Shown piece after piece: positions 1 to 64,000 of a stretch of 64,000 nt of DNA (positions are counted from its first letter, which is position 1; the number at the start of each line of letters is the position of its first letter). Below the pieces are notes generated by a model, which was not told where the DNA came from, searched no databases, and was given only the letters and a program-made list of their open reading frames with translations. The translations under genes were made by a program, and so were the position numbers. The stretch is taken from contig JABENI010000007.1 of assembly GCA_013332095.1 (NCBI GenBank), positions 1 through 64,000 of the forward strand, given 5' to 3'. The stretch is from Candidatus Bathyoplasma sp. NZ (GTDB lineage Bacteria; Bacillota_I; Bacilli_A; MAG-NZ).

Positions 1-1004
1 TAATATTACTTCAAGTGAAGAGTAAATAGTAGTGTTAATAAAAATAAAGTAAGAGCATCTGAAATTGTTTACAAAATAATAAATAAAGATGTAGTAAAAA
101 CAGTAACCAAAAAAGTAAAAGATGTAGAAGAATCATGAATCAAATTAAATGGTGTATACGATGAATTAGGAATATAATTTGATTATTCTAAAACTGAGGT
201 AGCAATAATCTCAGGAACTTAATCAAATGCATAAAGAATATATCCGTTTACGTATAAAGTAAAAGTTATCGTAGGAAACGATTGCCTTTATAGCACAGGA
301 GATTAGCAAAGAAATTAGTTCACCATTATTAGGCTTGGAAGAAACTGAAGTAAGGTATTTAATAAATGAATTAGAACCAACAATAGTTTCTAATTGGTTA
401 ACAGAAAGCCAAGTAGCGAAAAGAATACCTACAAAATAAAATTCATATTTATATATTTTATTAAAAGCAAAAAATGGAGCATATGAAATTCAACAATTAG
501 AAAAATTAAATTCCCATGAACACATCAAAACTAGAAATAGTAGTAAAGTTGTCTATGGAGTTAATAAAAAAATTTCAACATTGGGTGAATTGAGAACTGA
601 TGTACCAAAAGATGGATGGATATATAATAATGATAATTCTATAATCAAATTTAATAATAATTCAGAAATTTCGTATCAAGATATTACAATATATTATCAA
701 GTAGTTGAAGATAGCGATATAAATATATTAAGTATTATTCAAGTGTAAAAGCAGTAGAATTAACAAAAGGTGAAAGTTTCAGAATAAAAGTAGACAGTGG
801 ACAAGCATTGAAATATTATGTAGAAGTAGAAGATGCAGAAGTTATAACTTCATACACCTGTTATTTAAGTGTAGATGCAAATGATAATGTTTTTATAAAT
901 ACTAATATGACTAATGATAATTTGCTGTTAATATTAGGAATAATAGCAGCGTATTGATGATAGGAGCAGTAGGATTCTACGTTGTTAAAAAAAGATATTT
1001 GTAA
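1..1004 (+). pseudogene. decayed membrane-anchored surface protein (C-terminal part)
   Basis: No open frame spans this stretch, but successive frames give one continuous protein-like reading. About 445-747 reads as a beta-rich extracellular segment containing LGELRTDVPKDGWIYNN. A shift near 747 continues as VKAVELTKGESFRIKVDSG. After a further shift near 955 the reading ends in a hydrophobic segment and a basic tail (GAVGFYVVKKRYL, stop at 1002-1004), the usual layout of a C-terminal membrane anchor. I see no LPXTG motif. The part before 430 is interrupted by several stops. The gene is broken and cut by the window start, and the IS element begins 30 bases downstream. The family is not recognised; surface location is inferred from the anchor. 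Confidence 0.55.
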
Positions 1005-1033
1005 AAGAATATAAAAAAACTTTAAAATTAAAA

Positions 1034-2748
1034 GAGGCTGTAAAAAAAGTTTCTAAATACCAAAAAAGCCGTTGGAGTTTTAAGTTCCAACGGCTTTTTG
1101 GTATAATATAAGTATGAACACAAATTTTATACAACATAATTATAACTCATTTCAGTTAGTTTTACCGATAGAAATTGGGTTAATTATTCCAAAGGATTCG
1201 CTGGTTAGAACTTTTGATTACTTATTTCACCAAATAAATGTGGAGATAATTGTTGAAAAAAGTGTTGCTAAATTTGGTAGACCAACACTTAATCAAGTAG
1301 TCTTATTAAAACTAGTTTTGGATGGTTTTATGACTGGAATTAGAACATCAAGAGAAATTAGTAAAGCTTGTATAAGAGAATATAAATTTTATGTATCTGC
1401 TAGGTGATTATAAAGCACCATCGCACACAAGTATTAATAATTTTGTTAAGAAACTAGCAGGAAAGACTAGTATTCTTTTTGGTCGTTTAAACAAGCATAT
1501 TATCAAACAATTTAATGTTAATTTAACAACAATATATATAGATGGAACTAAATTTGAAGCTGATGCAAACAGATATTCTTTTGTGTGGCGTGGTAGAATT
1601 ATGAGTTCTATTTTTAAGTTAGGTAAAAAAATAAATGAAAATATTAATTCACTTAACGAGATTTACGATGCATACGATATTAAAAATCCAGTGAGATACA
1701 TTGAATATCCTGAAAATTATCAGAAAAATTTAAATTTTGATTATTATACTCAGCATAGATTAATGAAAATGAGCAGAGTGTTGAAACGAATAGTTAAAAT
1801 GTCAAAAACTATATTTGTCCATGGAAAAGGTAAGAGAAAAAACAAAATACAGAAAATGTTTGAATTAATGGATGAAGCGTATGTTAAGATGAGGGAAAAC
1901 AATAGACATTTAAAAATTATCGGAACAAATAGAAATAGTTATGCAAAGACTGATTACGATGCTACTTTTATGCATTTGAAAGATGATCATCTGCAAAATA
2001 GTCAATTAAAACCTGCATACAATATGCAAATTGCAGATGAATTTATAGTAACTACTGATGGTTTTCCAAGATAGAGCAGACTTTGGTACTTTTATTCCTT
2101 TAATCGAAAAATACGTGGATTTATATAATCAATATCCTCTTAATCCTGTTGCTGATGCTGGATATGGAAGTTATGATAATTATACATATTGTAAGACATA
2201 CGGAATGAATCTTGCAATGAAATTTGGAATGTATAAACAAAAACGAAATAAAAAATATGAGAAAAATTTGGAAGTGAAAGTAAAATATATAAATCAACTG
2301 ACTGTAGCGGATGTATGTTGACAGAGTCTTGTGGTAACAAATCTGGAAATGATAAAAGAATTTCTTTTAATGAGCAACTAGATGAATACCAAAAAGAAGC
2401 TATAGAATTTCTTGATACCGAAGAAGGAATTAATATGAGAATGCAAAGGTCTATTCAAGTAGAAGGTGCATTTGGTATTATAAAAGAAGATTATAAATTT
2501 AGAAGATTAAACGTCAACTTCAATGGAAAGAGTTAAAATTGAGTGGGATTTAGTGTGTATTGGATTTAATTTAATGAAAGCACACAATAAATTAAAAAGA
2601 AGCGATATAATAATATCCTGATATTATGCCTCATATTTTAAAAAAGCAAACTCTTGTTTGCTTTTTAGTCATGCTTGTTTTTAAATTTTCACGAAAATAA
2701 AAAAGAAACTGCAATAAATAGAATAAAATTCTATTTATTTACAGCCCC
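1034..2748 (+). mobile_element. IS1182-family insertion sequence, inactive
   Basis: The element holds a frameshifted IS1182-type transposase. Candidate terminal inverted repeats are GAGGCTGTAAAAAAA at the left (from 1034) and GGGGCTGTAAATAAA read from the right end (2748 inward). A strong hairpin at 1060-1101 with the GCCGTTGGA / TCCAACGGC stem lies just inside the left end and runs into a TATAAT box, which would block read-through transcription into the transposase. The right end stops 8 bases short of the gerC-like stop codon. The ends are inferred from the repeats; I did not identify a target-site duplication. Confidence 0.7.
1114..2621 (+). pseudogene. IS1182-family transposase, multiple frameshifts
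   Basis: Four overlapping reading frames (1114-1407, 1391-2074, 2058-2321, 2315-2536, then a tail to 2621) together give one transposase. The N-terminal part has the family pattern of a short helix-turn-helix region (KFGRPTLNQVVLLKLVLDGF) followed by [13 protein letters not shown]. The middle part carries [17 protein letters not shown] with the first catalytic Asp. The C-terminal part contains QVEGAFGIIKEDYKFRR and ends with IEWDLVCIGFNLMKAHNKLK, typical of the DDE transposase end. At least four frame changes make it non-functional. Programmed frameshifting is unlikely with so many shifts. Confidence 0.8.
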
Positions 2749-2755
2749 CTCCTTT

Positions 2756-3754
2756 TTAATATTCATTATAATCAATATTGATTTTTATGGAAAAATTGGG
2801 ATTAGCAATTCCTTTGGAATAATAATTTACTTTAAAAATATCGATATCTGCTTCTTTAGAAAATTCAAATAAATCATTAATTTCATCTCTAATTTTGTTT
2901 TCTATTTCAGTAGTTGGAACTTCTTCAAAACTGTTGCGTATTTTATAAGAAATATTTAAAATTAATTGATCATCATATTTAGCATTTATTTTATAATTTT
3001 TGAAAGTAATAACTTTATCTTTGTAAAGATTTTCTAATTTTTTGTGATCGATTAACCAAATAAACCCTAAATGTTCGGTAATCTCTATACAGTCACTATC
3101 TAAAAAACAGTAACCGGCATAACCAATACTTTTAAGTGGTTTATCATCTTCAATCCAAATTTCTGGTGTTTCTTTGATATAGGGAATCATTAATTCTAGT
3201 GAATCATCGTTATACATCTTAACCATGTCTCTAAATCTAATCTGCTCAATAAATTTATTTTCACTGCTTAAAATATCAGTCAATTTATTATAAAAAGAAG
3301 GAATATTATCAGGATTACTAACTTCAAAAATACTTTTAATATCATCATCAGTACTAGTTATATAGTAGTTTGATGAACTTTGAGGATATTTTTTGTTAAA
3401 TTTAATAAAAAATTCAATAACTTCAATGTTAAGGGCATCTTTGTGGATTATGAGACTATTCATATGTTCCATGTTCAAGTTTAAATTTGTAGAAGAAAAA
3501 ACTCTTTCAAATGTTGTGTAAAGATTCTCTGAACTGAAATAGGCCATAGCACTACCAGAACTCTCATTTAATCCACTCATTTCTACTTTGGCTAAACTTT
3601 TAGTAGGTATAAAGTGAAAATAAGTAGTATAAAGTTCAGTTTCTGAATCATAGTCAACACCAAGATCATATACAAATAAAGTTTTATCAATTACATTGGT
3701 TTCTAAACAACCTGTCAATGATAATAAAAGGAATACAAATAATAATTTTTTCAT
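2756..3754 (-). CDS. Ger(x)C-family spore germination lipoprotein
   Basis: This is the GerC-type lipoprotein subunit of a germinant receptor, which sits on the outer face of the spore inner membrane and works with the A and B subunits. The N-terminus is a lipoprotein signal ending in LSLTGC (Cys16). The next segment VIDKTLFVYDLGVDYD matches the start of the family's first domain (family members read roughly 'R.xVxAxGxD' here). At 332 aa it is somewhat shorter than Bacillus GerAC/GerKC. It is the last gene of a B-A-C operon, 11 bases after the A subunit. The IS1182 element abuts its 3' end, but the stop codon is intact. Confidence 0.8.
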   Translation of the reverse strand: MKKLLFVFLLLSLTGCLETNVIDKTLFVYDLGVDYDSETELYTTYFHFIPTKSLAKVEMSGLNESSGSAMAYFSSENLYTTFERVFSSTNLNLNMEHMNSLIIHKDALNIEVIEFFIKFNKKYPQSSSNYYITSTDDDIKSIFEVSNPDNIPSFYNKLTDILSSENKFIEQIRFRDMVKMYNDDSLELMIPYIKETPEIWIEDDKPLKSIGYAGYCFLDSDCIEITEHLGFIWLIDHKKLENLYKDKVITFKNYKINAKYDDQLILNISYKIRNSFEEVPTTEIENKIRDEINDLFEFSKEADIDIFKVNYYSKGIANPNFSIKINIDYNEY

Positions 3755-3765
3755 TTAATCACCTA

Positions 3766-5133
3766 TTAATTTTCTGTTTTAGAATATTTTTTCAAAAATT
3801 TTAACTCAAATGGTGCTAGTGGGCTTAAAAACGGTTTAGATAAACTTTTTTTATTGTAGAAATAATTTAAAATTAAAAGAATGCTAATCGTAAATCCAAA
3901 AATCCCATATAGACTACATAATATTAAAATAAAAATTTTACTAAGAGTAATAGTAGTAACCAAAGCATTGTTGTGAGTGATTGCGTGCGTCGCAACATAA
4001 CTAAGTGCGGTAATCAACATGATGAAAGCTCCTACTAAACCACTTGAAATTGTATTTTGTCCGATGGTAATTCCAGCAACTAAAATAATATAATTTTGAA
4101 TACTAATACCAGAAATCCGCGTTGAGACTAACTTATAAATTTCAAAAATTAAACTCACTATGAGTACTTCAAAAAATATTGGATAAAAAATTCCCTGTCT
4201 AGAAATTTTAATCGTTGAAAGTACTGGGACCGATAAATTAGAAGAATGAAAGTTGATGAAGGCAATGAGCAATCCCGGTAAAATAGTAGCAACAAACACA
4301 ACGATGCAAAGCAGTATTTTATTGTAAATATGAATGTAATTTACAGATTGAATATCAATTCTTTCAAAAGTAAAATCAACTAGGGTAAATGGCACGACTA
4401 AAGCGACTGGAATACCGTCAATTAAGATACAAAATTTTCCTTTAGAAATAAAATGCGCTAGTAAATCAGGAGCACCAGAAGTACCGTTTAAAGGAACTAA
4501 ACTATTTTTATTAAACTTTTTTTCTAAATCACTAATTGATATAACACAATCGGAGTGAAGATTAGAAATTTCATTTTTAAGTAGTTTATAATCCTCTTGT
4601 GATACTCTATCCTCTAAATATAAAATATTAATACTGGTATTAGACATTTTTCCAACTTGAAAGTTTTCAATTTTCAGGTTAACATCTTTCAACCTCGTTC
4701 TAATTAATGTTACATTGACCTTGTTGTTTTCAATTAAACCATCTCTAGCACCAGAAGTGTTAAAGTTATCAACAAAACTATCACTGATACCGCGTAATTG
4801 CAGACTGTTTAAATTTAATTTATAAAAAATTTTATTAGCAAAATCGACTAGGATTATATGACCAGTAAAAACTAAAGCATTAATTGTTCTTTCTAAAGTA
4901 TCTTGCTCTTCTGTAATTTTTTGAGCAACATTCGGAAAGAGAGTTTCTAAAGGTTCTTTACCATCATATATTCTAATAGTAGGCAAATATTGACTGTTAA
5001 ACAGTTTTAAATCAGCCATTATTTCCTGACAAATAACAGTGTAATTGTTATTGCCTTCTTTAACATGTTTTACTACACAATCGAAACAATTTTCATAAGA
5101 TTCAATTATTTTATTTGCTCTTATTTTGAACAT
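3766..5133 (-). CDS. GerA-family spore germination protein (A subunit)
   Basis: GerA-type integral membrane subunit of the germinant receptor. It has a soluble N-terminal half (about residues 1-240) and a hydrophobic C-terminal half with several membrane segments. The family hallmark is the region around LVPLNGTSGAPDLLAHFISKG, followed by VDGIPVALVVPFTLVDF-like sequence (here IDGIPVALVVPF). The ATG at 5133 is preferred because AGGTGG lies about 6 bases upstream; a GTG at 5142 would overlap that site. The gene overlaps the end of the upstream B subunit by 23 bases, which suggests translational coupling. Length (about 455 aa) is near the family norm. Confidence 0.85.
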   Translation of the reverse strand: MFKIRANKIIESYENCFDCVVKHVKEGNNNYTVICQEIMADLKLFNSQYLPTIRIYDGKEPLETLFPNVAQKITEEQDTLERTINALVFTGHIILVDFANKIFYKLNLNSLQLRGISDSFVDNFNTSGARDGLIENNKVNVTLIRTRLKDVNLKIENFQVGKMSNTSINILYLEDRVSQEDYKLLKNEISNLHSDCVISISDLEKKFNKNSLVPLNGTSGAPDLLAHFISKGKFCILIDGIPVALVVPFTLVDFTFERIDIQSVNYIHIYNKILLCIVVFVATILPGLLIAFINFHSSNLSVPVLSTIKISRQGIFYPIFFEVLIVSLIFEIYKLVSTRISGISIQNYIILVAGITIGQNTISSGLVGAFIMLITALSYVATHAITHNNALVTTITLSKIFILILCSLYGIFGFTISILLILNYFYNKKSLSKPFLSPLAPFELKFLKKYSKTEN

Positions 5134-6085
5134 ATTTTCCACCTAAGATATCAATATAGTAAAAAATCAATAAACCAATAAATATAAAATATATTATTTC
5201 TAAATAATCGTTTAATAATTTGTAATTATTAATTAAATAATACGAACTGATAGTTGTGATTAAAAGCGAAATTAATTTAAACTTCCCCTTGTTTAATACT
5301 TGAAGTAATTTTAAGTTGTAACAGATTTTTAAAATCATCACGAAAATTAAAATATATAAATAGAGGACTCCGTATTTTTCAAAGTAGATACTAAAATTAA
5401 ACAGTGAATCATGTTTCCAAGCAGAAAATTCATTGTTGATTAAAAACTTTGTTCCAAAGTTGGATATTGAAACTAAAAGTTGAACTATAAGAATGGAAAA
5501 ACTTAAAGCCATTGCGATTAAATTATTTTTTTTGAAATTCTCATCATTCCTACCATAGACTAAATTATCTAACGGAAAAATTAATAAAATGAAAATTTTT
5601 TCAATGTTATTTAAACTGAAATTGATATTAGTAATGGTAAATAGATCAATACTAACCAATCGCGCGTAAGACAAGAAGATAGATAAAGGTAAAATTAAAA
5701 TGATTAAAAAAGTAAGATCTAGGAGACCTTTTAAACTATTTTTAAGTAAAGCCAAGCAGGTGATAAATACTAAAACATAAAATATATTTAAATCATTGCT
5801 ATAATAAAATCTTTGATTAACTATTCTTAAAAAAATTGTTAAGTAGACTATACTAGATAAAATTAAATAAATCCTTAGTGATGTTCTTCCTATTATCGTA
5901 TTAGGTTTAATTTTTTGTTTCTTTAAAGGAATAAAAAGAATCAGGACAAAAATAAAAAATAAAAATGCAAATATGTAACTGTTTTTATCGTAGTTAGTAA
6001 CTAAAAAAGTACTGAAAAAACTTCCTACAAAGAATATGCTATAAGAAAAATAAATGGTAATGTAATATAGATTTTTTCCTTTCAA
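5111..6085 (-). CDS. GerB-type spore germination permease (B subunit)
   Basis: Predicted polytopic membrane protein of about 324 aa with roughly ten hydrophobic segments, first in the operon before the A and C subunits. The position and topology match GerAB/GerKB, the APC-superfamily-like subunit that binds the germinant. Sequence similarity is diffuse, so the call rests largely on context with the clear GerA and GerC neighbours. The GGAGGTGG ribosome site is about 6 bases before a TTG at 6085; a GTG at 6094 sits inside that site and is less likely. It is the upstream gene, so the operon promoter should lie in 6100-6250. Confidence 0.7.
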   Translation of the reverse strand: MKGKNLYYITIYFSYSIFFVGSFFSTFLVTNYDKNSYIFAFLFFIFVLILFIPLKKQKIKPNTIIGRTSLRIYLILSSIVYLTIFLRIVNQRFYYSNDLNIFYVLVFITCLALLKNSLKGLLDLTFLIILILPLSIFLSYARLVSIDLFTITNINFSLNNIEKIFILLIFPLDNLVYGRNDENFKKNNLIAMALSFSILIVQLLVSISNFGTKFLINNEFSAWKHDSLFNFSIYFEKYGVLYLYILIFVMILKICYNLKLLQVLNKGKFKLISLLITTISSYYLINNYKLLNDYLEIIYFIFIGLLIFYYIDILGGKYVQNKSK

Positions 6086-6257
6086 AATCTCCACCTCCTA
6101 CAACTATTTTTGAAAATATATTTTCTATAATACTCAAAATGATACTAAAAAAATAAAAGAACTAAAAAAAACAAAAAATTTTGATAGTAATTTAGCTTAA
6201 ATTGTTTTATTTTAAACAAAAAGAAATTAAAATGAGCGATGTTGTTTTAATCAAAAT

Positions 6258-6305
6258 AAAAAAGGCTGAAATAACATTACGTTAAATCAGTCTTTTTATT
6301 TTAAA
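6258..6305. terminator. bidirectional rho-independent terminator
   Basis: AAAAAGGCTGA pairs with TCAGTCTTTTT around a loop of about 20 bases, flanked by A and T tracts on both sides. It lies between the 3' end of ssb and the upstream region of the germination operon, so it should end ssb transcription on the minus strand. Confidence 0.6.
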
Positions 6306-6325
6306 TCTTTTTTTAAAAGGTAAAT

Positions 6326-6640
6326 TTAAATAAATGTGATTTTTTCTACTACGATTTCGGGATATTGAAAGTACTTTTCTTCATCGTAATAAAATTTATT
6401 TGCCTGAAGTCTACCTTTAATTCCAACTTGTTTTCCTTTTTTGCAAAATTCATGTGTTCTTTCAGCTAGACCTTCCCACAACGTGCATGCGAGATAGTCC
6501 ACATCATAATTTCCTGTTTCTTTGTTTTTAAAAGGTTTAGTCACTGCTAAAGTTATTGTAGAAACTTTTTTACCGTTTGGGGTTACGGTAATTTCGGGGT
6601 CTTTAGCAAGTCTACCTAACAAAATTACTTGATTCAGCAT
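6326..6640 (-). CDS. ssb: short single-stranded DNA-binding protein
   Basis: OB-fold protein of the SSB/PriB family. The start LNQVILLGRLAKDPEIT and the following FKNKETGNYDVDYLACTLWE are classic SSB. Unlike housekeeping SSB, it is only about 104 residues and stops directly after the OB fold (EIVVEKITFI). It therefore lacks the Gly/Pro-rich linker and the acidic DDDIPF tip that recruits partner proteins. This size is typical of secondary SSBs (Bacillus SsbB/YwpH type), which act in competence or plasmid/phage functions. Two ATGs occur in tandem at 6643 and 6640; the second has better spacing from GAGGAG. It is monocistronic. Confidence 0.85.
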   Translation of the reverse strand: MLNQVILLGRLAKDPEITVTPNGKKVSTITLAVTKPFKNKETGNYDVDYLACTLWEGLAERTHEFCKKGKQVGIKGRLQANKFYYDEEKYFQYPEIVVEKITFI

Positions 6641-6833
6641 CATCTCTCCTCTCTATTTTTCACCGGTGTAATTTATTTTAAAATATTTTGAACAAAAAAG
6701 ACAATTGCATTTTTTCAATAAATGAATTTAATTAATTTTTAAATTAAAAAAATATCTTAAAATTACCAAATAAATTAGTTACTAAATGCTTAAGAATTAA
6801 TATTTTCTAAATTGTTAAAAAAATTGTTTTTTT

Positions 6834-7116
6834 GTTGAATTGTAAAACTAAATTAATTTGTTATAATAGAATGGAGCATTAAAAGAGGATAAAAGGGAAT
6901 TTAAAAAAACAATTAAAGCGAAAAACTATTTTTAATAGTTTATAGGATAATTGAATTAATATTGATTTTTTTTATAAATAATTCAACTTGAAACTTTCTG
7001 TTTAGAAGTTTACGCTAAACTAATCTTTTAACCGAAGTAGACAGATATCTAAACAGTAACAGTCATAAGATTAAATATAAAAAATATTAAAGAAGTATCA
7101 AAGAGGGAGTGTTAAA
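6834..7116 (+). promoter_or_regulatory. promoter and long structured leader of thyA
   Basis: A TATAAT box near 6861 is followed by about 245 untranslated bases before thyA. Three complementary sets occur in order: CTGTTTAG (6998-7005), AGTTTA-cgc-TAAACT hairpin (7007-7021), AATCTT (7022-7027), CTAAACAG (7049-7056) and AAGATT (7067-7072). CTGTTTAG can pair with CTAAACAG while AATCTT pairs with AAGATT, which would make an H-type pseudoknot enclosing a small hairpin. It ends about 30 bases before the AGAGGGAG ribosome site. I do not recognise a known riboswitch, and the pairing was found by eye only. Confidence 0.4.
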
Positions 7117-7992
7117 ATGCGCGAGTACTTATCTTTTTTAAAAAATATATTAGACAAGGGGACAATGACTAAAAACCGTACTAAAATAAATACAATTTCA
7201 ACTTTTGGCTATCAAATGAGATTTGATTTAAATAAAGGATTTCCATTAGTTACTACTAAAAAAGTTCATTTAAAATCTATTGTTCACGAGTTACTATGGT
7301 TTATTAGTGGTAGTACAAATATTAAATATTTAGTCGATAATAATGTTCGGATATGGAATGAATGGCCGTATAAGAAGTATCAACAATCGACTGAATATCT
7401 AGGAGAGACAATTACTGAATTTGTTGAGAAAATTAAAAATGATCAAAAATTCGCTTTGAAACATGGAGAATTAGGACCAGTTTACGGGAAACAATGGCGT
7501 AATTTTGAAGGAAAGAAAAAGGTAGTTGACCAATTACTAAAGATAATAGCAGAGATAAAAGTTAATCCGAACTCAAGAAGATTAATTGTTAACGCTTGGA
7601 ACGCTAGTGAAATTGATTCAATGGCTTTACCACCTTGTCATGTAATGTTTCAGTTTTATGTCAAAAACAATAAGTTAAGTTGTCAACTTTATCAAAGAAG
7701 CGCCGATGCTTTTTTAGGGATACCTTTTAACATTGCTAGTTATTCTTTATTGACAATGATGATTGCGAAAGTTACTAATTTAGAATTAGGAGAATTTATT
7801 CATACTTTTGGTGATTGTCACATTTATGAGAATCATTTAGATCAAGTTAATTTACAGTTAAGTAGAGAGCCTAAAAAATTGCCTAAGATAATTATTAAGG
7901 AACGAAATAATATTTTGGATTTTACATATGAAGATTTTGAATTAATTGGTTATGAAAGTCATCCATCAATAAAAGGAGATGTTGCGGTATGA
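7117..7992 (+). CDS. thyA: thymidylate synthase
   Basis: Converts dUMP to dTMP using methylene-tetrahydrofolate, yielding dihydrofolate. The active-site segment [13 protein letters not shown] contains the nucleophilic Cys. The motifs [21 protein letters not shown] and [15 protein letters not shown] are the conserved dUMP and folate contacts, and [13 protein letters not shown] is also present. Length 291 aa, full for the family. It overlaps folA by ATGA, an arrangement that couples dTMP synthesis to the reductase that recycles the dihydrofolate. The ribosome site is AGAGGGAG. A long leader precedes it. Confidence 0.97.
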
Positions 7993-8456
7993 TAACTTTA
8001 ATTGTTGCCCATGACAAAAACTTGGTTATTGGAAAAGACAACCGTATGCCTTGGCATTATCCAGAAGATTTAGCTTATTTTAAAAGAATGACTTTAAATA
8101 AAAACGTCTTGATGGGCTTTAATACGTTTAAGTCTATTGTTTCATATTTAGGCAAACCATTACCCGATAGAAAGACAATTGTTTTAACTACAAAAGAAAA
8201 AATAGATTATGATGTAGAGATTGTTAATTCAATTGAAGAAGCATTGACTAAGTACCGAGAAGAAGAATTGATTGTTGCTGGTGGAAGTAGTATTTACGAA
8301 CAATTTATCAAGTATGCCGATAAATTGTTAATTACACTAGTCGATGGTGAATATCCAGGAGATAGTTACTTTCCTAAATATTCAGATGAATTTGAGATGA
8401 TAGATGAAAAAGTGAAAGATAAATTAAAATTTAGAACTTACGGGAGACGAAAATAA
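7989..8456 (+). CDS. folA: dihydrofolate reductase
   Basis: NADPH-dependent reduction of dihydrofolate to tetrahydrofolate. The N-terminus [30 protein letters not shown] includes the substrate-binding acidic residue in PEDL, and [11 protein letters not shown] and the [11 protein letters not shown] nucleotide-binding motif are present. At 155 aa it is a typical chromosomal DHFR. The ATG overlaps the thyA stop (ATGA), and the stop codon shares a base with the plsC start, so the three genes form one tightly coupled unit. Confidence 0.95.
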
Positions 8457-9187
8457 TGTTTTTATTATATATATTGTATTTTATATTGGGATTAATAGGT
8501 TTATTTATATTTAGTTGGTTGTTTATAATTGCACTTGGATATACAATATACTTTTTATTTGGTAAAAAAGAAATATATAGAAATCCTTTTATCGAATTTA
8601 TTCAGACATTTACTTTAAAATATTATTTCTTTACATTTAGAGTTAAATATAAAGTAATTGATAGAAATATAATTCCTGATAGTGATTTTATTGTCGTTGG
8701 AAACCACATTTCAAATTATGACCCTTTTCTATTAATGGTAGCACTTTCAAAAACGCGAATAGCAGGAATATCAAAAAAAGAAATTTCTGAAGTACCGTTA
8801 CTAGGACTATGGATGAAAATATTAAGAGTATTGCCGTTAGACAGAACTGATAATCGTGGAGCAGCTAAAGTAATGATTAAAGCGATAAAACAAGCGAAAG
8901 AAGGGCAACCAATGTTTGTTTTTCCTGAAGGTGGAAGAAATAAAACAGATCAACCTTTGTTAGATTTTAAACCAGGAGCTTTTAAATTGGTGGAAAAAAG
9001 TAAAAAAGATATGTATTTTGTCTGTTTTAAAGGATTTAACAATCATAAAACATTTAAGTTAAAAAGAGTTGCTTGTACAATCAAGTTTTCAGGACCAATT
9101 ACCTATGAACAATATAAAGATTTAACCACTGCTGAGCTTGCTGAATTAGCACATCAAAAAATTGCAGAAGAATTAAAAAAATTATAA
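8456..9187 (+). CDS. plsC: 1-acyl-sn-glycerol-3-phosphate acyltransferase
   Basis: Membrane acyltransferase of the PlsC/LPLAT family that makes phosphatidic acid from lysophosphatidate. The N-terminal membrane segment is about residues 1-35. The catalytic motif is NHISNYDPF (HX4D) near residue 83, and the glycerol-phosphate binding motif is VFPEGGRN near residue 160. Length is 243 aa. It is the third gene of the thyA-folA-plsC unit (start overlaps the folA stop by one base); thyA-folA-plsC adjacency is not functionally obvious and may only reflect shared expression. Confidence 0.9.
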   Translation: MFLLYILYFILGLIGLFIFSWLFIIALGYTIYFLFGKKEIYRNPFIEFIQTFTLKYYFFTFRVKYKVIDRNIIPDSDFIVVGNHISNYDPFLLMVALSKTRIAGISKKEISEVPLLGLWMKILRVLPLDRTDNRGAAKVMIKAIKQAKEGQPMFVFPEGGRNKTDQPLLDFKPGAFKLVEKSKKDMYFVCFKGFNNHKTFKLKRVACTIKFSGPITYEQYKDLTTAELAELAHQKIAEELKKL

Positions 9188-9231
9188 GATCTAAAATAGA
9201 AATTAAGATAACAGTTAGGTTGGTGAGTTGC

Positions 9232-10413
9232 ATGAACAATGTTCCAAAATTGAGATTTAAAGAGTTTAAATTAAACTATAATAAAAATTTCCTAAAATAT
9301 TTATGTACAATCATTGGGGGTGGAACTCCACGCACTGAAAATAATGAATTTTGGAATGGCACTATAGAATGGTTTACTCCTTCCGAAATTGGTAAATCAA
9401 AATATATTTCAAGTTCAGATAGAAAAATAACAGAATTGGGATTAAATAAATCATCTGCAAAAAAATTACCTAAAGGTTCTATACTTTTATCAACTAGAGC
9501 TACAATAGGAGAAGCCTCAATAGCCTTAAAAGAATGCTCAACTAATCAAGGATTTCAATCATTAGTAGTTAATGACAATTGTGAATCAGAATATTTGTTT
9601 TATTTAATTACACAAAATAAAAATAAATTGCTTAAATATTGTACTGGCTCAACTTTTAGAGAAATAAGTAAAAGAGATATTGGGAAATTAGAATATTATA
9701 TTGCTTCAATTGAGGAACAAATCAAAATTGCAACTTTTTTATCTACCATTGATAATAAAATTGAACTTTTGTCACATAAACTAGAACTCCTTAAGTTATA
9801 TAAAAGAGGATTTATTAGGAAATCTATTACTGAATTAAAATTACAATGCGATATAGAAAAACTGCTTAATATTACAAAAAAAATGTTTTCTGGAGGAACA
9901 CCAAAATCTACCGTTACTGAATATTACAATGGTAAAATTCCATTTTTAAAAATCTCAGATATGACATCAACAAATAAGTATTTGAGAACATGCAATAAAT
10001 TTATTACTAAAATAGGGCTTGATAATAGTTCTTCAAAAATTTTACCAAAAGGAAATTTGATATATTCTATGTATGCAACTATTGGTTTAACAGTTGTAAA
10101 TAAAATAGATGTAGCACTACCACAATCTGTTATGGGCATTATTTTAAATGAAAATGTAAACAGAGATTTTATTTATTACCAATTAGAATCTATGATTGAA
10201 TATGTTAGGAATACATTTGTAGAAACAGGTACACAAGGTAATATAAATTCTTCAATAGTTAAAAATTTAGAGCTAGTAATTCCAAATATTGATATACAAA
10301 ATGATTATTCTGTTAAATTTAATTTAATGAATGAAAAAATAAATTGTGTTTCAAATCAATTAGAAAACCTTAAGTTGTTCAAAAAAGGTTTGTTGCAAAA
10401 AATGTTTGTTTAG
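9232..10413 (+). CDS. hsdS: type I restriction-modification specificity subunit HsdS (orphan)
   Basis: HsdS gives type I restriction-modification complexes their DNA target. Two target-recognition domains are visible (about residues 5-165 and 205-355), each with the family pattern GGGTPRTENNEFWNG / SGGTPKSTVTEYYNG and a following STRATIGEAS / SMYATIGLT segment. Each is followed by a conserved coiled helix with the same end (LELLKLYKRGFIRK and LENLKLFKKGLLQKMFV), the internal repeat expected of HsdS. The ATG at 9232 is preferred over TTG 9220 because GGTGAG lies just upstream. No hsdM or hsdR is in this window, so it is an orphan here. Related 3' fragments occur at about 21500 and 27385. Confidence 0.9.
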   Translation: MNNVPKLRFKEFKLNYNKNFLKYLCTIIGGGTPRTENNEFWNGTIEWFTPSEIGKSKYISSSDRKITELGLNKSSAKKLPKGSILLSTRATIGEASIALKECSTNQGFQSLVVNDNCESEYLFYLITQNKNKLLKYCTGSTFREISKRDIGKLEYYIASIEEQIKIATFLSTIDNKIELLSHKLELLKLYKRGFIRKSITELKLQCDIEKLLNITKKMFSGGTPKSTVTEYYNGKIPFLKISDMTSTNKYLRTCNKFITKIGLDNSSSKILPKGNLIYSMYATIGLTVVNKIDVALPQSVMGIILNENVNRDFIYYQLESMIEYVRNTFVETGTQGNINSSIVKNLELVIPNIDIQNDYSVKFNLMNEKINCVSNQLENLKLFKKGLLQKMFV

Positions 10414-10423
10414 AAAGATTGAG

Positions 10424-10660
10424 GGAAATATACACACTATTTTAAAAATATGATTCATATAGTTTTTTTGAAATCCTAAAAATGGAATTTTTAAAAAAAT
10501 AAAGGAATATAATGATAAAATTGTGGCATAATCTGATTTTAAAGAATTAACAGAATATTTTTTAAATTTGTATTCAGTTGAATAAATACAAATATTTTTT
10601 TAAAAAAAGAAATTGTATAAAAATTTAGGAGTGACATATGAAAATAATTAATAGAATTCA
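10424..10660 (+). repeat. hsdS-downstream direct repeat, copy A (other copy near 27480)
   Basis: The stretch beginning ATACACACTATTTTAAAAAT and ending in a short reading frame start (MKIINRIQ, ATG near 10638) recurs at 27482-27600 with the same order and only small changes and a deletion. Both copies follow an hsdS 3' end. It looks like the remains of a gene or spacer that travelled with hsdS. No intact coding frame is left. Confidence 0.6.
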
Positions 10661-10677
10661 ATGCAAAGTAATTATGT

Positions 10678-10875
10678 CATAGTGTTTCCGAAAACGGAAG
10701 GAGAAAGCACTATGCTAATGAATGATAACAAATATTTGAATTGTTCTCAAGATTACGAAGTTGATTGTAGAGTGCTAAATTTACTGATAAAGCAAGAGCT
10801 AAAGAGAAATTCTTAGAATGTGCAAATAAATGGATGCAATGCAGAAGCGAAGTTAATAGCAAAAGACTATATTAA
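10678..10875 (+). pseudogene. small frameshifted gene behind a hairpin that covers its start codon
   Basis: CATAGTG (10678-10684) pairs perfectly with CACTATG (10708-10714), enclosing an inner TTCCG-aaaa-CGGAA hairpin; the ATG at 10712 and part of a GGAAGGAG ribosome site are inside this structure. The reading frame starts MLMNDNKYLNCSQDYEVD, stops early, and seems to continue in another frame as KARAKEKFLECANKWMQCR, ending near 10875. A good terminator follows at 10888. The family is not recognised; spaced cysteines hint at a small metal-binding protein, but that is weak. Confidence 0.4.
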
Positions 10876-10887
10876 AATTGTAAAGTG

Positions 10888-10916
10888 AGCAAGGAATTTT
10901 CACCTTGCTTTTTTAT
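10888..10916 (+). terminator. rho-independent terminator
   Basis: AGCAAGG (10888-10894) pairs with CCTTGCT (10903-10909) around an 8-base loop, followed directly by a T run. It ends the small broken gene upstream. Confidence 0.8.
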
Positions 10917-11015
10917 TTGTTAAGAAATTGCATTTGATTATATTTTGCAAGGAAATAATTAAATATGTGAAAATAATTGCATTTTACGCTGTTTTTTTTA
11001 TTATAATACTAATAA

Positions 11016-11342
11016 TTATTTGTCTTCGTTATAAATATCTATAGGAATTACAGTACCTCTTTTTTTAGTATGACTAGATTTAGTGCCTTCTAGAATTGGA
11101 TAATCCATTTCATGCATTTCCATTATTTCTAGCATGATATCTAACTCCGCAGTCTCTTCATAACTGCATTTACTACATTTCATTAAAACACTTTCTTCAA
11201 ATATTTCTCCTTGGGGCAATTCTTCAACATTAATTTTTTCTTCACCGTTAAATTCGTTATAAAATTTTGCTCTTTCTATTTTTTCTTTATAACTTACTGG
11301 AGTTTTTATTGTTTTAAATTTTCTTTTCATATTATATCTCAT
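11016..11342 (-). CDS. hypothetical protein with a CxxC pair
   Basis: 108 aa, mostly charged, with one KCSKCSYEE motif near residue 55 that could be half of a zinc site. No membrane segment or signal. The frame begins at the ATG that directly follows the stop of an IS91-like transposase remnant (TAAATG, 11345-11340), so it was probably translationally coupled to it and may be an accessory of that element. A second in-frame ATG lies at 11330. There is no good ribosome site. The family is not recognised. Given the decayed surroundings, it may not be expressed. Confidence 0.4.
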   Translation of the reverse strand: MRYNMKRKFKTIKTPVSYKEKIERAKFYNEFNGEEKINVEELPQGEIFEESVLMKCSKCSYEETAELDIMLEIMEMHEMDYPILEGTKSSHTKKRGTVIPIDIYNEDK

Positions 11343-11561
11343 TTATGGAAAGTAAGAAGCTGGATAGTTAATTTTCATAATGTGCCCACAACCATATAAA
11401 ATTGGGTCATATTGAAAAGTATCTATTATTCTACTTCTCCATTTTAAATTTTTCTTTCTCTTTATTAATTCAAGTTTATTATCCAATGAAGAAGATGTAA
11501 GCGAAGTATTAATTATAGATTTATTTGCAAAAAAACCGTAATATCTAATGCGATGTTCACT
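11343..11561 (-). pseudogene. C-terminal remnant of an IS91-like (Y2/zinc-binding) transposase
   Basis: Read on the minus strand, 11561-11343 gives SEHRIRYYGFFANKS and, after a short variable stretch, LKWRSRIIDTFQYDPILYGC, ending GHIMKINYPASYFP and a stop. This is the end of IS91/IS801-type transposases, in which an R(R/Y)YG motif is followed by W..RI...F..DPL.C..CG.(K/M)M. The second Cys-pair is partly changed (YGCGH). Nothing upstream continues the frame, so this is a 5'-truncated fragment. The following small ORF overlaps its stop. Confidence 0.6.
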
Positions 11562-11599
11562 TTTACGTTGTAGGCAACTTATTTGTAGTAATTACTCTA

Positions 11600-12075
11600 A
11601 GTCTTTGATTATGTTTTTACTTTAGGATGTTTTTGAAAAATATTTTTACTGCATTAATATCTTTTTTTTTGAAAAGGCAGGAAATCAGTAATTCGACTTT
11701 TAGAATTCATTGCTCTATATGAGTAGTACACCTACCCCAGATTTTTATGTAAGTTTCATTCTCCATAAGTTATTTGGGCTCTTAACAAATTTTTTTAATT
11801 TTTCCGAAATTAATACGACATATCTTTCAACAATCTAGTTATTGCAGAATAATCAACTATAGCATCATGTCCTTCTAGAATTTCTTTTAAGTTTCGATAT
11901 GATAGATAATATTTTAAATACAATCTTATAATGTGATAAAATATTTCTTCTGTAAAATGGCTGCCCTTAAAATGATTTTTCATTTTTATCATCTCAATAT
12001 ACTATAGTAAAATTATATTATATTTAATTGGAAATATTAGAATATTTGTACTTTGAAAAACGTTGCAACAGAACC
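11600..12075 (-). mobile_element. remnant of an IS6-family (IS26/IS1216-like) element
   Basis: On the minus strand the element starts at 12075 with GGTTCTGTTGCAACG, which matches the IS6-family terminal repeat (GGTTCTGTTGCAAAG type). The transposase start lies at 11992. The inner end is uncertain because the sequence has decayed, and I could not find the opposite terminal repeat. It lies directly upstream of the promoter of the first opp operon. Confidence 0.65.
11640..11992 (-). pseudogene. IS6-family transposase, frameshifted and truncated
   Basis: The N-terminus reads KNHFKGSHFTEEIFYHIIRLYLKYYLSYRNLKEIL then VDYSAITRLLKD, the standard IS6 opening (HFKG..F....I...V..YLRY.LSYR.L.EI). In other frames it continues as MENETYIKIWGR (the catalytic D is changed to N in the usual DETYIK motif) and DSKSRITDFLPFQKKKDINAVKIFFK (usual FLLS..R....AK.F..KAL). 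Several frameshifts and the catalytic change make it dead. Confidence 0.7.
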
Positions 12076-12112
12076 CAAAATTAGGGAACAAAGTGTTTAA
12101 TTTAAAAAAACG

Positions 12113-12142
12113 TTGCATTTATGGTTTATATTGTGATATAAT
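12113..12142 (+). promoter_or_regulatory. promoter of the first opp operon
   Basis: TTGCAT (12113-12118) and TATAAT (12137-12142) are separated by 18 bases, with oppA starting 70 bases downstream behind AAGGAGTGA. The box follows the IS6 remnant directly, so the insertion may have changed upstream control. Confidence 0.6.
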
Positions 12143-12212
12143 GTTTGTTAATAACCTAAAATACTATTTTTAAAAATGCGGTTATAAAAAATTATTAAGA
12201 AGGAGTGACTAT

Positions 12213-14009
12213 ATGAAAAAAATGTTTGTATTATTTGTAATGGGACTTGCTATATTTAGTTTAGTCGGATGTAATGATAAAGAACTAAAGACACCTAATG
12301 ACGGTGAACTAACGACACCTAATGACGGTTATATTGAATATACTGATATTACAAAAATTCCGAGTTTAAATTCTTTAATTGCAACAGATGGAAATTCATT
12401 TCAAGGGCTTGGGAATACTCAAGAAACATTATTTAGATTGGATGGTGATGAAATTCCACGAGAAGGTATGGCTAATACTAATATAACTGAAACAACTGTA
12501 GCAGGAGTTACTACTCATAGAGTGACTTTACGTGATGATAATTATTGGGTAACTCATGAAGGTAATATTTATGAAGTTGATGGAGTACAGCAAAAAGTAA
12601 AGGCAGATGATTTTGTGTTTGCATGGAAAACTCTAGGAGCTAGTGAGGTAGACTATAGTTTTATGATTTCTAGTATATTAGGTATTTTAGATACTACTAG
12701 TGATACGATTACTAATGTTGAAGGTGAGTTAGTGGATAAGCAATTTGATGCAGATATCAAAAAGATAAGCGAATTTGTATTTGAATTTAAAACAAGTTAT
12801 GATCTGGCTTATAAAGAAAAATTACTAGGATTCCAAGCATTTGCACCAATTCATGAAGGATTTTATAATGATAAAGGAATAGACTACGCTACAACAAAAG
12901 AAGCATATTTAAATAGTGGACCTTTTTATTTAAAAGAATTAGCAAATATGACATCTGAAACTACTATATATGAAAAAAACCCACACTATTGGGATAGAGA
13001 TGCAGTTAAAATTCAAGGAATAAAAAATAAATTCCATCAAGATGCAATACCATCTACATTAGTATTAGAATTTGAAAAAGGAAATACAGATTTAGTAAAT
13101 TTAACTGCAGACTATATTGACCAGTACGAATCAGTTGCTACTGTATTTAAAAGTGCTAGAACGTCATATTTAATGTTAAATCAAAGAAAAGATGCATGTT
13201 TGGATAAATATCCTATTAGCGGTACTCCAAGCAATCATGTCAATGGATGTGTGGCACTTCAAGACATAGAGTTTAGAGAAGCAATAGCAAAAAGCTACGA
13301 CAAAAATTACATTGTAAACGATGTTTTAAAAGATGGTTCAATTGCAGCAAATCACTTTCTTCCAGAAGGATTTGTTAAGACAATAGATGGAACTGATTTT
13401 GTTGAAAAAATGGAATCATTTGGTCATACGGGAATTGACACCGATTTAACGAGGGCAAAAGAAGCTTTTGATGCAGCTCATGCTAGAGTTTGTACTGAAC
13501 AAAGTATTGCAGTTTCAAATTGTGTTATAGATATTGAAATAATGGTTAAATCAGAACCATATTTTGTAGATTTTATAGAAGCAATCAAAACTGATATTAA
13601 TACTCAATTTGACAGTAAAATAAACGCAACTGTAAGAACAGGTCCATGGAAAGACGTGCTTCAGGATAGAGACAGTGGATATTTTCAACTTGCAAGAGGT
13701 GGATGGGGTCCAGATTATCCAGATCAAGTGACTTTCTTAGAATTGTTAGAAAATGATGGGACGTTTAATGATGTTGGGTTTGACAATGTAGAATATACTG
13801 ATGTTATTGAAAAATCAAGAGGATTATATGCAACAGATCAAGAAAGAGAAGACGCTCTATTAAGAATTGAAAAATTAGCATTAGACGATTATGCATATGC
13901 TCCTATTTTCCAAAGAGCAACAACAACTTTATATAGTGCTAAGTTTAACAAAATTTATAGAAAAAATATTGGTTCTGATTATGAATTTAAATGGGCAGAG
14001 TTAGGATAA
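12213..14009 (+). CDS. oppA: oligopeptide ABC transporter substrate-binding lipoprotein (OppA-type)
   Basis: SBP_bac_5-family lipoprotein that captures peptides outside the membrane for OppBCDF. Signal MKKMFVLFVMGLAIFSLVGC (Cys20), then a short tandem linker (LKTPNDGELTTPNDG). The fold is in normal order: SLNSLIATDGNSF..QETLFRLDGDEIPREGMA at the N-terminus, NYWVTHEG and DDFVFAWKTL, then FREAIAKSYDKNYIVNDVL in the middle and QLARGGWGPDYPDQVTFLELLE towards the end. Length is 598 aa. Extra cysteine pairs occur around residues 329/347 and 428/440 and could form disulfides. A weak terminator separates it from oppB, which would raise its level relative to the permease. Confidence 0.92.
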   Translation: MKKMFVLFVMGLAIFSLVGCNDKELKTPNDGELTTPNDGYIEYTDITKIPSLNSLIATDGNSFQGLGNTQETLFRLDGDEIPREGMANTNITETTVAGVTTHRVTLRDDNYWVTHEGNIYEVDGVQQKVKADDFVFAWKTLGASEVDYSFMISSILGILDTTSDTITNVEGELVDKQFDADIKKISEFVFEFKTSYDLAYKEKLLGFQAFAPIHEGFYNDKGIDYATTKEAYLNSGPFYLKELANMTSETTIYEKNPHYWDRDAVKIQGIKNKFHQDAIPSTLVLEFEKGNTDLVNLTADYIDQYESVATVFKSARTSYLMLNQRKDACLDKYPISGTPSNHVNGCVALQDIEFREAIAKSYDKNYIVNDVLKDGSIAANHFLPEGFVKTIDGTDFVEKMESFGHTGIDTDLTRAKEAFDAAHARVCTEQSIAVSNCVIDIEIMVKSEPYFVDFIEAIKTDINTQFDSKINATVRTGPWKDVLQDRDSGYFQLARGGWGPDYPDQVTFLELLENDGTFNDVGFDNVEYTDVIEKSRGLYATDQEREDALLRIEKLALDDYAYAPIFQRATTTLYSAKFNKIYRKNIGSDYEFKWAELG

Positions 14010-14044
14010 CCATATAATAATTATGTATACTAATTAATAAAAAA

Positions 14045-14074
14045 AACAACTTGACCAGTGGTTTAGTTGTTTTA
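14045..14074 (+). terminator. intercistronic terminator/attenuator between oppA and oppB
   Basis: AACAACT (14045-14051) pairs with AGTTGTT (14065-14071), followed by a short T run, within the 80-base oppA-oppB gap. Such partial terminators commonly let the binding protein be made in excess over the permease. Confidence 0.6.
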
Positions 14075-14089
14075 TTCTTGAGGTGAGGA

Positions 14090-15037
14090 ATGAAAAAATT
14101 TATATTTAAAAGAATTGGATTTCTATTTATATCTATTTGGGTTGTTATTACAATAACTTTTGTATTAACTGAATTCTTACCCTCTCCATTTTTATCAGAA
14201 AAATGTACAGAAATATGTGTTGCTGAACAAGAGCATATCTACGGATTTGATAAACCATTTTTATCAAGATATTTTAGTTATTTATTTAATCTCCTAAAAT
14301 TTGACTTGGGAACGCAATATGGAAAAGCAACTTATGACATTACAAAGTATCTAATAAAACCAATGAAAGTGACTGTTGTTATGGGATTATTGGCTTTATT
14401 ACTTGGTTCTGTTGTCGGGATTGCTTTAGGAACTTTAGCAGCAATTTATCATGGAAGATGGCTAGATAAGTTTTCTACAGTTATTGGAGTTATAGGTGTT
14501 TCGATTCCTTCGTTTGTACTTGCGGGATTACTTCAAAAAACTTTTGGCTATGATTTGGAGTGGTTTCCACCTCTATATAGTGCAGATGAGGGTTTTATAG
14601 GAGGACTATTTACCTTGATATTGCCAATAGTGTCACTATCCGTATTTATAATGGCCTCGACCATGAGATATATGAGAAGTGAATTAATTGAAGTACTCAG
14701 TGCAGATTATATTTTACTTGCTAAGTCTACTGGATTATCAAGTAGAAAAGTAATGTTAGGATATGCTTTTAGAAATGCACTAATACCTGTGATTACGATT
14801 ATTGGTCCATTATTTATAGTTGTGTTATCTGGTTCAACTGTAATTGAGCAATATTTTCAAGCACCGGGATTAGCAGCGATTTTAGTTTATGCAACAAAAA
14901 ATGGTTTAAGTTACATAGTAATGGGAATTGCTATTATTTATTCTTTAACATTTATGGTTGTAATGTTAATTATTGATATACTTTACGGTGTAATCGATCC
15001 AAGAATTAGAGTCGCTGGAGGTGAAGATAATGGATAA
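14090..15037 (+). CDS. oppB: oligopeptide ABC transporter permease OppB
   Basis: Membrane permease with six predicted helices. The binding-protein-dependent transport domain is about residues 90-305, with the coupling-helix motif around YMRSELIEVLSADYILLAKSTGLSSRKVMLGYAFRNALIP. Length is 315 aa. The first extracellular loop contains a close Cys pair (EKCTEICVAEQ) that is absent in the second OppB of this window. Start after GAGGTGAGGA. It overlaps oppC by 8 bases. Confidence 0.93.
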   Translation: MKKFIFKRIGFLFISIWVVITITFVLTEFLPSPFLSEKCTEICVAEQEHIYGFDKPFLSRYFSYLFNLLKFDLGTQYGKATYDITKYLIKPMKVTVVMGLLALLLGSVVGIALGTLAAIYHGRWLDKFSTVIGVIGVSIPSFVLAGLLQKTFGYDLEWFPPLYSADEGFIGGLFTLILPIVSLSVFIMASTMRYMRSELIEVLSADYILLAKSTGLSSRKVMLGYAFRNALIPVITIIGPLFIVVLSGSTVIEQYFQAPGLAAILVYATKNGLSYIVMGIAIIYSLTFMVVMLIIDILYGVIDPRIRVAGGEDNG

Positions 15038-16202
15038 AGATTTATTTGTTTTTGATGAGGAAAAATTAAAGAAAGCAGATGAAATAACTACTAAAAATAT
15101 AGGATTTTGGCATGAGGCATTTATAGATCTTAAATCAAATAAGATTGTTTTCATCTCAATGATTATAATACCTTTATTATTAGTTTTATCTATTTTCTTT
15201 ACGATTACCTCAAAACATACTCATGATCAAGCAGTTAATGCTATATATATTGAAGAAAAATGCCTAGGTACAGGTGTTAGTGAAAATATTGAATGTAATA
15301 AAGCTAATTATATTTATCTTTCACCTAAAATAGATGCACTTTCATGGATACCATTATTTAATGGTTGGGAGAAGGAAACTGTAGGGAAAAAGAAGTTAAA
15401 AGAATATCAGGACAAATGTGCTGACTGTGTTAAAGTTTTAAATGAATATGAAAAAAATATTAATGGTTTAAAGGTTATTCAATATAAAATTAGTGTTGAT
15501 AAATATAAATTAAATGGTGTTGAGGATTCTTATGCATTTGGAACTGATGTACAAGCAAGAGATTTATGGGTCAGGGTATGGTTTGGATTACTTGTGTCAC
15601 TAATGATAGGATTTTTTGCAGCTTTAATTGACTTAACATTAGGTGTTTTATATGGAAGCATTAGTGGGTACTTCGGTGGTAAAATTGATTTAGTAATGAT
15701 GAGAATTGCTGAAATAATTTACTCTATACCAAGTTTAGTTATTTTAATGTTTTTACTGACCTTTATGAAACCAAGTTTCTTCACATTAATTATAGCAATT
15801 GGGTTGACCAGTTGGGTAAGTGTTGCAAGGTTAATGAGAGCACAAGTATTAAAAATAAAAGATACAGAGTTTATTTTAGCATCTAAAACATTAGGAGCAG
15901 ATGATGTAAGAATCATTAAAAAACATATTTTTCCTAATATATTAGGTCAGATGGCAATAATTATAACTTTTTCAATTCCAAGTGCAATTTTTTATGAGGC
16001 ATTTTTATCATTTATTGGACTAGGAGTTCAAAAAGTGCCATCAATTGGTAGATTAATAAGTGATGGAAAAGAAGTTATTGCAACAGGGACTCATTTACAT
16101 TTATTATATTATCCGACATTATTTATATGTTTATTAATGTTATCAATTAATGTTTTTGCAAATGGTCTAAGAGATGCGTTAGACCCAAGAATTAGTAGAT
16201 AG
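15030..16202 (+). CDS. oppC: oligopeptide ABC transporter permease OppC
   Basis: Partner permease of OppB. The N-terminal OppC_N helix is at about residues 40-60 and the transport domain at about 190-385 (ASKTLGADDVRIIKKHIFPN coupling motif; DPRISR end). Between them lies an unusually long extracytoplasmic segment of about 100 residues with four cysteines (EKCLGTG, IECNK, KCADC). Standard OppC has only a short loop here. ATG 15030 is preferred over GTG 15021, which lies within the GGAGGTGAAG ribosome site. It is 13 bases ahead of oppD. Confidence 0.92.
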   Translation: MDKDLFVFDEEKLKKADEITTKNIGFWHEAFIDLKSNKIVFISMIIIPLLLVLSIFFTITSKHTHDQAVNAIYIEEKCLGTGVSENIECNKANYIYLSPKIDALSWIPLFNGWEKETVGKKKLKEYQDKCADCVKVLNEYEKNINGLKVIQYKISVDKYKLNGVEDSYAFGTDVQARDLWVRVWFGLLVSLMIGFFAALIDLTLGVLYGSISGYFGGKIDLVMMRIAEIIYSIPSLVILMFLLTFMKPSFFTLIIAIGLTSWVSVARLMRAQVLKIKDTEFILASKTLGADDVRIIKKHIFPNILGQMAIIITFSIPSAIFYEAFLSFIGLGVQKVPSIGRLISDGKEVIATGTHLHLLYYPTLFICLLMLSINVFANGLRDALDPRISR

Positions 16203-16215
16203 GAGGGCAAGTGAA

Positions 16216-17262
16216 ATGACACCAATATTAGAAGTTAAGGATTTAGAAGTTAAATTTAAGACTAGTTTTGGAGAAGTAAAAGCAATTAGAAAAGTTAGTT
16301 TTGATTTATCAGAAGGCGAAACACTTGCTTTAGTTGGCGAATCAGGTAGTGGAAAATCAGTAACTTCAAAAGCTATAATGAAGTTACTTGCATCAAATGG
16401 TAAGATTTGTGGTGGAGAAATTAAATACAATAATAAGGTAATATCAAACCTTAATAAAAAAGAAATTTGCAAAATAAGAGGTAAAGAAATTGCTATGATT
16501 TTCCAAGATCCAATGACTTCTCTTAATCCAACTACAAAAATTGGGAAGCAAATACGAAATGCATATATGTTTCATCATAAGTGTACAAAAAAAGAGGCAA
16601 AGCAAAAAGTTTATGATTTAATTGCTGAAGTTGGCATTGATAGACCTGAACTTAGATATAATCAATATGCTCATCAGTTTAGTGGTGGGATGAGACAACG
16701 TATTGTTATCGCGATAGCTATTGCTTGTAATCCAAAAATTTTAATTTGTGATGAGCCAACAACTGCATTAGATGTTACAATACAAGCACAAATATTAGAA
16801 TTACTTAAAACATTAAAAGAAAAACATAAAACAGCTATAATATTTATTACGCATGATTTAGGTGTTGTTGCTAATATTGCTGATAGAATTGCTGTTATGT
16901 ATGCAGGAGAAATTGTAGAAATTGGAAAAAGTCATGAAATTTTTTACAAATCAGAACATCCATATACATGGGGACTTTTAGGGTCAATGCCTCATTTAGA
17001 AACAGATGATGATAAATTATATGCGATTCCAGGCTCACCACCTAATTTATTAAATCCACCGAAAGGTGATGCATTTAGTTTAAGAAGCAAATATGCTTTA
17101 GTAGTTGATAGAGAGAATCAACCACCTTTTTTTAAAATATCTGAAACACATTACGCAAAAACATGGTTACTACACGAATTTTCACCTAAGGTTGTAAAGC
17201 CTAAATCAATTCAAATAGCATTTGAAAAGTATAAGAGCCGAGTAGGTGAAATTGATGAGTAG
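16216..17262 (+). CDS. oppD: oligopeptide ABC transporter ATPase OppD, cysteine cluster lost
   Basis: ABC ATPase with Walker A GESGSGKS, Q-loop MIFQDPMTSLNP, signature FSGGMRQR, Walker B ILICDEPTTALD and H-loop ITHDLG. The family's C-terminal region (GSPPNLLNPPKGDAFSLRSKYALVV) is present, but all four cysteines that normally appear there (GCPF, RC, IC, AC) are replaced (GDAF, RSKYALVV, HYAKTW). The second OppD in this window keeps them. The C-terminal cysteines bind an iron-sulfur cluster in characterised Dpp/Opp ATPases, so this protein should lack it. It overlaps oppF by 8 bases. Confidence 0.92.
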   Translation: MTPILEVKDLEVKFKTSFGEVKAIRKVSFDLSEGETLALVGESGSGKSVTSKAIMKLLASNGKICGGEIKYNNKVISNLNKKEICKIRGKEIAMIFQDPMTSLNPTTKIGKQIRNAYMFHHKCTKKEAKQKVYDLIAEVGIDRPELRYNQYAHQFSGGMRQRIVIAIAIACNPKILICDEPTTALDVTIQAQILELLKTLKEKHKTAIIFITHDLGVVANIADRIAVMYAGEIVEIGKSHEIFYKSEHPYTWGLLGSMPHLETDDDKLYAIPGSPPNLLNPPKGDAFSLRSKYALVVDRENQPPFFKISETHYAKTWLLHEFSPKVVKPKSIQIAFEKYKSRVGEIDE

Positions 17263-18541
17263 TGAAGAGAGAAAAGTAATTCTAGAAGTGCAAAATCTTC
17301 AGCAATTTTTTGATATAGGGCATAAAAGAATTGTAAAAGCTGTAAATAATATTTCATTCAAGATTTATGAAGGCGAAGTGTTTGGATTAGTTGGTGAATC
17401 AGGAAGTGGTAAATCCACTACAGGTCGAAGTATTATTAAGTTATATAATATTACTGGTGGTAATATATATTTTAGGGGCAAAAGAATTTCAGTAGGAATT
17501 AGTAGTCTTAAAAAACAAATAGAAGTAATGAAGAAATATATACATAATACAGACAATGAGATAAAACTATTAAAAGAATTAAAAAAATTAAATAACATTA
17601 GAAGTAAAGATTTGAGCAAATGGCAAAAAGAAAGAATAGTTTATATTAAAAATGAATCTAAAGTATTTGGAAAATCAAAAGAAGAAAAGCAATTAATTTT
17701 TGAGATTAAAACTATAAATAAAAAAGTAAATCTTAGTGATACCGATAAGTTAGAGATTGCTAGGTTAAATGAAAAGTTAAAAATAGAGAAATCAAGAGGA
17801 AAATATTATCCAAGACCAAATGATATTAAAAAAATTGAGTCTTTAAAACAAGACATATTAGAAGGTAAAAAAGATAATGAAGAAAATTTTGATTCACTTA
17901 AAAATATTCAAATGATTTTTCAAGATCCAATGGCTTCTTTAAATCCTAGAATGAAGATATTAGATATTATATCTGAAGGACTAGATATTCATTATAAAAG
18001 CATGACAAAAAAACAAAAACGAGATAAGGTAATTGATTTTTTAAAAATTGTTGGTCTGAGTGAAGGACATGCTAATCGATATCCACATGAATTTAGTGGT
18101 GGGCAAAGACAAAGAGTCGGAATTGCAAGAGCATTAATAACTAATCCTAAATTAATTATAGCTGATGAAGCTATATCTGCTCTTGATGTATCAATTCAAG
18201 CACAAGTTGTTAATTTAATGAATGATTTAAAGCATAAATTTGGATTAACGTATTTATTTATTGCTCATGATTTATCAATGGTAAAATATATAAGTGATAG
18301 AATAGGAGTAATGCATAAAGGTAAACTTGTAGAAGTTGGAACAAGTAATGATATATATAATAATCCACAGCATGAGTATACAAAATCACTATTATCAGCA
18401 ATACCTTTTCCTGATCCATTATATGAAGCTGATAGAATTAGAGTAGTTTATGATGCAACAAAACATGATTATTTAAATTCGGAGTTTATAGAAATTTCTG
18501 AAGAGCACTATTTTTTAAATTCAAAAATAAAGGAAAAATAA
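17255..18541 (+). CDS. oppF: oligopeptide ABC transporter ATPase OppF with large charged insertion
   Basis: ABC ATPase pairing with OppD. Walker A GESGSGKST is near residue 48, signature FSGGQRQRVG and Walker B LIIADEAISALD later. Between Walker A and the Q-loop (IQMIFQDPMASLNP) there is a highly charged, probably coiled-coil insertion of roughly 110 residues, starting near SSLKKQIEVMKKYI. The usual second Glu of DEPIS is changed to DEAIS. The C-terminal cysteine motif of OppF is missing. Start at ATG 17255 with AGGTGA upstream. Large OppF insertions are known in Mollicutes, where their role is not clear. Confidence 0.9.
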   Translation: MSSEERKVILEVQNLQQFFDIGHKRIVKAVNNISFKIYEGEVFGLVGESGSGKSTTGRSIIKLYNITGGNIYFRGKRISVGISSLKKQIEVMKKYIHNTDNEIKLLKELKKLNNIRSKDLSKWQKERIVYIKNESKVFGKSKEEKQLIFEIKTINKKVNLSDTDKLEIARLNEKLKIEKSRGKYYPRPNDIKKIESLKQDILEGKKDNEENFDSLKNIQMIFQDPMASLNPRMKILDIISEGLDIHYKSMTKKQKRDKVIDFLKIVGLSEGHANRYPHEFSGGQRQRVGIARALITNPKLIIADEAISALDVSIQAQVVNLMNDLKHKFGLTYLFIAHDLSMVKYISDRIGVMHKGKLVEVGTSNDIYNNPQHEYTKSLLSAIPFPDPLYEADRIRVVYDATKHDYLNSEFIEISEEHYFLNSKIKEK

Positions 18542-19277
18542 TAAATTTTCAACTACTCAAATGAAATTACAGCAGTATTTCTTAATATAATATAGGATTA
18601 TGCTGTGTCTGTACAAATGTAATATATTTTTTACGATTGAATTTGGAGAAACTGTATACAAAAAGTTATATTATCATTTTAAATACGTTAAAAAAAATAT
18701 GAACTAAATTAGTTTGAGAAAAATTAGAAAATAAATTTAACATTATGTGTATAATTATTCAAGTGGTCTTTGTAAATAATATTTTTAATAAATATAAAAC
18801 AAAAACTATAATTTAGTCATTTATTTTATATTAGTAATTGTTCTAGTAGGTATTCAAATTTTTTGGTAAATATGATGTAATTTAGAAACTTTCAATCAAG
18901 GTGATTACCACACACTGCTATACTGGAATAAATATAATTTTTAATGGTTCAAGGAATGAAGAATACGGTTAAAAGGTTTGGATTAATTTTATTAAATAAG
19001 TACTTATTATAATAGGAGATTTGGTGAGAACTAAATCTCTTAATTTTTTGTATTATAAAAGTGAATAAAACGATGTTCTTAAATCATTTGATTATAGGTT
19101 CCAAAATTAAAAGAGCAAAGAAATTTCTTTATGTGTTTTTAATAGAAATATCAACAAATTAAATAAATTTAAAAATCGTAGCATGAAAAATATTTTTAAA
19201 AAGTTAATGTTCTAATTATTTCATTATATTTAAACAAAAAAATATTAAAATACTATATCTCTAAAAGTTTTTTGCTA
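18542..19277. other. long AT-rich intergenic region with one terminator-like hairpin
   Basis: No gene is supported here. A hairpin GAGATTT (19016-19022) / AAATCTC (19033-19039) followed by a T run would terminate plus-strand transcription, yet no intact gene precedes it closely, which suggests a lost gene. No recognisable protein fragment was found in the frames I read. Confidence 0.4.
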
Positions 19278-19694
19278 CTAAGATGTGATAGAGTAATTAA
19301 TAATTTGGATTAAATTAAAGAATAAGCCAACATTAAATATTGAAATAAATTTATATGAAAATTTGTGTCTTACTAGTAAATTATTTTCCTTACAAGTATC
19401 AACAACACTTCTATAATATTTTTGATTCTTACTTATTTTTGCACCAACAAAGTGCCCAAAAAATCTTTCTAAATTAACTTTAGTTAATGAAAAAGAATAG
19501 ATAATCGTATTGAAAACATTACTTTCAAAAGCTATTCCTAACATACCAATTGCTATATATATAAATCCTATTAAAGCCATTGAATCAACAAAATTATAAT
19601 GTGCTCTAGGGATTTTGCTTATATAAAAAAATATCGATATAATTATCAATATTAAAATCGCACAAATATTAAATATTATTATTTTTGTTTTCAT
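19278..19694 (-). CDS. DUF3899-like small membrane protein
   Basis: About 138 aa with membrane segments near residues 5-22, 35-58 and at the C-terminus (FISIFNVGLFFNLIQIINYS). The central segment FVDSMALIGFIYIAIGMLGIAFESNVFNTIIYSFS resembles DUF3899 proteins, a small Bacillota membrane family without known function. ATG 19694 is chosen because GGTGAAG lies four bases upstream; an upstream ATG at 19721 lacks a site. It stands alone between mobile-element debris. The family call is tentative. Confidence 0.5.
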   Translation of the reverse strand: MKTKIIIFNICAILILIIISIFFYISKIPRAHYNFVDSMALIGFIYIAIGMLGIAFESNVFNTIIYSFSLTKVNLERFFGHFVGAKISKNQKYYRSVVDTCKENNLLVRHKFSYKFISIFNVGLFFNLIQIINYSITS

Positions 19695-19954
19695 AAACTT
19701 CACCAATAATAATAGTATCATATTAGTTCAAATTTGTAAATTAGTTAAATTTTTGAGTTTATGCTTTTTGAAAAAAATTCCTTATAATTTGCAATCAAAA
19801 TATTGTTTTAACCTAAAAATTTTATTCATCACTACAAAAATATATAATTTACTCATATTGCGTAACTTAAAAAAGATGCAAATTATGCATTTTTTTAAAA
19901 TAGATAAAAATATATTTTATATGATGCCAAAAATGGTTCGTCTTTTCTTCTTTC

Positions 19955-20335
19955 TTATATTTTTAAAAGCGGTAATGCCTTTTTTAGCAAAGTAAGTATA
20001 TTAAAAATTCCTTTTGCGATTTGATATAGCCAAAAAGTAATATCCTTTTTCAGTGATTTAGAAAATTCAATTATTTCTAATACAAACAATTTTTTATCAA
20101 TTGTTTCAGCTAGTGCTAAATTTAGGCCTATACTAAATGTTAATAACATATTAAGATTATTGATAGATTTAGGAGATCTAACTCTAAAATCTTCAAATTT
20201 ATAATTCTGTTTTTTAAATCTGAAATATTCCTCTATTCTACATCTGCTTATATACTTAAAAAATATGTTTTTAACATCTTCCTTAACATTTTTGTAATAT
20301 AAATAGCATATTTTATCTTCATCTTGGAATTTCAT
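19955..20335 (-). pseudogene. IS4-type DDE transposase, C-terminal fragment
   Basis: The frame carries the end of an IS4-like transposase: YISRCRIEEYFRFKKQ contains the catalytic Glu in the Y-(2)-R-(3)-E-(6)-K signature, followed by FEDFRVRSPKSINNLNMLLTF. The N-terminal two thirds, with the two catalytic Asp residues, are missing. It is a dead remnant at the left edge of the defence island. I found no terminal repeats. Confidence 0.65.
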
Positions 20336-20612
20336 AATTATTTTAATTTTTCATTTTTTATAATATCTAACAATTTTTCTAACTTTTTTAATAATTTATT
20401 AGCCATTATTATTTCTAATTATTCTTAAGTAAATTTTATGCTCTTCATGATTAAATACTCCTTAATATTAGTTGTTTTTATTTATTATAGCAAAATATTT
20501 GCAATTTTGATAATCATTGCGTTTTTCTTAAAAATTATATATAATATATATATTATAAAATATTCAAAAGCAAAAAAATTTAACGAATACAGTACTTAAG
20601 GAGGTGCTCGTC
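20336..20612. other. AT-rich intergenic region before the TIR-like gene
   Basis: No gene is supported. An almost pure AT stretch at 20533-20570 precedes the AAGGAGGTG ribosome site of the TIR-like gene and probably contains its promoter. Confidence 0.3.
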
Positions 20613-21404
20613 TTGTATTATAATATTTTGATAGAATTAAAAAAAGGAAAAAATAAAAACGCGATTATAGAAACGGATCTCGATATTGAGAAAATCGAGA
20701 ATAAAATTAAATCTTATTTGAATGGTAATGACTTTTCCGTAAATGGGTATGTTTCCAATAAGAATAACATTTCAAGATTAGTAGTGAAAAAATAAGAAAA
20801 AAGCATGGGTACATTATTGAAAGAAGCATCTGAAAATAGTTCAGTCTTTTACTTTCCCGTTGAAGAGACAATAATGAATGACAGAGAATGGGAAGATATA
20901 GCAGAAGAGTTAATAAACAAAAGTACTAATGTTAATTGTCAAACATTAAGAAATATTGATAAAACAGCAAGTAAAAGAGTATTTATTGTTCATGGAAGAG
21001 AAGAGACATCTAAAGGGGAATTAAAAGAATTTTTAATAAACATAAATTTAGAGCCAGTCATTTTACATGAGCAATTAAATAATGGAATGACTATAATTGA
21101 AAAAATAGAAAAATACTCCGATGTGTCGTATGGAATAGTTATCTATACTGGTTGTGATTCAGTAGCATTGAATAACACAAATGATTATAAAAAAAGAGCA
21201 AGACAAAATGTAGTATTTGAACATGGATATTTACTTGCAAAGTTAGGACGTGGAAATGTTGCTGCTTTAGTATTTGATGACATTGAACTACCTAATGATA
21301 TATCAGGTGTAATTTATATATCAAAAGATCATTGGAAGATTAAATTGGCTAAAGAACTTAAAAGTGTGTTTAAGAATTTAGATTTGAATAATTTGATTGA
21401 TTAA
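20613..21404 (+). pseudogene. TIR-like nucleotide-binding protein (PF10137 type) with an in-frame stop
   Basis: An N-terminal domain (YYNILIELKKGKNKNAIIETD, from TTG 20613, 6 bases after AAGGAGGTG) and a TIR-like domain (KRVFIVHGREETSKGELKEF ... YGIVIYTGCD ... RARQNVVFEHGYLLAKLGR) are in the same frame and separated only by a TAA at 20793-20795. The two domains occur in this order in one polypeptide in the family whose members include TIR-like effectors of nucleotide-signalling phage defence. The ATG at 20805 has no good ribosome site. Most likely one gene broken by a single nonsense change; a split gene or read-through is possible. No cyclase partner gene is adjacent. Confidence 0.65.
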
Positions 21405-21499
21405 TAATTTGAGGCGTTTATGGAATTTAGATCACTTTTAGTTTAAAATAGGTAAATATATAAAGTCATTTTACAATAGATTTTTAGTTTGAAAAAGTA

Positions 21500-21556
21500 A
21501 TTAAAAAACTTCAAGTTGTTTCAAAAAGAACTTTTGCAAAAAATGTTTGTTTAGAT
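21500..21556 (+). pseudogene. hsdS 3'-end fragment
   Basis: The stretch AAGTTGTTTCAAAAAGAAC and TTTTGCAAAAAATGTTTGTT TAG matches the last 50 or so bases of the intact hsdS (10365-10415), including the stop and the following A. Only the tail remains. It sits between the TIR-like gene and the AAA ATPase gene, and the rest of 21405-21941 holds no gene I can support. Confidence 0.6.
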
Positions 21557-21941
21557 AGGCTAATAATCTCTATTTTCATACGGTAAATGTATTAATTTTT
21601 AGTTATAGAATTGTAGTTAATTTCCTTTCTTATCCAAATTTATTATTGTACAATATATTTAAACGAAAACATAACATATAAAAAATAAGATCGAATCAAG
21701 CATTATGCGTACTGATGTCATTGTTATTTATTAAATCAAGAATTAGCAAAAAAGAGTTGTTTTGTAATCACAAAGATGAGCAAAATAACATTTAATTATT
21801 TTAAAATGAAATTTATACATATTAAATTATTTAGATGTTAAAGAATTTAAGTTAAAAAAGAATTCTTGTATTTAGTTGATATAATTGAGTGTCAATAAAA
21901 AATACAAATCATTCGAAATAATCCAAATTTAGGAGGTTTTT

Positions 21942-24068
21942 ATGAGATTAAAATGGAATGAAAAAAAATTTAAATCAATAATTAATTTAGAATCGGTAAA
22001 CATACCGAATTTTACTGTAATAACAGGTATTAATGGTTCTGGAAAAACACAACTCTTAGAAGCAATAGAATCATCTGGAAGTATTCGAAATAATCAAGAC
22101 AAAATTGTTATTTTACTAGACGAAAATCAAAAAGAAATAAATAATTCAATATATTTTCATAATGATAGTTTTAGGTTTTTTGCTGATATAGATTCAAAAA
22201 AAGTAAATAAAAAATTTAACAATCTAGATGATTATAAAATTCGTGATATTATTAAAAAAATGGATGATGAGATTGAAAAAATGCATGATGAGATTAAAAA
22301 AATTAATAATCCAATCAGCAATTTTTTTGGAATTAAAAATCCGGTAGATTTGAGATTCATTATTTATAGTAAAATGATAAATATTATTTTTGACTCTGAA
22401 AATAATGTCGATTATGATTTTTTTAAAAATGAAATTAATAAAAAAGAATTATATGCTGAAGATGTTATAAACTATTGTGATGAACCAGACAATGAGATAC
22501 CAACGGTCAATGATATTATTGGGTTTCTTAAAGAAATAAAAGTTGAAAAAACTTATGATATTATTAATGAATGCAAAAAAAATATATTTGATGTTGAAGG
22601 AATTTATTTAATACTTCTAGTCGCAAAAAAGAAAAAAAAGAAATGGGCCTATGTAAGAGAGGAGGATTTTATTTTTCGAAAAAATTATTTTGGTCATAAA
22701 TTAATTAATCTTTGTAATGAATTTCTATATCAAGAAAGATTATACATTTTACGTAATGTATCCAAAGCTGCTAAAAATTTGTCAAATGTTACAGTCGATA
22801 CTGCGGAATACAGAAAAAAAAATCAGCCACCGTGGGAATTTTTTAATAACGTTTTGTTAGAGTATGATTGTAATAATTATAGGTTGAATTGTGCAAATTT
22901 TAATATATGTCTTGATTCATATGAAGATTTGAAACTTCGTGATATTTCTCTTACTAACGGAACAAATTTTGTACGAATTGATGACCTATCAAGTGGAGAA
23001 AAAGTTTTATTGGCTTTCGCATATGTTTTATATGAAAATCAGAGCGAAATATATCCAAAAATTCTATTATTAGATGAAATAGATTCGTCATTGCATCCTT
23101 CTATGGTAAAAAAATTAATTGACGTTTTGAAAAAAAATTTTATTAATGAATATAAAATGGTCATAATTATGGTGACACATTCTCCTACTACTATTGCTCT
23201 ATGTCCAGAAAGTTCAGTGTTTGAATTAATCAAAAATGAACAAAGTCATATTCTAAAGAAAACCACTAGAGATATTGCAATTTCTAGACTATTGCATGGA
23301 GTACCAAAACTTTCTATTAATTGTGAAACTTCGAAGCAAATTTTTGTTGAAAGTGAAATTGATTCAAAAGTTTATAATTATTTATACAAAGCCCTAATAA
23401 ATGGAAAAAAAATTAATGATGATGTACCGCTTAATTTCATTTCTTCAGGTATTAGTAAAAAAAATTCAGGAAACTGTGCCGAAGTAAAAAAAATAGTTAA
23501 AATATTAAGAGATAACGGCAACAAAAATATATTTGGTATTGTAGATAAAGATTCAAATGAGATTTCAAAAGAAGAAGGGATTTTTACACTTAAGAGATAC
23601 AGTATAGAGAATTATTTACTCGATCCTGTTGTGATTTTTAGAACGATTTTTTCGCTTGAATATAATAAGAATAATTTTTTCAAACAAATAAATTATGATT
23701 TTGCTGATCTCTACGATTTATCTAAATCCCAATCTCAAATTGATAAAATGGCTAGTGAAAAATTGCAAAAAATTTCTGATCAAATTATTGAAATATTAGA
23801 ATTTGATTATAAAAATGGAACATATTCATACGCTTTCGATGATAGAATTATTAAACTTCCTAATGATTTTATAAGTGCTAACGGTCATGATATTGAAAAA
23901 AAATATTTAGAAGAATTTGATTTCTTAACATATTACACACGCGGTATTAAAACTAAATTAATATTAGAGATTTCAAAAAATATGTTTGAATCTGATTTGT
24001 GGAACTATATTCATGATGATATAGTTAAAATTTTTAATGACATACAAAAGAATCATTGTCCTAGATAA
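21942..24068 (+). CDS. AAA/ABC-type ATPase with C-terminal DUF4435 (TOPRIM-like) domain
   Basis: 708 aa. The N-terminal part is an SMC/OLD-like ATPase: Walker A TGINGSGKT (residues 28-36), a long charged insertion, signature LSSGEK (about 349), Walker B ILLLDEIDSSLHP (about 372) and H-loop VTHSP (about 409). From about 465 it has a DUF4435-type domain: IFVESEIDSKVYNYL, FGIVDKDSNE (about 531) and LKRYSIENYLLDP (about 552), with acidic residues typical of a TOPRIM-like nuclease. This is the layout of OLD-like phage-defence proteins. Ribosome site AGGAGG. It is followed after 200 bases by a TIR gene. Anti-phage role is inferred from domains and location. Confidence 0.75.
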   Translation: MRLKWNEKKFKSIINLESVNIPNFTVITGINGSGKTQLLEAIESSGSIRNNQDKIVILLDENQKEINNSIYFHNDSFRFFADIDSKKVNKKFNNLDDYKIRDIIKKMDDEIEKMHDEIKKINNPISNFFGIKNPVDLRFIIYSKMINIIFDSENNVDYDFFKNEINKKELYAEDVINYCDEPDNEIPTVNDIIGFLKEIKVEKTYDIINECKKNIFDVEGIYLILLVAKKKKKKWAYVREEDFIFRKNYFGHKLINLCNEFLYQERLYILRNVSKAAKNLSNVTVDTAEYRKKNQPPWEFFNNVLLEYDCNNYRLNCANFNICLDSYEDLKLRDISLTNGTNFVRIDDLSSGEKVLLAFAYVLYENQSEIYPKILLLDEIDSSLHPSMVKKLIDVLKKNFINEYKMVIIMVTHSPTTIALCPESSVFELIKNEQSHILKKTTRDIAISRLLHGVPKLSINCETSKQIFVESEIDSKVYNYLYKALINGKKINDDVPLNFISSGISKKNSGNCAEVKKIVKILRDNGNKNIFGIVDKDSNEISKEEGIFTLKRYSIENYLLDPVVIFRTIFSLEYNKNNFFKQINYDFADLYDLSKSQSQIDKMASEKLQKISDQIIEILEFDYKNGTYSYAFDDRIIKLPNDFISANGHDIEKKYLEEFDFLTYYTRGIKTKLILEISKNMFESDLWNYIHDDIVKIFNDIQKNHCPR

Positions 24069-24270
24069 AACTTTTCGGACTCTTAATTCAACTTACCTAT
24101 TTGATTACTATATCATTTAAATTACAATAGTTTTAAATTTTTATTAAGTAACTGATTTAATGATAAAAATTTTAAATAAATAAAATACAAGGATATCTAA
24201 TCGTTAGAGATATTATTTTGGAAAGCTAGTTCACAGCATAATATTATAAATAAAGGAAAGAGGTAATTAC

Positions 24271-25074
24271 ATGATATTTATATCTTATAATAAAAACGAT
24301 TTATCTATTGTAGAACCAACAGCATTATTATTACAAAAAATGTTTGGGAAAAATGATGTTTTCTTTGCTGAAAATTCAATAGATTTTGGAGATTCAATTC
24401 CTGAAAAAATGTCTTTTGGATTAGACAAGCAATCAATATTTGTTTTGTTTCTTTCAAAAAATAGTTTGGAAAGTAATGCAGTTAAAGCAGAATTAAATAC
24501 AGCTTTTATGAAACAATTCTCGAAAGATAATTTGAAATTATTTATCACTATCAAGTTAGATAATTGCGAAATACCGTCTATATTAAAGCCATACAAGTAC
24601 ATTAATTTTTCCGATTATGAAAATCGTGTTGATTTTACAAATGACTTACAATACACAGTAGGAAAGCACATTGCGAGAATAAGCAAAGGGTTCTCAAATT
24701 ACTTTGGGATTCTATATTTTTTCAAAAATCGTAAAAAGATAAAATTAGAACTAGAACCATTAGAAGATAATCTTAGAAAGCGTTTTTTTATAAGTTTTTT
24801 AAACGACCCTGAAAATATTAAAATAGGCTGTATAGAAAAACATGAGCGCATAAGGATGGGTAAAATAAAGGATGTAAAATTGTCAAGTGAAGATAATTCT
24901 TTATTTAGGCGAAACGGAATTTCTTTAATATTACCTGGTTCAAGCATTCAAGGAGAAAATATTGTTATTAATGACATAGTATCAGATTATGTCTTAGATC
25001 AGTTACTTGTATCATCTATAATAAATAATATATTCATACCAATATATTGTATTAAAAGATATTTAAATGAATAA
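24271..25074 (+). CDS. TIR-domain protein with unknown C-terminal domain
   Basis: The N-terminal TIR domain (residues 1-130) starts MIFISYNKNDLSIVEPTALLL and contains DVFFAENSIDFGDSIPEKM and LFLSKNSLESNAVKAEL; Glu74 of KAEL is at the position of the catalytic Glu of NAD-cleaving TIR domains. The C-terminal 135 residues have no family I recognise and may be a sensor or membrane-proximal domain. Ribosome site GAAAGAGG. The gene lies 200 bases after the AAA-DUF4435 gene in the same direction, so the two may form one defence system, with TIR as an NAD-depleting effector. That pairing is inference. Confidence 0.7.
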   Translation: MIFISYNKNDLSIVEPTALLLQKMFGKNDVFFAENSIDFGDSIPEKMSFGLDKQSIFVLFLSKNSLESNAVKAELNTAFMKQFSKDNLKLFITIKLDNCEIPSILKPYKYINFSDYENRVDFTNDLQYTVGKHIARISKGFSNYFGILYFFKNRKKIKLELEPLEDNLRKRFFISFLNDPENIKIGCIEKHERIRMGKIKDVKLSSEDNSLFRRNGISLILPGSSIQGENIVINDIVSDYVLDQLLVSSIINNIFIPIYCIKRYLNE

Positions 25075-25416
25075 AATTTTTTCTCCAAAAGAGTACAATA
25101 TATTTTATTGAATTACGTTATTTAAATAATAAAATGATACTATAAAATAAATTAGAAATAATCACATTAAAAAATTTATACTAATATAAATTTACATGAA
25201 ATTATTTTATCTGAAAATACGTTAAAATTTTAAATCATAATATTTTTAGTTTTTTCAAGAAGATAATTACTGAACGAACGTAGGGCATCAAAATATCTAC
25301 AAAAAAATATATTTTCAATATTAAACATGTTGTTTTCAAAAATACTATATTATAAAGATGTAACATCATACCGGTTAATGTCTTTCAAAGTTTTTTTACT
25401 GAGTAATCATATTTTA

Positions 25417-25456
25417 AAACCAAAAAAATTAAGTTTGCATTTTTTTGGTTTTTTTA
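25417..25456 (+). terminator. rho-independent terminator in a 518-base intergenic region
   Basis: AACCAAAAAAA pairs with TTTTTTTGGTT around a loop of about 10 bases, followed by a T run (25419-25456). The rest of 25075-25592 holds no gene I can support. The AT-rich stretch at 25540-25562 is the likely promoter of the Panacea gene; the same promoter block recurs at 31850-31967. Confidence 0.6.
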
Positions 25457-25664
25457 AGTTATCATTTTATTATTTTTCACATAAAATAGTGTAGAAATTG
25501 AGAATTTTTTTATAATATTTTGGTAAATAATGGAATATCTATGTTATTATATATATACAATAAAGAATTTCTTTATAGAAATAGGCTGATTTATGAACAT
25601 TATGATTTTTACAATATTTAAAATTATTTTCATCTTTAAATCTAAATTTGGGGGATTAAATATT

Positions 25665-26114
25665 ATGAAAAAACTAAAAGCAGTTTCTAATAGAATTGTT
25701 GAATTAATAAATGGAAAAGTTGATAAAATGAAAATTCAAAAATTACTTTATTTTGCTCAAGCTGAACATTTAGTAAAGTATGATAAACCTTTATTTGAGG
25801 AAGATTTTGAGGCATGGGAATATGGACCTGTTATTCTATCTTTATACGAAATATTTTATGCAGATAAAATTTTTGCTAATGTTGATTTAAATTTAAAACC
25901 AAATGAAGAAATTGTTATAGAGAAAATAGTAAATAAATATGGTAATATGGATTCTATTGAATTGAGTGAATTAACACATCTAGAAAATTCGCCTTGGGAC
26001 AAAGTATTTAAAAAGTATAAAAAAGTTTCATGGTTTGGAAGTAGTTCATATTATTGTACTCAAAAAATTTCAAAAGAATCTATGAAAGATTATTATAAAA
26101 ATAATGGAGTTTAA
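25665..26114 (+). CDS. Panacea-domain (DUF4065/SocA-like) antitoxin candidate
   Basis: About 149 aa. The Panacea domain signature is clear: KAVSNRIVELINGKVDKMKI, QKLLYFAQAEHLVKYDKPLF, then EEDFEAWEYGPVILSLYEIF. This domain is the universal antitoxin part of PanTA systems and neutralises unrelated toxins encoded next to it. The ATG at 25665 follows GGGGGA; an upstream in-frame ATG at 25593 lacks a ribosome site. The 3' end overlaps the next gene by 11 bases. Partial copies of this gene lie at 27250, 31690 and 31968. Confidence 0.8.
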   Translation: MKKLKAVSNRIVELINGKVDKMKIQKLLYFAQAEHLVKYDKPLFEEDFEAWEYGPVILSLYEIFYADKIFANVDLNLKPNEEIVIEKIVNKYGNMDSIELSELTHLENSPWDKVFKKYKKVSWFGSSSYYCTQKISKESMKDYYKNNGV

Positions 26115-26958
26115 AGATATAGAAGAAATTATTATAAAATATAAATATTATGATGATATAGAAAAAGAGATTAAAACTCATGATTTTATACATTTTATAA
26201 AAGAAGTTGAAGAAAAAAATATTCCTAATATTCTCGATAAATTTTCTGCAAATGAGTTTGATAATTTGTACGAATTGCATATTGAATGTTCACATAATAG
26301 AGCAATTTTAGATGGAATTATAAAAGGAATTAAAACAACAATAGCGTTAACCAGATTAGACAATATACAATTAAACGAATTTAGTTTATTACAAAATAAA
26401 GCAGAAAGTATTTTATTTAAATTGGATATATTTATAAATGTAATAGGAAATGCTACTTTTTCTAATAGAATAAAAAGAGAAATTGGGTTTACTGAAACAA
26501 AATCAGAAGAAATAAAAGTAGTATTAAAAGAATTAGAAACTAAATATGAGGAAGCGATTGAAAAAATTAAAAAAATGGAAAAAGAAACAAGGGAACTTCA
26601 AAACACTATGCTATTCAGAATGATGTATGTTGTTGGAATGTTTACCGCAATGTTTAGCGTTGTTTCTGTAAGTAGCAATATACTAAGCAATGTTTATCCG
26701 TTTAATCATAACATTTATGATAATAATTTTTGGGCTTATTTTATTTCCATTGTAACACCTGTTGGATTGACTATTTTTAGCATTTATATGGTGTTTCGGT
26801 TGATTAGAATATTTGTAGTATCGTTTTCAAAAAAAGAAGAAAAGCCAGATAAGAAAATTAAGAATTTAAAAATAGCTCTACTTGTTCTAGTTATTGCAAT
26901 TATAAGTGTATTTATCTATAATTTTATAGTTCCAATGTTGATAAAATACTTGAATTAG
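26104..26958 (+). CDS. membrane protein, candidate toxin partner of the Panacea antitoxin
   Basis: 284 aa with no family I recognise. The N-terminal 150 residues are soluble and charged, residues 135-180 are a likely coiled coil (EEIKVVLKELETKYEEAIEK), and the C-terminal half has three membrane segments (RMMYVVGMFTAMFSVVSVSS, FWAYFISIVTPVGLTIFSIY, IALLVLVIAIISVFIYNFIV). The start overlaps the antitoxin stop by 11 bases, the usual arrangement of a toxin-antitoxin pair. Membrane toxins are among the partners described for Panacea antitoxins. The toxin role is inferred from position and topology only. Confidence 0.6.
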   Translation: MEFKDIEEIIIKYKYYDDIEKEIKTHDFIHFIKEVEEKNIPNILDKFSANEFDNLYELHIECSHNRAILDGIIKGIKTTIALTRLDNIQLNEFSLLQNKAESILFKLDIFINVIGNATFSNRIKREIGFTETKSEEIKVVLKELETKYEEAIEKIKKMEKETRELQNTMLFRMMYVVGMFTAMFSVVSVSSNILSNVYPFNHNIYDNNFWAYFISIVTPVGLTIFSIYMVFRLIRIFVVSFSKKEEKPDKKIKNLKIALLVLVIAIISVFIYNFIVPMLIKYLN

Positions 26959-27008
26959 TAATGAAAAAATAAATATATAAATTTCACTAAGAGAAGGGAA
27001 GGTTAAAA

Positions 27009-27272
27009 ATGTTTACTCCAGATGTAATAGAAAAAATTCTTTATGATACAGATTTTAAACTTGTTAAAATAAAGAAAAAAATGATAAGGATAGAAGCAGA
27101 TTTATTTGACTGTTCATGTGTTGAAATAGATCTTAAGCGTAACGAAGTTTCTTTTTTTCATTTATTCAAAACAAATTATTCAACACACGAGTTTAAAGTT
27201 TTTAAACAGTTAGCACATATAGTAGAAAAATTAGAAGAATTAAAAGATTATGAAAATAAAAGCAGTATCTAA
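27009..27272 (+). CDS. hypothetical 87-residue protein of the Panacea module
   Basis: Small soluble protein (FTPDVIEKILYDTDFKLVKI ... VFKQLAHIVEKLEEL) with no recognised family. Ribosome site AGAAGGGAAGG. Two decayed copies occur at 31609 and 32059, and in each case Panacea-like sequence is attached, so the gene belongs to the same mobile module. Its last 23 bases overlap, in another frame, the start of a Panacea remnant (ATG 27250), a layout repeated at 32296. It may be a third component or a passenger. Confidence 0.55.
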   Translation: MFTPDVIEKILYDTDFKLVKIKKKMIRIEADLFDCSCVEIDLKRNEVSFFHLFKTNYSTHEFKVFKQLAHIVEKLEELKDYENKSSI

Positions 27273-27345
27273 TAGAATTGTTAAACCAGTAAATGGAAAA
27301 TATTTATTTGAAGATGATTTCTAGGCGTGGCAATGTGGATCCAAA
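27250..27345 (+). pseudogene. Panacea gene remnant
   Basis: From ATG 27250 the frame reads KIKAVSNRIVKPVNGKYLFEDDF, then a TAG and AWQCGSK. It aligns with the intact Panacea protein (KAVSNRIVELINGK ... LFEEDFEAWEYGP), with an internal deletion of about 25 residues and a nonsense codon. It overlaps the 3' end of the 87-residue gene. Confidence 0.65.
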
Positions 27346-27384
27346 CTTAGTAAACAAATAAAATCGATTATTCATTCGGTAATT

Positions 27385-27600
27385 TTGAGTTAAAAATTAA
27401 TAGTTTAGAGAACAATATTGAAAATCTTAAATCGCCTAAAAAAAGAATCGTTAAAAAATGTTTATTTAAAAAGAGTGAAGATAATATACACACTATTTTA
27501 AAAATATGATTTATATAATTTTTTTGAAACTTATAAAAAAGAAATTGTAAAAAATTTAGCTGTGATTCATGAAAATAATTGATAGAATTCAAAATGAATT
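27385..27600 (+). repeat. hsdS 3' fragment plus hsdS-downstream repeat, copy B
   Basis: 27385-27475 reads KINSLENNIENLKSPKKRIVKKCLF, a degenerate match to the hsdS C-terminus (KINCVSNQLENLKLFKKGLL). It continues with ATACACACTATTTTAAAAAT and GAAATTG.. MKIIDRIQN, the block found after the intact hsdS at 10424-10660. The same junction in two places shows that hsdS and its downstream sequence once existed in several copies around this island. Confidence 0.6.
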
Positions 27601-27687
27601 GTTAAGCATATTTTTTTCATACCTCAGGTACAGTATAAAAATAATCGTATTTGTTAGAAATAGGGGACTATTTGCATTTTTAAAAAC

Positions 27688-27702
27688 CTTGCAACAGAGT
27701 CC
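27688..27702 (+). repeat. IS6-type terminal repeat remnant
   Basis: CTTGCAACAGAGTCC is a close match to the IS6-family end (reverse GGACTCTGTTGCAAG), similar to the end found at 12061-12075 in the same orientation. No transposase is left near it. The rest of 27603-28007 is AT-rich without any gene I can support. Confidence 0.5.
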
Positions 27703-28007
27703 TTTTTGTTTTGTAAAAAACATTTTCTTCTAAGCTTTCAATATTTTTTTTAATTTTTGCGGAAACTCAAGATTTATTTTAGTAAATACATCATGAATTT
27801 ATTCAGCTTATTGAATCTCTTCAGAGCATTTTTTTTATAATATTAAAAATTGATTTTAAATTTTATTCGATTAATTTTTAAAGTTTAAATATATTAATTT
27901 TTTTAAAAATTGTCTTTTATATCATTTAAATATTTGCATCCAAGGTGAATATTAGTATTGATTACAACATATATTGAATCAATAAATTATAAAAATTTAT
28001 AATTTAG

Positions 28008-28036
28008 TTGACTTAGCAGAATTATTCATTTATAAT
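28008..28036 (+). promoter_or_regulatory. promoter of the iron-type ABC transporter operon
   Basis: TTGACT (28008-28013) and TATAAT (28031-28036) with an ideal 17-base spacer, 42 bases before the start codon. I did not find a clear Fur box. Confidence 0.65.
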
Positions 28037-28077
28037 AATGTTAGGCTAGATTAACAAATTTAAATGGAGGTATAAAA

Positions 28078-29157
28078 ATGAAAAAATTATTAAGTTGTTT
28101 AATTATTTTAGGTTCAATATTAATTTTAGTTTCGTGTAACAAAGAAGAAGTCGTAAATGTCTATACTACTAGACATTATGATGCTGATGATTTGCTTTAT
28201 GATAAATTCACTGAGCAAACAGGCATAAAAGTAAATGTCATTACCGATAAGGCTTTGGTTTCGATAAATAAAATAAAAGAGCAAGGAGATGCACCTGCGG
28301 CAGACATATACATGACTGCTAATGCCGGATCATTAGCTATTGCCAAATCAGAAAACATTTTACAACCAATTGAAAGCACTATTCTCGGTAGCAACATTCC
28401 TGCTAAATACAAAGACGAGGATAATAATTGGTTTGGTCTCACAAAGAGGGCGAGAGTCTATATATATGACACTGATACATATACAATGGATGAAGCAAAA
28501 ATTCAATTACCTACTTATGAAGAATTAGCTGATTCTGCCTGGGATGGAAAAGTTGTTGCTAGATCAATGACAAATCAATATAATCAAGATTTAGTTTCTT
28601 CGATGATTGAAATTTTAGGCGAAAGTGCAGCTGTTACTTGGGTTGATGGATTATCAGATAACTTTGCTAGAAATGCTGAGGGAAATGACAGAAGCCAAGC
28701 TAAATACATCTATGATACTGCTGGTGTCGATATTGCAATAGCAAATTCATACTACTATGGGAAATTAGAAGCCGATGCAAATAATGCAGATTCTGAGTAT
28801 CACAATGTAGCTAACGGAACTAATATTTTCTTTCCTAATCAAGGAGATGATGAATCAGGAGTTCACATCAATATTAGTGGAGCAGGAGTTATTAAAAACG
28901 CGGCAAATAAAGAAAATGCAATTCAATTATTAGAATTTTTATCAGAAGAAGAACAGCAAACTACTTTTAGTAGTACCAATTATGAATTTCCAGTTAATGA
29001 AGATGCTACAATTAGTAGCCAATTACAAGGTTGGCTTGATGCTCAAGGAATCACAACTTTAAAAGAACAAGATATTAATTTATCAATTTATGGAACAAAA
29101 AATAGTAAAGCAGTAGAAATTATGACAACTTCTAAATGGGATACCCAAGGAGAATAA
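28078..29157 (+). CDS. iron(III)-type ABC transporter substrate-binding lipoprotein
   Basis: Lipoprotein signal ILILVSCNKEE (Cys20). The mature start VVNVYTTRHYDADDLLYDKF is the signature of the FbpA/FutA ferric-binding family (VYSSRHY). Later motifs fit as well: PAADIYMTANAGSLAIAKSE, and IANSYYYGKL with the tyrosines that contact iron. Length is 359 aa. It is first in a three-gene operon with a fused permease and an ATPase. The substrate call is by family; other metals or complexes cannot be ruled out. Confidence 0.88.
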   Translation: MKKLLSCLIILGSILILVSCNKEEVVNVYTTRHYDADDLLYDKFTEQTGIKVNVITDKALVSINKIKEQGDAPAADIYMTANAGSLAIAKSENILQPIESTILGSNIPAKYKDEDNNWFGLTKRARVYIYDTDTYTMDEAKIQLPTYEELADSAWDGKVVARSMTNQYNQDLVSSMIEILGESAAVTWVDGLSDNFARNAEGNDRSQAKYIYDTAGVDIAIANSYYYGKLEADANNADSEYHNVANGTNIFFPNQGDDESGVHINISGAGVIKNAANKENAIQLLEFLSEEEQQTTFSSTNYEFPVNEDATISSQLQGWLDAQGITTLKEQDINLSIYGTKNSKAVEIMTTSKWDTQGE

Positions 29158-29187
29158 TAGATAAAATGAGTCAATAAGGAGATTAAT

Positions 29188-30801
29188 GTGAAAAAACATA
29201 AACTAAATACATTCGATGATAGAAAATTATTTAATGTGATTGGTATTTTAATATTAATCTTTTTATTTTTACCAATTTTTTTTATCATCGCATCTTCTCT
29301 AACCAAAAATAGCGATTATCTAGAATTATTAATTGAAGAACAATTTATTAGAACATACTTATTCAACACTATTGAGTTGATTTTAAAGGTAGGAATAATT
29401 TCGGCTTTTATTGGTTTCACCATGGCATATATCGTAACATTTTACGAATTTAAATATCGAAATATCTTAAAATTATTACTTTTACTGCCTCTTGCCATTC
29501 CTGTTTATGTGGGAGCTTATACCTATACCGGAATATTTAATTCCTGGCCTTTTCTAGAAGTGATTTTAAAAAATAATTTCACGATGAATGGGAGTGTATT
29601 TATTTTTAGTATTTTCCTTTATCCTTATGTTTATCTCGCAAGCAGATCATATTTAAACAAAAATATTAGTGAATATATTGATGTTGCTAGAACATTGGGT
29701 AAATCGGAACTGTCTATATTTTTTAAAATAATTTTGCCAGTGGCAAGACCGGTAATATTTGCCTCAACTGCTCTTGTGATTTTTGAAACATTATCAGATT
29801 TTGCAGTTGTTAATTATTATGGAGCACAAACTCTTTCTTACATCTTAAATATTTCCTGGTTATCACTTGGTCAAAAAGATACGGCTTCAAAATTAGCTAT
29901 ACTATTACTATTTGTTATTTTCGTTTTAATTTACTCAGAAAAATTATTCAGAGGCAAAAAAGAATATGCAAACGACTCTATACTATTTTGTCCTTACAAA
30001 AGAAGAAGAACAACTGGTAAACAAAGTCTAATGATTTATTCCTTTATTTTTATAGTATTGCTGCTGGGATTATTTCTACCAGTAGTACAATTATTAAAAT
30101 ATGTATCGATGAATTTAGATTATATTCCTAAATTGAATATAATAAAAATTACCTTAAATACCCTTTTCACAATTTTTGTTACAGCAAGTATTATTATTAT
30201 AGTTGGAATCATTTTGTCATCTATCATTAGAAATTATAAACATAAAAAAAGAACAATTTTATCATCACTAGCAAGCATCGGATATTCAGTACCATCAATA
30301 GTACTTGCTTTAGGTGTTTATATGTTTTTTATCAATGTTGACAAAGCAATATTTTTTCCAATCTTAAAATTGTTTGGAGTAAATAAATATTTGTTAACTT
30401 CAACCAGAATTGCCTTGATTTTCGGATTGTTTTTCAAATTTTTTTCTATTGCCTATTCATATTTTGATCAAACACTGATAAAAACCGGTGATAACATCTT
30501 TGAATCGGCAAAAACTCTCGGCAATAATAATCTTTTTACAATGATAAAAATTAATTTGCCAATTTTACGGCGAGGGGTGAAATATGTATTTATTATACTG
30601 TTTATTGATTTGATTAAGGAATTGACTTTAACTTATAGTTTAAGACCCTTTAATTACAAGTCATTATCAACCGAGGTATATAGGTATGCTGGTAATGAAA
30701 TGATAGAGGTAGCTGCATACCCATCATTAGTAATAATTTTACTCTGTGGGTTAGTGATAACATATGTAGAAATTGGTGGTAAAAATGATAAAATTAAATA
30801 A
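29188..30801 (+). CDS. iron(III)-type ABC transporter permease, fused double domain
   Basis: 537 aa with two binding-protein-dependent transport domains in one chain, about 12 membrane segments, as in FbpB/FutB-type permeases. The coupling helices are visible in both halves: VARTLGKSELSIFFKIILPV and ESAKTLGNNNLFTMIKINLPIL. GTG start after GGAG. The 3' end overlaps the ATPase start by 17 bases. Confidence 0.88.
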   Translation: MKKHKLNTFDDRKLFNVIGILILIFLFLPIFFIIASSLTKNSDYLELLIEEQFIRTYLFNTIELILKVGIISAFIGFTMAYIVTFYEFKYRNILKLLLLLPLAIPVYVGAYTYTGIFNSWPFLEVILKNNFTMNGSVFIFSIFLYPYVYLASRSYLNKNISEYIDVARTLGKSELSIFFKIILPVARPVIFASTALVIFETLSDFAVVNYYGAQTLSYILNISWLSLGQKDTASKLAILLLFVIFVLIYSEKLFRGKKEYANDSILFCPYKRRRTTGKQSLMIYSFIFIVLLLGLFLPVVQLLKYVSMNLDYIPKLNIIKITLNTLFTIFVTASIIIIVGIILSSIIRNYKHKKRTILSSLASIGYSVPSIVLALGVYMFFINVDKAIFFPILKLFGVNKYLLTSTRIALIFGLFFKFFSIAYSYFDQTLIKTGDNIFESAKTLGNNNLFTMIKINLPILRRGVKYVFIILFIDLIKELTLTYSLRPFNYKSLSTEVYRYAGNEMIEVAAYPSLVIILLCGLVITYVEIGGKNDKIK

Positions 30802-31408
30802 TATATCTTTTAAATATGACAAAGAATTAATCTTAGATAATTTCAATTTAAATGTCAAGACAAATGAAAAAATAGCCCTAGTTGGAATGAGTGGTAGTGG
30901 AAAAAGCACAATATTAAGAATAATAGCAGGACTGGAAAAACCTCAAAAAGGAAAAGTATTCATCGACTCAAAAGATGTCGGTAACATTCCCACTTTTCAA
31001 AGAAATATCGGTTTCTTATTTCAAAATTATGCCTTATTTCCTTTTTTAAATGTCAAAAAAAATATTGAGTTCGGAATTACTAAACTTAACAATCAAGAAA
31101 GAGCAGAAAAGATAAATAACTTTGCAAAATTACTAGGAATTTCTAAGTTATTAGAAAAATTCCCTCACGAACTAAGTGGAGGAGAAAAACAAAGAGTTGC
31201 CTTGGCAAGAACTCTTATTTTAGAGCCGAAAATTATTCTTTTAGATGAACCGTTTAGCGCAATAGATACCAAACTTAAAAATAGTATTAGAAATGATTTA
31301 AAGGCGATTTTTAATAATCTAAACATCACGCTTATTCTTGTAACACATGACATTGAGGATGCAAATGTATTTTGCAGTAGGGTTATAAATTTAGATAATA
31401 GCGAGTGA
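30785..31408 (+). CDS. iron(III)-type ABC transporter ATPase, short form
   Basis: ABC ATPase with Walker A GMSGSGKST, Q-loop FLFQNYALFP, signature LSGGEKQRVAL, Walker B ILLDEPFSAID and H-loop VTHDIEDA. It is only 208 aa and ends right after the nucleotide-binding domain. FbpC-type ATPases are normally about 340-350 aa with a C-terminal TOBE-like regulatory region, which is absent here. ATG 30785 follows GGTGG. The stop is followed by a terminator at 31528, so no lost extension in frame is obvious. Confidence 0.85.
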   Translation: MIKLNNISFKYDKELILDNFNLNVKTNEKIALVGMSGSGKSTILRIIAGLEKPQKGKVFIDSKDVGNIPTFQRNIGFLFQNYALFPFLNVKKNIEFGITKLNNQERAEKINNFAKLLGISKLLEKFPHELSGGEKQRVALARTLILEPKIILLDEPFSAIDTKLKNSIRNDLKAIFNNLNITLILVTHDIEDANVFCSRVINLDNSE

Positions 31409-31527
31409 TATTATTATTATAGTTGTTGCAAAATTTTAATAAATTTAATTTGCCTGTCACTAAAAAATATTTCTTTATTTTTAAGAAAAAAAAATAATTG
31501 ATCTTTAATCATTTCGATTCCAGTAGC

Positions 31528-31556
31528 AACAGTTAGGATATTACTGACTGTTTTTT
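31528..31556 (+). terminator. terminator of the iron-type ABC operon
   Basis: AACAGTTAG (31528-31536) pairs with CTGACTGTT (31544-31552) around a 7-base loop, followed by T residues. It lies 120 bases after the ATPase stop. Confidence 0.75.
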
Positions 31557-31608
31557 CTTTATCATTGCAATTATTTCAGTATCTATGAGATGTTGGAGGA
31601 CGATAAAG

Positions 31609-31860
31609 TTGATTACTCCAGATATAATCGAAAAAATTCTTTATGATACAGATTTTAAATTTGTTGAAATAAAGAAAAAAAGGAAGAAACTAGAAGCAAC
31701 TTCTAATAGAATTGTTAAACTAATAAATGGAAAATTTATTAAAAAGTTGATAAAATGAAAATTCAAAAATTACTTTATTTCCTCAAGCTAAATATTTAGT
31801 AGAATATGGTAAAAATTTATTTGAGGAAGGTTTTGAGCTGTGGCAAATATGTGTTGTTAT
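31609..31860 (+). pseudogene. fused remnant of the 87-residue gene and the Panacea gene
   Basis: From TTG 31609, after GGAGGA, the frame matches the 87-residue protein (ITPDIIEKILYDTDFKFVEI) for about 27 residues. It then runs directly into Panacea sequence (KKLEATSNRIVKLINGKF) and, with frame changes, KMKIQKLLYF and LFEEGFELWQIC. A deletion has joined the two genes. It is dead, but it preserves the order of the module. Confidence 0.65.
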
Positions 31861-31869
31861 ATACATATA

Positions 31870-32022
31870 TAATTTATTTATAGAAATATAATGCTTTATA
31901 AACATTACGATTTTTACAATATTAAAATTAACTTCATATTTAATCTAATTGGGGAGAATTGAATATTATGAAATATCTAAAAACAGTTTCTAATAAAATG
32001 GTTGCACTAGTAATCGAAAATA
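31870..32022 (+). pseudogene. promoter block and N-terminus of a second Panacea remnant
   Basis: 31862-31967 matches the promoter and leader of the intact Panacea gene (25560-25664), including CATTACGATTTTTACAATAT and GGGGAGAATTGAATATT. From ATG 31968 the frame reads KYLKTVSNKMVALVIENKY and then passes into the leader of the 87-residue gene copy at 32059, showing an internal deletion. Confidence 0.6.
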
Positions 32023-32058
32023 AATATACAGATTTCATTAAGAGAAGGAGGGTTAAAA

Positions 32059-32318
32059 ATGTTTACTAAAGATGTAATGGAAAAAATTCTTTATGATACA
32101 GATTTTAAACTTGTTAAAATAAAGAAAAAAAAATAATAATAGAGTCAGATTTATTTTTTTTAAGTGCTGAAATAGAACTTAAGAATAATCAAGTTTATAT
32201 TGCAAATTTCCTACAAACGAGATATGTGTTCTTCCAGTTTGGTGTTTTCAAACAGTTAGCACACATAGTAGAAAAAGTAGAAGAATTAAAAAATGAAGAA
32301 AATAAAAGCAGTATCTAA
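32059..32318 (+). pseudogene. second copy of the 87-residue gene, frameshifted
   Basis: Starts FTKDVMEKILYDTDFKLVKIKKK, then hits stops caused by one extra A in an A run (about 32123-32131). In the next frame the match continues to the end (VFKQLAHIVEKVEELKNEEN, stop 32316-32318). The leader AAGAGAAGGAGGGTTAAAA matches that of the intact copy at 26985-27008. Its 3' end again overlaps a Panacea-like start (KKIKAVSN). Confidence 0.7.
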
Positions 32319-32347
32319 TATAAATTGATTATAAAAAAAATAAAATA

Positions 32348-32500
32348 TTGACATAAAATATTATGTATGCTAATATAATTGAGTATTGTGGAAAGAAGGA
32401 GTACCCATTTCTCACCTGACTGTTAACAATGGTAGGTAAAAGTCACATTAAAATAGGAATATTTTAATATCTATGGGTGCTAAAAATTAGTACTCTTTTT
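32348..32500 (+). promoter_or_regulatory. promoter and attenuator leader of infC-rpmI-rplT
   Basis: TTGACA at 32348-32353 and TATAAT at 32374-32379 precede a leader in which GAGTACCCAT (32399-32408) pairs with ATGGGT (32473-32478) and GTACTC (32490-32495), followed by a T run at 32496-32500, so it forms a terminator. An inner pairing GACT/AGTC lies in the loop. In Bacillota this operon is controlled by an L20-binding leader that causes premature termination; position, size and the terminator fit, but I cannot confirm the L20 site. Confidence 0.65.
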
Positions 32501-32522
32501 ATATATTATTTATGGAGGTGTG

Positions 32523-33062
32523 ATTATTAATAATAGAACACAAGGTTCAAGACAACCTAGTCATCTGATTAACGGGGCGATAAGATCGAAAGAAATTATG
32601 TTAATTGATGATACTGGTGATAAAAAAGGGATAGTAAACACTAAAGAGGCTATTAGCCTTGCTTATGGTAAAGGTTTAGATTTAGTTTGTGTTGCTGCAC
32701 AAGCAAAACCACCTGTTTGTAAAATTATGGATTTTCAAAAATATAAATTTGAAATGCAGAAAAAACAAAGACAAGCAAAAAAGAATCAAATTACTAGTCA
32801 GGTTAAAGAAATACGTTTGAGTCCAACTATTGATATCGGAGATTTTAATACTAAACTTAAAAAAGGACTTAAATTTTTAGAAACAGGGAATAAACTTAAA
32901 TTATCTATCAGATTTAGAGGACGTATGATTGTTCATAAAGAACTAGGATATGAAGTTCTAAAAAAATTTAGAGATGAATGTAAAGAAATAGCTTTAGTAA
33001 CGCAAACACCAAAAATGGATGGTAGAAGTATGTTTATGTTACTTGAGCCAATTAAGAAGTAA
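32523..33062 (+). CDS. infC: translation initiation factor IF-3, ATT start
   Basis: IF-3 binds the 30S subunit and checks start-codon choice. Signature motifs: [32 protein letters not shown] in the N-domain and [20 protein letters not shown] with [18 protein letters not shown] in the C-domain. GGAGG (32514-32518) is followed by a GTG too close to serve well, then ATT ATT. As in Bacillus, an ATT start (32523 or 32526) is likely, which makes expression self-limiting because IF-3 rejects non-standard starts. About 179 aa. First gene of the ribosomal operon. Confidence 0.92.
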
Positions 33063-33078
33063 GGGAGATGGAATCAAC

Positions 33079-33279
33079 ATGCCAAAAATGAAAACACATA
33101 AAGGAACAGCGAAGAGAATCAAAGTTACAGGAACAGGAAAAGTTTGTAGAAGACAAGCAGGATTAAGTCATTTAATGCCTAATAAAACTTCAAAACAAAA
33201 AAGACATCTACGTAAAGGTACAGCCCTTTCAAGTTCTGATTTAAAAAGAATTAAAGCACAAATTTCAAATTTATTATAA
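33079..33279 (+). CDS. rpmI: 50S ribosomal protein L35
   Basis: 66 aa, basic: [20 protein letters not shown], and the typical [19 protein letters not shown] centre. ATG 33079 follows AAGGGAG; an in-frame upstream start inside infC is not needed. It lies between infC and rplT. Confidence 0.96.
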
Positions 33280-33294
33280 TATGGAGGTATAGGT

Positions 33295-33978
33295 ATGGCA
33301 CGTGTAAAAGGCGGAAATGTAGCTAAAAATAGAAGAAGAAAAATATTAAAATTAGCAAAAGGGTATTATGGATCTAAAAGAACACTGTATAAAACTGCTC
33401 ATGAGCAAGTAATGAAATCATTAACTTATGCTTACAGAGACAGAAAACAAAGAAAAAGAAATTTCAGAAGATTATGGATTCAAAGAATTAATGCAGCAAC
33501 AAGAATTTACGGACTAAGTTATTCAAGATTCATGAATGGATTAAAAAAAGCAAATATTGAGGTTAACAGAAAAATGTTAGCAGAAATTGCTGTTAGTGAT
33601 ATTGAAACTTTTGGTAGTTTAGTAGAAACTTCTAAAAAGGCATTAGGAAAAAACTTTGCTCAAACAGCAATAGTTACTAAAAAAACAGTTAATAAAACGG
33701 TAAAAGTTGCTACTGAAAAAGTTACTAAAACAGTAGAAGTAGCTAAAGAAAAAGTGGCTAAATCAACAAAAGTTGCTACCGAAAAAGTTAGTAAAACGGT
33801 CGAAGTTATTAAAGAAAAAACGGCACCAACTAAAAAAGTTGATACAGAGATTAAAGTAGCAACAGATGAAAGTCTAGAATCTTTAACTGTAGTAAAATTA
33901 AGATCTCTAGCTAAAGAAAAAGATATCGCAGGTTTTTCAACAATGAAAAAAGCGGAATTAATAGAAGCATTAAAATAG
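33295..33978 (+). CDS. rplT: 50S ribosomal protein L20 with long C-terminal extension
   Basis: Residues 1-118 are a normal L20 ([57 protein letters not shown]), which binds 23S rRNA early in 50S assembly and represses its own operon. About 110 more residues follow: a repetitive Lys/Thr/Val/Glu helix region with units like [11 protein letters not shown] and [11 protein letters not shown], and at the end [20 protein letters not shown] plus [11 protein letters not shown], which looks like a SAP or Rho-N type nucleic-acid-binding helix pair. Standard L20 ends near 118. The extension is in frame without any break. Confidence 0.93.
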
Positions 33979-34003
33979 TGAATCGGAAGGTTCATTTTTT
34001 TTT
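33979..34003 (+). terminator. terminator of the infC-rpmI-rplT operon
   Basis: TGAATC-GGAA-GGTTCA forms a 6-bp stem with a GNRA-type loop, followed by a run of nine or more T. It starts at the rplT stop codon. Confidence 0.75.
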
Positions 34004-34228
34004 TAGGAGGAGATGTGTACTTAATCTTCTATCAACAACTGTTTAATTCTTTTATTAATGAATTATAAACATCAACCTGTTTAAGTGGTTGTAAAAGCAA
34101 AAAAAACGCATTTATAAGGCTAATTGAATATCAACAGATATTAGTCTATATTTTAATTATTAAATTGCTAATAATTAAAAAAATTAGAGAACTAAAAAAT
34201 TAGTGAAAACAACATTTATTATTAAAAA

Positions 34229-34416
34229 ATAGGACATAAACTGTCCTATTTTTATTAAAGTATGTGTGAAAGGGAGAGGAGAAGTATGTAGAAGAACGGG
34301 GAATTCTTCTATAAACTTTTGCAGCTCTTTCTTGCTGCCTTAATATTATGCACTTTAATTTGTGTTTTATTCTAAAAATGTTAAAATAATTTATGTAGTT
34401 AAAAAAGGATGATTTT
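34229..34416 (+). promoter_or_regulatory. terminator-like hairpin and structured leader before rsmD
   Basis: AATAGGACA (34229-34237) / TGTCCTATT (34242-34250) with a T run is a terminator. After it come two more stems, AGAAGAA..TTCTTCT (about 34290-34310) and GCAGC..GCTGC (34321-34338), inside the roughly 160 bases before rsmD. Bacillus has a conserved ylbH leader RNA in front of rsmD (ylbH). Position and stem-rich character fit, but I cannot match the consensus by eye. 34004-34228 otherwise shows nothing I can name. Confidence 0.4.
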
Positions 34417-34977
34417 ATGAGAATAATTGCAGGTGAATTTAAGCGAAGAAAATTAAATACTTTAGCAGGAATGAATACTAGACCAACTACCGATAGAAAC
34501 AAAGAAAACATCTATAATATAATTGGACCTTATTTTACCGGTGGAAAATGTTTAGATATGTTTGGTGGAAGTGGTGGTTTAACTTTAGAGGCAGTTTCTA
34601 GAGGAATTGAAAAAGCTATAATCATCGATAATAACTCTGAAGCAATTAAGATAATTAAAGAAAACAGCAATACTTTAAAAGTAAATGACCGAGTAGAGGT
34701 AATTAAGGGAGATTATTTAAAAGTTATGGAATCATTAGCAAAAACAAAAGTTCAGTTCGATTTGATTTTAATCGACCCACCTTTTAAAATGTTAGTAATT
34801 GATCAAATAATCAAATTTATTGACCAATTTGAAATGTTAGCAGAAGAGGGAATTATTGTAGCAGAATTTTATAAAGATAATGTTTTTGAAGCAGAGTTTG
34901 AAAAAATTTATTGTTATCGATTTTTAGATTATGGAAGTTCACAGATTAAACTTTATCGTTTAAAGGAGAATGATTAA
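34417..34977 (+). CDS. rsmD: 16S rRNA (guanine(966)-N2)-methyltransferase RsmD
   Basis: SAM-dependent methyltransferase that modifies G966 of 16S rRNA. Motifs: RIIAGEFKRRKL and TRPTTDRNKENIYNII at the start, the SAM-binding CLDMFGGSGGLTLEAVSRG, and the catalytic DLILIDPPFK (N6A_MTase-type DPPF). Length 186 aa, family-typical. The coaD start follows 1 base after its stop, as in the Bacillus ylbH-ylbI arrangement. Confidence 0.95.
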   Translation: MRIIAGEFKRRKLNTLAGMNTRPTTDRNKENIYNIIGPYFTGGKCLDMFGGSGGLTLEAVSRGIEKAIIIDNNSEAIKIIKENSNTLKVNDRVEVIKGDYLKVMESLAKTKVQFDLILIDPPFKMLVIDQIIKFIDQFEMLAEEGIIVAEFYKDNVFEAEFEKIYCYRFLDYGSSQIKLYRLKEND

Positions 34978-34978
34978 A

Positions 34979-35458
34979 ATGAAAAAAGCGATTTATCCTG
35001 GTAGTTTTGACCCAATTACTTACGGGCATATTGATATTATTAATAGAGCTATTAAAATATTTGATGAAGTTATAGTTGTCGTTTCTAAAAACGCTAATAA
35101 AAAATTTTTATTATCAGATGAAGAACGACAAACTCTAATCCAAAAGATATTCGATAATCAGAAAGTAAAAGTTATAATTTTTTCTGGTTTAACAACAAAA
35201 TGTGCTTTGGAAAACGGGGCGAGTACAATTATTAGAGGATTGAGAATGATTACTGATTTTGAGTACGAATTTCAAATGAATCTGGCTAATAAAGAATTAA
35301 ATAAAGAAATTGATACAGTATTTTTAATGACGGATATTGAACATTCTTATATCAGCAGTAGTTTAGTCAAAGAAATTCATAATTTGGCTGGTGATATCAG
35401 CAAGTTTGCCCCACCAGCAGTAATTGAATTACTTGATAGTAAAAAGAAATCTGATTGA
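34979..35458 (+). CDS. coaD: phosphopantetheine adenylyltransferase
   Basis: Makes dephospho-CoA from phosphopantetheine and ATP. Nucleotidyltransferase motif YPGSFDPITYGHIDII, IIRGLRMITDFEYEFQMNLAN and TDIEHSYISSSLVKEI are all present. 159 aa. ATG 34979 follows AAAGGAGA. The stop is TGA, which shows that TGA is not read as Trp in this organism. Its last 30 bases overlap the 3' end of the convergent ylbJ-like gene. Confidence 0.96.
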   Translation: MKKAIYPGSFDPITYGHIDIINRAIKIFDEVIVVVSKNANKKFLLSDEERQTLIQKIFDNQKVKVIIFSGLTTKCALENGASTIIRGLRMITDFEYEFQMNLANKELNKEIDTVFLMTDIEHSYISSSLVKEIHNLAGDISKFAPPAVIELLDSKKKSD

Positions 35459-36418
35459 GATAGAAACTAAACTAACAACAATGATTGCCATAACAAATTG
35501 ATTTTGGTAAACCAAAGTGTCAACTGTTTCTTTATAAATAAAATTAAAAATTATAAATACAATTAAAAAACTTAAAATTCCTTGAAATATTCTAGCTATT
35601 AAATAACTAGAATATTTCAATTTTTCTTTAATAAAAGAATAAATTTGCACATGAACACTCAATCCACCAAAACCTATTAAAAAACTAGCAATCGCCACTT
35701 TTAACTTGAGGCTTAAACCAGAAGAAGCAACTTCTTTGACCCCACTGACAAATTCAAAATTATAAAATAAGAATTTAAAATAACTTGCTTTAAAAAAGTC
35801 AAAAGTTAGTAATAAATCTTTAAATAAATTTAAAACAATGATATAACCCAAAATAATTATTATTAACTTGGTATTTTTTTCGATTGACTTGGTAAACGAT
35901 AAGTCGGTATTTATCGTACCTTTTGAAAGGTAATTTGTTTTAGGTCTAAGAGCAATTCCAATAATAAAATTTGATAGATAATGAGCAATTAAAAATATAA
36001 TTCCAATTGTATAATTTTGGAAAAAATAAACTCCTAAAATAGAGTAAATAAAAACAGGATTAGCGTAACAAGTAAAAGTCAATAAATAACTGGCTTCTTT
36101 TTTGCTGATACTATCCTTAGATAGCAGTTGGTTAATCAGTCTGGCACTAGTAGAATTACCACTTAGTAAACTTAATATTATAATATAACTAGTATTTTTA
36201 CTTACTCTAAATAGTTTGGCTAAAAATTTATAAAATATGTTGTTTAAAGTTTCCGCAACTCCATAAGTAATTAGTAGATCATTAATGATAAAAAAGGGAA
36301 ACAAAACTACTAAAAAAGTATTATACCACAGTGCACAAGAGGTGAAAATGCTTTCTTTTATAGTTGCGGGATTTAAAATCATTAAAATAAAAATTACCAT
36401 TAAAATTATTTTTTTCAT
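35429..36418 (-). CDS. ylbJ: YlbJ-like sporulation integral membrane protein
   Basis: 329 aa, about eight membrane segments, with a nucleoside-recognition/GATE-type feel: SCALWYNTFLVVLFPFFIINDLLITYGV, LLSGNSTSARLINQLL and YANPVFIYSILG correspond to the YlbJ pattern (SGYPMGA..., CN.. .GP.F). In Bacillus ylbJ follows coaD and is needed for spore resistance. Here it is again next to coaD but on the opposite strand, with a 30-base convergent overlap. Somewhat shorter than Bacillus YlbJ (about 400 aa). Confidence 0.75.
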   Translation of the reverse strand: MKKIILMVIFILMILNPATIKESIFTSCALWYNTFLVVLFPFFIINDLLITYGVAETLNNIFYKFLAKLFRVSKNTSYIIILSLLSGNSTSARLINQLLSKDSISKKEASYLLTFTCYANPVFIYSILGVYFFQNYTIGIIFLIAHYLSNFIIGIALRPKTNYLSKGTINTDLSFTKSIEKNTKLIIIILGYIIVLNLFKDLLLTFDFFKASYFKFLFYNFEFVSGVKEVASSGLSLKLKVAIASFLIGFGGLSVHVQIYSFIKEKLKYSSYLIARIFQGILSFLIVFIIFNFIYKETVDTLVYQNQFVMAIIVVSLVSISIRFLFTIK

Positions 36419-36468
36419 AATGTACCTCTATTAATCTATATTTTTTAGAAAAATAAATAAGTACAAAA

Positions 36469-36488
36469 AAAGTTACTTTCGTAACTTT
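36469..36488. terminator. terminator of the amidase gene
   Basis: AAAGTTAC (36469-36476) pairs with GTAACTTT (36481-36488) around a 4-base loop, with an A tract at the left that becomes a T run on the minus strand. The amidase stop codon (36489-36487) reaches into the stem. Confidence 0.75.
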
Positions 36489-37347
36489 ATTTAGGTATTT
36501 TTAAAACTTGCCCTACTTCTAACTCTGTAGCCTTTAAATTATTTAAATCAATTATCTCTTTAGTAGTTGTGCCGAATGTTTTAGCTATATTATATAAATT
36601 ATCTCTTGGTTGGACTACATACAAATTATAATCAGCTTCTACGTACGGAACTAATATTTGTTGATCAGGACTTAGTTCACTTGTTGTTAAGTTGTTAATT
36701 TCCATTATTTCATTAACAGAAGAATTAGTTTGTTTAGCAATCTGATATAAAGAATCTTGTTTTTTGACAATGTATGGAATGTACTTTGGCGGTAAATATG
36801 GTAAATTTAAATGTTCAGCAGCACCTCTAACAACACCCTCGGCATAATTAGGCCAATTGTAAAAAATTTTATTTCTATCTTTGACGTTATCACCAAAAGC
36901 ATATTCAACTATAATAGTCTGAATAGGTCTAGTATTTCTGATGATAAAATAATAATCTTTACCGGCTTTATTTTTTCTAGTATAAATGGCTAATGTTTTT
37001 TGACCTTCAGAAAAAAGGTTTTTAGATAAAGTATTAGAAAGTTCATCAGAATCATCAATACTGTGAATAAATATTGCTCCTTCAGCTTTAGCATCAGATC
37101 TATTTATGTGATTAGAAAGGGCAACTATTCTGTCGCTTTGACCAAAAGCAGAATTTAAAATAGCTGACCTTTCTTTAGGAGATAAACTTCGGTCAACATA
37201 TCTAGTCATTTTTACCGGAATTCCTAATTCTTCAAAGCGGTTAAATTGGTATTTAGAAATTTGTAAATTCATATCTTTTTCTTTAAAAAGTGGATTAGTT
37301 CCTCCACCTGGGTCACTACCTCCGTGACCAGGGTCTATAACAATCAT
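36487..37347 (-). CDS. N-acetylmuramoyl-L-alanine amidase (Amidase_3) with two LysM domains
   Basis: Zinc amidase that cleaves the bond between muramic acid and the stem peptide. Zinc ligands: His8 in DPGHGG, Glu23 in FKEKD, His in SNHINR near residue 80; the catalytic Glu is in IIVEYAF near residue 142. Two LysM peptidoglycan-binding domains follow (YIPYIVKKQDSLYQIAKQTN and YVVQPRDNLYNIAKTFGTT). There is no signal peptide, like the CwlC-type amidases made in the mother cell for its lysis at the end of sporulation. 286 aa. Monocistronic, ribosome site GAGGTG. Confidence 0.88.
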   Translation of the reverse strand: MIVIDPGHGGSDPGGGTNPLFKEKDMNLQISKYQFNRFEELGIPVKMTRYVDRSLSPKERSAILNSAFGQSDRIVALSNHINRSDAKAEGAIFIHSIDDSDELSNTLSKNLFSEGQKTLAIYTRKNKAGKDYYFIIRNTRPIQTIIVEYAFGDNVKDRNKIFYNWPNYAEGVVRGAAEHLNLPYLPPKYIPYIVKKQDSLYQIAKQTNSSVNEIMEINNLTTSELSPDQQILVPYVEADYNLYVVQPRDNLYNIAKTFGTTTKEIIDLNNLKATELEVGQVLKIPK

Positions 37348-37447
37348 TAAATCACCTCATATTAATATATGCTTAGAATAAAAAAAAGTTATTATTTAGA
37401 TAATAATTATTTTTTAGAGCATAATAAAAATGAAAGGTGGTAATTTA

Positions 37448-37810
37448 ATGGAAATAGCAATTATTGATGACAATCGCTTAAATGCAATTTTGTTAGAGTG
37501 TTCTTTAAAAAATAAATATTCTGTGACTAACTACTATGAGGCAGTTGATGTAAAAGAATTAATTAGTTTGATCCCAGATGTTATTTTGTTAGATCTAGTA
37601 ATGCCTAATAAAAGTGGCTATGATTTGTTGAGAGAAATAAAAAACAGAAGGGAATTCGACAACACTAAAGTCTTTGTAGTTTCGGCTTTTAAAGAAGTGT
37701 TGGCTAAAATAAAAGCCTTTGAACTAGGTGCAAATGAATATTTTGAAAAACCAGTAAATATCCCAAGATTAAAAAAAATGTTAGAAAAGATAAATAAAAA
37801 CATTCATTAA
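37448..37810 (+). CDS. single-domain response regulator (receiver only)
   Basis: 120 aa CheY/Spo0F-like receiver without output domain. Acidic pair Asp7/Asp8 (IIDDNRL), phosphoacceptor Asp49 (VILLDLVMPNKSGYDLL), conserved Ser in VFVVSAF and Lys in YFEKPV. In a spore former a receiver-only protein could be a Spo0F-type phosphorelay member, but no kinase or phosphotransferase is adjacent, so the pathway is open. ATG 37448 is chosen because AAAGGTGG precedes it; ATG 37430 overlaps that site. Confidence 0.85.
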   Translation: MEIAIIDDNRLNAILLECSLKNKYSVTNYYEAVDVKELISLIPDVILLDLVMPNKSGYDLLREIKNRREFDNTKVFVVSAFKEVLAKIKAFELGANEYFEKPVNIPRLKKMLEKINKNIH

Positions 37811-37820
37811 ATAAAAAAAA

Positions 37821-37846
37821 ACAATCTTTTGATTGTCATATTTTTA
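37821..37846. terminator. terminator after the response regulator
   Basis: ACAATC-tttt-GATTGT flanked by an A tract and a T-rich stretch; it lies between the convergent regulator gene and tRNA-Arg and can serve both. Confidence 0.7.
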
Positions 37847-37848
37847 CA

Positions 37849-37925
37849 TGGCACCCCAGGAGAGATTCGAACTCCCGACACCCGCCTTAGAAGGGCGGTG
37901 CTCTATCCAGCTGAGCTACTGAGGC
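37849..37925 (-). tRNA. tRNA-Arg (anticodon TCT)
   Basis: Read on the minus strand, the 77 bases fold as a full cloverleaf: acceptor GCCTCAG / CTGGGGT, D arm GCTC..GAGC, anticodon stem CCGCC / GGCGG around CTTCTAA, T arm GGGAG-TTCGAAT-CTCTC, discriminator G and an encoded CCA end. The anticodon TCT reads AGA/AGG, the codons for Arg used mostly in this AT-rich genome. Confidence 0.97.
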
Positions 37926-38080
37926 TTTTTTTTGCTGCTTATACATTTTACAATAAATTTTTTTTTTTGTAAAGATATTTTTACAAAATTTATTTTTTAT
38001 TTAACTACAATTTTTATCTTTGTTAACAACCATATGAAGATTGTGCTATAATAGACAATATAATTGAGAAGGAGATTATT

Positions 38081-38998
38081 ATGAAAACAAAAAGTAAAGT
38101 AGCGATTTTAATAGTTATTGTTTTAGGTGTCGTAGTAACAATTTTGGGATTATCTTTGAGTAACAATAAGGAACAATTCCAAATGGCAGAACATTATGAG
38201 CAATTAACAGATTATGAGAATGTTTTTGATAAAATTAAATTATCAGAAGTGGAAGAGATGATAAATACGACAGAAGAGGGCGAATATTTTATCGTTTATT
38301 TTGGTATTCCCACTTGTTCCTATTGTCAAAGGGATGTACCCGTTATTAACAGAGTAGCGAAAGAACAAGGTATTGAAACGATATATTACGTAAAATTTGA
38401 TTTTAATTCAGAGTTATCACAAACGTGGCGGGAAACTAAAAAATATAATTATAAAGGGACACCATTAGTAGCAGTTTTTGATGAAAATGGATATGTTAAA
38501 AGTAATTCTGATATAGATTGGACAGGGAAAAGTAGGTTAAATGGATATACAGAACTTTTTAGTGATGTAAAACAAAGGATAAATGATTATGAACAAAAAC
38601 AAATGGTAAAAGATTACGAGGAACTAACAGATAATGAGCATGTTTTTGATAAAATTAAATTATCAGAAGTGGAAGAGATAATAAGTACGACAGAAGAAGG
38701 CGAATATTTTATCGTTTATTTTGGTATTCCTAGTTGTTTCTATTGTCAAGAGGCAGTACCCGTTATTAACAGAGTAGCGAAAGAACAAGGTATTGAAACG
38801 ATATACTATGTAAAATTTGATTATGATTCAGAATTAGCACAAACGTGGAAGGATACTAAAAAATATAATTACACAGGGACACCATCAGTAGCAATTTTTG
38901 ATAAAAATGGATATGTTAAAAATAATTCTGCTATAGATGATAGGGAAAATAAAAGTAATTTACAACTATATACAGAACTTTTTAGTGAGTATAAATAG
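38081..38998 (+). CDS. membrane-anchored protein with two tandem thioredoxin-like domains
   Basis: 305 aa. An N-terminal membrane segment (residues 7-27, VAILIVIVLGVVVTILGLS) is followed by two nearly identical domains (about 38-165 and 178-305). Each has the thioredoxin-like core YFIVYFGIPTCSYCQ / PSCFYCQ with a CxxC active site (Cys79/Cys82 and Cys219/Cys222), VINRVAKEQGIETIYYVKFD and a cis-Pro region GTPLVA / GTPSVA. The domains are also nearly identical in DNA, a recent duplication. The outside location suggests a thiol-disulfide role for extracellular proteins such as the cysteine-bearing opp subunits; that link is inference. Confidence 0.8.
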   Translation: MKTKSKVAILIVIVLGVVVTILGLSLSNNKEQFQMAEHYEQLTDYENVFDKIKLSEVEEMINTTEEGEYFIVYFGIPTCSYCQRDVPVINRVAKEQGIETIYYVKFDFNSELSQTWRETKKYNYKGTPLVAVFDENGYVKSNSDIDWTGKSRLNGYTELFSDVKQRINDYEQKQMVKDYEELTDNEHVFDKIKLSEVEEIISTTEEGEYFIVYFGIPSCFYCQEAVPVINRVAKEQGIETIYYVKFDYDSELAQTWKDTKKYNYTGTPSVAIFDKNGYVKNNSAIDDRENKSNLQLYTELFSEYK

Positions 38999-39037
38999 GG
39001 AGATAAAGTTAGACCATTTTCCTATTTATTTTTTTAA
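38992..39037 (+). terminator. terminator after the thioredoxin-like gene
   Basis: AAATAGG at the stop codon pairs with CCTATTT near 39021-39027, followed by a run of T. A TATAAT at about 39061 starts the transcript for the second opp operon. Confidence 0.6.
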
Positions 39038-39202
39038 AATTTTAATTTGTGAAAATATGTGGTATAATGAAATATGTATATTTATTAAATATTTGAAAAA
39101 ATACAATAATTTAATGTTAACTATAAGCAATTCGACCAAAGTTTTGCGTATTTTTTTAATTAGCAAGTATTACATTGCGATAGTGGAATATAGGAGGGTA
39201 AA

Positions 39203-40117
39203 ATGTTATTTTATATTAAAAAAATTATTTCTGCAATTATAGCACTATTTGTAATATTCACACTAGTTTTTTTTATGATGAGAGCAATTCCAGGAGGACC
39301 ATTTACTAGAGAAAAGCCATTGCCTGCGGCTACTAGAGAAAGACTTGAAGATGCTTACGGCTTAAACGATCCGCTAGGAGTACAATATTTTAGATATATG
39401 GGAAATTTAATGAAGTTTGATCTAGGACCATCATTTATTCAACCCTCATATACTGTTAACGAATTAATCAAGATAGGACTGCCACAAACTGCTAAAGTAG
39501 GGATAATATCAGTCATTTTTATCTGTATCTCTGGTATTTTATTAGGAATTGTATCGGCCTTGAAAGCAAATACAACATCCGATTATTTAGTAACAATTTT
39601 AGCAACTTTAGGAGTAACAATTCCAAGTTTTGTGATTGGGGCCTTGTATATTTTAATGGCTGAAAAGGTTCCGTGGATACCTGTCGGTGGATTAGACCTA
39701 CCGATATCGTTTGTCGGACCGGTACTAGCATTATCTGGTTATTCACTAGCTTTTGTTGCGAGATTAACAAGATCGAGCGTGATAGAAGTACTGAATCAAG
39801 ATTATGTTAGAACAGCAAGAGCAAATGGTTTAAAAGAGTCGAAAGTAATATTTAAATACGTTTTAAAAAATAGTTTAATACCAGTTATTACCTATATTGG
39901 ACCGATGATTGCTGCTTTATTAACAGGCTCATTTGTTATTGAAAAAATATTTGATATTAATGGTATCGGTCAATATTTTACTAATGCCGTATTAAATCGT
40001 GATTACACATTAACTATTGGGATAACAATATTTTACTCAGCCTTCTATATTTTGATGGTTCTGATAGTAGATATCGTTTATTCGTTAATAGATCCAAGAA
40101 TAAGATTAAATAAGTAG
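39203..40117 (+). CDS. oppB: oligopeptide ABC transporter permease OppB (second system)
   Basis: 304 aa permease with six membrane helices: FVIFTLVFFMMRAIPGGPF near the start, coupling motif around VIEVLNQDYVRTARANGLKESKVIFKYVLKNSLIP, and end LIDPRIRLNK. It resembles mainstream Bacillota OppB more than the copy at 14090. Ribosome site AGGAGG. First gene of an oppBCDFA operon. Confidence 0.95.
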   Translation: MLFYIKKIISAIIALFVIFTLVFFMMRAIPGGPFTREKPLPAATRERLEDAYGLNDPLGVQYFRYMGNLMKFDLGPSFIQPSYTVNELIKIGLPQTAKVGIISVIFICISGILLGIVSALKANTTSDYLVTILATLGVTIPSFVIGALYILMAEKVPWIPVGGLDLPISFVGPVLALSGYSLAFVARLTRSSVIEVLNQDYVRTARANGLKESKVIFKYVLKNSLIPVITYIGPMIAALLTGSFVIEKIFDINGIGQYFTNAVLNRDYTLTIGITIFYSAFYILMVLIVDIVYSLIDPRIRLNK

Positions 40118-40128
40118 GGGGTGGAGAA

Positions 40129-41319
40129 ATGTCAAAAGAAAAATTTACATTCGTTGAAAAAAACGACAAATTAGATAAAGAACAAACTAGGCCTAGCCTT
40201 ACGTATTGGCAAGATGTTTGGAGACGCTTGAAAAAAAATAAATTAGCAATAATAGGATTAATAGGAGTAATTTTAGTAATGATTTTTGCGCTACTCGGAC
40301 CTATCGTTAGCAAACACAATTATAGTGATCAAGATTTAAGGTTCACAAACACCCCTCCGAGATTGGATATATATAAACTTGATGATGACTTATATGTTTA
40401 TTTGAGTAAAAACTATCAGTTGCTTCAAGTATCGGAAAGAGGAGAATTACTTGATAAATATAAATTAGATGCTTCATGTAGAGATAAAGAAAATAAAATT
40501 TATCAATATGGTTGTAACACTGAAGGCATTACACCGGTTACTTTAGATTATTCTGAGAAAAACAAAGAAAGTGGATATGATTATAAATTTATCTATAATG
40601 GTACTGAAGTTACTGAAAAATATAAAAATGTTTCTAACAAAACTTATTTATTTGGATCAGATGACTTAGGTCGTGATTTACTAACACGAACGATGTACGG
40701 TGCACGAATTTCGTTAACTATAGCATTGATAGCCGCAGTAATTAACTTGTTTATCGGAGTTGTTTACGGTAGTATTTCAGGATATTTTGGTGGTATTGTC
40801 GATACGATAATGATGAGAATTGTCGATATAATTAATGCCATTCCGCTAGTTTTATACGTAATATTGTTATTAGTAATTTTAGATGATCGAGGGCTTAAAA
40901 CGATTATCATTACGTTTGTGACCGTCTACTGGGTAGTGATGGCGCGTTTAGTGCGTGGACAAACTTTAGCAATCAAAGAAAATGAGTACGTTTTAGCCGC
41001 AAGGACAATGGGCGTTAAAGATTTTAAAATTATTGCAAGACACATCATACCGAACGCTTTAGGACCAATTGTTGTTTCCCTAACGATGATGATTCCAAGT
41101 GCGGTATTTACAGAGGCATTCTTAAGTTACATCGGATTAGGAATATCAGTGCCACAAGCTTCGTTAGGAACATTAGCATCAGATGGAGCAGCCGCATTAA
41201 GAAGTCATCCTTATCAGTTAATGTTTCCAGCACTTACGATAGCGTGGATGATGTTATCGTTCAATTTCTTAGGTGATGGATTAAGAGATGCGTTAGATCC
41301 GAGGCTGAGAAAGGGGTAA
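40129..41319 (+). CDS. oppC: oligopeptide ABC transporter permease OppC (second system)
   Basis: 396 aa. An OppC_N helix at about residues 35-58 (LAIIGLIGVILVMIFALLGP), then an extracytoplasmic segment of about 115 residues with two cysteines (DASCRDKE, QYGCNTEG), then the transport domain (YVLAARTMGVKDFKIIARHIIPN; end DALDPRLRKG). The long loop is at the same place as in the first OppC but unrelated in sequence, so it is a shared structural feature of these transporters. Starts 11 bases after oppB. Confidence 0.93.
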   Translation: MSKEKFTFVEKNDKLDKEQTRPSLTYWQDVWRRLKKNKLAIIGLIGVILVMIFALLGPIVSKHNYSDQDLRFTNTPPRLDIYKLDDDLYVYLSKNYQLLQVSERGELLDKYKLDASCRDKENKIYQYGCNTEGITPVTLDYSEKNKESGYDYKFIYNGTEVTEKYKNVSNKTYLFGSDDLGRDLLTRTMYGARISLTIALIAAVINLFIGVVYGSISGYFGGIVDTIMMRIVDIINAIPLVLYVILLLVILDDRGLKTIIITFVTVYWVVMARLVRGQTLAIKENEYVLAARTMGVKDFKIIARHIIPNALGPIVVSLTMMIPSAVFTEAFLSYIGLGISVPQASLGTLASDGAAALRSHPYQLMFPALTIAWMMLSFNFLGDGLRDALDPRLRKG

Positions 41320-41323
41320 AAAA

Positions 41324-42364
41324 ATGAAAAACAAAATATTAGAATTAAAAAACGTAAAAACTTCTTTTTTTACTCACTTAGGTGAAGTTCAATCAGTGAG
41401 AGGTATCAGTTTTGATTTGGAAGAGGGAGAAATTTTAGGAATTGTAGGAGAATCTGGGTCAGGAAAATCAGTTACATCCCTTTCAATAATGGGATTGATA
41501 GATGCTCCCGGTAAAATAAAAGAAGGACAAATTATTTTTAAAGGAACGGATTTAGTTCAGTTGACTGAAAAAAAAATAAGTGAATTTAGGGGAAAAGAAA
41601 TATCGATGATTTTCCAAGATCCGATGACGGCTTTAAACCCTGTATTTACAATAGAAACTCAAATGGTAGATGTTATTAGAGCACATATTAAAAGTTCTGC
41701 TGATCCGACAAAAATGATCAGCAAAGAAGACGCAAAAGCGAGAGCCCTTGGATATTTAACTTTGGTTGGAATTCCCGAACCAGAAATTCGAATCAAGCAA
41801 TTTCCGCATCAATTTTCAGGGGGAATGAGACAGCGGGCTTTAATCGCAATGGCTCTATCGTGCGAACCAAAGTTGTTGATTGCCGATGAACCAACTACTG
41901 CACTCGATGTTACAATTCAAGCTCAAATTATTCAATTGCTTAAAGATATTCAAAAAAAATTAAGGACAAGTATTATTTTTATTACTCATGATTTAGGAGT
42001 AATTGCAGAACTATGTGAGAGTGTTATTGTTATGTACGGTGGTATGATAATGGAAAAAGGAACAGTAGAAGAAATTTTCTACGAGGCAATACATCCATAT
42101 ACTCAAGGATTACTTAAGTCCATTCCAAAAGATGTTGCTGGGCAAAAAGAGCGACTAACTTCAATTGATGGTTCTCCACCAGATTTATTAAATCCACCAA
42201 AAGGATGTCCATTTTCCCCAAGATGTGATTATACGATGAAAATCTGTTTAGAAGAAGCAGCACCATTAATGTATACATCAGACAGTCATTGTTCTGCATG
42301 TTGGTTGTTAGATAAAGATGCTCCAAAAGTTGAAGAAATTAGACGAGTAGGAGGTGCTGAATAA
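41324..42364 (+). CDS. oppD: oligopeptide ABC transporter ATPase OppD (second system)
   Basis: 346 aa ABC ATPase: Walker A GESGSGKS, Q-loop MIFQDPMTALNP, signature FSGGMRQRALI, Walker B LLIADEPTTALD, H-loop ITHDLG. The C-terminal peptide-transporter region keeps the cysteine cluster (GCPFSPRCDYTMKICLEE ... SACWLLD) that the first OppD has lost. It shares a base with the oppF start. Confidence 0.95.
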   Translation: MKNKILELKNVKTSFFTHLGEVQSVRGISFDLEEGEILGIVGESGSGKSVTSLSIMGLIDAPGKIKEGQIIFKGTDLVQLTEKKISEFRGKEISMIFQDPMTALNPVFTIETQMVDVIRAHIKSSADPTKMISKEDAKARALGYLTLVGIPEPEIRIKQFPHQFSGGMRQRALIAMALSCEPKLLIADEPTTALDVTIQAQIIQLLKDIQKKLRTSIIFITHDLGVIAELCESVIVMYGGMIMEKGTVEEIFYEAIHPYTQGLLKSIPKDVAGQKERLTSIDGSPPDLLNPPKGCPFSPRCDYTMKICLEEAAPLMYTSDSHCSACWLLDKDAPKVEEIRRVGGAE

Positions 42365-43356
42365 TGAAAAAAGAACCTTTATTAGTAGTTGAAAATTTGA
42401 AAAAACACTTTGTTACTAAAAGAACACTTTTAGGTAAACCAATAGAAACTGTTCATGCAGTAGATGGAATCAGTTTTGAAATTTACAAAGGAGAAACTTT
42501 TGGTTTAGTAGGTGAATCTGGTTGTGGTAAATCGACAACTGGTAGAACGATAATAAGATTGTATTCTCCCACAGATGGAAAAATAATTTATGATGGAGTA
42601 GAAATTGGTGGTATGAAGGAAAAAGAATTGAAAAAATACCGTCAAAAAATTCAAATGATTTTTCAAGACCCATATGCTTCGCTAAATTCAAGAATGACTA
42701 TTACTGATATTATCGGTGAAGGTATCGACACGTATAAGATATATACTGGGAAAGAAAGACAGGAAAGAATATATTATTTATTAGAAAGAGTAGGGTTAAA
42801 AAGAGAACATGCTAGTAGATATCCCCACGAATTTAGTGGAGGACAAAGACAAAGAATTGGTATCGCTAGAGCGATAGCGATTAATCCTAGTTTAATCATA
42901 TGTGATGAGCCAATTTCTGCCCTTGATGTTTCTATTCAAGCACAAGTTGTTAATATGCTTGATGATTTACAGAAAGAATTAGGTTTAACTTATTTATTTA
43001 TTGCCCATGATTTATCAATGGTTAAATATATAAGTGATAGAATAGGTGTTATGTATTTAGGGAAAATGGTTGAAATTGCGGAGAGTGACCCGTTGTATAA
43101 TAAACCATTACACCCTTATACTAAAGCTTTACTATCATCAATCCCATTACCAGATCCAAAAGCAAATAAAAAAGCTGAAAGAATTATTTTAGAAGGTGAT
43201 GTTCCATCGCCAATAAATATTTCAATTGGCTGTAGATTTGCGTCAAGATGTACTTATTGTGAAGATATTTGTACGGTTACCGACCCCGAGGTTATCGAAG
43301 TACTACCAAAAAGGTTTGTAGCATGTCACTTGGTAAAAAAAATAAATAATTTATAA
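42364..43356 (+). CDS. oppF: oligopeptide ABC transporter ATPase OppF (second system)
   Basis: 330 aa ABC ATPase of normal length: Walker A GESGCGKST, Q-loop MIFQDPYASLNS, signature FSGGQRQRIGI, Walker B LIICDEPISALD, H-loop IAHDLS. The C-terminal cysteines (GCRFASRCTYCEDIC ... ACHLV) are kept. It has no insertion between Walker A and the Q-loop, unlike OppF at 17255. Confidence 0.95.
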   Translation: MKKEPLLVVENLKKHFVTKRTLLGKPIETVHAVDGISFEIYKGETFGLVGESGCGKSTTGRTIIRLYSPTDGKIIYDGVEIGGMKEKELKKYRQKIQMIFQDPYASLNSRMTITDIIGEGIDTYKIYTGKERQERIYYLLERVGLKREHASRYPHEFSGGQRQRIGIARAIAINPSLIICDEPISALDVSIQAQVVNMLDDLQKELGLTYLFIAHDLSMVKYISDRIGVMYLGKMVEIAESDPLYNKPLHPYTKALLSSIPLPDPKANKKAERIILEGDVPSPINISIGCRFASRCTYCEDICTVTDPEVIEVLPKRFVACHLVKKINNL

Positions 43357-43413
43357 GGTTATGCTTGTCTATGAAATATAGGCGTTCATATAAAAGAAAT
43401 TGGAGGAAAAAAG

Positions 43414-45255
43414 ATGAAAAAATTATTAAGTTTAATAGCAGTTTTAGTTTTAGCAGTGTCGTTAGTAGGTTGTAAATCATACGAATATGATCCAATATGG
43501 GAAAATGCTTCTTTAAGGGAGGCCTTAACGAAGTCAATTGATCGTGAGGCAATTGTTGAAGCATTAGGTGCTGGAGAGATTCCGGCAACTGGTATGGTAC
43601 CACCAGGATTTTTAGATAATAACGATAATGATTTTAAAGTAATTTCTGGTGATTATGGAATCGCTACTGATGATTCACAGTATGCTGAAGCAAAAAAATT
43701 ATTTGCTCAGGCAGCTACGGAATTAGGTTTAACTGAAAAACAATTAATAAAAAAATTAAACAAAAAAACTTATTTGTTCAATAATACTGATACACATAAG
43801 ACAGTAGCAGAATTAATTCAAAACATGTGGCAACAAAATTTAGGATTTACTATCAAAACAGAATATTCTGAATGGGCTACATTCCAAGATGTTCGTACTT
43901 CAGGTCAGTTTGACTTAGCACGTGGTGGATGGATAACAGATTTCATGGATCCGTCTGGATTATTAGGAATATTTGTTCCTAATAATAGTTACAATGATTC
44001 AGGATATGATAATCCTGCTTACACAGCTGCTATTGAGGAAGCAGGATCAGCAACAGATCCTGAAGTTCACTTTGCAAAATTATATGAAGCACATGCTATA
44101 CTAATGGCTGATGAGCCAATCATCCCACTTTTTCACTACACTAGTCAAGTATTGATAAAAGAAAAAGTAAAAGATTGGTCACGCTCAGTATTAGGAGCGA
44201 TAGATTTTTCGACTGCTGGGATTGAAGAATCTAGTGGTGAAACATCTAAAGTTATAAATTTTAATATTGGAGCTGACCCTAAAACACTAGACCCTGGATT
44301 GAATGGAGCTAGTGATGGTGGACATGTTATTAACAATACTTTTGAAGGTTTAGTGAGAGAAAAAGAAGGTGTGATATCTCCAGGTATGGCAGAAAGTTGG
44401 GATGTTTCTGAAGATGGACTAACTGTAACTTTTAATATTCGTGATGATGCAAAATGGTCTGATGGAACAGCGTTAACAGCAGATGACTTTGTATACTCGT
44501 GGTTAAGAGCTATGGATCCAAGAACAGCGTCAGAATACTCATGGATTTGGGAATATACTTACATTGAAGGAGCAAATGAATTTTTTAAATATGGACAAGA
44601 AGAGGATGAAAATTTTGATATCTTCGATGTAGCAAATTTAGAAACGTTAGAAACTTTAAAAGCAGCAGTAGGAATAGCATCAAAAGAAGATGGAAAAATT
44701 TTAGAAATTAACCTAACACAACCAAATAATTGGCTAATTTCTTTACTGTCTTTCTATCATTTCATGCCAGTTCCGGAAAGTATTGTATCTGATACAGATA
44801 AAGTAGGTGAAGAGGGATTCTGGGCAAAAAATGCTGCAGATGGATATGCAATTTCTAATGGGCCATACAAATTAACTGAATATACAGTTGGTGGTGGATT
44901 AAAATTAGAAAAAAATGAGCATTACTGGAATGCGGAAAATGTTGGTATAGATGTAATTAACGGTAGTTTTACTGATGAGACTAGTACAGCATACTCACAA
45001 TATAAAGCAGATGGATTAGATGTTATGGTTACTATTCCTCCAACAGAAATTCCAAATTTAATAGCAACTTCTGAGGAAATACATATATTTCCACTATTAG
45101 GAACGTATTATATTAACTTTGGTCTAAACAATCCTGATCGATCTGTGGTATATACTGGTGGAGCATCTACTGATGAAGAATCTACAGACGATGAATCTAC
45201 TGATGACGAATCTACAGACGATGAATCTACTGATGACGAATCTACAGATGAATAA
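43414..45255 (+). CDS. oppA: circularly permuted OppA-type peptide-binding lipoprotein
   Basis: 613 aa. Lipoprotein signal MKKLLSLIAVLVLAVSLVGC (Cys20). Residues 21-269 are the C-terminal half of an SBP_bac_5 protein (IWENASLREALTKSIDREAI, LARGGWITDFMDPSG, HAILMADEPIIPLFHY). After a linker (IEESSGETSK, 270-279) residues 280-578 are the N-terminal half (VINFNIGADPKTLDPG, LVREKEGVISPGMAESWDVS, ALTADDFVYSWLRAMDP, ISNGPYKLTEYTVGG), ending YYINFGLNNP, which would normally join to IWENASLREAL. Together they make one complete OppA of about 548 residues. Residues 584-613 are an acidic STDDE repeat tail. Ribosome site GGAGG. Last in the operon. Confidence 0.9.
   Translation: MKKLLSLIAVLVLAVSLVGCKSYEYDPIWENASLREALTKSIDREAIVEALGAGEIPATGMVPPGFLDNNDNDFKVISGDYGIATDDSQYAEAKKLFAQAATELGLTEKQLIKKLNKKTYLFNNTDTHKTVAELIQNMWQQNLGFTIKTEYSEWATFQDVRTSGQFDLARGGWITDFMDPSGLLGIFVPNNSYNDSGYDNPAYTAAIEEAGSATDPEVHFAKLYEAHAILMADEPIIPLFHYTSQVLIKEKVKDWSRSVLGAIDFSTAGIEESSGETSKVINFNIGADPKTLDPGLNGASDGGHVINNTFEGLVREKEGVISPGMAESWDVSEDGLTVTFNIRDDAKWSDGTALTADDFVYSWLRAMDPRTASEYSWIWEYTYIEGANEFFKYGQEEDENFDIFDVANLETLETLKAAVGIASKEDGKILEINLTQPNNWLISLLSFYHFMPVPESIVSDTDKVGEEGFWAKNAADGYAISNGPYKLTEYTVGGGLKLEKNEHYWNAENVGIDVINGSFTDETSTAYSQYKADGLDVMVTIPPTEIPNLIATSEEIHIFPLLGTYYINFGLNNPDRSVVYTGGASTDEESTDDESTDDESTDDESTDDESTDE
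45168..45252 (+). repeat. tandem repeat encoding the (STDDE)n tail
   Basis: Alternating 15-base units (GATGAATCTACAGAC and GATGAATCTACTGAC types), about five to six in a row, encode the Ser-Thr-Asp-Asp-Glu tail of the permuted OppA. Tandem repeats of this kind easily change length by slippage. Confidence 0.85.
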
Positions 45256-45266
45256 TAATTAAATGA

Positions 45267-45304
45267 ATAAGAGTTATTGATGAAAATCAATTTCTCTTTT
45301 TTTT
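45267..45304 (+). terminator. terminator of the second opp operon
   Basis: AAGAG..ATTGAT-gaaa-ATCAAT..CTCTT with small internal mismatches, followed by a run of T. It starts 12 bases after the oppA stop. Confidence 0.7.
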
Positions 45305-45361
45305 ATAGTAAAATTTGGGATAAAAGTTATTAAAGTACTCAAAATATTACAGGTGATCTGT

Positions 45362-45730
45362 ATGTTTATAATTTTATTAGTTTTATTTTATGTAAATCTT
45401 CATTTTTTTCAAAAAAGTTCAGAGGTATTTAACTATTTTGATATTAACAATTTCCATTTTAGCAATAGTGAATGGATTTTTTACACTGTTACAAGTTTAA
45501 TTTTATTAATCGTAGTATCGGTTTTAGTAGAAGACAGCTTATTTATTTTCTTTGTTAATCTTATTTATGTCTTTGTAATATTATTTTCTAAGACGGATAA
45601 TACGCTGTATGTGATGTTCGATATCATCGCTATTTCAGTAATTTATTTTCTACTTTTAGCAATTACAAATTTTACCAAAATCTTAGTAAAAAAAGTATTT
45701 AGAAAAAAAATCGAATATTTTTATAAATAA
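45362..45730 (+). CDS. hypothetical small membrane protein
   Basis: 122 aa with membrane segments at about residues 1-17, 43-62, 66-83 and 90-108 and a basic tail (KKVFRKKIEYFYK). No family is recognised. ATG 45362 follows AGGTGA; GTG 45353 lies within that site. It stands alone between the opp operon and the RNA/argS region. Confidence 0.5.
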   Translation: MFIILLVLFYVNLHFFQKSSEVFNYFDINNFHFSNSEWIFYTVTSLILLIVVSVLVEDSLFIFFVNLIYVFVILFSKTDNTLYVMFDIIAISVIYFLLLAITNFTKILVKKVFRKKIEYFYK

Positions 45731-45766
45731 TTTGTTTTATTGCGAAAAAGATGTTATAATGATAGT

Positions 45767-45963
45767 ACCAAAGAGTTGGATTTCAAGAGGGAACCGAACA
45801 TAATTATTACAAGAGTCGAGATTATACTTGTGTTGAAGACCTATTAATTTAGGGATCCTAATGGTAGTAGTAAGAGACGCTTAACTTTTAACCTAAAGTG
45901 GTTTAATTTGGGTCACTCTTTGGCAAAAATGAAAAATGCTATCAAATGAAAGCATTTTTTTTT
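45767..45963 (+). ncRNA. structured RNA candidate (6S-like architecture)
   Basis: A promoter (TTGTTT 45732-45737, 17-base spacer, TATAAT 45755-45760) precedes a stretch whose ends pair: CCAAAGAGT (45768-45776) with ACTCTTTGG (45915-45923). Inside are smaller stems such as ACAAG..CTTGT and TTAACC..GGTTTAA. A separate terminator AAATGCT / AGCATTT with a T run ends at 45963. Nothing is coded. About 195 bases with closing end-pairing recalls 6S RNA, but I cannot match a consensus; T-box, purine, SAM and similar motifs were looked for and not found. Confidence 0.5.
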
Positions 45964-46050
45964 GTGATTATAACTGATAAATCAAAAATCTATCCAAAAA
46001 ATAATAGTTAAAAATTTAATTAGAATCTTTAAATAAATAAAAAAAGATGT

Positions 46051-46165
46051 TATAATGAGGCGTGAGTTGATAATTATGACTATCCTTGAGTAAAAACTAT
46101 TGAATTAGAAAAATTCAAGCTACAAATAAAAAAAGCCTTTGGTTTAATTGTTTTTTTTTGGAAAT
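46051..46165 (+). promoter_or_regulatory. promoter and attenuator-like leader of argS
   Basis: A TATAAT at 46051-46056 sits in the same 16-base context (AAAGATGTTATAATGA) as the promoter of the upstream RNA. About 75 bases later AAAGCC-ttt-GGTTT is followed by a long T run (46149-46158), so a terminator may lie between promoter and argS. No T-box sequence is visible. How it would be switched is unknown. Confidence 0.4.
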
Positions 46166-46195
46166 ATAAATTAATAATAGGAAGAAATAGTAAAA

Positions 46196-47839
46196 ATGAA
46201 TATAAATAAAATTTTAACACAAATTAAATATGAATTCAAAAAAGTTGTAGTAGATTTAGAGTACGCCGATGATTCTTTTGAATGTGTCTTAGAAGAACCA
46301 AAAGACCGAAGTCATGGAGATTGGTCGACTAATACGGCGATGAGAATTGCGAAAACTGCTAAGATTAATCCACGTGTTTTAGCGAAACAAATAATTCAAA
46401 AAATTGACTTAGAACAACTAGCAGTAGAAAAACTAGAAATTGCTGGACCAGGATTTATCAATATTTTTTTGAAAAAAGATAATTACTACAAACTAATTAA
46501 TAATGTTATAAAAAGTGGAAAAAATTATGGAAATAGTAAGATAGGTAATAATAAAAAAGTTTTATTCGAATACGTTTCCGCTAATCCGACAGGATATTTA
46601 CACATCGGCCATGCTAGAGGTGGTGCATACGGAGACAGTTTATCGAATATTATGAGAAAGGCTGGTTATGATGTTCACCGAGAGTTTTATGTAAATGATG
46701 CCGGTAATCAAATAGATAATTTAGCAAAAAGTTTGGAAGTACGGTATTTAGAACAGTTAGGAATTGTTAAAGAAATGCCAAAAGATGGTTATTTTGGTAA
46801 AGAAATAATTGATTTAGCAAAAAAAATCGTCCTTAAATATCAAGATAAATATCTAGAGAATGGCAGTGAATTTTTTAAAGAATACGGATTGAGTTCACTA
46901 TTGAAGAACTTAAAACAACATTTGAAAGAGTACCGTGTGGAATTTGATCAGTGGTACCGAGAAAGAGATCTCTTCACCGACAATCTTGTCGATAAAGTAA
47001 TTTCTCAATTGAGAGATAAAAATTACACTTACAACTCCGAGGGAGCGGAATGGTTAAAAACAAGTCAATTTACTGATGAAAAAGACCGGGTTATTTATAC
47101 TAGTGATGGAAGAAATACTTACTTAGTACCAGACATTGCCTATCATCAATCTAAATTTGAGCGGGGATATGATATTTTAATAGATGTATTCGGAGCAGAT
47201 CATCACGGTTATATCGAAAGATTGAAATCATCGATGGAAATGTTAGGACACGATTCAAGTAAGCTAGAATTTGAAATTTTACAGATGGTTAAAGTCTACC
47301 AAAATGGTGAAGAAGTAAAGATGAGTAAAAGAAGTGGTAAAGCAATTGGCTTACAAGATTTAATTGAAGAAGTCGGTGTAGACCCAATAAGGTATTTTTT
47401 TGCTGCTAGAGCACTATCAAGCCCAATGGAGTTAGATTTAGACCTTGCACTTAGAAAGACTAATGAAAACCCTGTTTATTACGCTCAATATGCTCACGCA
47501 AGAATATGCAGTGTGTTAAAATTAGCCAACGAACAAGGAATTACGGATACCGAGGTTGAAGAGTATCGCCATTTAAATGAAAATGCTAATCAGATATTAA
47601 AACTTATCGGTAATTACCAACAAGTAATAGAAGAGTGTGCAATTAAAAGAATTCCTCATAAATTAACAAACTATATTCAGAATTTAGCGAGTGAATTTCA
47701 CAGTTATTATAATTTAGAAAAAATTTTAAGTAAAAATGAGTTAGAAACAAAAGAAAAGTTACAATTTATTAAAGCAGTAAAAATTGTTTTAAAAGATGCC
47801 TTGAACTTAATAGGTGTAAAAGAGAAAGACAAAATGTAA
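46196..47839 (+). CDS. argS: arginyl-tRNA synthetase
   Basis: Class I synthetase charging tRNA-Arg. N-terminal additional domain with DRSHGDWSTNTAMRIAK, the HIGH motif as FEYVSANPTGYLHIGHARGG (HIGH), the VYQNGEEVKMSKRSGKAIGL region with KMSKR, and a C-terminal DALR anticodon-binding domain (RYFFAARALSSPMELDLDLA and YYAQYAHARICSVL). 547 aa, full length. It is followed 12 bases later by the M42 peptidase. Confidence 0.96.
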   Translation: MNINKILTQIKYEFKKVVVDLEYADDSFECVLEEPKDRSHGDWSTNTAMRIAKTAKINPRVLAKQIIQKIDLEQLAVEKLEIAGPGFINIFLKKDNYYKLINNVIKSGKNYGNSKIGNNKKVLFEYVSANPTGYLHIGHARGGAYGDSLSNIMRKAGYDVHREFYVNDAGNQIDNLAKSLEVRYLEQLGIVKEMPKDGYFGKEIIDLAKKIVLKYQDKYLENGSEFFKEYGLSSLLKNLKQHLKEYRVEFDQWYRERDLFTDNLVDKVISQLRDKNYTYNSEGAEWLKTSQFTDEKDRVIYTSDGRNTYLVPDIAYHQSKFERGYDILIDVFGADHHGYIERLKSSMEMLGHDSSKLEFEILQMVKVYQNGEEVKMSKRSGKAIGLQDLIEEVGVDPIRYFFAARALSSPMELDLDLALRKTNENPVYYAQYAHARICSVLKLANEQGITDTEVEEYRHLNENANQILKLIGNYQQVIEECAIKRIPHKLTNYIQNLASEFHSYYNLEKILSKNELETKEKLQFIKAVKIVLKDALNLIGVKEKDKM

Positions 47840-47851
47840 GGATGGAAAAAA

Positions 47852-48910
47852 ATGAGTGTAAAACTATTAAAAGAGTTATCTGAATTGAATGGAGTTCCTG
47901 GTAATGAGAAACAAATAAAAGATTTTATGAAAAAAGAATTAGCCGATTACTCAGACAAAATATCATATGATAACATCGGTTCGATTATCTGTCAAAAAGG
48001 AACGATTGGTCCTAGAATAATGGTAGCTGCACATATGGATGAAATTGGTTTTATGGTAAGTAAAATAACTAAAGAGGGCTATTTGAAAGTTTTACCACTA
48101 GGTGGTTGGTGGAGCCAAGTTGTATTAGCGCAACAAGTAGTTATCACTACTGATGATTTAAAAGAATACCGCGGTGTAACTGGTTCTAAACCACCTCATG
48201 TTTTAACTGCTGAAGAGCGTAAAAAAATAGTTGAATTAAGCGATGTATTTATTGATATAGGAGTAAAAGATAAAGAAGCAGTAGAAAAATTAGGAATTAA
48301 AATAGGTGATATGGTAACCCCTTATATTGAATTTCTCGAACTTGCTGATAAAGATTATTTATTAGGAAAAGCTTGGGATGATCGAATAGGTGTAGCGGTT
48401 GCGATCGAAGCGATGAAAAAGTTGAAAAAAGAAAAACACGATAATGCACTGTATGCAGTGGGGACAGTCCAAGAAGAAGTTGGCTGCCGTGGAGCACAAA
48501 CTGCCTCAAACTTTGTTAAACCTGATATTGGATTAGCAATAGATGTTACGATTGCTGATGATATTCCGGCGGGAGATCAAGATTGTAAACTAGGTGAAGG
48601 ACCGGCACTATTAATTTACGATGGTGGAACAGTAGGTCATGGAGAACTGAGAAGACAAATTATTAAAATTGCTAAAAAAAATAAAATTAAATACCAACTT
48701 TCTTACTTAAAGAGCGGCTCAACTGATGCCTCAAAGATGCATTTATCTCATTCCGGTTGTCCGAGTATATCAATTGGAATTCCTTCAAGATACATTCATT
48801 CACACACCTCACTAATTCATAAACAAGACTATTTAGCTTGTATTGATTTAGTTGTGGAAATAGTTAAAGCGTTCAATCAAGAAATTGTAGACCAAATAAC
48901 AAATAATTAA
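47852..48910 (+). CDS. M42-family aminopeptidase
   Basis: Di-metal aminopeptidase of the glutamyl-aminopeptidase/TET family that trims peptides in the cytoplasm. Metal ligands and active site: AAHMDEIGFMV (His, Asp), GKAWDDRIGVAVAIE (Asp), TVQEEVGCRGA (catalytic Glu pair), DVTIADDIPAG and SRYIHSHTSLI (His). 352 aa, family-typical. Co-transcribed with argS; together with two opp systems it suits a peptide-using organism. Confidence 0.92.
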   Translation: MSVKLLKELSELNGVPGNEKQIKDFMKKELADYSDKISYDNIGSIICQKGTIGPRIMVAAHMDEIGFMVSKITKEGYLKVLPLGGWWSQVVLAQQVVITTDDLKEYRGVTGSKPPHVLTAEERKKIVELSDVFIDIGVKDKEAVEKLGIKIGDMVTPYIEFLELADKDYLLGKAWDDRIGVAVAIEAMKKLKKEKHDNALYAVGTVQEEVGCRGAQTASNFVKPDIGLAIDVTIADDIPAGDQDCKLGEGPALLIYDGGTVGHGELRRQIIKIAKKNKIKYQLSYLKSGSTDASKMHLSHSGCPSISIGIPSRYIHSHTSLIHKQDYLACIDLVVEIVKAFNQEIVDQITNN

Positions 48911-48931
48911 GCGAATTTATTCGCTTTTTTA
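48909..48931 (+). terminator. terminator after the M42 peptidase
   Basis: AAGCGAAT-tt-ATTCGCTT followed by a T run; it overlaps the stop codon of the peptidase gene. Confidence 0.85.
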
Positions 48932-48989
48932 CTTTGAAGATGTTACAGAAAACTTATTTGTGTTATAATGATAAAAAAGGAGGAAGAAA

Positions 48990-50351
48990 ATGAAAATTTT
49001 AATTAAAAATGCCAAAGCAATAATCACAATGAATAAAAACTTTGATGTTTTCCACGGCTATAATATTTTGATAGAGGACGAAAAAATAGTGGAAATTTCT
49101 AAAAATGACCACCCGGCAGATAAAGTTATCGATGCGAGTAAAATGTATGTTTATCCGGGATTAATTAATACCCATCACCACTTGTATCAAACTTTTTCTA
49201 GAAATATTCCTGATGTTCAAAATTTAGAATTATTTCCTTGGTTAAAATATCTATATGAAATGTGGAAAAACTTAGAAGACAATACTATTTACTACAGTTC
49301 ACTAGTAGGGATGTCCGACTTAGTTAAAAATGGTTGTACAACTGTTTTTGATCATCACTACGTATTTAGAAGTGATTCAGAATGCCATTTTATCGATGAA
49401 CAATTCAAAGCAGCAACAGATTTAGGAGTTAGATTCCACGCATCGCGAGGAAGTATGAACTTAGGAGTAGATGATGGTGGATTACCGCCGATGAGTGTAG
49501 TCCAAACAAAAGAACAAATTTTAGCTGATAGCGAAAGAGTTATTAAAAAATATCATGATCCTAGTAAGTACTCAATGAAACAAGTTGTCTTAGCCCCTTG
49601 TTCACCATTTAGTGTTACGGATGACTTAATGGCTGATAGCGCAGTATTAGCTAGAAAATATGGAGTTAGATTACATACTCATCTGTGTGAAACTATCGAT
49701 GAAGAAAATTACTGTCTCGAAAGAGTAGGATTAAGACCTTTAGCCTATATGGAAAAATTAGGATGGATTGGACCAGATGTCTGGTTTGCCCATGGTATTC
49801 ACTTTAATGATGATGAATTAAAATTATTAGCTAAAACTAAAACTGGAGTAGCTCATTGCCCTATTTCTAACCAAAAATTGTCTAGTGGAATTGCTAGAAT
49901 AAGTGAAATGTACAAGATGGATATACCAGTTGGATTAGCAGTAGATGGCAGTGCTAGTAACGATGGTTCCAACTTGCTAGAAGAACTTAGAAGTGCCTTT
50001 TTACTACAACGTTTAAAATACAGTAACGACTCAATGTCTTCAAAAGAATTATTAAAAGTTGCGACTGTTGGAGGAGCGAGAGTTTTAGGAAGAGATGATA
50101 TCGGTTCTTTAGAAGTTGATAAAGCAGCGGATTTATTTATGATTGATGTAGAAAAATTAGAATATATTGGGACCGATTTTGACCCAACTGCCGTTTTGAC
50201 TACTGTCGGTGTAAAACAACCAGTAGACTATACGATAATCAATGGTAAAGTAGTAGTAGAAAACGGTAAAATTTTGACTATTGATGAAAAAGAAATTTAT
50301 CAAAAAGCGATGAAATCATTCAAAGAATTTATCGGCAGATACGAAAAATAA
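48990..50351 (+). CDS. amidohydrolase, probable 8-oxoguanine/nucleobase deaminase
   Basis: 453 aa TIM-barrel metal hydrolase of the ATZ/TRZ/SsnA group. Metal ligands: GLINTHHHLYQTFSRN, RLHTHLCETIDEENYC, FAHGIHFNDDEL and the Asp in GLAVDGSASNDG. The THHHLYQT block with the HCPISNQKLSSGIA-like segment is typical of 8-oxoguanine deaminase and hydroxyatrazine-type enzymes, so deamination of an oxidised purine is the likely reaction; related substrates cannot be excluded. Ribosome site AAGGAGG. Its own promoter with TATAAT lies near 48964. Confidence 0.82.
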   Translation: MKILIKNAKAIITMNKNFDVFHGYNILIEDEKIVEISKNDHPADKVIDASKMYVYPGLINTHHHLYQTFSRNIPDVQNLELFPWLKYLYEMWKNLEDNTIYYSSLVGMSDLVKNGCTTVFDHHYVFRSDSECHFIDEQFKAATDLGVRFHASRGSMNLGVDDGGLPPMSVVQTKEQILADSERVIKKYHDPSKYSMKQVVLAPCSPFSVTDDLMADSAVLARKYGVRLHTHLCETIDEENYCLERVGLRPLAYMEKLGWIGPDVWFAHGIHFNDDELKLLAKTKTGVAHCPISNQKLSSGIARISEMYKMDIPVGLAVDGSASNDGSNLLEELRSAFLLQRLKYSNDSMSSKELLKVATVGGARVLGRDDIGSLEVDKAADLFMIDVEKLEYIGTDFDPTAVLTTVGVKQPVDYTIINGKVVVENGKILTIDEKEIYQKAMKSFKEFIGRYEK

Positions 50352-50364
50352 AAATATTAATAAA

Positions 50365-50397
50365 AAAAGTTTACTCCGTTTATAAGGGTAAACTTTT
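50365..50397. terminator. bidirectional terminator
   Basis: AAAGTTTAC and GTAAACTTT pair around a loop of about 12 bases with A and T tracts on both sides, between the convergent deaminase and reductase genes. Confidence 0.8.
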
Positions 50398-51036
50398 TTA
50401 TTTCAGTTTAACTAATTTATTGAATATTTTAGTAACTTTTGGCGTCGCCTGTAAGATTGCTCTATCTGCACCAATTTCCCTCATTTCAGTTCCTTCAATT
50501 AAAATTGTATCTATTTTTTTAACTCCTAAAAGTTTAAACAAATCGTTGATATAAGTAAGACCGTGGTTATTATATCTTTTATAAAATTTTGAATATTTGC
50601 CCCCACTTGATTGAATGTAAACTAAAGATTTATGTTTAAGTAACCCTTTTATTTTTCCATCAGTAACTTTTATCAGTTTATTATCTAGAACAATGCAATC
50701 TAAATAGTGTTTTAATTTATAAGGGAAGGAGATTCCCCACATCGGAGTAACAATAATATAAATATCGTGTAAAATAAATTCATCTGCTAAGTAATTTAAC
50801 CGCTTAATATCTTTTTTTTCTGCCTCATTGAGAGACTGATAATTTTCAGTTAAAGTTGCTCTTTTACTAAAATATCGATAATTTAATTCAGGTAAATATT
50901 CTTTCGATAAGTCTAAGTTAGTAATTTCAAACTCATCTAGCAATTGAATCAATTTTTGGGAAACTGTTTTAGCAGTTGAAAGTTCTTTCGGTTTAGCATC
51001 AACTGTTATCAGTAATATTTTTTTCACTTTAATCAC
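50398..51036 (-). CDS. azoR: FMN-dependent NADH-azoreductase (flavodoxin fold)
   Basis: 212 aa flavodoxin-like fold protein of the AzoR/NQO family: ILLITVDAKPKELSTAKTVSQ (phosphate-binding start, with the usual SP.....S changed to KPKELSTA), YIIVTPMWGISFPYKLKHYLDCI (PMWN-type motif), and YIQSSGGKYSKFY. Such enzymes reduce quinones and azo compounds with NADH. The physiological substrate is unknown. Monocistronic; ribosome site GTAGGTGAT. Confidence 0.82.
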   Translation of the reverse strand: MIKVKKILLITVDAKPKELSTAKTVSQKLIQLLDEFEITNLDLSKEYLPELNYRYFSKRATLTENYQSLNEAEKKDIKRLNYLADEFILHDIYIIVTPMWGISFPYKLKHYLDCIVLDNKLIKVTDGKIKGLLKHKSLVYIQSSGGKYSKFYKRYNNHGLTYINDLFKLLGVKKIDTILIEGTEMREIGADRAILQATPKVTKIFNKLVKLK

Positions 51037-51133
51037 CTACTATAACTTTTGTTTTTTAAGCCGAATTTATGAGTTCCATTATTTAACATCAATAGATATA
51101 TTAATTTGACAAATAATAATAATGGTGAAGAAA

Positions 51134-51997
51134 ATGAAAAAACTTATTATAATTGTTTTACTTAGTTATACTTCAATTGTAAATGTATCTGCAAAAGAAG
51201 AAAACGACATTGTAAATTTTTATGAACAAAATACAGAATTTACTGCTGGACTAATATACGGTATTTTACGATATGAAAAAAATACAGCTAAATTTAAAGA
51301 CAGTGACTGTGTTGATATTTGTATTGATGAAAAGGTATTTTTTAGTGATGAGTATTTAAACTTACCTAAAATAGGAATAGATGCTCGTGGTGATGGACTA
51401 GACATTGAAGATTACGATGATTTATTGCTTAGTTTATTGAATCATTTAGATGGAGATATCGAAAATAATTTAAAAGAGTATTACGGATTAAAAGGTTATG
51501 ATATTATTAAAACTATTGAAAAAATATACAATGAATATCCTAACGATGATTTATTAGTTAGACAATTTCCGATACCTAAAAGGCACCGAGGTGATTACCA
51601 AAATGCCTATGGAACTAAAAGAAGTTATAAAAGAAATAGAAGTCATGAGGGAATAGATATATTCGCTTATACTAGTACACCTGTTGTGGCTACTTCTTAT
51701 GGAGTAGTTGAAAAAATGGGTTGGAACGAGTTAGGTGGATATCGGATAGGTATCAGAGATTTACACAATACTTATCAGTATTATGCTCATCTTAACTCCT
51801 TTAGTAAAAATTTAAAAGTAGGAGATGTGGTCAAAGTAGGAGAAGTAATTGGTTATGTAGGTTCAACAGGTTACGGAAAAGAAGGAACAAGAGGGAAATT
51901 TCCACCGCATTTACATTTCGGCTTATATAAGTATGATGGCAAAAAAGAATGGGCCTTTAATCCTTATCACCATTTACGCAATTGGGAAAAAAAATAA
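51134..51997 (+). CDS. lytH: LytH-like M23 L-Ala-D-Glu endopeptidase of sporulation
   Basis: Signal peptide at residues 1-21 (LIIIVLLSYTSIVNVSA). A linker domain is followed by an M23 peptidase domain: RSHEGIDIFAYTSTPVVATS (first zinc His and Asp), VEKMGWNELGGYRIGIRDLHN, YQYYAHLNSFSKNLKVGDVV and FPPHLHFGLYKY (HLH). The GGYRIGIRDLHNTYQYYAHL pattern is very close to Bacillus LytH, which trims cortex stem peptides late in sporulation under sigma-K. ATG 51134 follows GGTGAAG. Stand-alone gene. Confidence 0.82.
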   Translation: MKKLIIIVLLSYTSIVNVSAKEENDIVNFYEQNTEFTAGLIYGILRYEKNTAKFKDSDCVDICIDEKVFFSDEYLNLPKIGIDARGDGLDIEDYDDLLLSLLNHLDGDIENNLKEYYGLKGYDIIKTIEKIYNEYPNDDLLVRQFPIPKRHRGDYQNAYGTKRSYKRNRSHEGIDIFAYTSTPVVATSYGVVEKMGWNELGGYRIGIRDLHNTYQYYAHLNSFSKNLKVGDVVKVGEVIGYVGSTGYGKEGTRGKFPPHLHFGLYKYDGKKEWAFNPYHHLRNWEKK

Positions 51998-52000
51998 AAA

Positions 52001-52028
52001 AAACTCACTTATATTTAGGTGAGTTTTT
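52001..52028. terminator. bidirectional terminator
   Basis: AAACTCACTT pairs with AGGTGAGTTT around a 6-base loop, with A and T tracts on the outside. It serves both the LytH-like gene and the convergent ABC-F gene. Confidence 0.85.
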
Positions 52029-52031
52029 TTA

Positions 52032-53585
52032 TTATAAAATTTTAAGAGAATATTTTTCTAAATTAATAATTTTATCGGCAATATCATTGTAGAAAATTGG
52101 GTCATGACTTATTAAAATAACAGCGCCTTTAAAAAGTTTTAAGGCACGTTTCAATTCATCTTTGGCATCTTGGTCTAAATGGTTAGTAGGCTCATCTAAA
52201 ACTAAAATATTACACTGTTTATTAATCAAAAAAGATAATCTAACTTTCGATTGTTCTCCACCGCTTAAAACGATTACTTTATTTTCAATGTGTTCATTAG
52301 TAAGACCACATTTTGCTAAGGCACGGCGAACCTCATACTGACTATATGCCGGAAAAGCATCCCAAAAATATTGCAGGCAAGACTTGTTATCATATTCCTT
52401 AACTTCTTGTTCAAAGTAACCGATATCTTGCTTTTCACCAATTTGAACGGAACCACTAATCGGTTTAATCAAACCGATAATACTTTTTAAAAGTGTTGTT
52501 TTTCCGATTCCGTTAGAACCGGTAAAAGCGATTTTCTCTCCTCTGATAAAAGTTAAATTAAGTGGTTTTGTTAAAGGAAAATCGTAACCGATTACTAAGT
52601 CGTTTAAAACAAAGAGTTCTTTTCCAGGCGTACTGCTGTACTGAAAGTTAAATTCTGGTTTTGGTTTTTCTTTCTTTAAAGATAAAAGATCCATTTTATC
52701 AAGTTTTTTTTGTCTAGACATCGCCATGTTTCTAGTAGCGACGTTCGCTTTATTTCTAGCGACAAAATCTTTTAATTTAGTAATTTCTTGTTGTTGTTTT
52801 CGGTAAGCCGATTCAGATTGAATTTTTTTCATTTCATAAACGTTTCTGAAGTTCTGATAATCACCAACATATCGAGATAATTCTTGATTATCTAGATGGT
52901 AGATGATGTTAATCACACTGTTTAAGAACTCTAAATCATGAGAAATTAAAATAAAGGCATTATCATAGTCAATTAAATACTGTTTTAACCAATTTATGTG
53001 AATTTCATCTAAATAGTTAGTAGGCTCATCTAGTAGAAGAATATCTGGTCTTTCTAAAAGAAGTTTACAAAGCAACACTTTAGTCCGTTGTCCACCTGAT
53101 AAATCATTGACCTTTTGATTCAGTAGATGATCGATACCGAGACCTTTGGAAACTTGTTCAATTTTAGAATCAATCATATAAAAGTAACTTTGATCAATTA
53201 TATTTTGGAGTTCACCAACTTCTTCAAGTAGCTGATTCATTACAACTTCATCAACTTCAGCTATTTTTAAGTACAGTTGACCAATTTCAGCTTCAATGTC
53301 ATATAGATACTTAAAAGCGGTTTTTAAAATATCAGCTGTTGTCTGATCATTCTTTAATTCAGTAAGTTGATCTAAATAACCTACTCTGACGTGCTTAGCC
53401 CAAGAAATCGTTCCTTCATCGGGAAAAAGTTTTTTAGTAATAATGTTCATAAATGTTGATTTACCTTCGCCGTTAGCTCCGATTAAACCGATTTTTTCTC
53501 CTTTTAGTAATCTGAAGGATACATCGTTTAATAAATCTCTACCACCAAAACAGTGGGTAACGTTTTTAACTGTTAGGATACTCAT
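52032..53585 (-). CDS. ABC-F family ATPase
   Basis: 517 aa with two ATPase domains in one chain and no membrane part: Walker A GANGEGKST and GSNGIGKTT, signatures LSGGQRTKVLLCKLL and LSGGEQSKVRLSFLI, Walker B ILLLDEPTNYLD and ILVLDEPTNHLD, joined by a basic linker (ARNKANVATRNMAMSRQKKL). ABC-F proteins bind the ribosomal E site and relieve stalling; some confer antibiotic resistance. The DEPTNYLD / DEPTNHLD pair and length fit the YbiT/YkpA housekeeping branch. Resistance is not implied. Monocistronic. Confidence 0.9.
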   Translation of the reverse strand: MSILTVKNVTHCFGGRDLLNDVSFRLLKGEKIGLIGANGEGKSTFMNIITKKLFPDEGTISWAKHVRVGYLDQLTELKNDQTTADILKTAFKYLYDIEAEIGQLYLKIAEVDEVVMNQLLEEVGELQNIIDQSYFYMIDSKIEQVSKGLGIDHLLNQKVNDLSGGQRTKVLLCKLLLERPDILLLDEPTNYLDEIHINWLKQYLIDYDNAFILISHDLEFLNSVINIIYHLDNQELSRYVGDYQNFRNVYEMKKIQSESAYRKQQQEITKLKDFVARNKANVATRNMAMSRQKKLDKMDLLSLKKEKPKPEFNFQYSSTPGKELFVLNDLVIGYDFPLTKPLNLTFIRGEKIAFTGSNGIGKTTLLKSIIGLIKPISGSVQIGEKQDIGYFEQEVKEYDNKSCLQYFWDAFPAYSQYEVRRALAKCGLTNEHIENKVIVLSGGEQSKVRLSFLINKQCNILVLDEPTNHLDQDAKDELKRALKLFKGAVILISHDPIFYNDIADKIINLEKYSLKIL

Positions 53586-53806
53586 AATTTACCTCTTTTT
53601 ATATTTTAAATACATAAAATTGTACATTTTTTTATTGGCAGTTGCAAGGGTTAAAAACAATTATTAAAGCAACTGCTCTTAAAAAAAATTAAAAGAAGAT
53701 AGTTAAGCCATTAAATAACCGTTCGAAAATAAAAGCAAAACTGTAGACTTTTGTTAGTAACTTAAGTATAATTAAATGGAAAAAGACGGATGAAGGAGCA
53801 ATTAAA

Positions 53807-55165
53807 ATGTCGACAATTATAAAAAATGGTTTAGTGGTATTAGAAGAAAAAAGCTTAATAGCTGATTTAAAAATAGTGGATCAAAAAATAGTGGAAATTA
53901 AGGAAAATATCAGCGCGACTGAAAATGATAAAGTTATCGATGCTATCGGAAAAATTGTTCTGCCTGGAGTGATTGATGCTCACGTTCATTTTAATTTAAA
54001 TTTTGGCGATTGTTATACTGCCGATGATTTTGTTTCCGGATCTAAATCAGCTAGTTATGGTGGGACTACTACTTATATTGACTTCGCTTCGCCGATAAGA
54101 GAAAAAACACTGTTAGAATCGTTGGAAAAAAGATTAGCAGAAGCTGGTCGTGATTCCTATTTAGACTATACTGTCCATATGGAAGTAACTGGCTGGTCAA
54201 GCAAAAACTATCAGGAGTTAAAAAAAATAAAAGAAGCAGGCATAAATAGTATTAAATTTTACACTACTTACGGGGACACAAAAGTTTCAGTTGAACAGTT
54301 TGCCGACTTATTTAAAACAGCGAGCGAACTTGATTTAGTATTGATGATTCACGCCGAAAATGATCAAATTCTTTCGGAAAAAAAGGAACAATTAATCGCC
54401 CAAGGAAAAACCCAAATTAAATATCATGCAGTTAGTAGACCGTTAGAAGCAGAAGTAGAAAGTATCAAAACAATGATCAATTTGGCTAATCAATTTGGGA
54501 CAAATTTATATATCGCCCATGTTTCGACTGAAGAGGGTGCTAAACTAATAAAAGAAGCTAGAAAGAGTAATAAAAAGATAATGGGTGAAACATGTCCGCA
54601 TTACTTTATCTTAAACGATAGTCTAATTGAATTAGAAGATGGAGCTAAATATACGATGAGTCCACCTTTAAGAAAAAAAGCAAATAATCAGCCTCTTTTA
54701 AATATACTAGCTGCTGACGGCTTACAATGTGTCTCAACAGACCACTGTTCGTTTGATTTACAGACAAAATTTGCAGCTGACCACTTTTATCAATTAAAAT
54801 GTGGAGTTGCTGGTGTGGAAACACTACTGCGAACTACGTATACTTACGGTGTCCACAACAATAAATTCGATTTAATTAAACTCAGTAATTTGCTGAGCAC
54901 GAATCCCGCTAAAATTTTTAATTTATATCCTAGAAAAGGAGTTATAAAAGTTGGCAGTGATGCTGACATTGTAATATATGATCCCAAGCCAGAACTTCTA
55001 TTAAATGAAAGAGATTTACATTCTAGATGTGGCTATTCAATCTTTAATGGAATTAAATTAAAGGGAGTAGTAGAATATACCATTTTAAGAGGAAAAATAT
55101 TAGTAGATCAAGGAAAGTTCATCGCTACTAAAAAAGAGGGAATCTTTATCAAAAGCCAAATTTAA
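53807..55165 (+). CDS. dihydropyrimidinase / hydantoinase-type cyclic amidohydrolase
   Basis: 452 aa. Metal site motifs: VIDAHVHFNLNFGD (HxH), the Lys to be carboxylated in INSIKFYTTYGD, MIHAENDQIL, LYIAHVSTEEG, and the Asp in VSTDHCSF. The length and the KFYTTYG segment point to the dihydropyrimidinase (HydA) branch, which opens dihydropyrimidine or hydantoin rings, rather than to dihydroorotase. Together with the nucleobase deaminase at 48990, it suggests breakdown of modified bases. Ribosome site AAGGAG. Confidence 0.85.
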   Translation: MSTIIKNGLVVLEEKSLIADLKIVDQKIVEIKENISATENDKVIDAIGKIVLPGVIDAHVHFNLNFGDCYTADDFVSGSKSASYGGTTTYIDFASPIREKTLLESLEKRLAEAGRDSYLDYTVHMEVTGWSSKNYQELKKIKEAGINSIKFYTTYGDTKVSVEQFADLFKTASELDLVLMIHAENDQILSEKKEQLIAQGKTQIKYHAVSRPLEAEVESIKTMINLANQFGTNLYIAHVSTEEGAKLIKEARKSNKKIMGETCPHYFILNDSLIELEDGAKYTMSPPLRKKANNQPLLNILAADGLQCVSTDHCSFDLQTKFAADHFYQLKCGVAGVETLLRTTYTYGVHNNKFDLIKLSNLLSTNPAKIFNLYPRKGVIKVGSDADIVIYDPKPELLLNERDLHSRCGYSIFNGIKLKGVVEYTILRGKILVDQGKFIATKKEGIFIKSQI

Positions 55166-55313
55166 TTTTATAATTTGGAATATGTTTATTAAAAAGCGCA
55201 TATCTTTAAGTAGTGTTGAATATAAAAAATATTAAGTTGATTACTGTAAAATAGATAATTTAATGTTTTTTGGTGAATATTTTAGAAATTTGACAATGAA
55301 GATATAATTTATA

Positions 55314-55342
55314 TTGACATCAGTAGATTAAAATGATATACT
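55314..55342 (+). promoter_or_regulatory. promoter of the lysine-riboswitch transcript
   Basis: TTGACA (55314-55319) and TATACT (55337-55342) with a 17-base spacer, directly before the aptamer. Confidence 0.8.
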
Positions 55343-55351
55343 CACAAAGTA

Positions 55352-55540
55352 AATCAAAGAGGTAGCGATGCATCATAGTAGTATAGGGAGTTGACAAACT
55401 GTGAACTATACGAAAGGTAATCATCGCCGAATGTCTAAAAGGGGTACTTTTTAGATATGGTATTATGAGGAATACTCGTAATACTCCTACGTTAAAGTAG
55501 AGGCGCTTGAAAAAATTAGGGTGCTTATGCACCTTTTTAT
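55352..55540 (+). promoter_or_regulatory. lysine riboswitch with terminator
   Basis: The aptamer core matches the L-box: AGAGGTAGCGATGCATCATA with AGTAGTATAGGGAG, then GAAAGGTAATCATCGCCGAA, a hairpin TCTAAAA..TTTTTAGA followed by TGGT, and a further hairpin AGGAATACTCGTAATACTCCT. TCAAAG near 55354 and CTTGA near 55505 can close P1. A terminator GGTGC-ttat-GCACC with a T run follows (55520-55538). Lysine binding should favour termination and switch off the ABC transporter downstream. Recognition is by conserved bases, without covariance scoring. Confidence 0.85.
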
Positions 55541-55573
55541 TTGCGAAAAAAATAAAAAATAAGGAAGAAAACA

Positions 55574-56401
55574 ATGAAAAAATTAACAATTTTATTAACG
55601 GTATTAGCCGTGTTTACCCTTTCAGGTTGTGAGAAAGAGGCGACTGTTAGAACAGAATTAGTAGTCGGAACTGAATGTAACTACGCACCATTTAATTGGA
55701 ATATACCAGAAAAAGACAAATCTGAAACAAGTAAACCAATTAAAGGTAGTAGTTCTTATTGCGATGGATATGACATTAGAATCGCTACTAAAATGGCCGA
55801 AGATTTAGGTCTGGATTTAGTAATTGACTCAATGGGTTTTACTGGATTAATACCAGCATTAACAGCAAACAAAATTGATGTAATAATTGCTGCAATGAGT
55901 CCAACAGCAGAAAGAAAAGAAACGATAAGTTTTACAAATCCATATTATCATAGTGAACAAGTAGTCGTAGTAGCAGCAGATAGTCCTTATGCTACGGCGA
56001 CTTCCCTAGCAGATTTAAGTGGAATTAAGTTAATTGCGCAACAGAGTACTTTACAAGATGATTTAATTCCCCTAGTTCCAAATGTTATTCACGGAACACC
56101 ATTATCTGATTATTCGGCTATTGTATTAGCAGTTAAAACTGCTAAAGCAGGCGGATTTATCGCTGAAGAAGTTGTAGCTGAATGGATGGTTTCTAAAAAT
56201 CCAGAGTTAGCAATGGTTTATTTTGAAGAAGGAAAGGGATTTGATATACCAATAGAAGATCTTCAATCTGCGATTGGACTTCGAAAAGAAGATGCCGATT
56301 TATTAGCCAGTTTAAACGAAACTATTGCTAGTATTTCAGTTGAAGTTAGAGAGCAATGGATGGCTGAAGAAGTAGAAGAATTAGAAGAACTAGAAAAATA
56401 A
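55574..56401 (+). CDS. lysine-type amino-acid ABC transporter binding lipoprotein
   Basis: 275 aa SBP_bac_3 protein with a lipoprotein signal (LAVFTLSGCEKEA, Cys19). Mature motifs: VVGTECNYAPFNWNIPEKDK, CDGYDIRIATKMAEDLGLDL, FTGLIPALTANKIDVIIAAMSPTAERKETI and FTNPYYHSEQVVV. The substrate cannot be told from sequence, but the lysine riboswitch upstream makes lysine the best candidate. First of three genes with a permease and an ATPase. Confidence 0.9.
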   Translation: MKKLTILLTVLAVFTLSGCEKEATVRTELVVGTECNYAPFNWNIPEKDKSETSKPIKGSSSYCDGYDIRIATKMAEDLGLDLVIDSMGFTGLIPALTANKIDVIIAAMSPTAERKETISFTNPYYHSEQVVVVAADSPYATATSLADLSGIKLIAQQSTLQDDLIPLVPNVIHGTPLSDYSAIVLAVKTAKAGGFIAEEVVAEWMVSKNPELAMVYFEEGKGFDIPIEDLQSAIGLRKEDADLLASLNETIASISVEVREQWMAEEVEELEELEK

Positions 56402-56439
56402 AATAAGTAGGACAAATATATATAGGAGTTGATCAAACT

Positions 56440-57204
56440 ATGCCAGATAGTTTATGGGGTGGCGTATGGTACGATATCATAACGTACTGGCCATTATTTT
56501 TAGAAGGAATTAAAAATACGCTTTTAATTTCCTTAACTGGAACAGTGATAGGATTTACTTTGTCATTGGTGATAGCACCGATGCGTTTATTAAAGAGCAC
56601 TTCTAGAGATTCCTTGTTGCTCAAAATAGTAAAAAAAATAGTTCGGATCCTTTCAACCATTTATGTAGAAGTATTGCGAGGAACACCGATGATTGTGCAA
56701 GCGATGATAATATATTATACGATTGGTAGAATTCATCCTGCTCTATCGTGGTCTTCACCAATACAATGTGGTATTTTCGTCGTATCAATAAATACTGCTG
56801 CTTATATTTCAGAAATACTGCGCGGAAGTATCCAAGCAATTGACCCCGGACAAACAGAGGCTGCTAGAAGTATTGGAATGACTTCTACGCAGACGATGAT
56901 CTACGTAGTACTGCCACAAGCAATTAAAAATAGTATTCCGGCAATTGGAAATGAGTTTGTAATCAATATTAAAGATACTTCAGTTTTAATGGTTATTGCA
57001 GTAACAGAGTTATTTTTCTCAGCTCGTTCTGTGGCCGGAATTCACTACCGCACCGAAGAAGCGTATATCGTGGCAGCCATCGCTTACTTATTTATGACTT
57101 TTACAGCAACGAGAGTTCTGTATTGGCTGGGGAAAAAGTTAGATCCACCAGTAGCGAAAGCAAAGACAAAGAAAAAATTAAAAAAACTTGTTAGGAGAGT
57201 GTAA
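56440..57204 (+). CDS. amino-acid ABC transporter permease (lysine-type)
   Basis: 254 aa HisM/GlnP-type permease with the family signature [19 protein letters not shown], the [22 protein letters not shown] coupling motif and [20 protein letters not shown]. About five membrane helices. The C-terminus is very basic. Second in the riboswitch operon. Confidence 0.93.
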
Positions 57205-57206
57205 AA

Positions 57207-57935
57207 ATGTCAGTAGTTAAAATAGATAATTTACATAAATCCTTTGGCGATTTAGAAGTTTTAAAAGGAATCGATTTAGAAGTTAAAAAAGGTGAGGTAA
57301 TCTGTTTAATAGGTGCTTCAGGAAGCGGAAAATCCACGTTGCTTAGATGTTTAAATTTACTAGAAGAACCCGATGCTGGAGTAGTAAATTTTGAAGGAAA
57401 TATTTTAACTGAACCAGGGGTTAATTTAAATAAATTACGGACTAAAATGGGAATGGTATTTCAATCATTTAATTTATTTAACAATATGAATGTTTTAAAA
57501 AATTGCTCGGTAGGACAGATGAAAGTTTTAAAACGCTCTAAAGCTGAAGCCGAAAAAATTGCCGAAAAAATTTTAATTGAAGTAGGATTAGGAGATTTTA
57601 TCTTCAGTCCAGCCAGAGTTTTATCAGGAGGACAAAAACAACGTGTTGCTATCGCTAGAGCCTTAGCGATGAATCCGGATATTATGTTATTTGATGAGCC
57701 GACAAGTTCTCTAGATCCAGAGATGGTGGGCGAAGTACTTGACGTTATGAAAAAATTGGCAAATCAGGGGATGACTATGATCGTTGTTACTCATGAGATG
57801 AGCTTTGCAAAAGAAGTAGCGGACCGCGTTGTATTTATGGATCAAGGAGTTATTTTAGAAATTGGTAAACCAGAAGAAATTTTCGCCAATCCTAAAGAAG
57901 AGCGAACTAAAGAATTTTTAAATAGAATCTTATAA
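57207..57935 (+). CDS. amino-acid ABC transporter ATPase (lysine-type)
   Basis: 242 aa GlnQ/ArtM-type ATPase: Walker [17 protein letters not shown]-loop [12 protein letters not shown], signature [15 protein letters not shown], Walker [18 protein letters not shown]-loop VTHEMSFA. Starts 2 bases after the permease stop with its own GGAGAG site. A terminator follows directly. Confidence 0.95.
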
Positions 57936-57969
57936 GAATATTGATTATTTCAATATTCTTTTTTTTTAC
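57934..57969 (+). terminator. terminator of the amino-acid ABC operon
   Basis: AAGAATATTG pairs with CAATATTCTT around a 7-base loop, followed by a run of T, starting at the ATPase stop codon. Confidence 0.85.
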
Positions 57970-58061
57970 TAGGGATAAGTACAGACTTTATTAAAAAAAA
58001 AACATAGTCTAAAATGAAGGTTTTATAAATCTTTAATTTATTAATACTATAAGGAGTAGAT

Positions 58062-58637
58062 ATGTGGGATTACAATAAAAAATTACAGTTTCCAGTAAAC
58101 ATAAACAGTAAAGATATTGGCTTTGCAAAATGTTTAATAACACAATTTGGGGGTCCAAACGGTGAGTTAGGGGCAGCGATAAGATATTTATCACAAAGAT
58201 ATACAATGCCAACCGACAAAGGAAGAGCATTGTTAACTGATATCGGTACTGAAGAATTAGGGCACGTTGAAATGATTCAAACGATGGTGTTTCAATTATT
58301 AAGAGGTGCGACGATAGAACAATTAAAGGCAAATGGCTTGCAAGGGCAATATGCAGAGCATGGACTAGGAATTTTTCCAAGTGATGCAAATGGAGTTCCC
58401 TTTAGTGCCGGCGGAATTGGTGTAACAGGTGACCCAGTCGCTGATCTAACAGAAGATTTAGCAGCTGAAAAAAAAGCCAAAGCAACATATGAGCATTTGA
58501 TGGACTTAACAGATGACCCAACGATATTAGCACCACTTCGCTTTTTAAGAGAAAGAGAAGTAATTCATTATCAAAGATTTTTAGAATATTTACATGAAAT
58601 AGAAAAGCTGAAGGCCGAAGGAAAAATATTTTTTTAA
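58062..58637 (+). CDS. cotJC: CotJC-type manganese catalase of the spore coat
   Basis: 191 aa di-manganese catalase family protein: GGPNGELGAAIRYLSQRYTM, DIGTEELGHVEMIQTMVFQL (EExxH ligands), TEDLAAEKKAKATYEHLMDL (E ligand), and FLREREVIHYQRFLEYL (ExxxH ligands). It is the CotJC protein, deposited in the spore coat in the mother cell. CotJA and CotJB partners, which usually precede it, are not found here. Ribosome site AAGGAG. Flanked by terminators. Confidence 0.92.
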   Translation: MWDYNKKLQFPVNINSKDIGFAKCLITQFGGPNGELGAAIRYLSQRYTMPTDKGRALLTDIGTEELGHVEMIQTMVFQLLRGATIEQLKANGLQGQYAEHGLGIFPSDANGVPFSAGGIGVTGDPVADLTEDLAAEKKAKATYEHLMDLTDDPTILAPLRFLREREVIHYQRFLEYLHEIEKLKAEGKIFF

Positions 58638-58649
58638 ATATTGAAATGA

Positions 58650-58685
58650 AAGTATAATTATTTAATAATTATGCTTTTTTTTAGT
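58650..58685 (+). terminator. terminator after cotJC
   Basis: GTATAATTATT and AATAATTATGC pair around a small loop (58654-58676), followed by a run of T. Confidence 0.7.
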
Positions 58686-58792
58686 TGCGCTTGTCTTTTT
58701 AAAAATAATTTTATCTTGAAATTGATTAATTTATTTTTTAACAGTACAAAAAATATCCTAAATATGTTAAAATAATTAATTGAGGTGATACA

Positions 58793-60547
58793 GTGATTTT
58801 TGGAAAATATTTAAATAAATATTACAAAAAATATTTTATCGGTTTTTTAGTAGGTATAGTAGCACTTTTTTTGGTGAATTATATCCAAGTTTCAATACCG
58901 ATGATAATTGGGCAGATAATAGATAATTTAGAAGGGAATACAAACTACGGGATGACCGGAGTTATCAAACATCTGCTGAATATTGTTGTTATAGTCGGCG
59001 TAATCGCTCTACTTAGGATAGGGTGGCGAATGTCGTTATTAACCGTCACAAATAAAATTATTTATCATTTAAAAAATGATATGTATGTAGCCTTACAAAA
59101 AATGTCACCAGCATATTTCCAAAACAATAAAACAGGTAAATTAATGTCTAACTTTACCAATGATATTGAAGCAATTGATCAATCAATTACTTGGGGAACT
59201 TTGATGTATGTCGACTTTTTTGTCCTAACACCACTGATTTTAATCAATATGGTAAAATCAACAAATTTAAGACTTACTATTTATGTTGTTTTCCCGGTAG
59301 TTATCTTTTTTATTGGCGTAATTATATTTCGTAAAATGATAAAAAAGAAGTTTGAAAAAACGCAAAAATCTTTTTCTGAACTAACTGATTTTGTTCAAGA
59401 AAACGTCTCGGGAATTACGGTAATAAAAGCTTTTAACAAAGAAGAGTATTTTAAAGAAGAATTTAAAAGACATTCAATTGATTATAAAAATAAATCAGTG
59501 GCACATTTAAAACTAGTTTCTATTTTTCAAAATACAAACAAAACTTTATTTTCTTTAATTTATACAATTTTATTAATTTTTGGATATTTAGATTATACCA
59601 AAGGTTTAATAACAATTGGAGACATAGTTGTGATGACGCAGTTTGTTATTTTACTAAGGTGGCCAATATTTGCTTTGGGAGAGGCAATAATTATGACTTC
59701 TAAAGGTAAAGTAAGTTATAAACGTATTTCAACTATTTTATCATTAACCGAAGACACGGTTAATAGTTCAAAAGGTGCAAAAATAACTGATGAAACGATT
59801 GAATTTAAAAATTTAACCTTCAAGTATGAAAATAATATCGTTTTAGATGATATTTCATTTAAAATAAATCCCGGAGAATTTGTTGGTATAATCGGTAGAA
59901 CCGGATCAGGAAAAACAACTTTGTTAAAATTGATGTTGCGTTATTACAATTTAGAAAATAATAGTTTGTTTATTGGAAACCAAGATATTATGGATTTAAA
60001 TGTCCAAACAGTGAGAGACTTGTTTGGTTACAGCCCACAAGATAATTTTATCTTTCAAAAAACGATAACCGAGAACATTAAATTTTCCAGTCCAGATAGT
60101 ACTGATCAAGAAGTAGAAGAGATTACTAAAGAAGTAGATTTTTACGATAATATTATCAATTTTAACAATACTTTTAATACTTTAGTAGGTGAAAGAGGAG
60201 TTTCGTTATCAGGTGGACAAAAACAAAGGTTATCAATAGCGAGAGCGCTGTTAAAAGAAGCAAAAATTTTGTTGTTGGATGATTCTTTAAGTGCCGTTGA
60301 TACTAAAACAGAAGATAAAATTTTAAAATCGCTGGCTAAAATCAGAAAAAATAGGACGACTATTATTATCAGCAATCGAATATCAACAATTAAAAAGGCT
60401 GATAAAATAATTCTTTTAGATAAAGGAAAAATAGTTCAAATTGGCACTCATGAGCAGTTAAAACAAACTTCTAAACTCTATAAATCACTTGATGATTTAC
60501 AGAAGTTACAGACCGAGTATGGAATTGAAGGTGGCATCGATGAATAA
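58793..60547 (+). CDS. ABC exporter half-transporter, subunit 1
   Basis: 584 aa with an N-terminal six-helix exporter domain (residues 10-310) and an ATPase domain: Walker A GRTGSGKTTLLKLM, Q-loop YSPQDNFIFQ, signature [17 protein letters not shown], Walker B ILLLDDSLSAVD. The Walker B Asp is followed by Asp rather than the catalytic Glu (LLLDD), which marks the degenerate site of a heterodimeric exporter such as TM287/BmrC. GTG start after GAGGTGATACA. It overlaps the second subunit by 8 bases. Confidence 0.92.
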   Translation: MIFGKYLNKYYKKYFIGFLVGIVALFLVNYIQVSIPMIIGQIIDNLEGNTNYGMTGVIKHLLNIVVIVGVIALLRIGWRMSLLTVTNKIIYHLKNDMYVALQKMSPAYFQNNKTGKLMSNFTNDIEAIDQSITWGTLMYVDFFVLTPLILINMVKSTNLRLTIYVVFPVVIFFIGVIIFRKMIKKKFEKTQKSFSELTDFVQENVSGITVIKAFNKEEYFKEEFKRHSIDYKNKSVAHLKLVSIFQNTNKTLFSLIYTILLIFGYLDYTKGLITIGDIVVMTQFVILLRWPIFALGEAIIMTSKGKVSYKRISTILSLTEDTVNSSKGAKITDETIEFKNLTFKYENNIVLDDISFKINPGEFVGIIGRTGSGKTTLLKLMLRYYNLENNSLFIGNQDIMDLNVQTVRDLFGYSPQDNFIFQKTITENIKFSSPDSTDQEVEEITKEVDFYDNIINFNNTFNTLVGERGVSLSGGQKQRLSIARALLKEAKILLLDDSLSAVDTKTEDKILKSLAKIRKNRTTIIISNRISTIKKADKIILLDKGKIVQIGTHEQLKQTSKLYKSLDDLQKLQTEYGIEGGIDE

Positions 60548-62303
60548 AAAAGAAAGTAGTACCTTCAAATTTTTAGTAAGTTTTATTAAACCATACAAAA
60601 AAATAGTAATTGCTTTACTATTTGTATTGCTAATTATCTCCCTATTACAAGTTTATTTACCACTGATGTTAGGTAAGATTATCGATACTATTAATGATGA
60701 TACTGGCGTAGATGTTTTTAAAACGATAGTAATCGGCTCTTTAAGTTATTTTGGCTTGAATTTACTATCGGGGATAATAACGGTCTTCTATGAATTTGTC
60801 CTGCAAAAATATGGCTCGCAAATTGTTCTTGATATCAGAACAAAAGTATTTAATCACGTGGAAAATTTATCGTTAGATTATTTTGTAAATACACCGGTAG
60901 GTCTACTGGTAAGTAGAATAACTAACGATACCAATAAGTTGAACAATATGTACGCCGGAGCCTTGATAAATTTAGTTAAAAACTTAACGATTATCTCAAT
61001 AATGTTACTGTTTATTTTTAGTTTGAACGTCAAACTAGCTTTAGCAACAGTGACTGTCGTACCGTTTCTAGTTATCGTTGTTGTTGTCTTTAAAAAAATT
61101 ACCAGTAAAAAATTTAAAAAAGAAAGAAAAGATTTAGTGGCGATTAATGTCCATCTGTCTGAAAATATTACCGGAATGTATTTGACCCAAGCATTTAATC
61201 AAGAAAGTCAAGTTTTTTCAGAGTTCGACGAAAAAAATTATAACCATTTTAAAACCATCAGAAAGATTATTACAGCGTATGCCTTTTTTAAACCAACTAT
61301 TTATATCTTGAGAATGACTGGGGTTATTTTAGTTTTGTACTTTGGGTCAACCTTAGTTTTAAGCAATGAAATAACAATAGGATTGTTAGTAACATTCATC
61401 TTTTATTCGAATCGCTTATTCGAACCGTTAGAAGAAATTTCCAATCAGATTAGTGTTATTTTTCAATCGATAGCAGCAGCAGAAAATCTTAAAAATATTT
61501 TAGAAATTGAAAATAAAATTGAAGAAGTTGAAAATCCATTTATTTTAAAAGATTTTAAAGGTAAAATAGAATTTAAAAATGTATCTTTTAGTTACGAAGA
61601 AGATGAACCAGTTTTAAAAAATGTTTCCTTTGTGATTGAACCTAATAAAACGCTAGCCTTAGTTGGAGCAACCGGTAGTGGGAAAACGACGATATTAAAA
61701 TTAATTAATAGGTACTATGATGTCGATAGTGGAGAAATTTACATCGATGACATTAATATTACTGAAATTAGTATTAAATCATTAAGAGATAATATTGGGC
61801 AGATGCTTCAAGATGTAAGATTGTTTACCGGCACAATTAAAGAAAACATCACTTTGTTTGATGAGCAGTTTAGTGAAGAGCGAATTGATGAGGTAATGAC
61901 TTATTTAAATGCTAAAAATATAATAGATAATTTTGATGATGGCTATCAGCATTTAGTAAAAGAAAAAGGGAGAAACTTCTCCTCTGGTCAAAAACAACTT
62001 ATTTCTTTTGCTAGAAGTTTAGTTCATCAGCCAAAATTGTTAATTCTAGATGAAGCAACGGCGAACATCGATTCAGAATCAGAAGTAATAATTCAAGAAG
62101 CGTTGTACAAGATGATGAACATCGGGACGATGATTATAGTAGCTCATAGACTTTCAACTATCCAACATTCAGATGATATTTTAGTACTTGAAAAAGGCGA
62201 AGTAGTTGAAATCGGAAATCATCAACAATTACTTAAAAATAAAGCCCACTATTATGAACTTTATTTGTTACAATATCAAAAGGATGAGTGTTTAAAAATA
62301 TAA
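60540..62303 (+). CDS. ABC exporter half-transporter, subunit 2
   Basis: 587 aa partner with the same layout: six-helix domain, Walker A GATGSGKTTILKLI, Q-loop QMLQDVRLFTG, signature NFSSGQKQLISFARSL, Walker B LLILDEATANIDSE with the catalytic Glu present, H-loop VAHRLSTI. The consensus site here complements the degenerate one in subunit 1. ATG 60540 follows GAAGGTGG; upstream in-frame starts lie within subunit 1 and lack a site. Substrate unknown; multidrug or lipid export is typical. Confidence 0.92.
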   Translation: MNKKESSTFKFLVSFIKPYKKIVIALLFVLLIISLLQVYLPLMLGKIIDTINDDTGVDVFKTIVIGSLSYFGLNLLSGIITVFYEFVLQKYGSQIVLDIRTKVFNHVENLSLDYFVNTPVGLLVSRITNDTNKLNNMYAGALINLVKNLTIISIMLLFIFSLNVKLALATVTVVPFLVIVVVVFKKITSKKFKKERKDLVAINVHLSENITGMYLTQAFNQESQVFSEFDEKNYNHFKTIRKIITAYAFFKPTIYILRMTGVILVLYFGSTLVLSNEITIGLLVTFIFYSNRLFEPLEEISNQISVIFQSIAAAENLKNILEIENKIEEVENPFILKDFKGKIEFKNVSFSYEEDEPVLKNVSFVIEPNKTLALVGATGSGKTTILKLINRYYDVDSGEIYIDDINITEISIKSLRDNIGQMLQDVRLFTGTIKENITLFDEQFSEERIDEVMTYLNAKNIIDNFDDGYQHLVKEKGRNFSSGQKQLISFARSLVHQPKLLILDEATANIDSESEVIIQEALYKMMNIGTMIIVAHRLSTIQHSDDILVLEKGEVVEIGNHQQLLKNKAHYYELYLLQYQKDECLKI

Positions 62304-62376
62304 AAATTGGGAAATAATATTTTTATAAATAGAAAAAAAATGTTAAAATTACTACAGTAAAACTAGGGGGGGAAAA

Positions 62377-63390
62377 ATGATTGCCAAAAAATATTTAATA
62401 ATTACGTGGTTTGTATACATTTTTTTCTGCAATTTTTTACTATGTATTTTAGGTAATGTCTTTTCATTTGTTTTTTTACTTTCTAGAATTATTGCGGTCA
62501 AAGGAAGAAAAACAGAAAAGTTACAATTATTTTTGGTATACTGCATGATTCTAGCTTTTCAAATTATTTTTTTAATCCTCGTATATGAAAGAGAATATTT
62601 TCTGCATTACTTAATGAAGGCTATGTCTTTTTTACTGTTTTTAGTTCCGTTTGAATTAGAAAGAGTTATTTTAGTAAATAAATCAGCAGAAATCAAAATT
62701 CCCAATGTTAAAGATAGTGGAGTAATTGCCTATAGTAAATTTTTAAATATTAAAAATAATATCGATAAGCAAGAATTAAAAGACTTTTTATCTACTTTAA
62801 CTAAAACTAGTTATGTTAGATACATCAATAAGAATACTTTAACAAAAGAGTATTTTGATCTATGTTTTAAATCATTAGAAGATGAAAATATTTATATAAT
62901 TGTTACTAATACTGGTAGTATTGCTTCTAGATTAATTAACTTATTTACTAAAACAGAGTTTAATCACGCTTCGTTAGCATTTGATAAAGAGTTGGAAACA
63001 ATCGTCAGTTATAACGGTGGAGTTAACTTGTTTATGCCAGGATTAAATTCAGAGATGATTGAGTATTCTGTTAAAAAGAAATACAATGTTATGTATATTT
63101 ATTCTTTAAAAATTACTAGAGAACAGAAAATGAAGATGATTGACAAAATAACTGAAATTAACGAAAGAGGAAGTGCCTATAATTTTATTGGCATATTTAT
63201 TAGAAAATCAATGAGAAGTAATATCATGTATTGTTCACAATTTATCTATACCATGTTAAAAGTGGCAGATGCTCAATACTTTGAAAAAACGATTGTTTCT
63301 CCTACTGATTTTATCGAGTTAGATTATGAAAGAAAGTTGAAATTAGTTAAAAAAATAGAACTAAAAACTGAGGAGAGCACTAAAAATTAA
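62377..63390 (+). CDS. membrane protein with permuted papain-fold (NlpC/P60-like, YiiX-type) domain
   Basis: 337 aa. Three membrane segments in the first 100 residues (WFVYIFFCNFLLCILGNVF, LFLVYCMILAFQIIFLILVY, YLMKAMSFLLFLVPFEL). The C-terminal domain has the permuted order of a papain-like fold: TEFNHASLAFD (His) first and NIMYCSQFIYTML (Cys) last, as in YiiX/YaeF and related cysteine peptidases or acyltransferases. The target is unknown. Ribosome site GGGGGG. It follows the exporter genes but has its own likely promoter (TGTTAAAAT near 62340). Confidence 0.7.
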   Translation: MIAKKYLIITWFVYIFFCNFLLCILGNVFSFVFLLSRIIAVKGRKTEKLQLFLVYCMILAFQIIFLILVYEREYFLHYLMKAMSFLLFLVPFELERVILVNKSAEIKIPNVKDSGVIAYSKFLNIKNNIDKQELKDFLSTLTKTSYVRYINKNTLTKEYFDLCFKSLEDENIYIIVTNTGSIASRLINLFTKTEFNHASLAFDKELETIVSYNGGVNLFMPGLNSEMIEYSVKKKYNVMYIYSLKITREQKMKMIDKITEINERGSAYNFIGIFIRKSMRSNIMYCSQFIYTMLKVADAQYFEKTIVSPTDFIELDYERKLKLVKKIELKTEESTKN

Positions 63391-63558
63391 TAAATCCTCA
63401 ATTATCCAAAAAATTAACTTATTTATAATATTAGCATTAAATAATTACAATTTGTTAGTTTAATTATTAAGTAATAATTAATATTTTCATTATTCTACTT
63501 AAAATGCTTGAAAAATATGATATTATAAGAAGTCAGAAAAAAATGAAAGAGAGAAAAT

Positions 63559-64000
63559 ATGAAATTTAATAAATTAGAAATAACAGAAAAATTATTACTG
63601 GGGTTAGAAAAACTAGAATATTATGAAATGACGGATATTCAAGAAAAAGCAATTCCAGAAATTTTAAAAGGAAAAGATGTAGTCGGTCAGGCTCAAACGG
63701 GTACTGGAAAAACATTAGCGTTTTTATTGCCGATAATTCAAAATGCCAAAAAAGGTAAAATAGAGTGCTTAATTCTTGCACCTACTAGAGAATTAGTAGT
63801 ACAGATAAAAGATGAAGCGAAAAAATTTCAAAAATATTCCGATTTTAAGGTAGGAGAGATAATTGGTGGCGAAAGTTATTCAAAACAATTTGAATTAATC
63901 AGAAGCAAGCCAAATATTATTTGTGGTACTCCCGGTAGAATTATAGATCATTTAGAAAAAGGAAAATTAAAATTAGATGATTTAAAATATTTTGTAATTG
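63559..64000 (+). CDS. DEAD-box RNA helicase, cut by window end
   Basis: Only the first 147 residues are inside the window. Q motif YYEMTDIQEKAIPEILKGKD, Walker A AQTGTGKTLAF, motif Ia APTRELVVQI, GG motif IIGGESYS and motif Ib TPGRIIDHLEKGKL are in correct order. This is a CshA/DeaD-type ATP-dependent RNA helicase used in ribosome assembly or RNA decay. The reading frame is open to the last base. Confidence 0.93.
   Translation, partial: MKFNKLEITEKLLLGLEKLEYYEMTDIQEKAIPEILKGKDVVGQAQTGTGKTLAFLLPIIQNAKKGKIECLILAPTRELVVQIKDEAKKFQKYSDFKVGEIIGGESYSKQFELIRSKPNIICGTPGRIIDHLEKGKLKLDDLKYFVI

Follow-up and report, generated by a model that had tools for sequence, protein, structure and literature searches.

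Two overlapping genes in the window, the whole 64,000-nucleotide stretch of DNA from Candidatus Bathyoplasma sp. NZ analysed here, likely form an antitoxin-first Panacea toxin-antitoxin (PanAT) module with a membrane-damaging toxin, set in a run of defence-like genes. This reading draws on the Panacea domain, the 11-base overlap, the antitoxin-first order, the linkage of a family of membrane proteins to Panacea genes, the likeness of the partner to that family and the defence-like neighbours. What is new is modest: a putative distant member of the family, a strong linkage of two PHROGs to Panacea and an orphan small gene among array remnants (Table 1).

Table 1. Features of the Panacea locus and of the decayed copies downstream of it.
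Feature	Position	Strand	Evidence
panA, single-domain Panacea antitoxin, 149 aa	25665..26114	+	PF13274, phrog_1281, PanA alignment
panT candidate, 284 aa, helical N-terminal part, coiled coil, three TM helices	26104..26958	+	overlap with panA, hhalign, phmmer
87-aa orphan protein, predicted a-bbbb-a fold	27009..27272	+	ORF; AF2 pLDDT 76, single sequence
Decayed second panA start, internal deletion, in-frame stop	27253..27339	+	DNA comparison
Remnant of hsdS 3' end and downstream DNA	27392..27698	+	79% to 10335-10497, 88% to 10603-10661
87-aa gene, first 30 codons, deletion-fused to panA piece	31609..31698	+	86% DNA identity, 95 bases
Decayed panA body, frameshifts	31684..31912	+	76% DNA identity
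panA upstream region and first ~16 codons, copy	31858..32020	+	81% DNA identity, 166 bases
Frameshifted 87-aa gene copy, ending on panA start	32059..32315	+	79% DNA identity, 365 bases including intergenic part

The Panacea gene and its overlapping partner

The open reading frame of panA spans 25593-26114, and we place its start at 25665, where a plausible ribosome site (ggggg...ATG) is found and with which homologous PanAs agree. The product matches PF13274 with an E-value of 3.2e-21 and 76.8 bits, 51 bits over the cut-off of 25.7, and phrog_1281 with an E-value of 2.2e-37; when aligned with five other PanAs, 14 columns are invariant. In a PanA tree, it falls outside the PanAs of the toxin family described below, a placement without support. 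A second Panacea gene is present in the same genome (L002:1095-1923, minus strand, contig C39); its overlapping partner differs, being apparently soluble and 113 aa long.

The panA gene comes first and shares bases 26104-26114 with the gene of the 284-aa partner, as the first-pass annotation had described. Both marks of a PanAT locus, a Panacea (DUF4065) antitoxin and an adjacent or overlapping partner gene within 100 nt, are thus found here. The partner has a coiled coil at approximately residues 130-168, followed by three TM segments, all C-terminal, which hydropathy places at approximately 176-194, 213-231 and 257-275. Its AF2 model, built on an alignment containing members of the coiled-coil/3-TM family, shows one long helix (94-200), in which the coiled coil runs into TM1, and further helices at 209-242 and 250-283.

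The first-pass annotation had recognised no family for the partner, and Pfam, PADLOC and PHROG gave no match of value, a Foldseek search with the model gave no match, and tblastn and pattern searches found no close relatives in plasmids, phages, 149 related genomes, IMG/VR or GTDB contigs. A pilin-like NCBIfam match (E 3e-5) is hydrophobic in nature and under its cut-off, and L004 (genome G101), a match from the partner search, is an unrelated multi-TM protein; both were discarded.

The pair is preceded at 20805-25071 by a run of defence-like genes comprising a CAP12/PCTIR TIR protein (PF10137, E 3.3e-35), an AAA ATPase with an AriA-like match and a TIR_2 protein (TIR PF13676) whose C-terminal part has no assignment. 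Further upstream, 9220-10413 is hsdS (Methylase_S PF01420, E 1.2e-39), with no hsdM or hsdR evident among the surrounding ORFs.

A Panacea-linked family of coiled-coil membrane proteins

Panacea loci were fetched from related genomes and phages and their downstream proteins inspected. At several of these loci, the downstream gene encodes a coiled-coil protein that ends in three or four TM helices. The first such proteins were L139 and L007, from genomes of the same class, and L040, from a Helicobacter rodentium prophage; searches with these three added L152 and L157 (genome G263) and proteins of Streptococcus, Listeria and Moraxella phages. A 12-member profile then retrieved 43 viral loci from IMG/VR. 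Of these, 41 are preceded on the same strand by a Panacea gene, in 40 cases immediately, at gaps of -71 to +25 bases (mostly -20 to +25). Pfam searches of five phage loci found PF13274 upstream in each. Overlap and order in the window are consistent with these antitoxin-first loci, as had been proposed from the window itself, and in L176-L179 and L197 the gap is exactly -11, the same as in the window pair.

In L199, whose toxin frame is truncated, the Panacea gene stands 426 bases upstream. As for the two loci without Panacea upstream, the toxin gene of L189 begins near a contig end, and in L183 the upstream gene is Panacea-like by eye: the gene before the coiled-coil/3-TM toxin (L183:1031-1822) looks like a strongly diverged Panacea gene with no Pfam match.

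Since the profile query contained no Panacea sequence, the linkage belongs to the family itself, with the caveat that the 12 seed proteins were mostly found via Panacea and that Panacea-linked branches may be favoured. The first-pass annotation had named homologues common outside Panacea neighbourhoods as evidence against its pairing; the counts above point the other way for the family, although close relatives of the partner itself were not found. The pairing of a Panacea antitoxin with a putative membrane toxin is supported by family linkage and likely family membership, rather than by experiment.

PHROG 5763 and PHROG 38724, neither of which has an annotated function, each match 29 of 29 aligned family members. 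These two PHROGs are now tied to Panacea antitoxins by near-complete linkage, which opens the entire phage-borne group to testing as membrane toxins. Family members share an (L/M)G(I/V)F motif at the start of TM1 and two N-terminal motifs, R-x-x-Y-S and K-x-x-D-H-x-x-L, in which the Y and the H are near-invariant.

One further protein deserves mention. L213:1414-2208 (minus strand) encodes a dCTP-deaminase-like protein (PF22769, E 2.9e-14) whose C-terminus is made up of a coiled coil and three TM helices with MMGIFVSIFSLVSI; the window partner has a similar VVGMFTAMFSVVSV. Possibly, the same membrane module as in the window partner has here been joined to a nucleotide-sensing domain.

Relationship of the partner to the family

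We consider it fairly probable, on profile comparison, that the window partner is a divergent member of this coiled-coil/3-TM family. Aligned by hhalign to the 29-member family (A4), it reached a probability of 86%, an E-value of 4.8e-6 and a score of 44.3, whereas none of 300 local shuffles exceeded 27.1 and none of 34 other TM proteins exceeded 24.8. The first 12-member profile had given the partner 9.8%, after which the profile was enlarged; this choice was checked by re-sampling with nine further profiles, in which the partner scored above every decoy and shuffle (27-41 versus 21-31), with probabilities of 10-76%. When the partner was used as a phmmer query over 1,177 ORFs, the top two matches were family members, L183 (2.2e-6) and L192 (1.5e-5). 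Its alignment to the family is collinear across the coiled coil and the three TM helices, and the partner retains the family G-x-F where TM1 begins, as VGMF at 177-180 (G178, F180).

The window pair might instead be a PanAT pair with a separate, unrelated membrane/coiled-coil toxin, its likeness to the family being convergence on a coiled coil with hydrophobic helices. This would account for the empty direct searches reported above, for the failure of a HMMER family profile, built without the window protein and run on its own genome, to recover the partner, and for hhalign probabilities that go down to 10-28% with some sub-profiles. In one HMMER test, 6 of 3000 local shuffles scored as well as the partner; neither half of the partner is significant by itself, and the partner does not reach the models of PHROG 5763 and 38724. 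The near-invariant N-terminal Y and H are replaced, the two N-terminal motifs being absent, which weakens any claim to core-family membership. Convergence, however, sits poorly with a protein that came out ahead of both the local shuffles and 34 genuine TM proteins in every comparison, and with collinearity that extends to G-x-F; we regard an unrelated toxin as unlikely.

The suggestion of a new membrane toxin can thus be retained in a narrower sense: the partner may be new as a divergent member but not as a new kind, because its architecture has already been described for the PanT of Helicobacter sp. (PMC8832971). As a very divergent example, the window pair could help in asking how a single antitoxin fold keeps pace with a membrane toxin that changes fast.

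The 87-residue gene and the decayed copies

An 87-aa gene begins 50 bases after the Panacea pair. Its 3' end overlaps the next Panacea start, with ATGAAAATAAAAGCAGTATCTAATAG at approximately 27250 and a degenerate form near 32291. Its product has no match of value in Pfam, PADLOC or PHROG, and Foldseek searches of its AF2 model against PDB and BFVD returned nothing at E <= 0.001. A weak ChrB_C match, under its cut-off, and weak KA1-like Foldseek matches were not used. No relatives turned up when 149 related genomes, 50,697 phages and 72,556 plasmids were searched, in pattern scans of IMG/VR and GTDB, or among 19,249 reading-frame pieces of the loci collected by then.

Decayed Panacea pieces and copies of the 87-aa gene recur at 31609-32330. 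A deletion at 31676 fused the 87-aa gene to a Panacea piece. In 31858-32349, both the body of Panacea and the partner have been lost, so that the upstream region and start of Panacea now lead into the intergenic stretch and an 87-aa gene with frameshifts. With 76-86% DNA identity and E-values down to 3e-83, these copies are not due to chance. The second hsdS end (27392-27698) adjoins a decayed Panacea copy. The earlier impression that the small gene accompanies each decayed copy is accurate for the Panacea pieces and the 87-aa gene; it does not extend to the whole module, as no copy of the 284-aa partner is left in the decayed units.

Such debris would be expected, we infer, from a former tandem array of Panacea, partner and small gene. 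The array idea could be taken further, as a tandem module of three-part units, each made up of Panacea, a membrane toxin that changes fast and a small protein variable in its middle; one unit would still be live, and at least two more would survive as debris. Each small gene runs into the next Panacea start, so that array copies could recombine and swap toxins. We find this version improbable.

Even less credible to us is that the 87-aa protein completes a three-gene module as an obligate component, be it regulator, immunity protein or sensor. The position of the gene 50 bases behind the pair would fit such a role, as would its recurrence with a Panacea start in both decayed places and a pattern of change between copies that spares the N- and C-terminal parts and affects the middle. 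However, the protein has no relatives beyond the window, and the gene neighbourhood of Panacea, partner and 87-aa gene proposed for searching does not recur: no 87-aa-type gene is found downstream of the toxin in viral family members. Among PanAT loci, only small proportions carry a third gene (Kurata et al. 2022, PMC8832971). Moreover, on the few sites available dN is close to dS (0.29 and 0.36), as the decay of one of the two copies would produce, and purifying selection between the copies is not detectable. The idea of a constant third part is therefore unsupported beyond this window. The 87-aa protein is an orphan neighbour, constant inside this window only, and is probably not needed for the Panacea-partner pair.

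Finally, we give almost no credence to a Panacea-domain regulator and a membrane structural protein being neighbours by chance: in its favour, no promoter or terminator signal rises above chance, but the gene overlap, the antitoxin-first order and the strong Panacea linkage of the probable family speak against it.

Proposed mechanism

Under the PanAT reading, PanA would be translated first and then jointly with its partner through the translational overlap. PanA may bind the membrane partner, PanT, and neutralise it by complex formation, while the coiled coil of PanT could assemble several copies. Once freed, PanT would depolarise the inner membrane through its three C-terminal helices and growth would stop. 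The trigger is likely phage infection, in a putative defence of the abortive-infection type.

Comparison with known systems

Among the closest known systems is the PanT of Helicobacter sp., a validated toxin neutralised by Panacea, which depolarises the membrane without large pores (Kurata et al. 2022, PMC8832971). Its coiled coil is N-terminal and its TM helices are C-terminal (PMC8832971). In general, Panacea antitoxins form direct complexes with their toxins (Kurata et al. 2022, PMC8832971), and membrane PanTs are a major class of PanTs (PMC8832971). The PanAT of Helicobacter sp. 13S00482-2 (PanT WP_095295403.1) and the window pair have the same antitoxin domain and toxin layout, a likeness drawn from the published description, and by this analogy the Helicobacter mechanism may apply to the window pair. 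The nearest Helicobacter pair that we compared is that of the H. rodentium prophage (L040), to which the window partner is remotely similar (single pair E 0.011).

The PHROG 5763/38724 phage family agrees with the window partner in gene order, range of lengths and arrangement of helices; the partner nevertheless falls short of the PHROG models. The membrane PanTs of E. coli STEC O31 and Bartonella apis (T3/T12, Kurata 2022) are likewise Panacea-linked and have a charged N-terminal part; however, they are shorter (~140-190 aa), have two TM helices and do not align to the family of the window partner. By length and layout, L029, L065 and L044 are probably of this type. The RosmerTA toxin RmrT D5 of Gordonia phage Kita is also membrane-depolarising, with a membrane C-terminus, and its system is anti-phage (PMC10440598). 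Its antitoxin is of the ImmA/Rosmer kind (PMC10440598), whereas that of the window pair is Panacea.

Follow-up and report, generated by a model that had tools for sequence, protein, structure and literature searches.

Does a gene whose product carries the two halves of an oligopeptide-binding protein in reversed order still encode a working receptor, and is such a gene a lone oddity? Both questions are raised by the last gene of the opp operon in the window, by which we mean the whole 64,000-nucleotide stretch analysed. A sequence-only reading had described its product as a circularly permuted OppA, and the open reading frame, its coordinates, the signal sequence, the swapped halves and the internal join were all as that reading had them when examined by sequence inspection, phmmer and Pfam (Table 1). 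We put at roughly 0.87 the probability that the gene's product is a working OppA-type lipoprotein in circularly permuted form, serving an oligopeptide ABC importer, with its membrane anchor moved to the crossover between the lobes.

Table 1. Features of the opp operon and of its permuted oppA gene (positions in the window)
Feature	Position	Strand	Remarks and basis
oppB permease	39203..40117	+	Order and similarity to relatives
oppC permease	40129..41319	+	Order and similarity to relatives
oppD ATPase	41324..42364	+	Order and similarity to relatives
oppF ATPase	42364..43356	+	Order and similarity to relatives
Ribosome-binding site GGAGG	43402..43406	+	7 bases 5' of the ATG (sequence)
Permuted oppA	43414..45255	+	613 codons plus stop, single frame
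Lipoprotein signal peptide, lipobox LVGC (Cys20)	43414..43473	+	By eye
Canonical C-terminal half, placed first (residues 27-269)	43492..44220	+	PF00496 210-365; 8are 293-509
New join IEESSGETSK (residues 270-279)	44221..44250	+	Compared with orthologue ends
Canonical N-terminal half, placed second (residues 280-574)	44251..45135	+	PF00496 2-211; 8are 11-286
New acidic C-terminal tail, ESTDD repeats, 39 residues	45136..45252	+	Repeat scan; pLDDT
30-bp coding tandem repeat, 2.8 copies, 98% matches	45165..45248	+	Makes up most of the acidic tail
Terminator-like hairpin, AT-rich, leading into a U-run	~45269..45298	+	Folding energy

The permutation itself is plain from the profile matches. PF00496 (SBP_bac_5) matched the protein with a total of 246.1 bits (cut-off 32.4) in two pieces, residues 26-192 corresponding to profile positions 210-365 and residues 321-574 to positions 2-211 of the 368, and the halves scanned apart gave E-values of 1.5e-27 (C half) and 9.5e-46 (N half) over these complementary ranges. 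The whole profile is thus present in the reverse of the canonical N-then-C order. As had been proposed, the total adds up to one complete protein: both segments are homologous and complementary, and within the profile nothing is lost or doubled (phmmer, Pfam), which is what defines a circular permutation. Since the two pieces abut at profile position 210/211, there is a single cut point, and it lies at the inter-lobe crossover. A phmmer search of the PDB agreed: in B. subtilis OppA (8are), positions 11-286 are matched by the window protein's residues 268-570 and positions 293-509 by its residues 30-255. The closest PDB sequence matches are OppA-type, and a Pfam scan at E ≤ 0.01 returned nothing besides PF00496.

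The protein begins MKKLLSLIAVLVLAVSLVGC, by eye a signal sequence with a Gram-positive-type lipobox. The two broken ends had been said to be contiguous in normal OppA, which is nearly so in B. subtilis OppA and in the relative L058, whereas the closest normal orthologues have a loop about 15 residues longer at exactly the cut site (sequence comparison), suggesting that the site tolerates change. The internal join had been read as a lipoprotein-type linker; its rear does resemble a native-type post-cysteine stretch, but its front looks like the native C-terminal end of relatives (...DFSTAKINEE, ...DFSSAYIEK), so that residues 270-279 look like a native C-terminus fused to the linker that follows the cysteine ahead of a normal N half. 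At the other end is the acidic tail, on which the sequence-only reading was silent; its residues 579-613 have a pLDDT below 50 in the AlphaFold2 model. The hairpin 3' of the gene has a folding energy of -10.7 to -11.8 kcal/mol (z about -3.1) and is absent from the list of a simple terminator scan. The segment around it (45261-45300) has some 20 further copies in the genome at 76-96% identity and constitutes a terminator-like repeat family. Promoter-like sites were not more numerous than in shuffled sequences.

Whether such a chain closes into one OppA fold was approached by structure prediction. AlphaFold2 was given an alignment (A3) in which all homologue rows are half-proteins (14 of 22 N fragments and 14 of 22 C fragments; L043, L044, L046, L049-L052 and one of two fragments from L041 were left out), and returned a model with pLDDT 84.8 and pTM 0.82. 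The normal-order orthologue L033, modelled with 13 full homologues, gave pLDDT 84.9 and pTM 0.82, and the helices and strands of the two models are almost identical apart from their swapped order. In this structure check, which the sequence-only reading had suggested, the permuted protein matches the confidence of a normal-order one. Foldseek and VIA-align matched one half of the model at a time, the N half to OppA with Z 29-30 among the top rows and the C half to 3o6p with Z 25.9 and rmsd 1.7. As the aligners gave no whole-protein permuted superposition, closure into one OppA fold rests on the pTM.

The gene closes an intact oppB-C-D-F-A operon in which it is the sole binding-protein gene, and the ribosome-binding site, operon position and terminator are intact, as had been stated. 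In nine related operons (L032-L034, L058, L059, L061-L064), a normal-order oppA occupies the same slot after oppF; of these, L059 and L061 share a genome, a contig end truncates L032 and L034, and the fetched stretch of L061 begins inside oppB. This shared slot implies that the permuted gene replaces a normal one or derives from it in situ. The C half is 52-57% identical to those of L032, L033, L059, L062, L063 and L064, 51% to L034, 48% to L058 and 37% to L061, and the N half is 57-63% identical to those of the seven closest same-slot orthologues. At E 1e-5, three SBP_bac_5 genes were counted in its own genome (G000), where the permuted oppA has no close counterpart in normal order. One of the other two is a normal-order gene (12174-14006) with an operon of its own; the second (L066:4996-6657, contig C44), the last gene of another B-C-D-F-A operon, encodes a further permuted SBP_bac_5 lipoprotein, cut inside the C half. 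The same contig stretch carries a 1423-aa open frame (L066:1-4269) that runs off the fetched sequence and has many repeated domains, adhesin-like by eye. Just upstream of the opp operon, the window holds a thioredoxin-like gene (38081-38998) matched by Pfam Thioredoxin_2 in two stretches; it consists of two in-frame tandem copies with 98 identical residues over about 130 alignment columns, and we read it from its sequence as a recent tandem duplication-fusion.

The source record is a 44-contig draft and relatives do possess tandem oppA genes, so two normal genes misjoined by assembly might have produced the appearance of a permuted one. We consider this very improbable, as a single frame runs through three joins that all coincide with structural boundaries, no repeated sequence bridges the internal joins, and the same cut recurs in four other genomes. 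The search for repeats used 1.9 kb of DNA against the genome itself; its stronger matches were to the ribosome-binding site and signal start (54 bp at 80%, 26 bp exact) and to the terminator hairpin, and the remaining ones were weak and scattered. GC content is also alike in both halves (0.350 and 0.340).

Relatives were searched for the same order by BLAST of both halves against fetched ORFs and by profile searches, in genome samples that overlap. Together with the window gene, 12 permuted family-5 binding proteins were found, with three cut positions. Cut I, the crossover used by the window protein, is shared by L022 (G009), L054 (G052), L055 (G031) and L056 (identical to L012; G057). A profile of these five recovered 5 full-length matches at E 1e-40 among 395 genomes of the class and, at E 1e-84 among 392 genomes of the phylum, four full-length matches, all among the same five. 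All five share W173, D176 and D179 in their alignment, and D176 is what we take to be the counterpart of Asp419, which binds the peptide amino group in Salmonella OppA. Cut II lies inside the C half and is represented by L057 (G002) and by L066 of the window's own genome, with 2 full-length matches at E 1e-30 among 395 genomes; the C-terminal match of L057 to the C-half profile is weak by itself (10.4 bits). Cut III follows the GWxxDYxDP segment and occurs in L067 (G080), L121 (G212) and L126 (G145), 3 of 247 genomes, as well as in L011/L065 (G033) and L133 (G367). Pfam matches cut-III proteins in one piece and in normal order because the moved end lies beyond its model; the evidence comes instead from the C-half profile, of which positions 164-234 match at the front and 4-164 at the end, and for L067 from BLAST, in which its front part hits the C-terminal ends of normal relatives with E-values as low as 6e-17. 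When the front parts of L011 and L133 were made into a profile, it matched at full length, at E 1e-55, in G033 alone among 336 genomes, a sample to which G367 evidently does not belong; seven other matches begin at position 118.

All 12 proteins have, by eye, a signal-like N-terminus with a cysteine of lipoprotein type. Nine of the genes, the window gene included, adjoin homologues of B, C, D and F (the F of L055 is cut by the locus end), while L067 is accompanied by B, C and D before its locus ends, L121 by B, and L126 by none seen in 4.9 kb. The cut-I lineage of L022, L054 and L055 is spread over three genera within a single family. Between L054 and L055, identity is 72%, dN 0.199 and dS 1.355, the latter near saturation, which suggests constraint; for L055 and L022, dN/dS is higher (0.42/1.14), and for L011 and L133 it was not computable. 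Among the matches listed in a PF00496 survey of 120 genomes, those in G038 and in G058 each have six TGA codons in frame, which fits relatives that use TGA for tryptophan.

For a maximum likelihood tree, the halves of 54 of 88 two-lobed ORFs were rearranged into canonical order. The other 34 were omitted as near-duplicates, by thinning or as distant rows, among them the permuted L066, the genome's own normal-order L002, and L006 and L085, two of the window protein's ten normal sisters. Eight permuted proteins fall at five places: the window protein; L012, sister to normal L023; L022/L054/L055, sister to normal L083; L011/L133, sister to normal L010; and L057. The starred branches force five changes of order, and the 5th and 95th percentiles over 200 bootstrap trees are both five; changes of chain order on the tree could in principle include reversions. 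Shared origins were examined by AU tests of six joins, the groups being named after the tree had been seen. Rejected were a single clade of the cut-I five (p 3e-5), the window protein with L012 (p 3e-112) or with L011/L133 (p 4e-10), L012 with the L022 group (p 2e-100) or with L057 (p 6e-4), and the L022 group with L057 (p 0.005). L067, L121 and L126 escaped the C-half profile and so stand outside this tree; a tree of their own places them together in one clade next to seven normal relatives, and they are probably a sixth origin. L066 stood beside normal L029 in a quick tree (support 0.994) and may be a seventh, on a branch too long to place. The permutation in the window is apparently one of several independent ones in the class.

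The tree also bears on whether the gene could be a rearranged copy, decaying or neutral, whose frame is still open by chance. In three other permuted lineages, the branch exceeds that of the normal sister in length (0.67 versus 0.23 for L012, 0.88-0.99 versus 0.56 for L022/L054/L055 and 0.42-0.56 versus 0.29 for L011/L133), so that permutation is accompanied by faster change there, though not in the window gene; the new acidic repeat tail, and two other SBP operons in the genome that could make the gene redundant, likewise lend decay some credit. Since no same-genus copy was found, selection on the window gene was judged by branch length alone. Its end branch of 0.39 equals those of the eight normal sister tips in the tree (0.26-0.54 from the same node, mean 0.40). 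PRK15104, the best OppA profile, gives it 237.3 bits in two stretches and normal L033 236.8 in one, and PRK09755, the second best, gives 165.0 and 177.3, respectively. Neither protein approaches the 947-bit NCBIfam equivalog cut-off of PRK15104, which thus does not tell permuted from normal here, L033 itself scoring just 236.8. With a normal branch length, near-equal profile scores, an AlphaFold2 confidence equal to that of L033 and an intact operon, decay is improbable. A probably functional permuted OppA is the reading best supported by operon, divergence rate and fold confidence; the sequence-only reading had it that the gene may be functional.

By analogy with its family, the permuted OppA would be exported and then lipidated at Cys20, its lobes would close on a peptide as in ordinary OppA, and it would dock on OppBC for ATP-driven peptide import via OppDF. 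The membrane anchor would sit at the inter-lobe crossover and not at the N-terminus of the canonical first lobe, one of the two covalent crossovers would be open, and the old termini would be tied by the 10-residue linker. Docking might be impeded if the anchor at the crossover is short. The relocated anchor and the acidic tail might also be taken to mean that the protein works in another capacity, for example as a receptor or surface protein, and not in peptide import; there is little chance of this, given that it is the sole binding protein of a complete importer operon and diverges at the rate of its normal orthologues.

As for the route by which a functional permuted OppA may have arisen, a tandem SP-N-C-N-C ancestor that was subsequently trimmed had been proposed. 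Duplication and fission/fusion are both standard models of permutation according to the available extract of PMC3320104. Complete tandem oppA pairs, as separate ORFs, exist in four relatives and provide raw material for permutation by duplication, which makes the proposal plausible. Its fused intermediate was not seen in the loci read. Candidate N-C-N-C fusions in G029, G338 and G007 (frames of 1172-1227 aa) proved to be separate ORFs. Fission and renewed fusion of half-genes would require no such intermediate and is equally a standard model, but no single-lobe half-genes were noticed in the loci read, the tandem pairs do exist, and the thioredoxin-like gene just upstream of the operon is itself an in-frame tandem duplication; we regard fission and fusion as an unlikely route, though one of some weight. 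Tandem duplication, in-frame fusion and trimming would most likely have produced the permuted gene.

Normal OppA proteins of family 5, or cluster C (PF00496; 8are; L059, L062-L064, L032-L034), share with the window protein both homologous lobes, the operon slot and the lipoprotein nature. The window protein differs in having the C half before the N half, the anchor at the crossover, the old termini joined and an acidic tail. The other 11 permuted proteins are likewise SBP_bac_5 members in which a chain end has come to lie at the front, after one lipobox-like signal, but stand at different places in the tree or are cut inside the C half. The claim that no permuted OppA had been described agrees with the outcome of searches in open-licence full-text literature, preprints excluded, which turned up neither a permuted OppA nor any permuted protein of cluster C; the case is nevertheless not unique, given the 12 proteins found here and an earlier precedent outside the family. 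This precedent is TpMglB-2 (Tp0684) of Treponema pallidum, likewise a natural circularly permuted ABC binding lipoprotein, which binds ligand; according to the available extract of its description (PMC4990184), a "Cluster Bc" has been proposed for it, with relatives in treponemes and Gram-positives, and its authors suggest a link between permuted topology and membrane tethering. It has the cluster B sugar-binding fold and not that of SBP_bac_5, its N-lobe strands are moved to the C-terminus, with a fourth crossover, and one permuted topology is described in that extract (PMC4990184), compared with repeated permutation at different cuts here. The window protein, matching PF00496 alone and OppA-type PDB entries, falls outside Cluster Bc.

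The window protein is therefore an OppA by homology and context that differs in chain order and is part of a recurrent set, not a lone oddity. In the literature searched, natural permutation of a two-lobed transport receptor has been described for one cluster B group (PMC4990184, available extract), and here it recurs within a large binding-protein family, at three cut positions and with at least five order changes on the tree. Profile annotation would name such genes ordinary binding proteins and so mask the permutation. The recurrence bears on the tethering proposal of the TpMglB-2 authors, as far as the extract of PMC4990184 sets it out. That family-5 proteins of this class are permuted repeatedly because tethering selects the position of the anchor is a tentative and rather doubtful idea; if true, permutation would be a way to shift a lipid anchor to the crossover or to another loop while leaving the lobes unchanged, and a "Cluster Cc" with several anchor positions would parallel Cluster Bc. 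Orthologues that occupy one operon slot in permuted or normal form provide natural matched pairs, with which one could ask whether chain order, a second covalent crossover or anchor position matters for capturing peptides and for docking.
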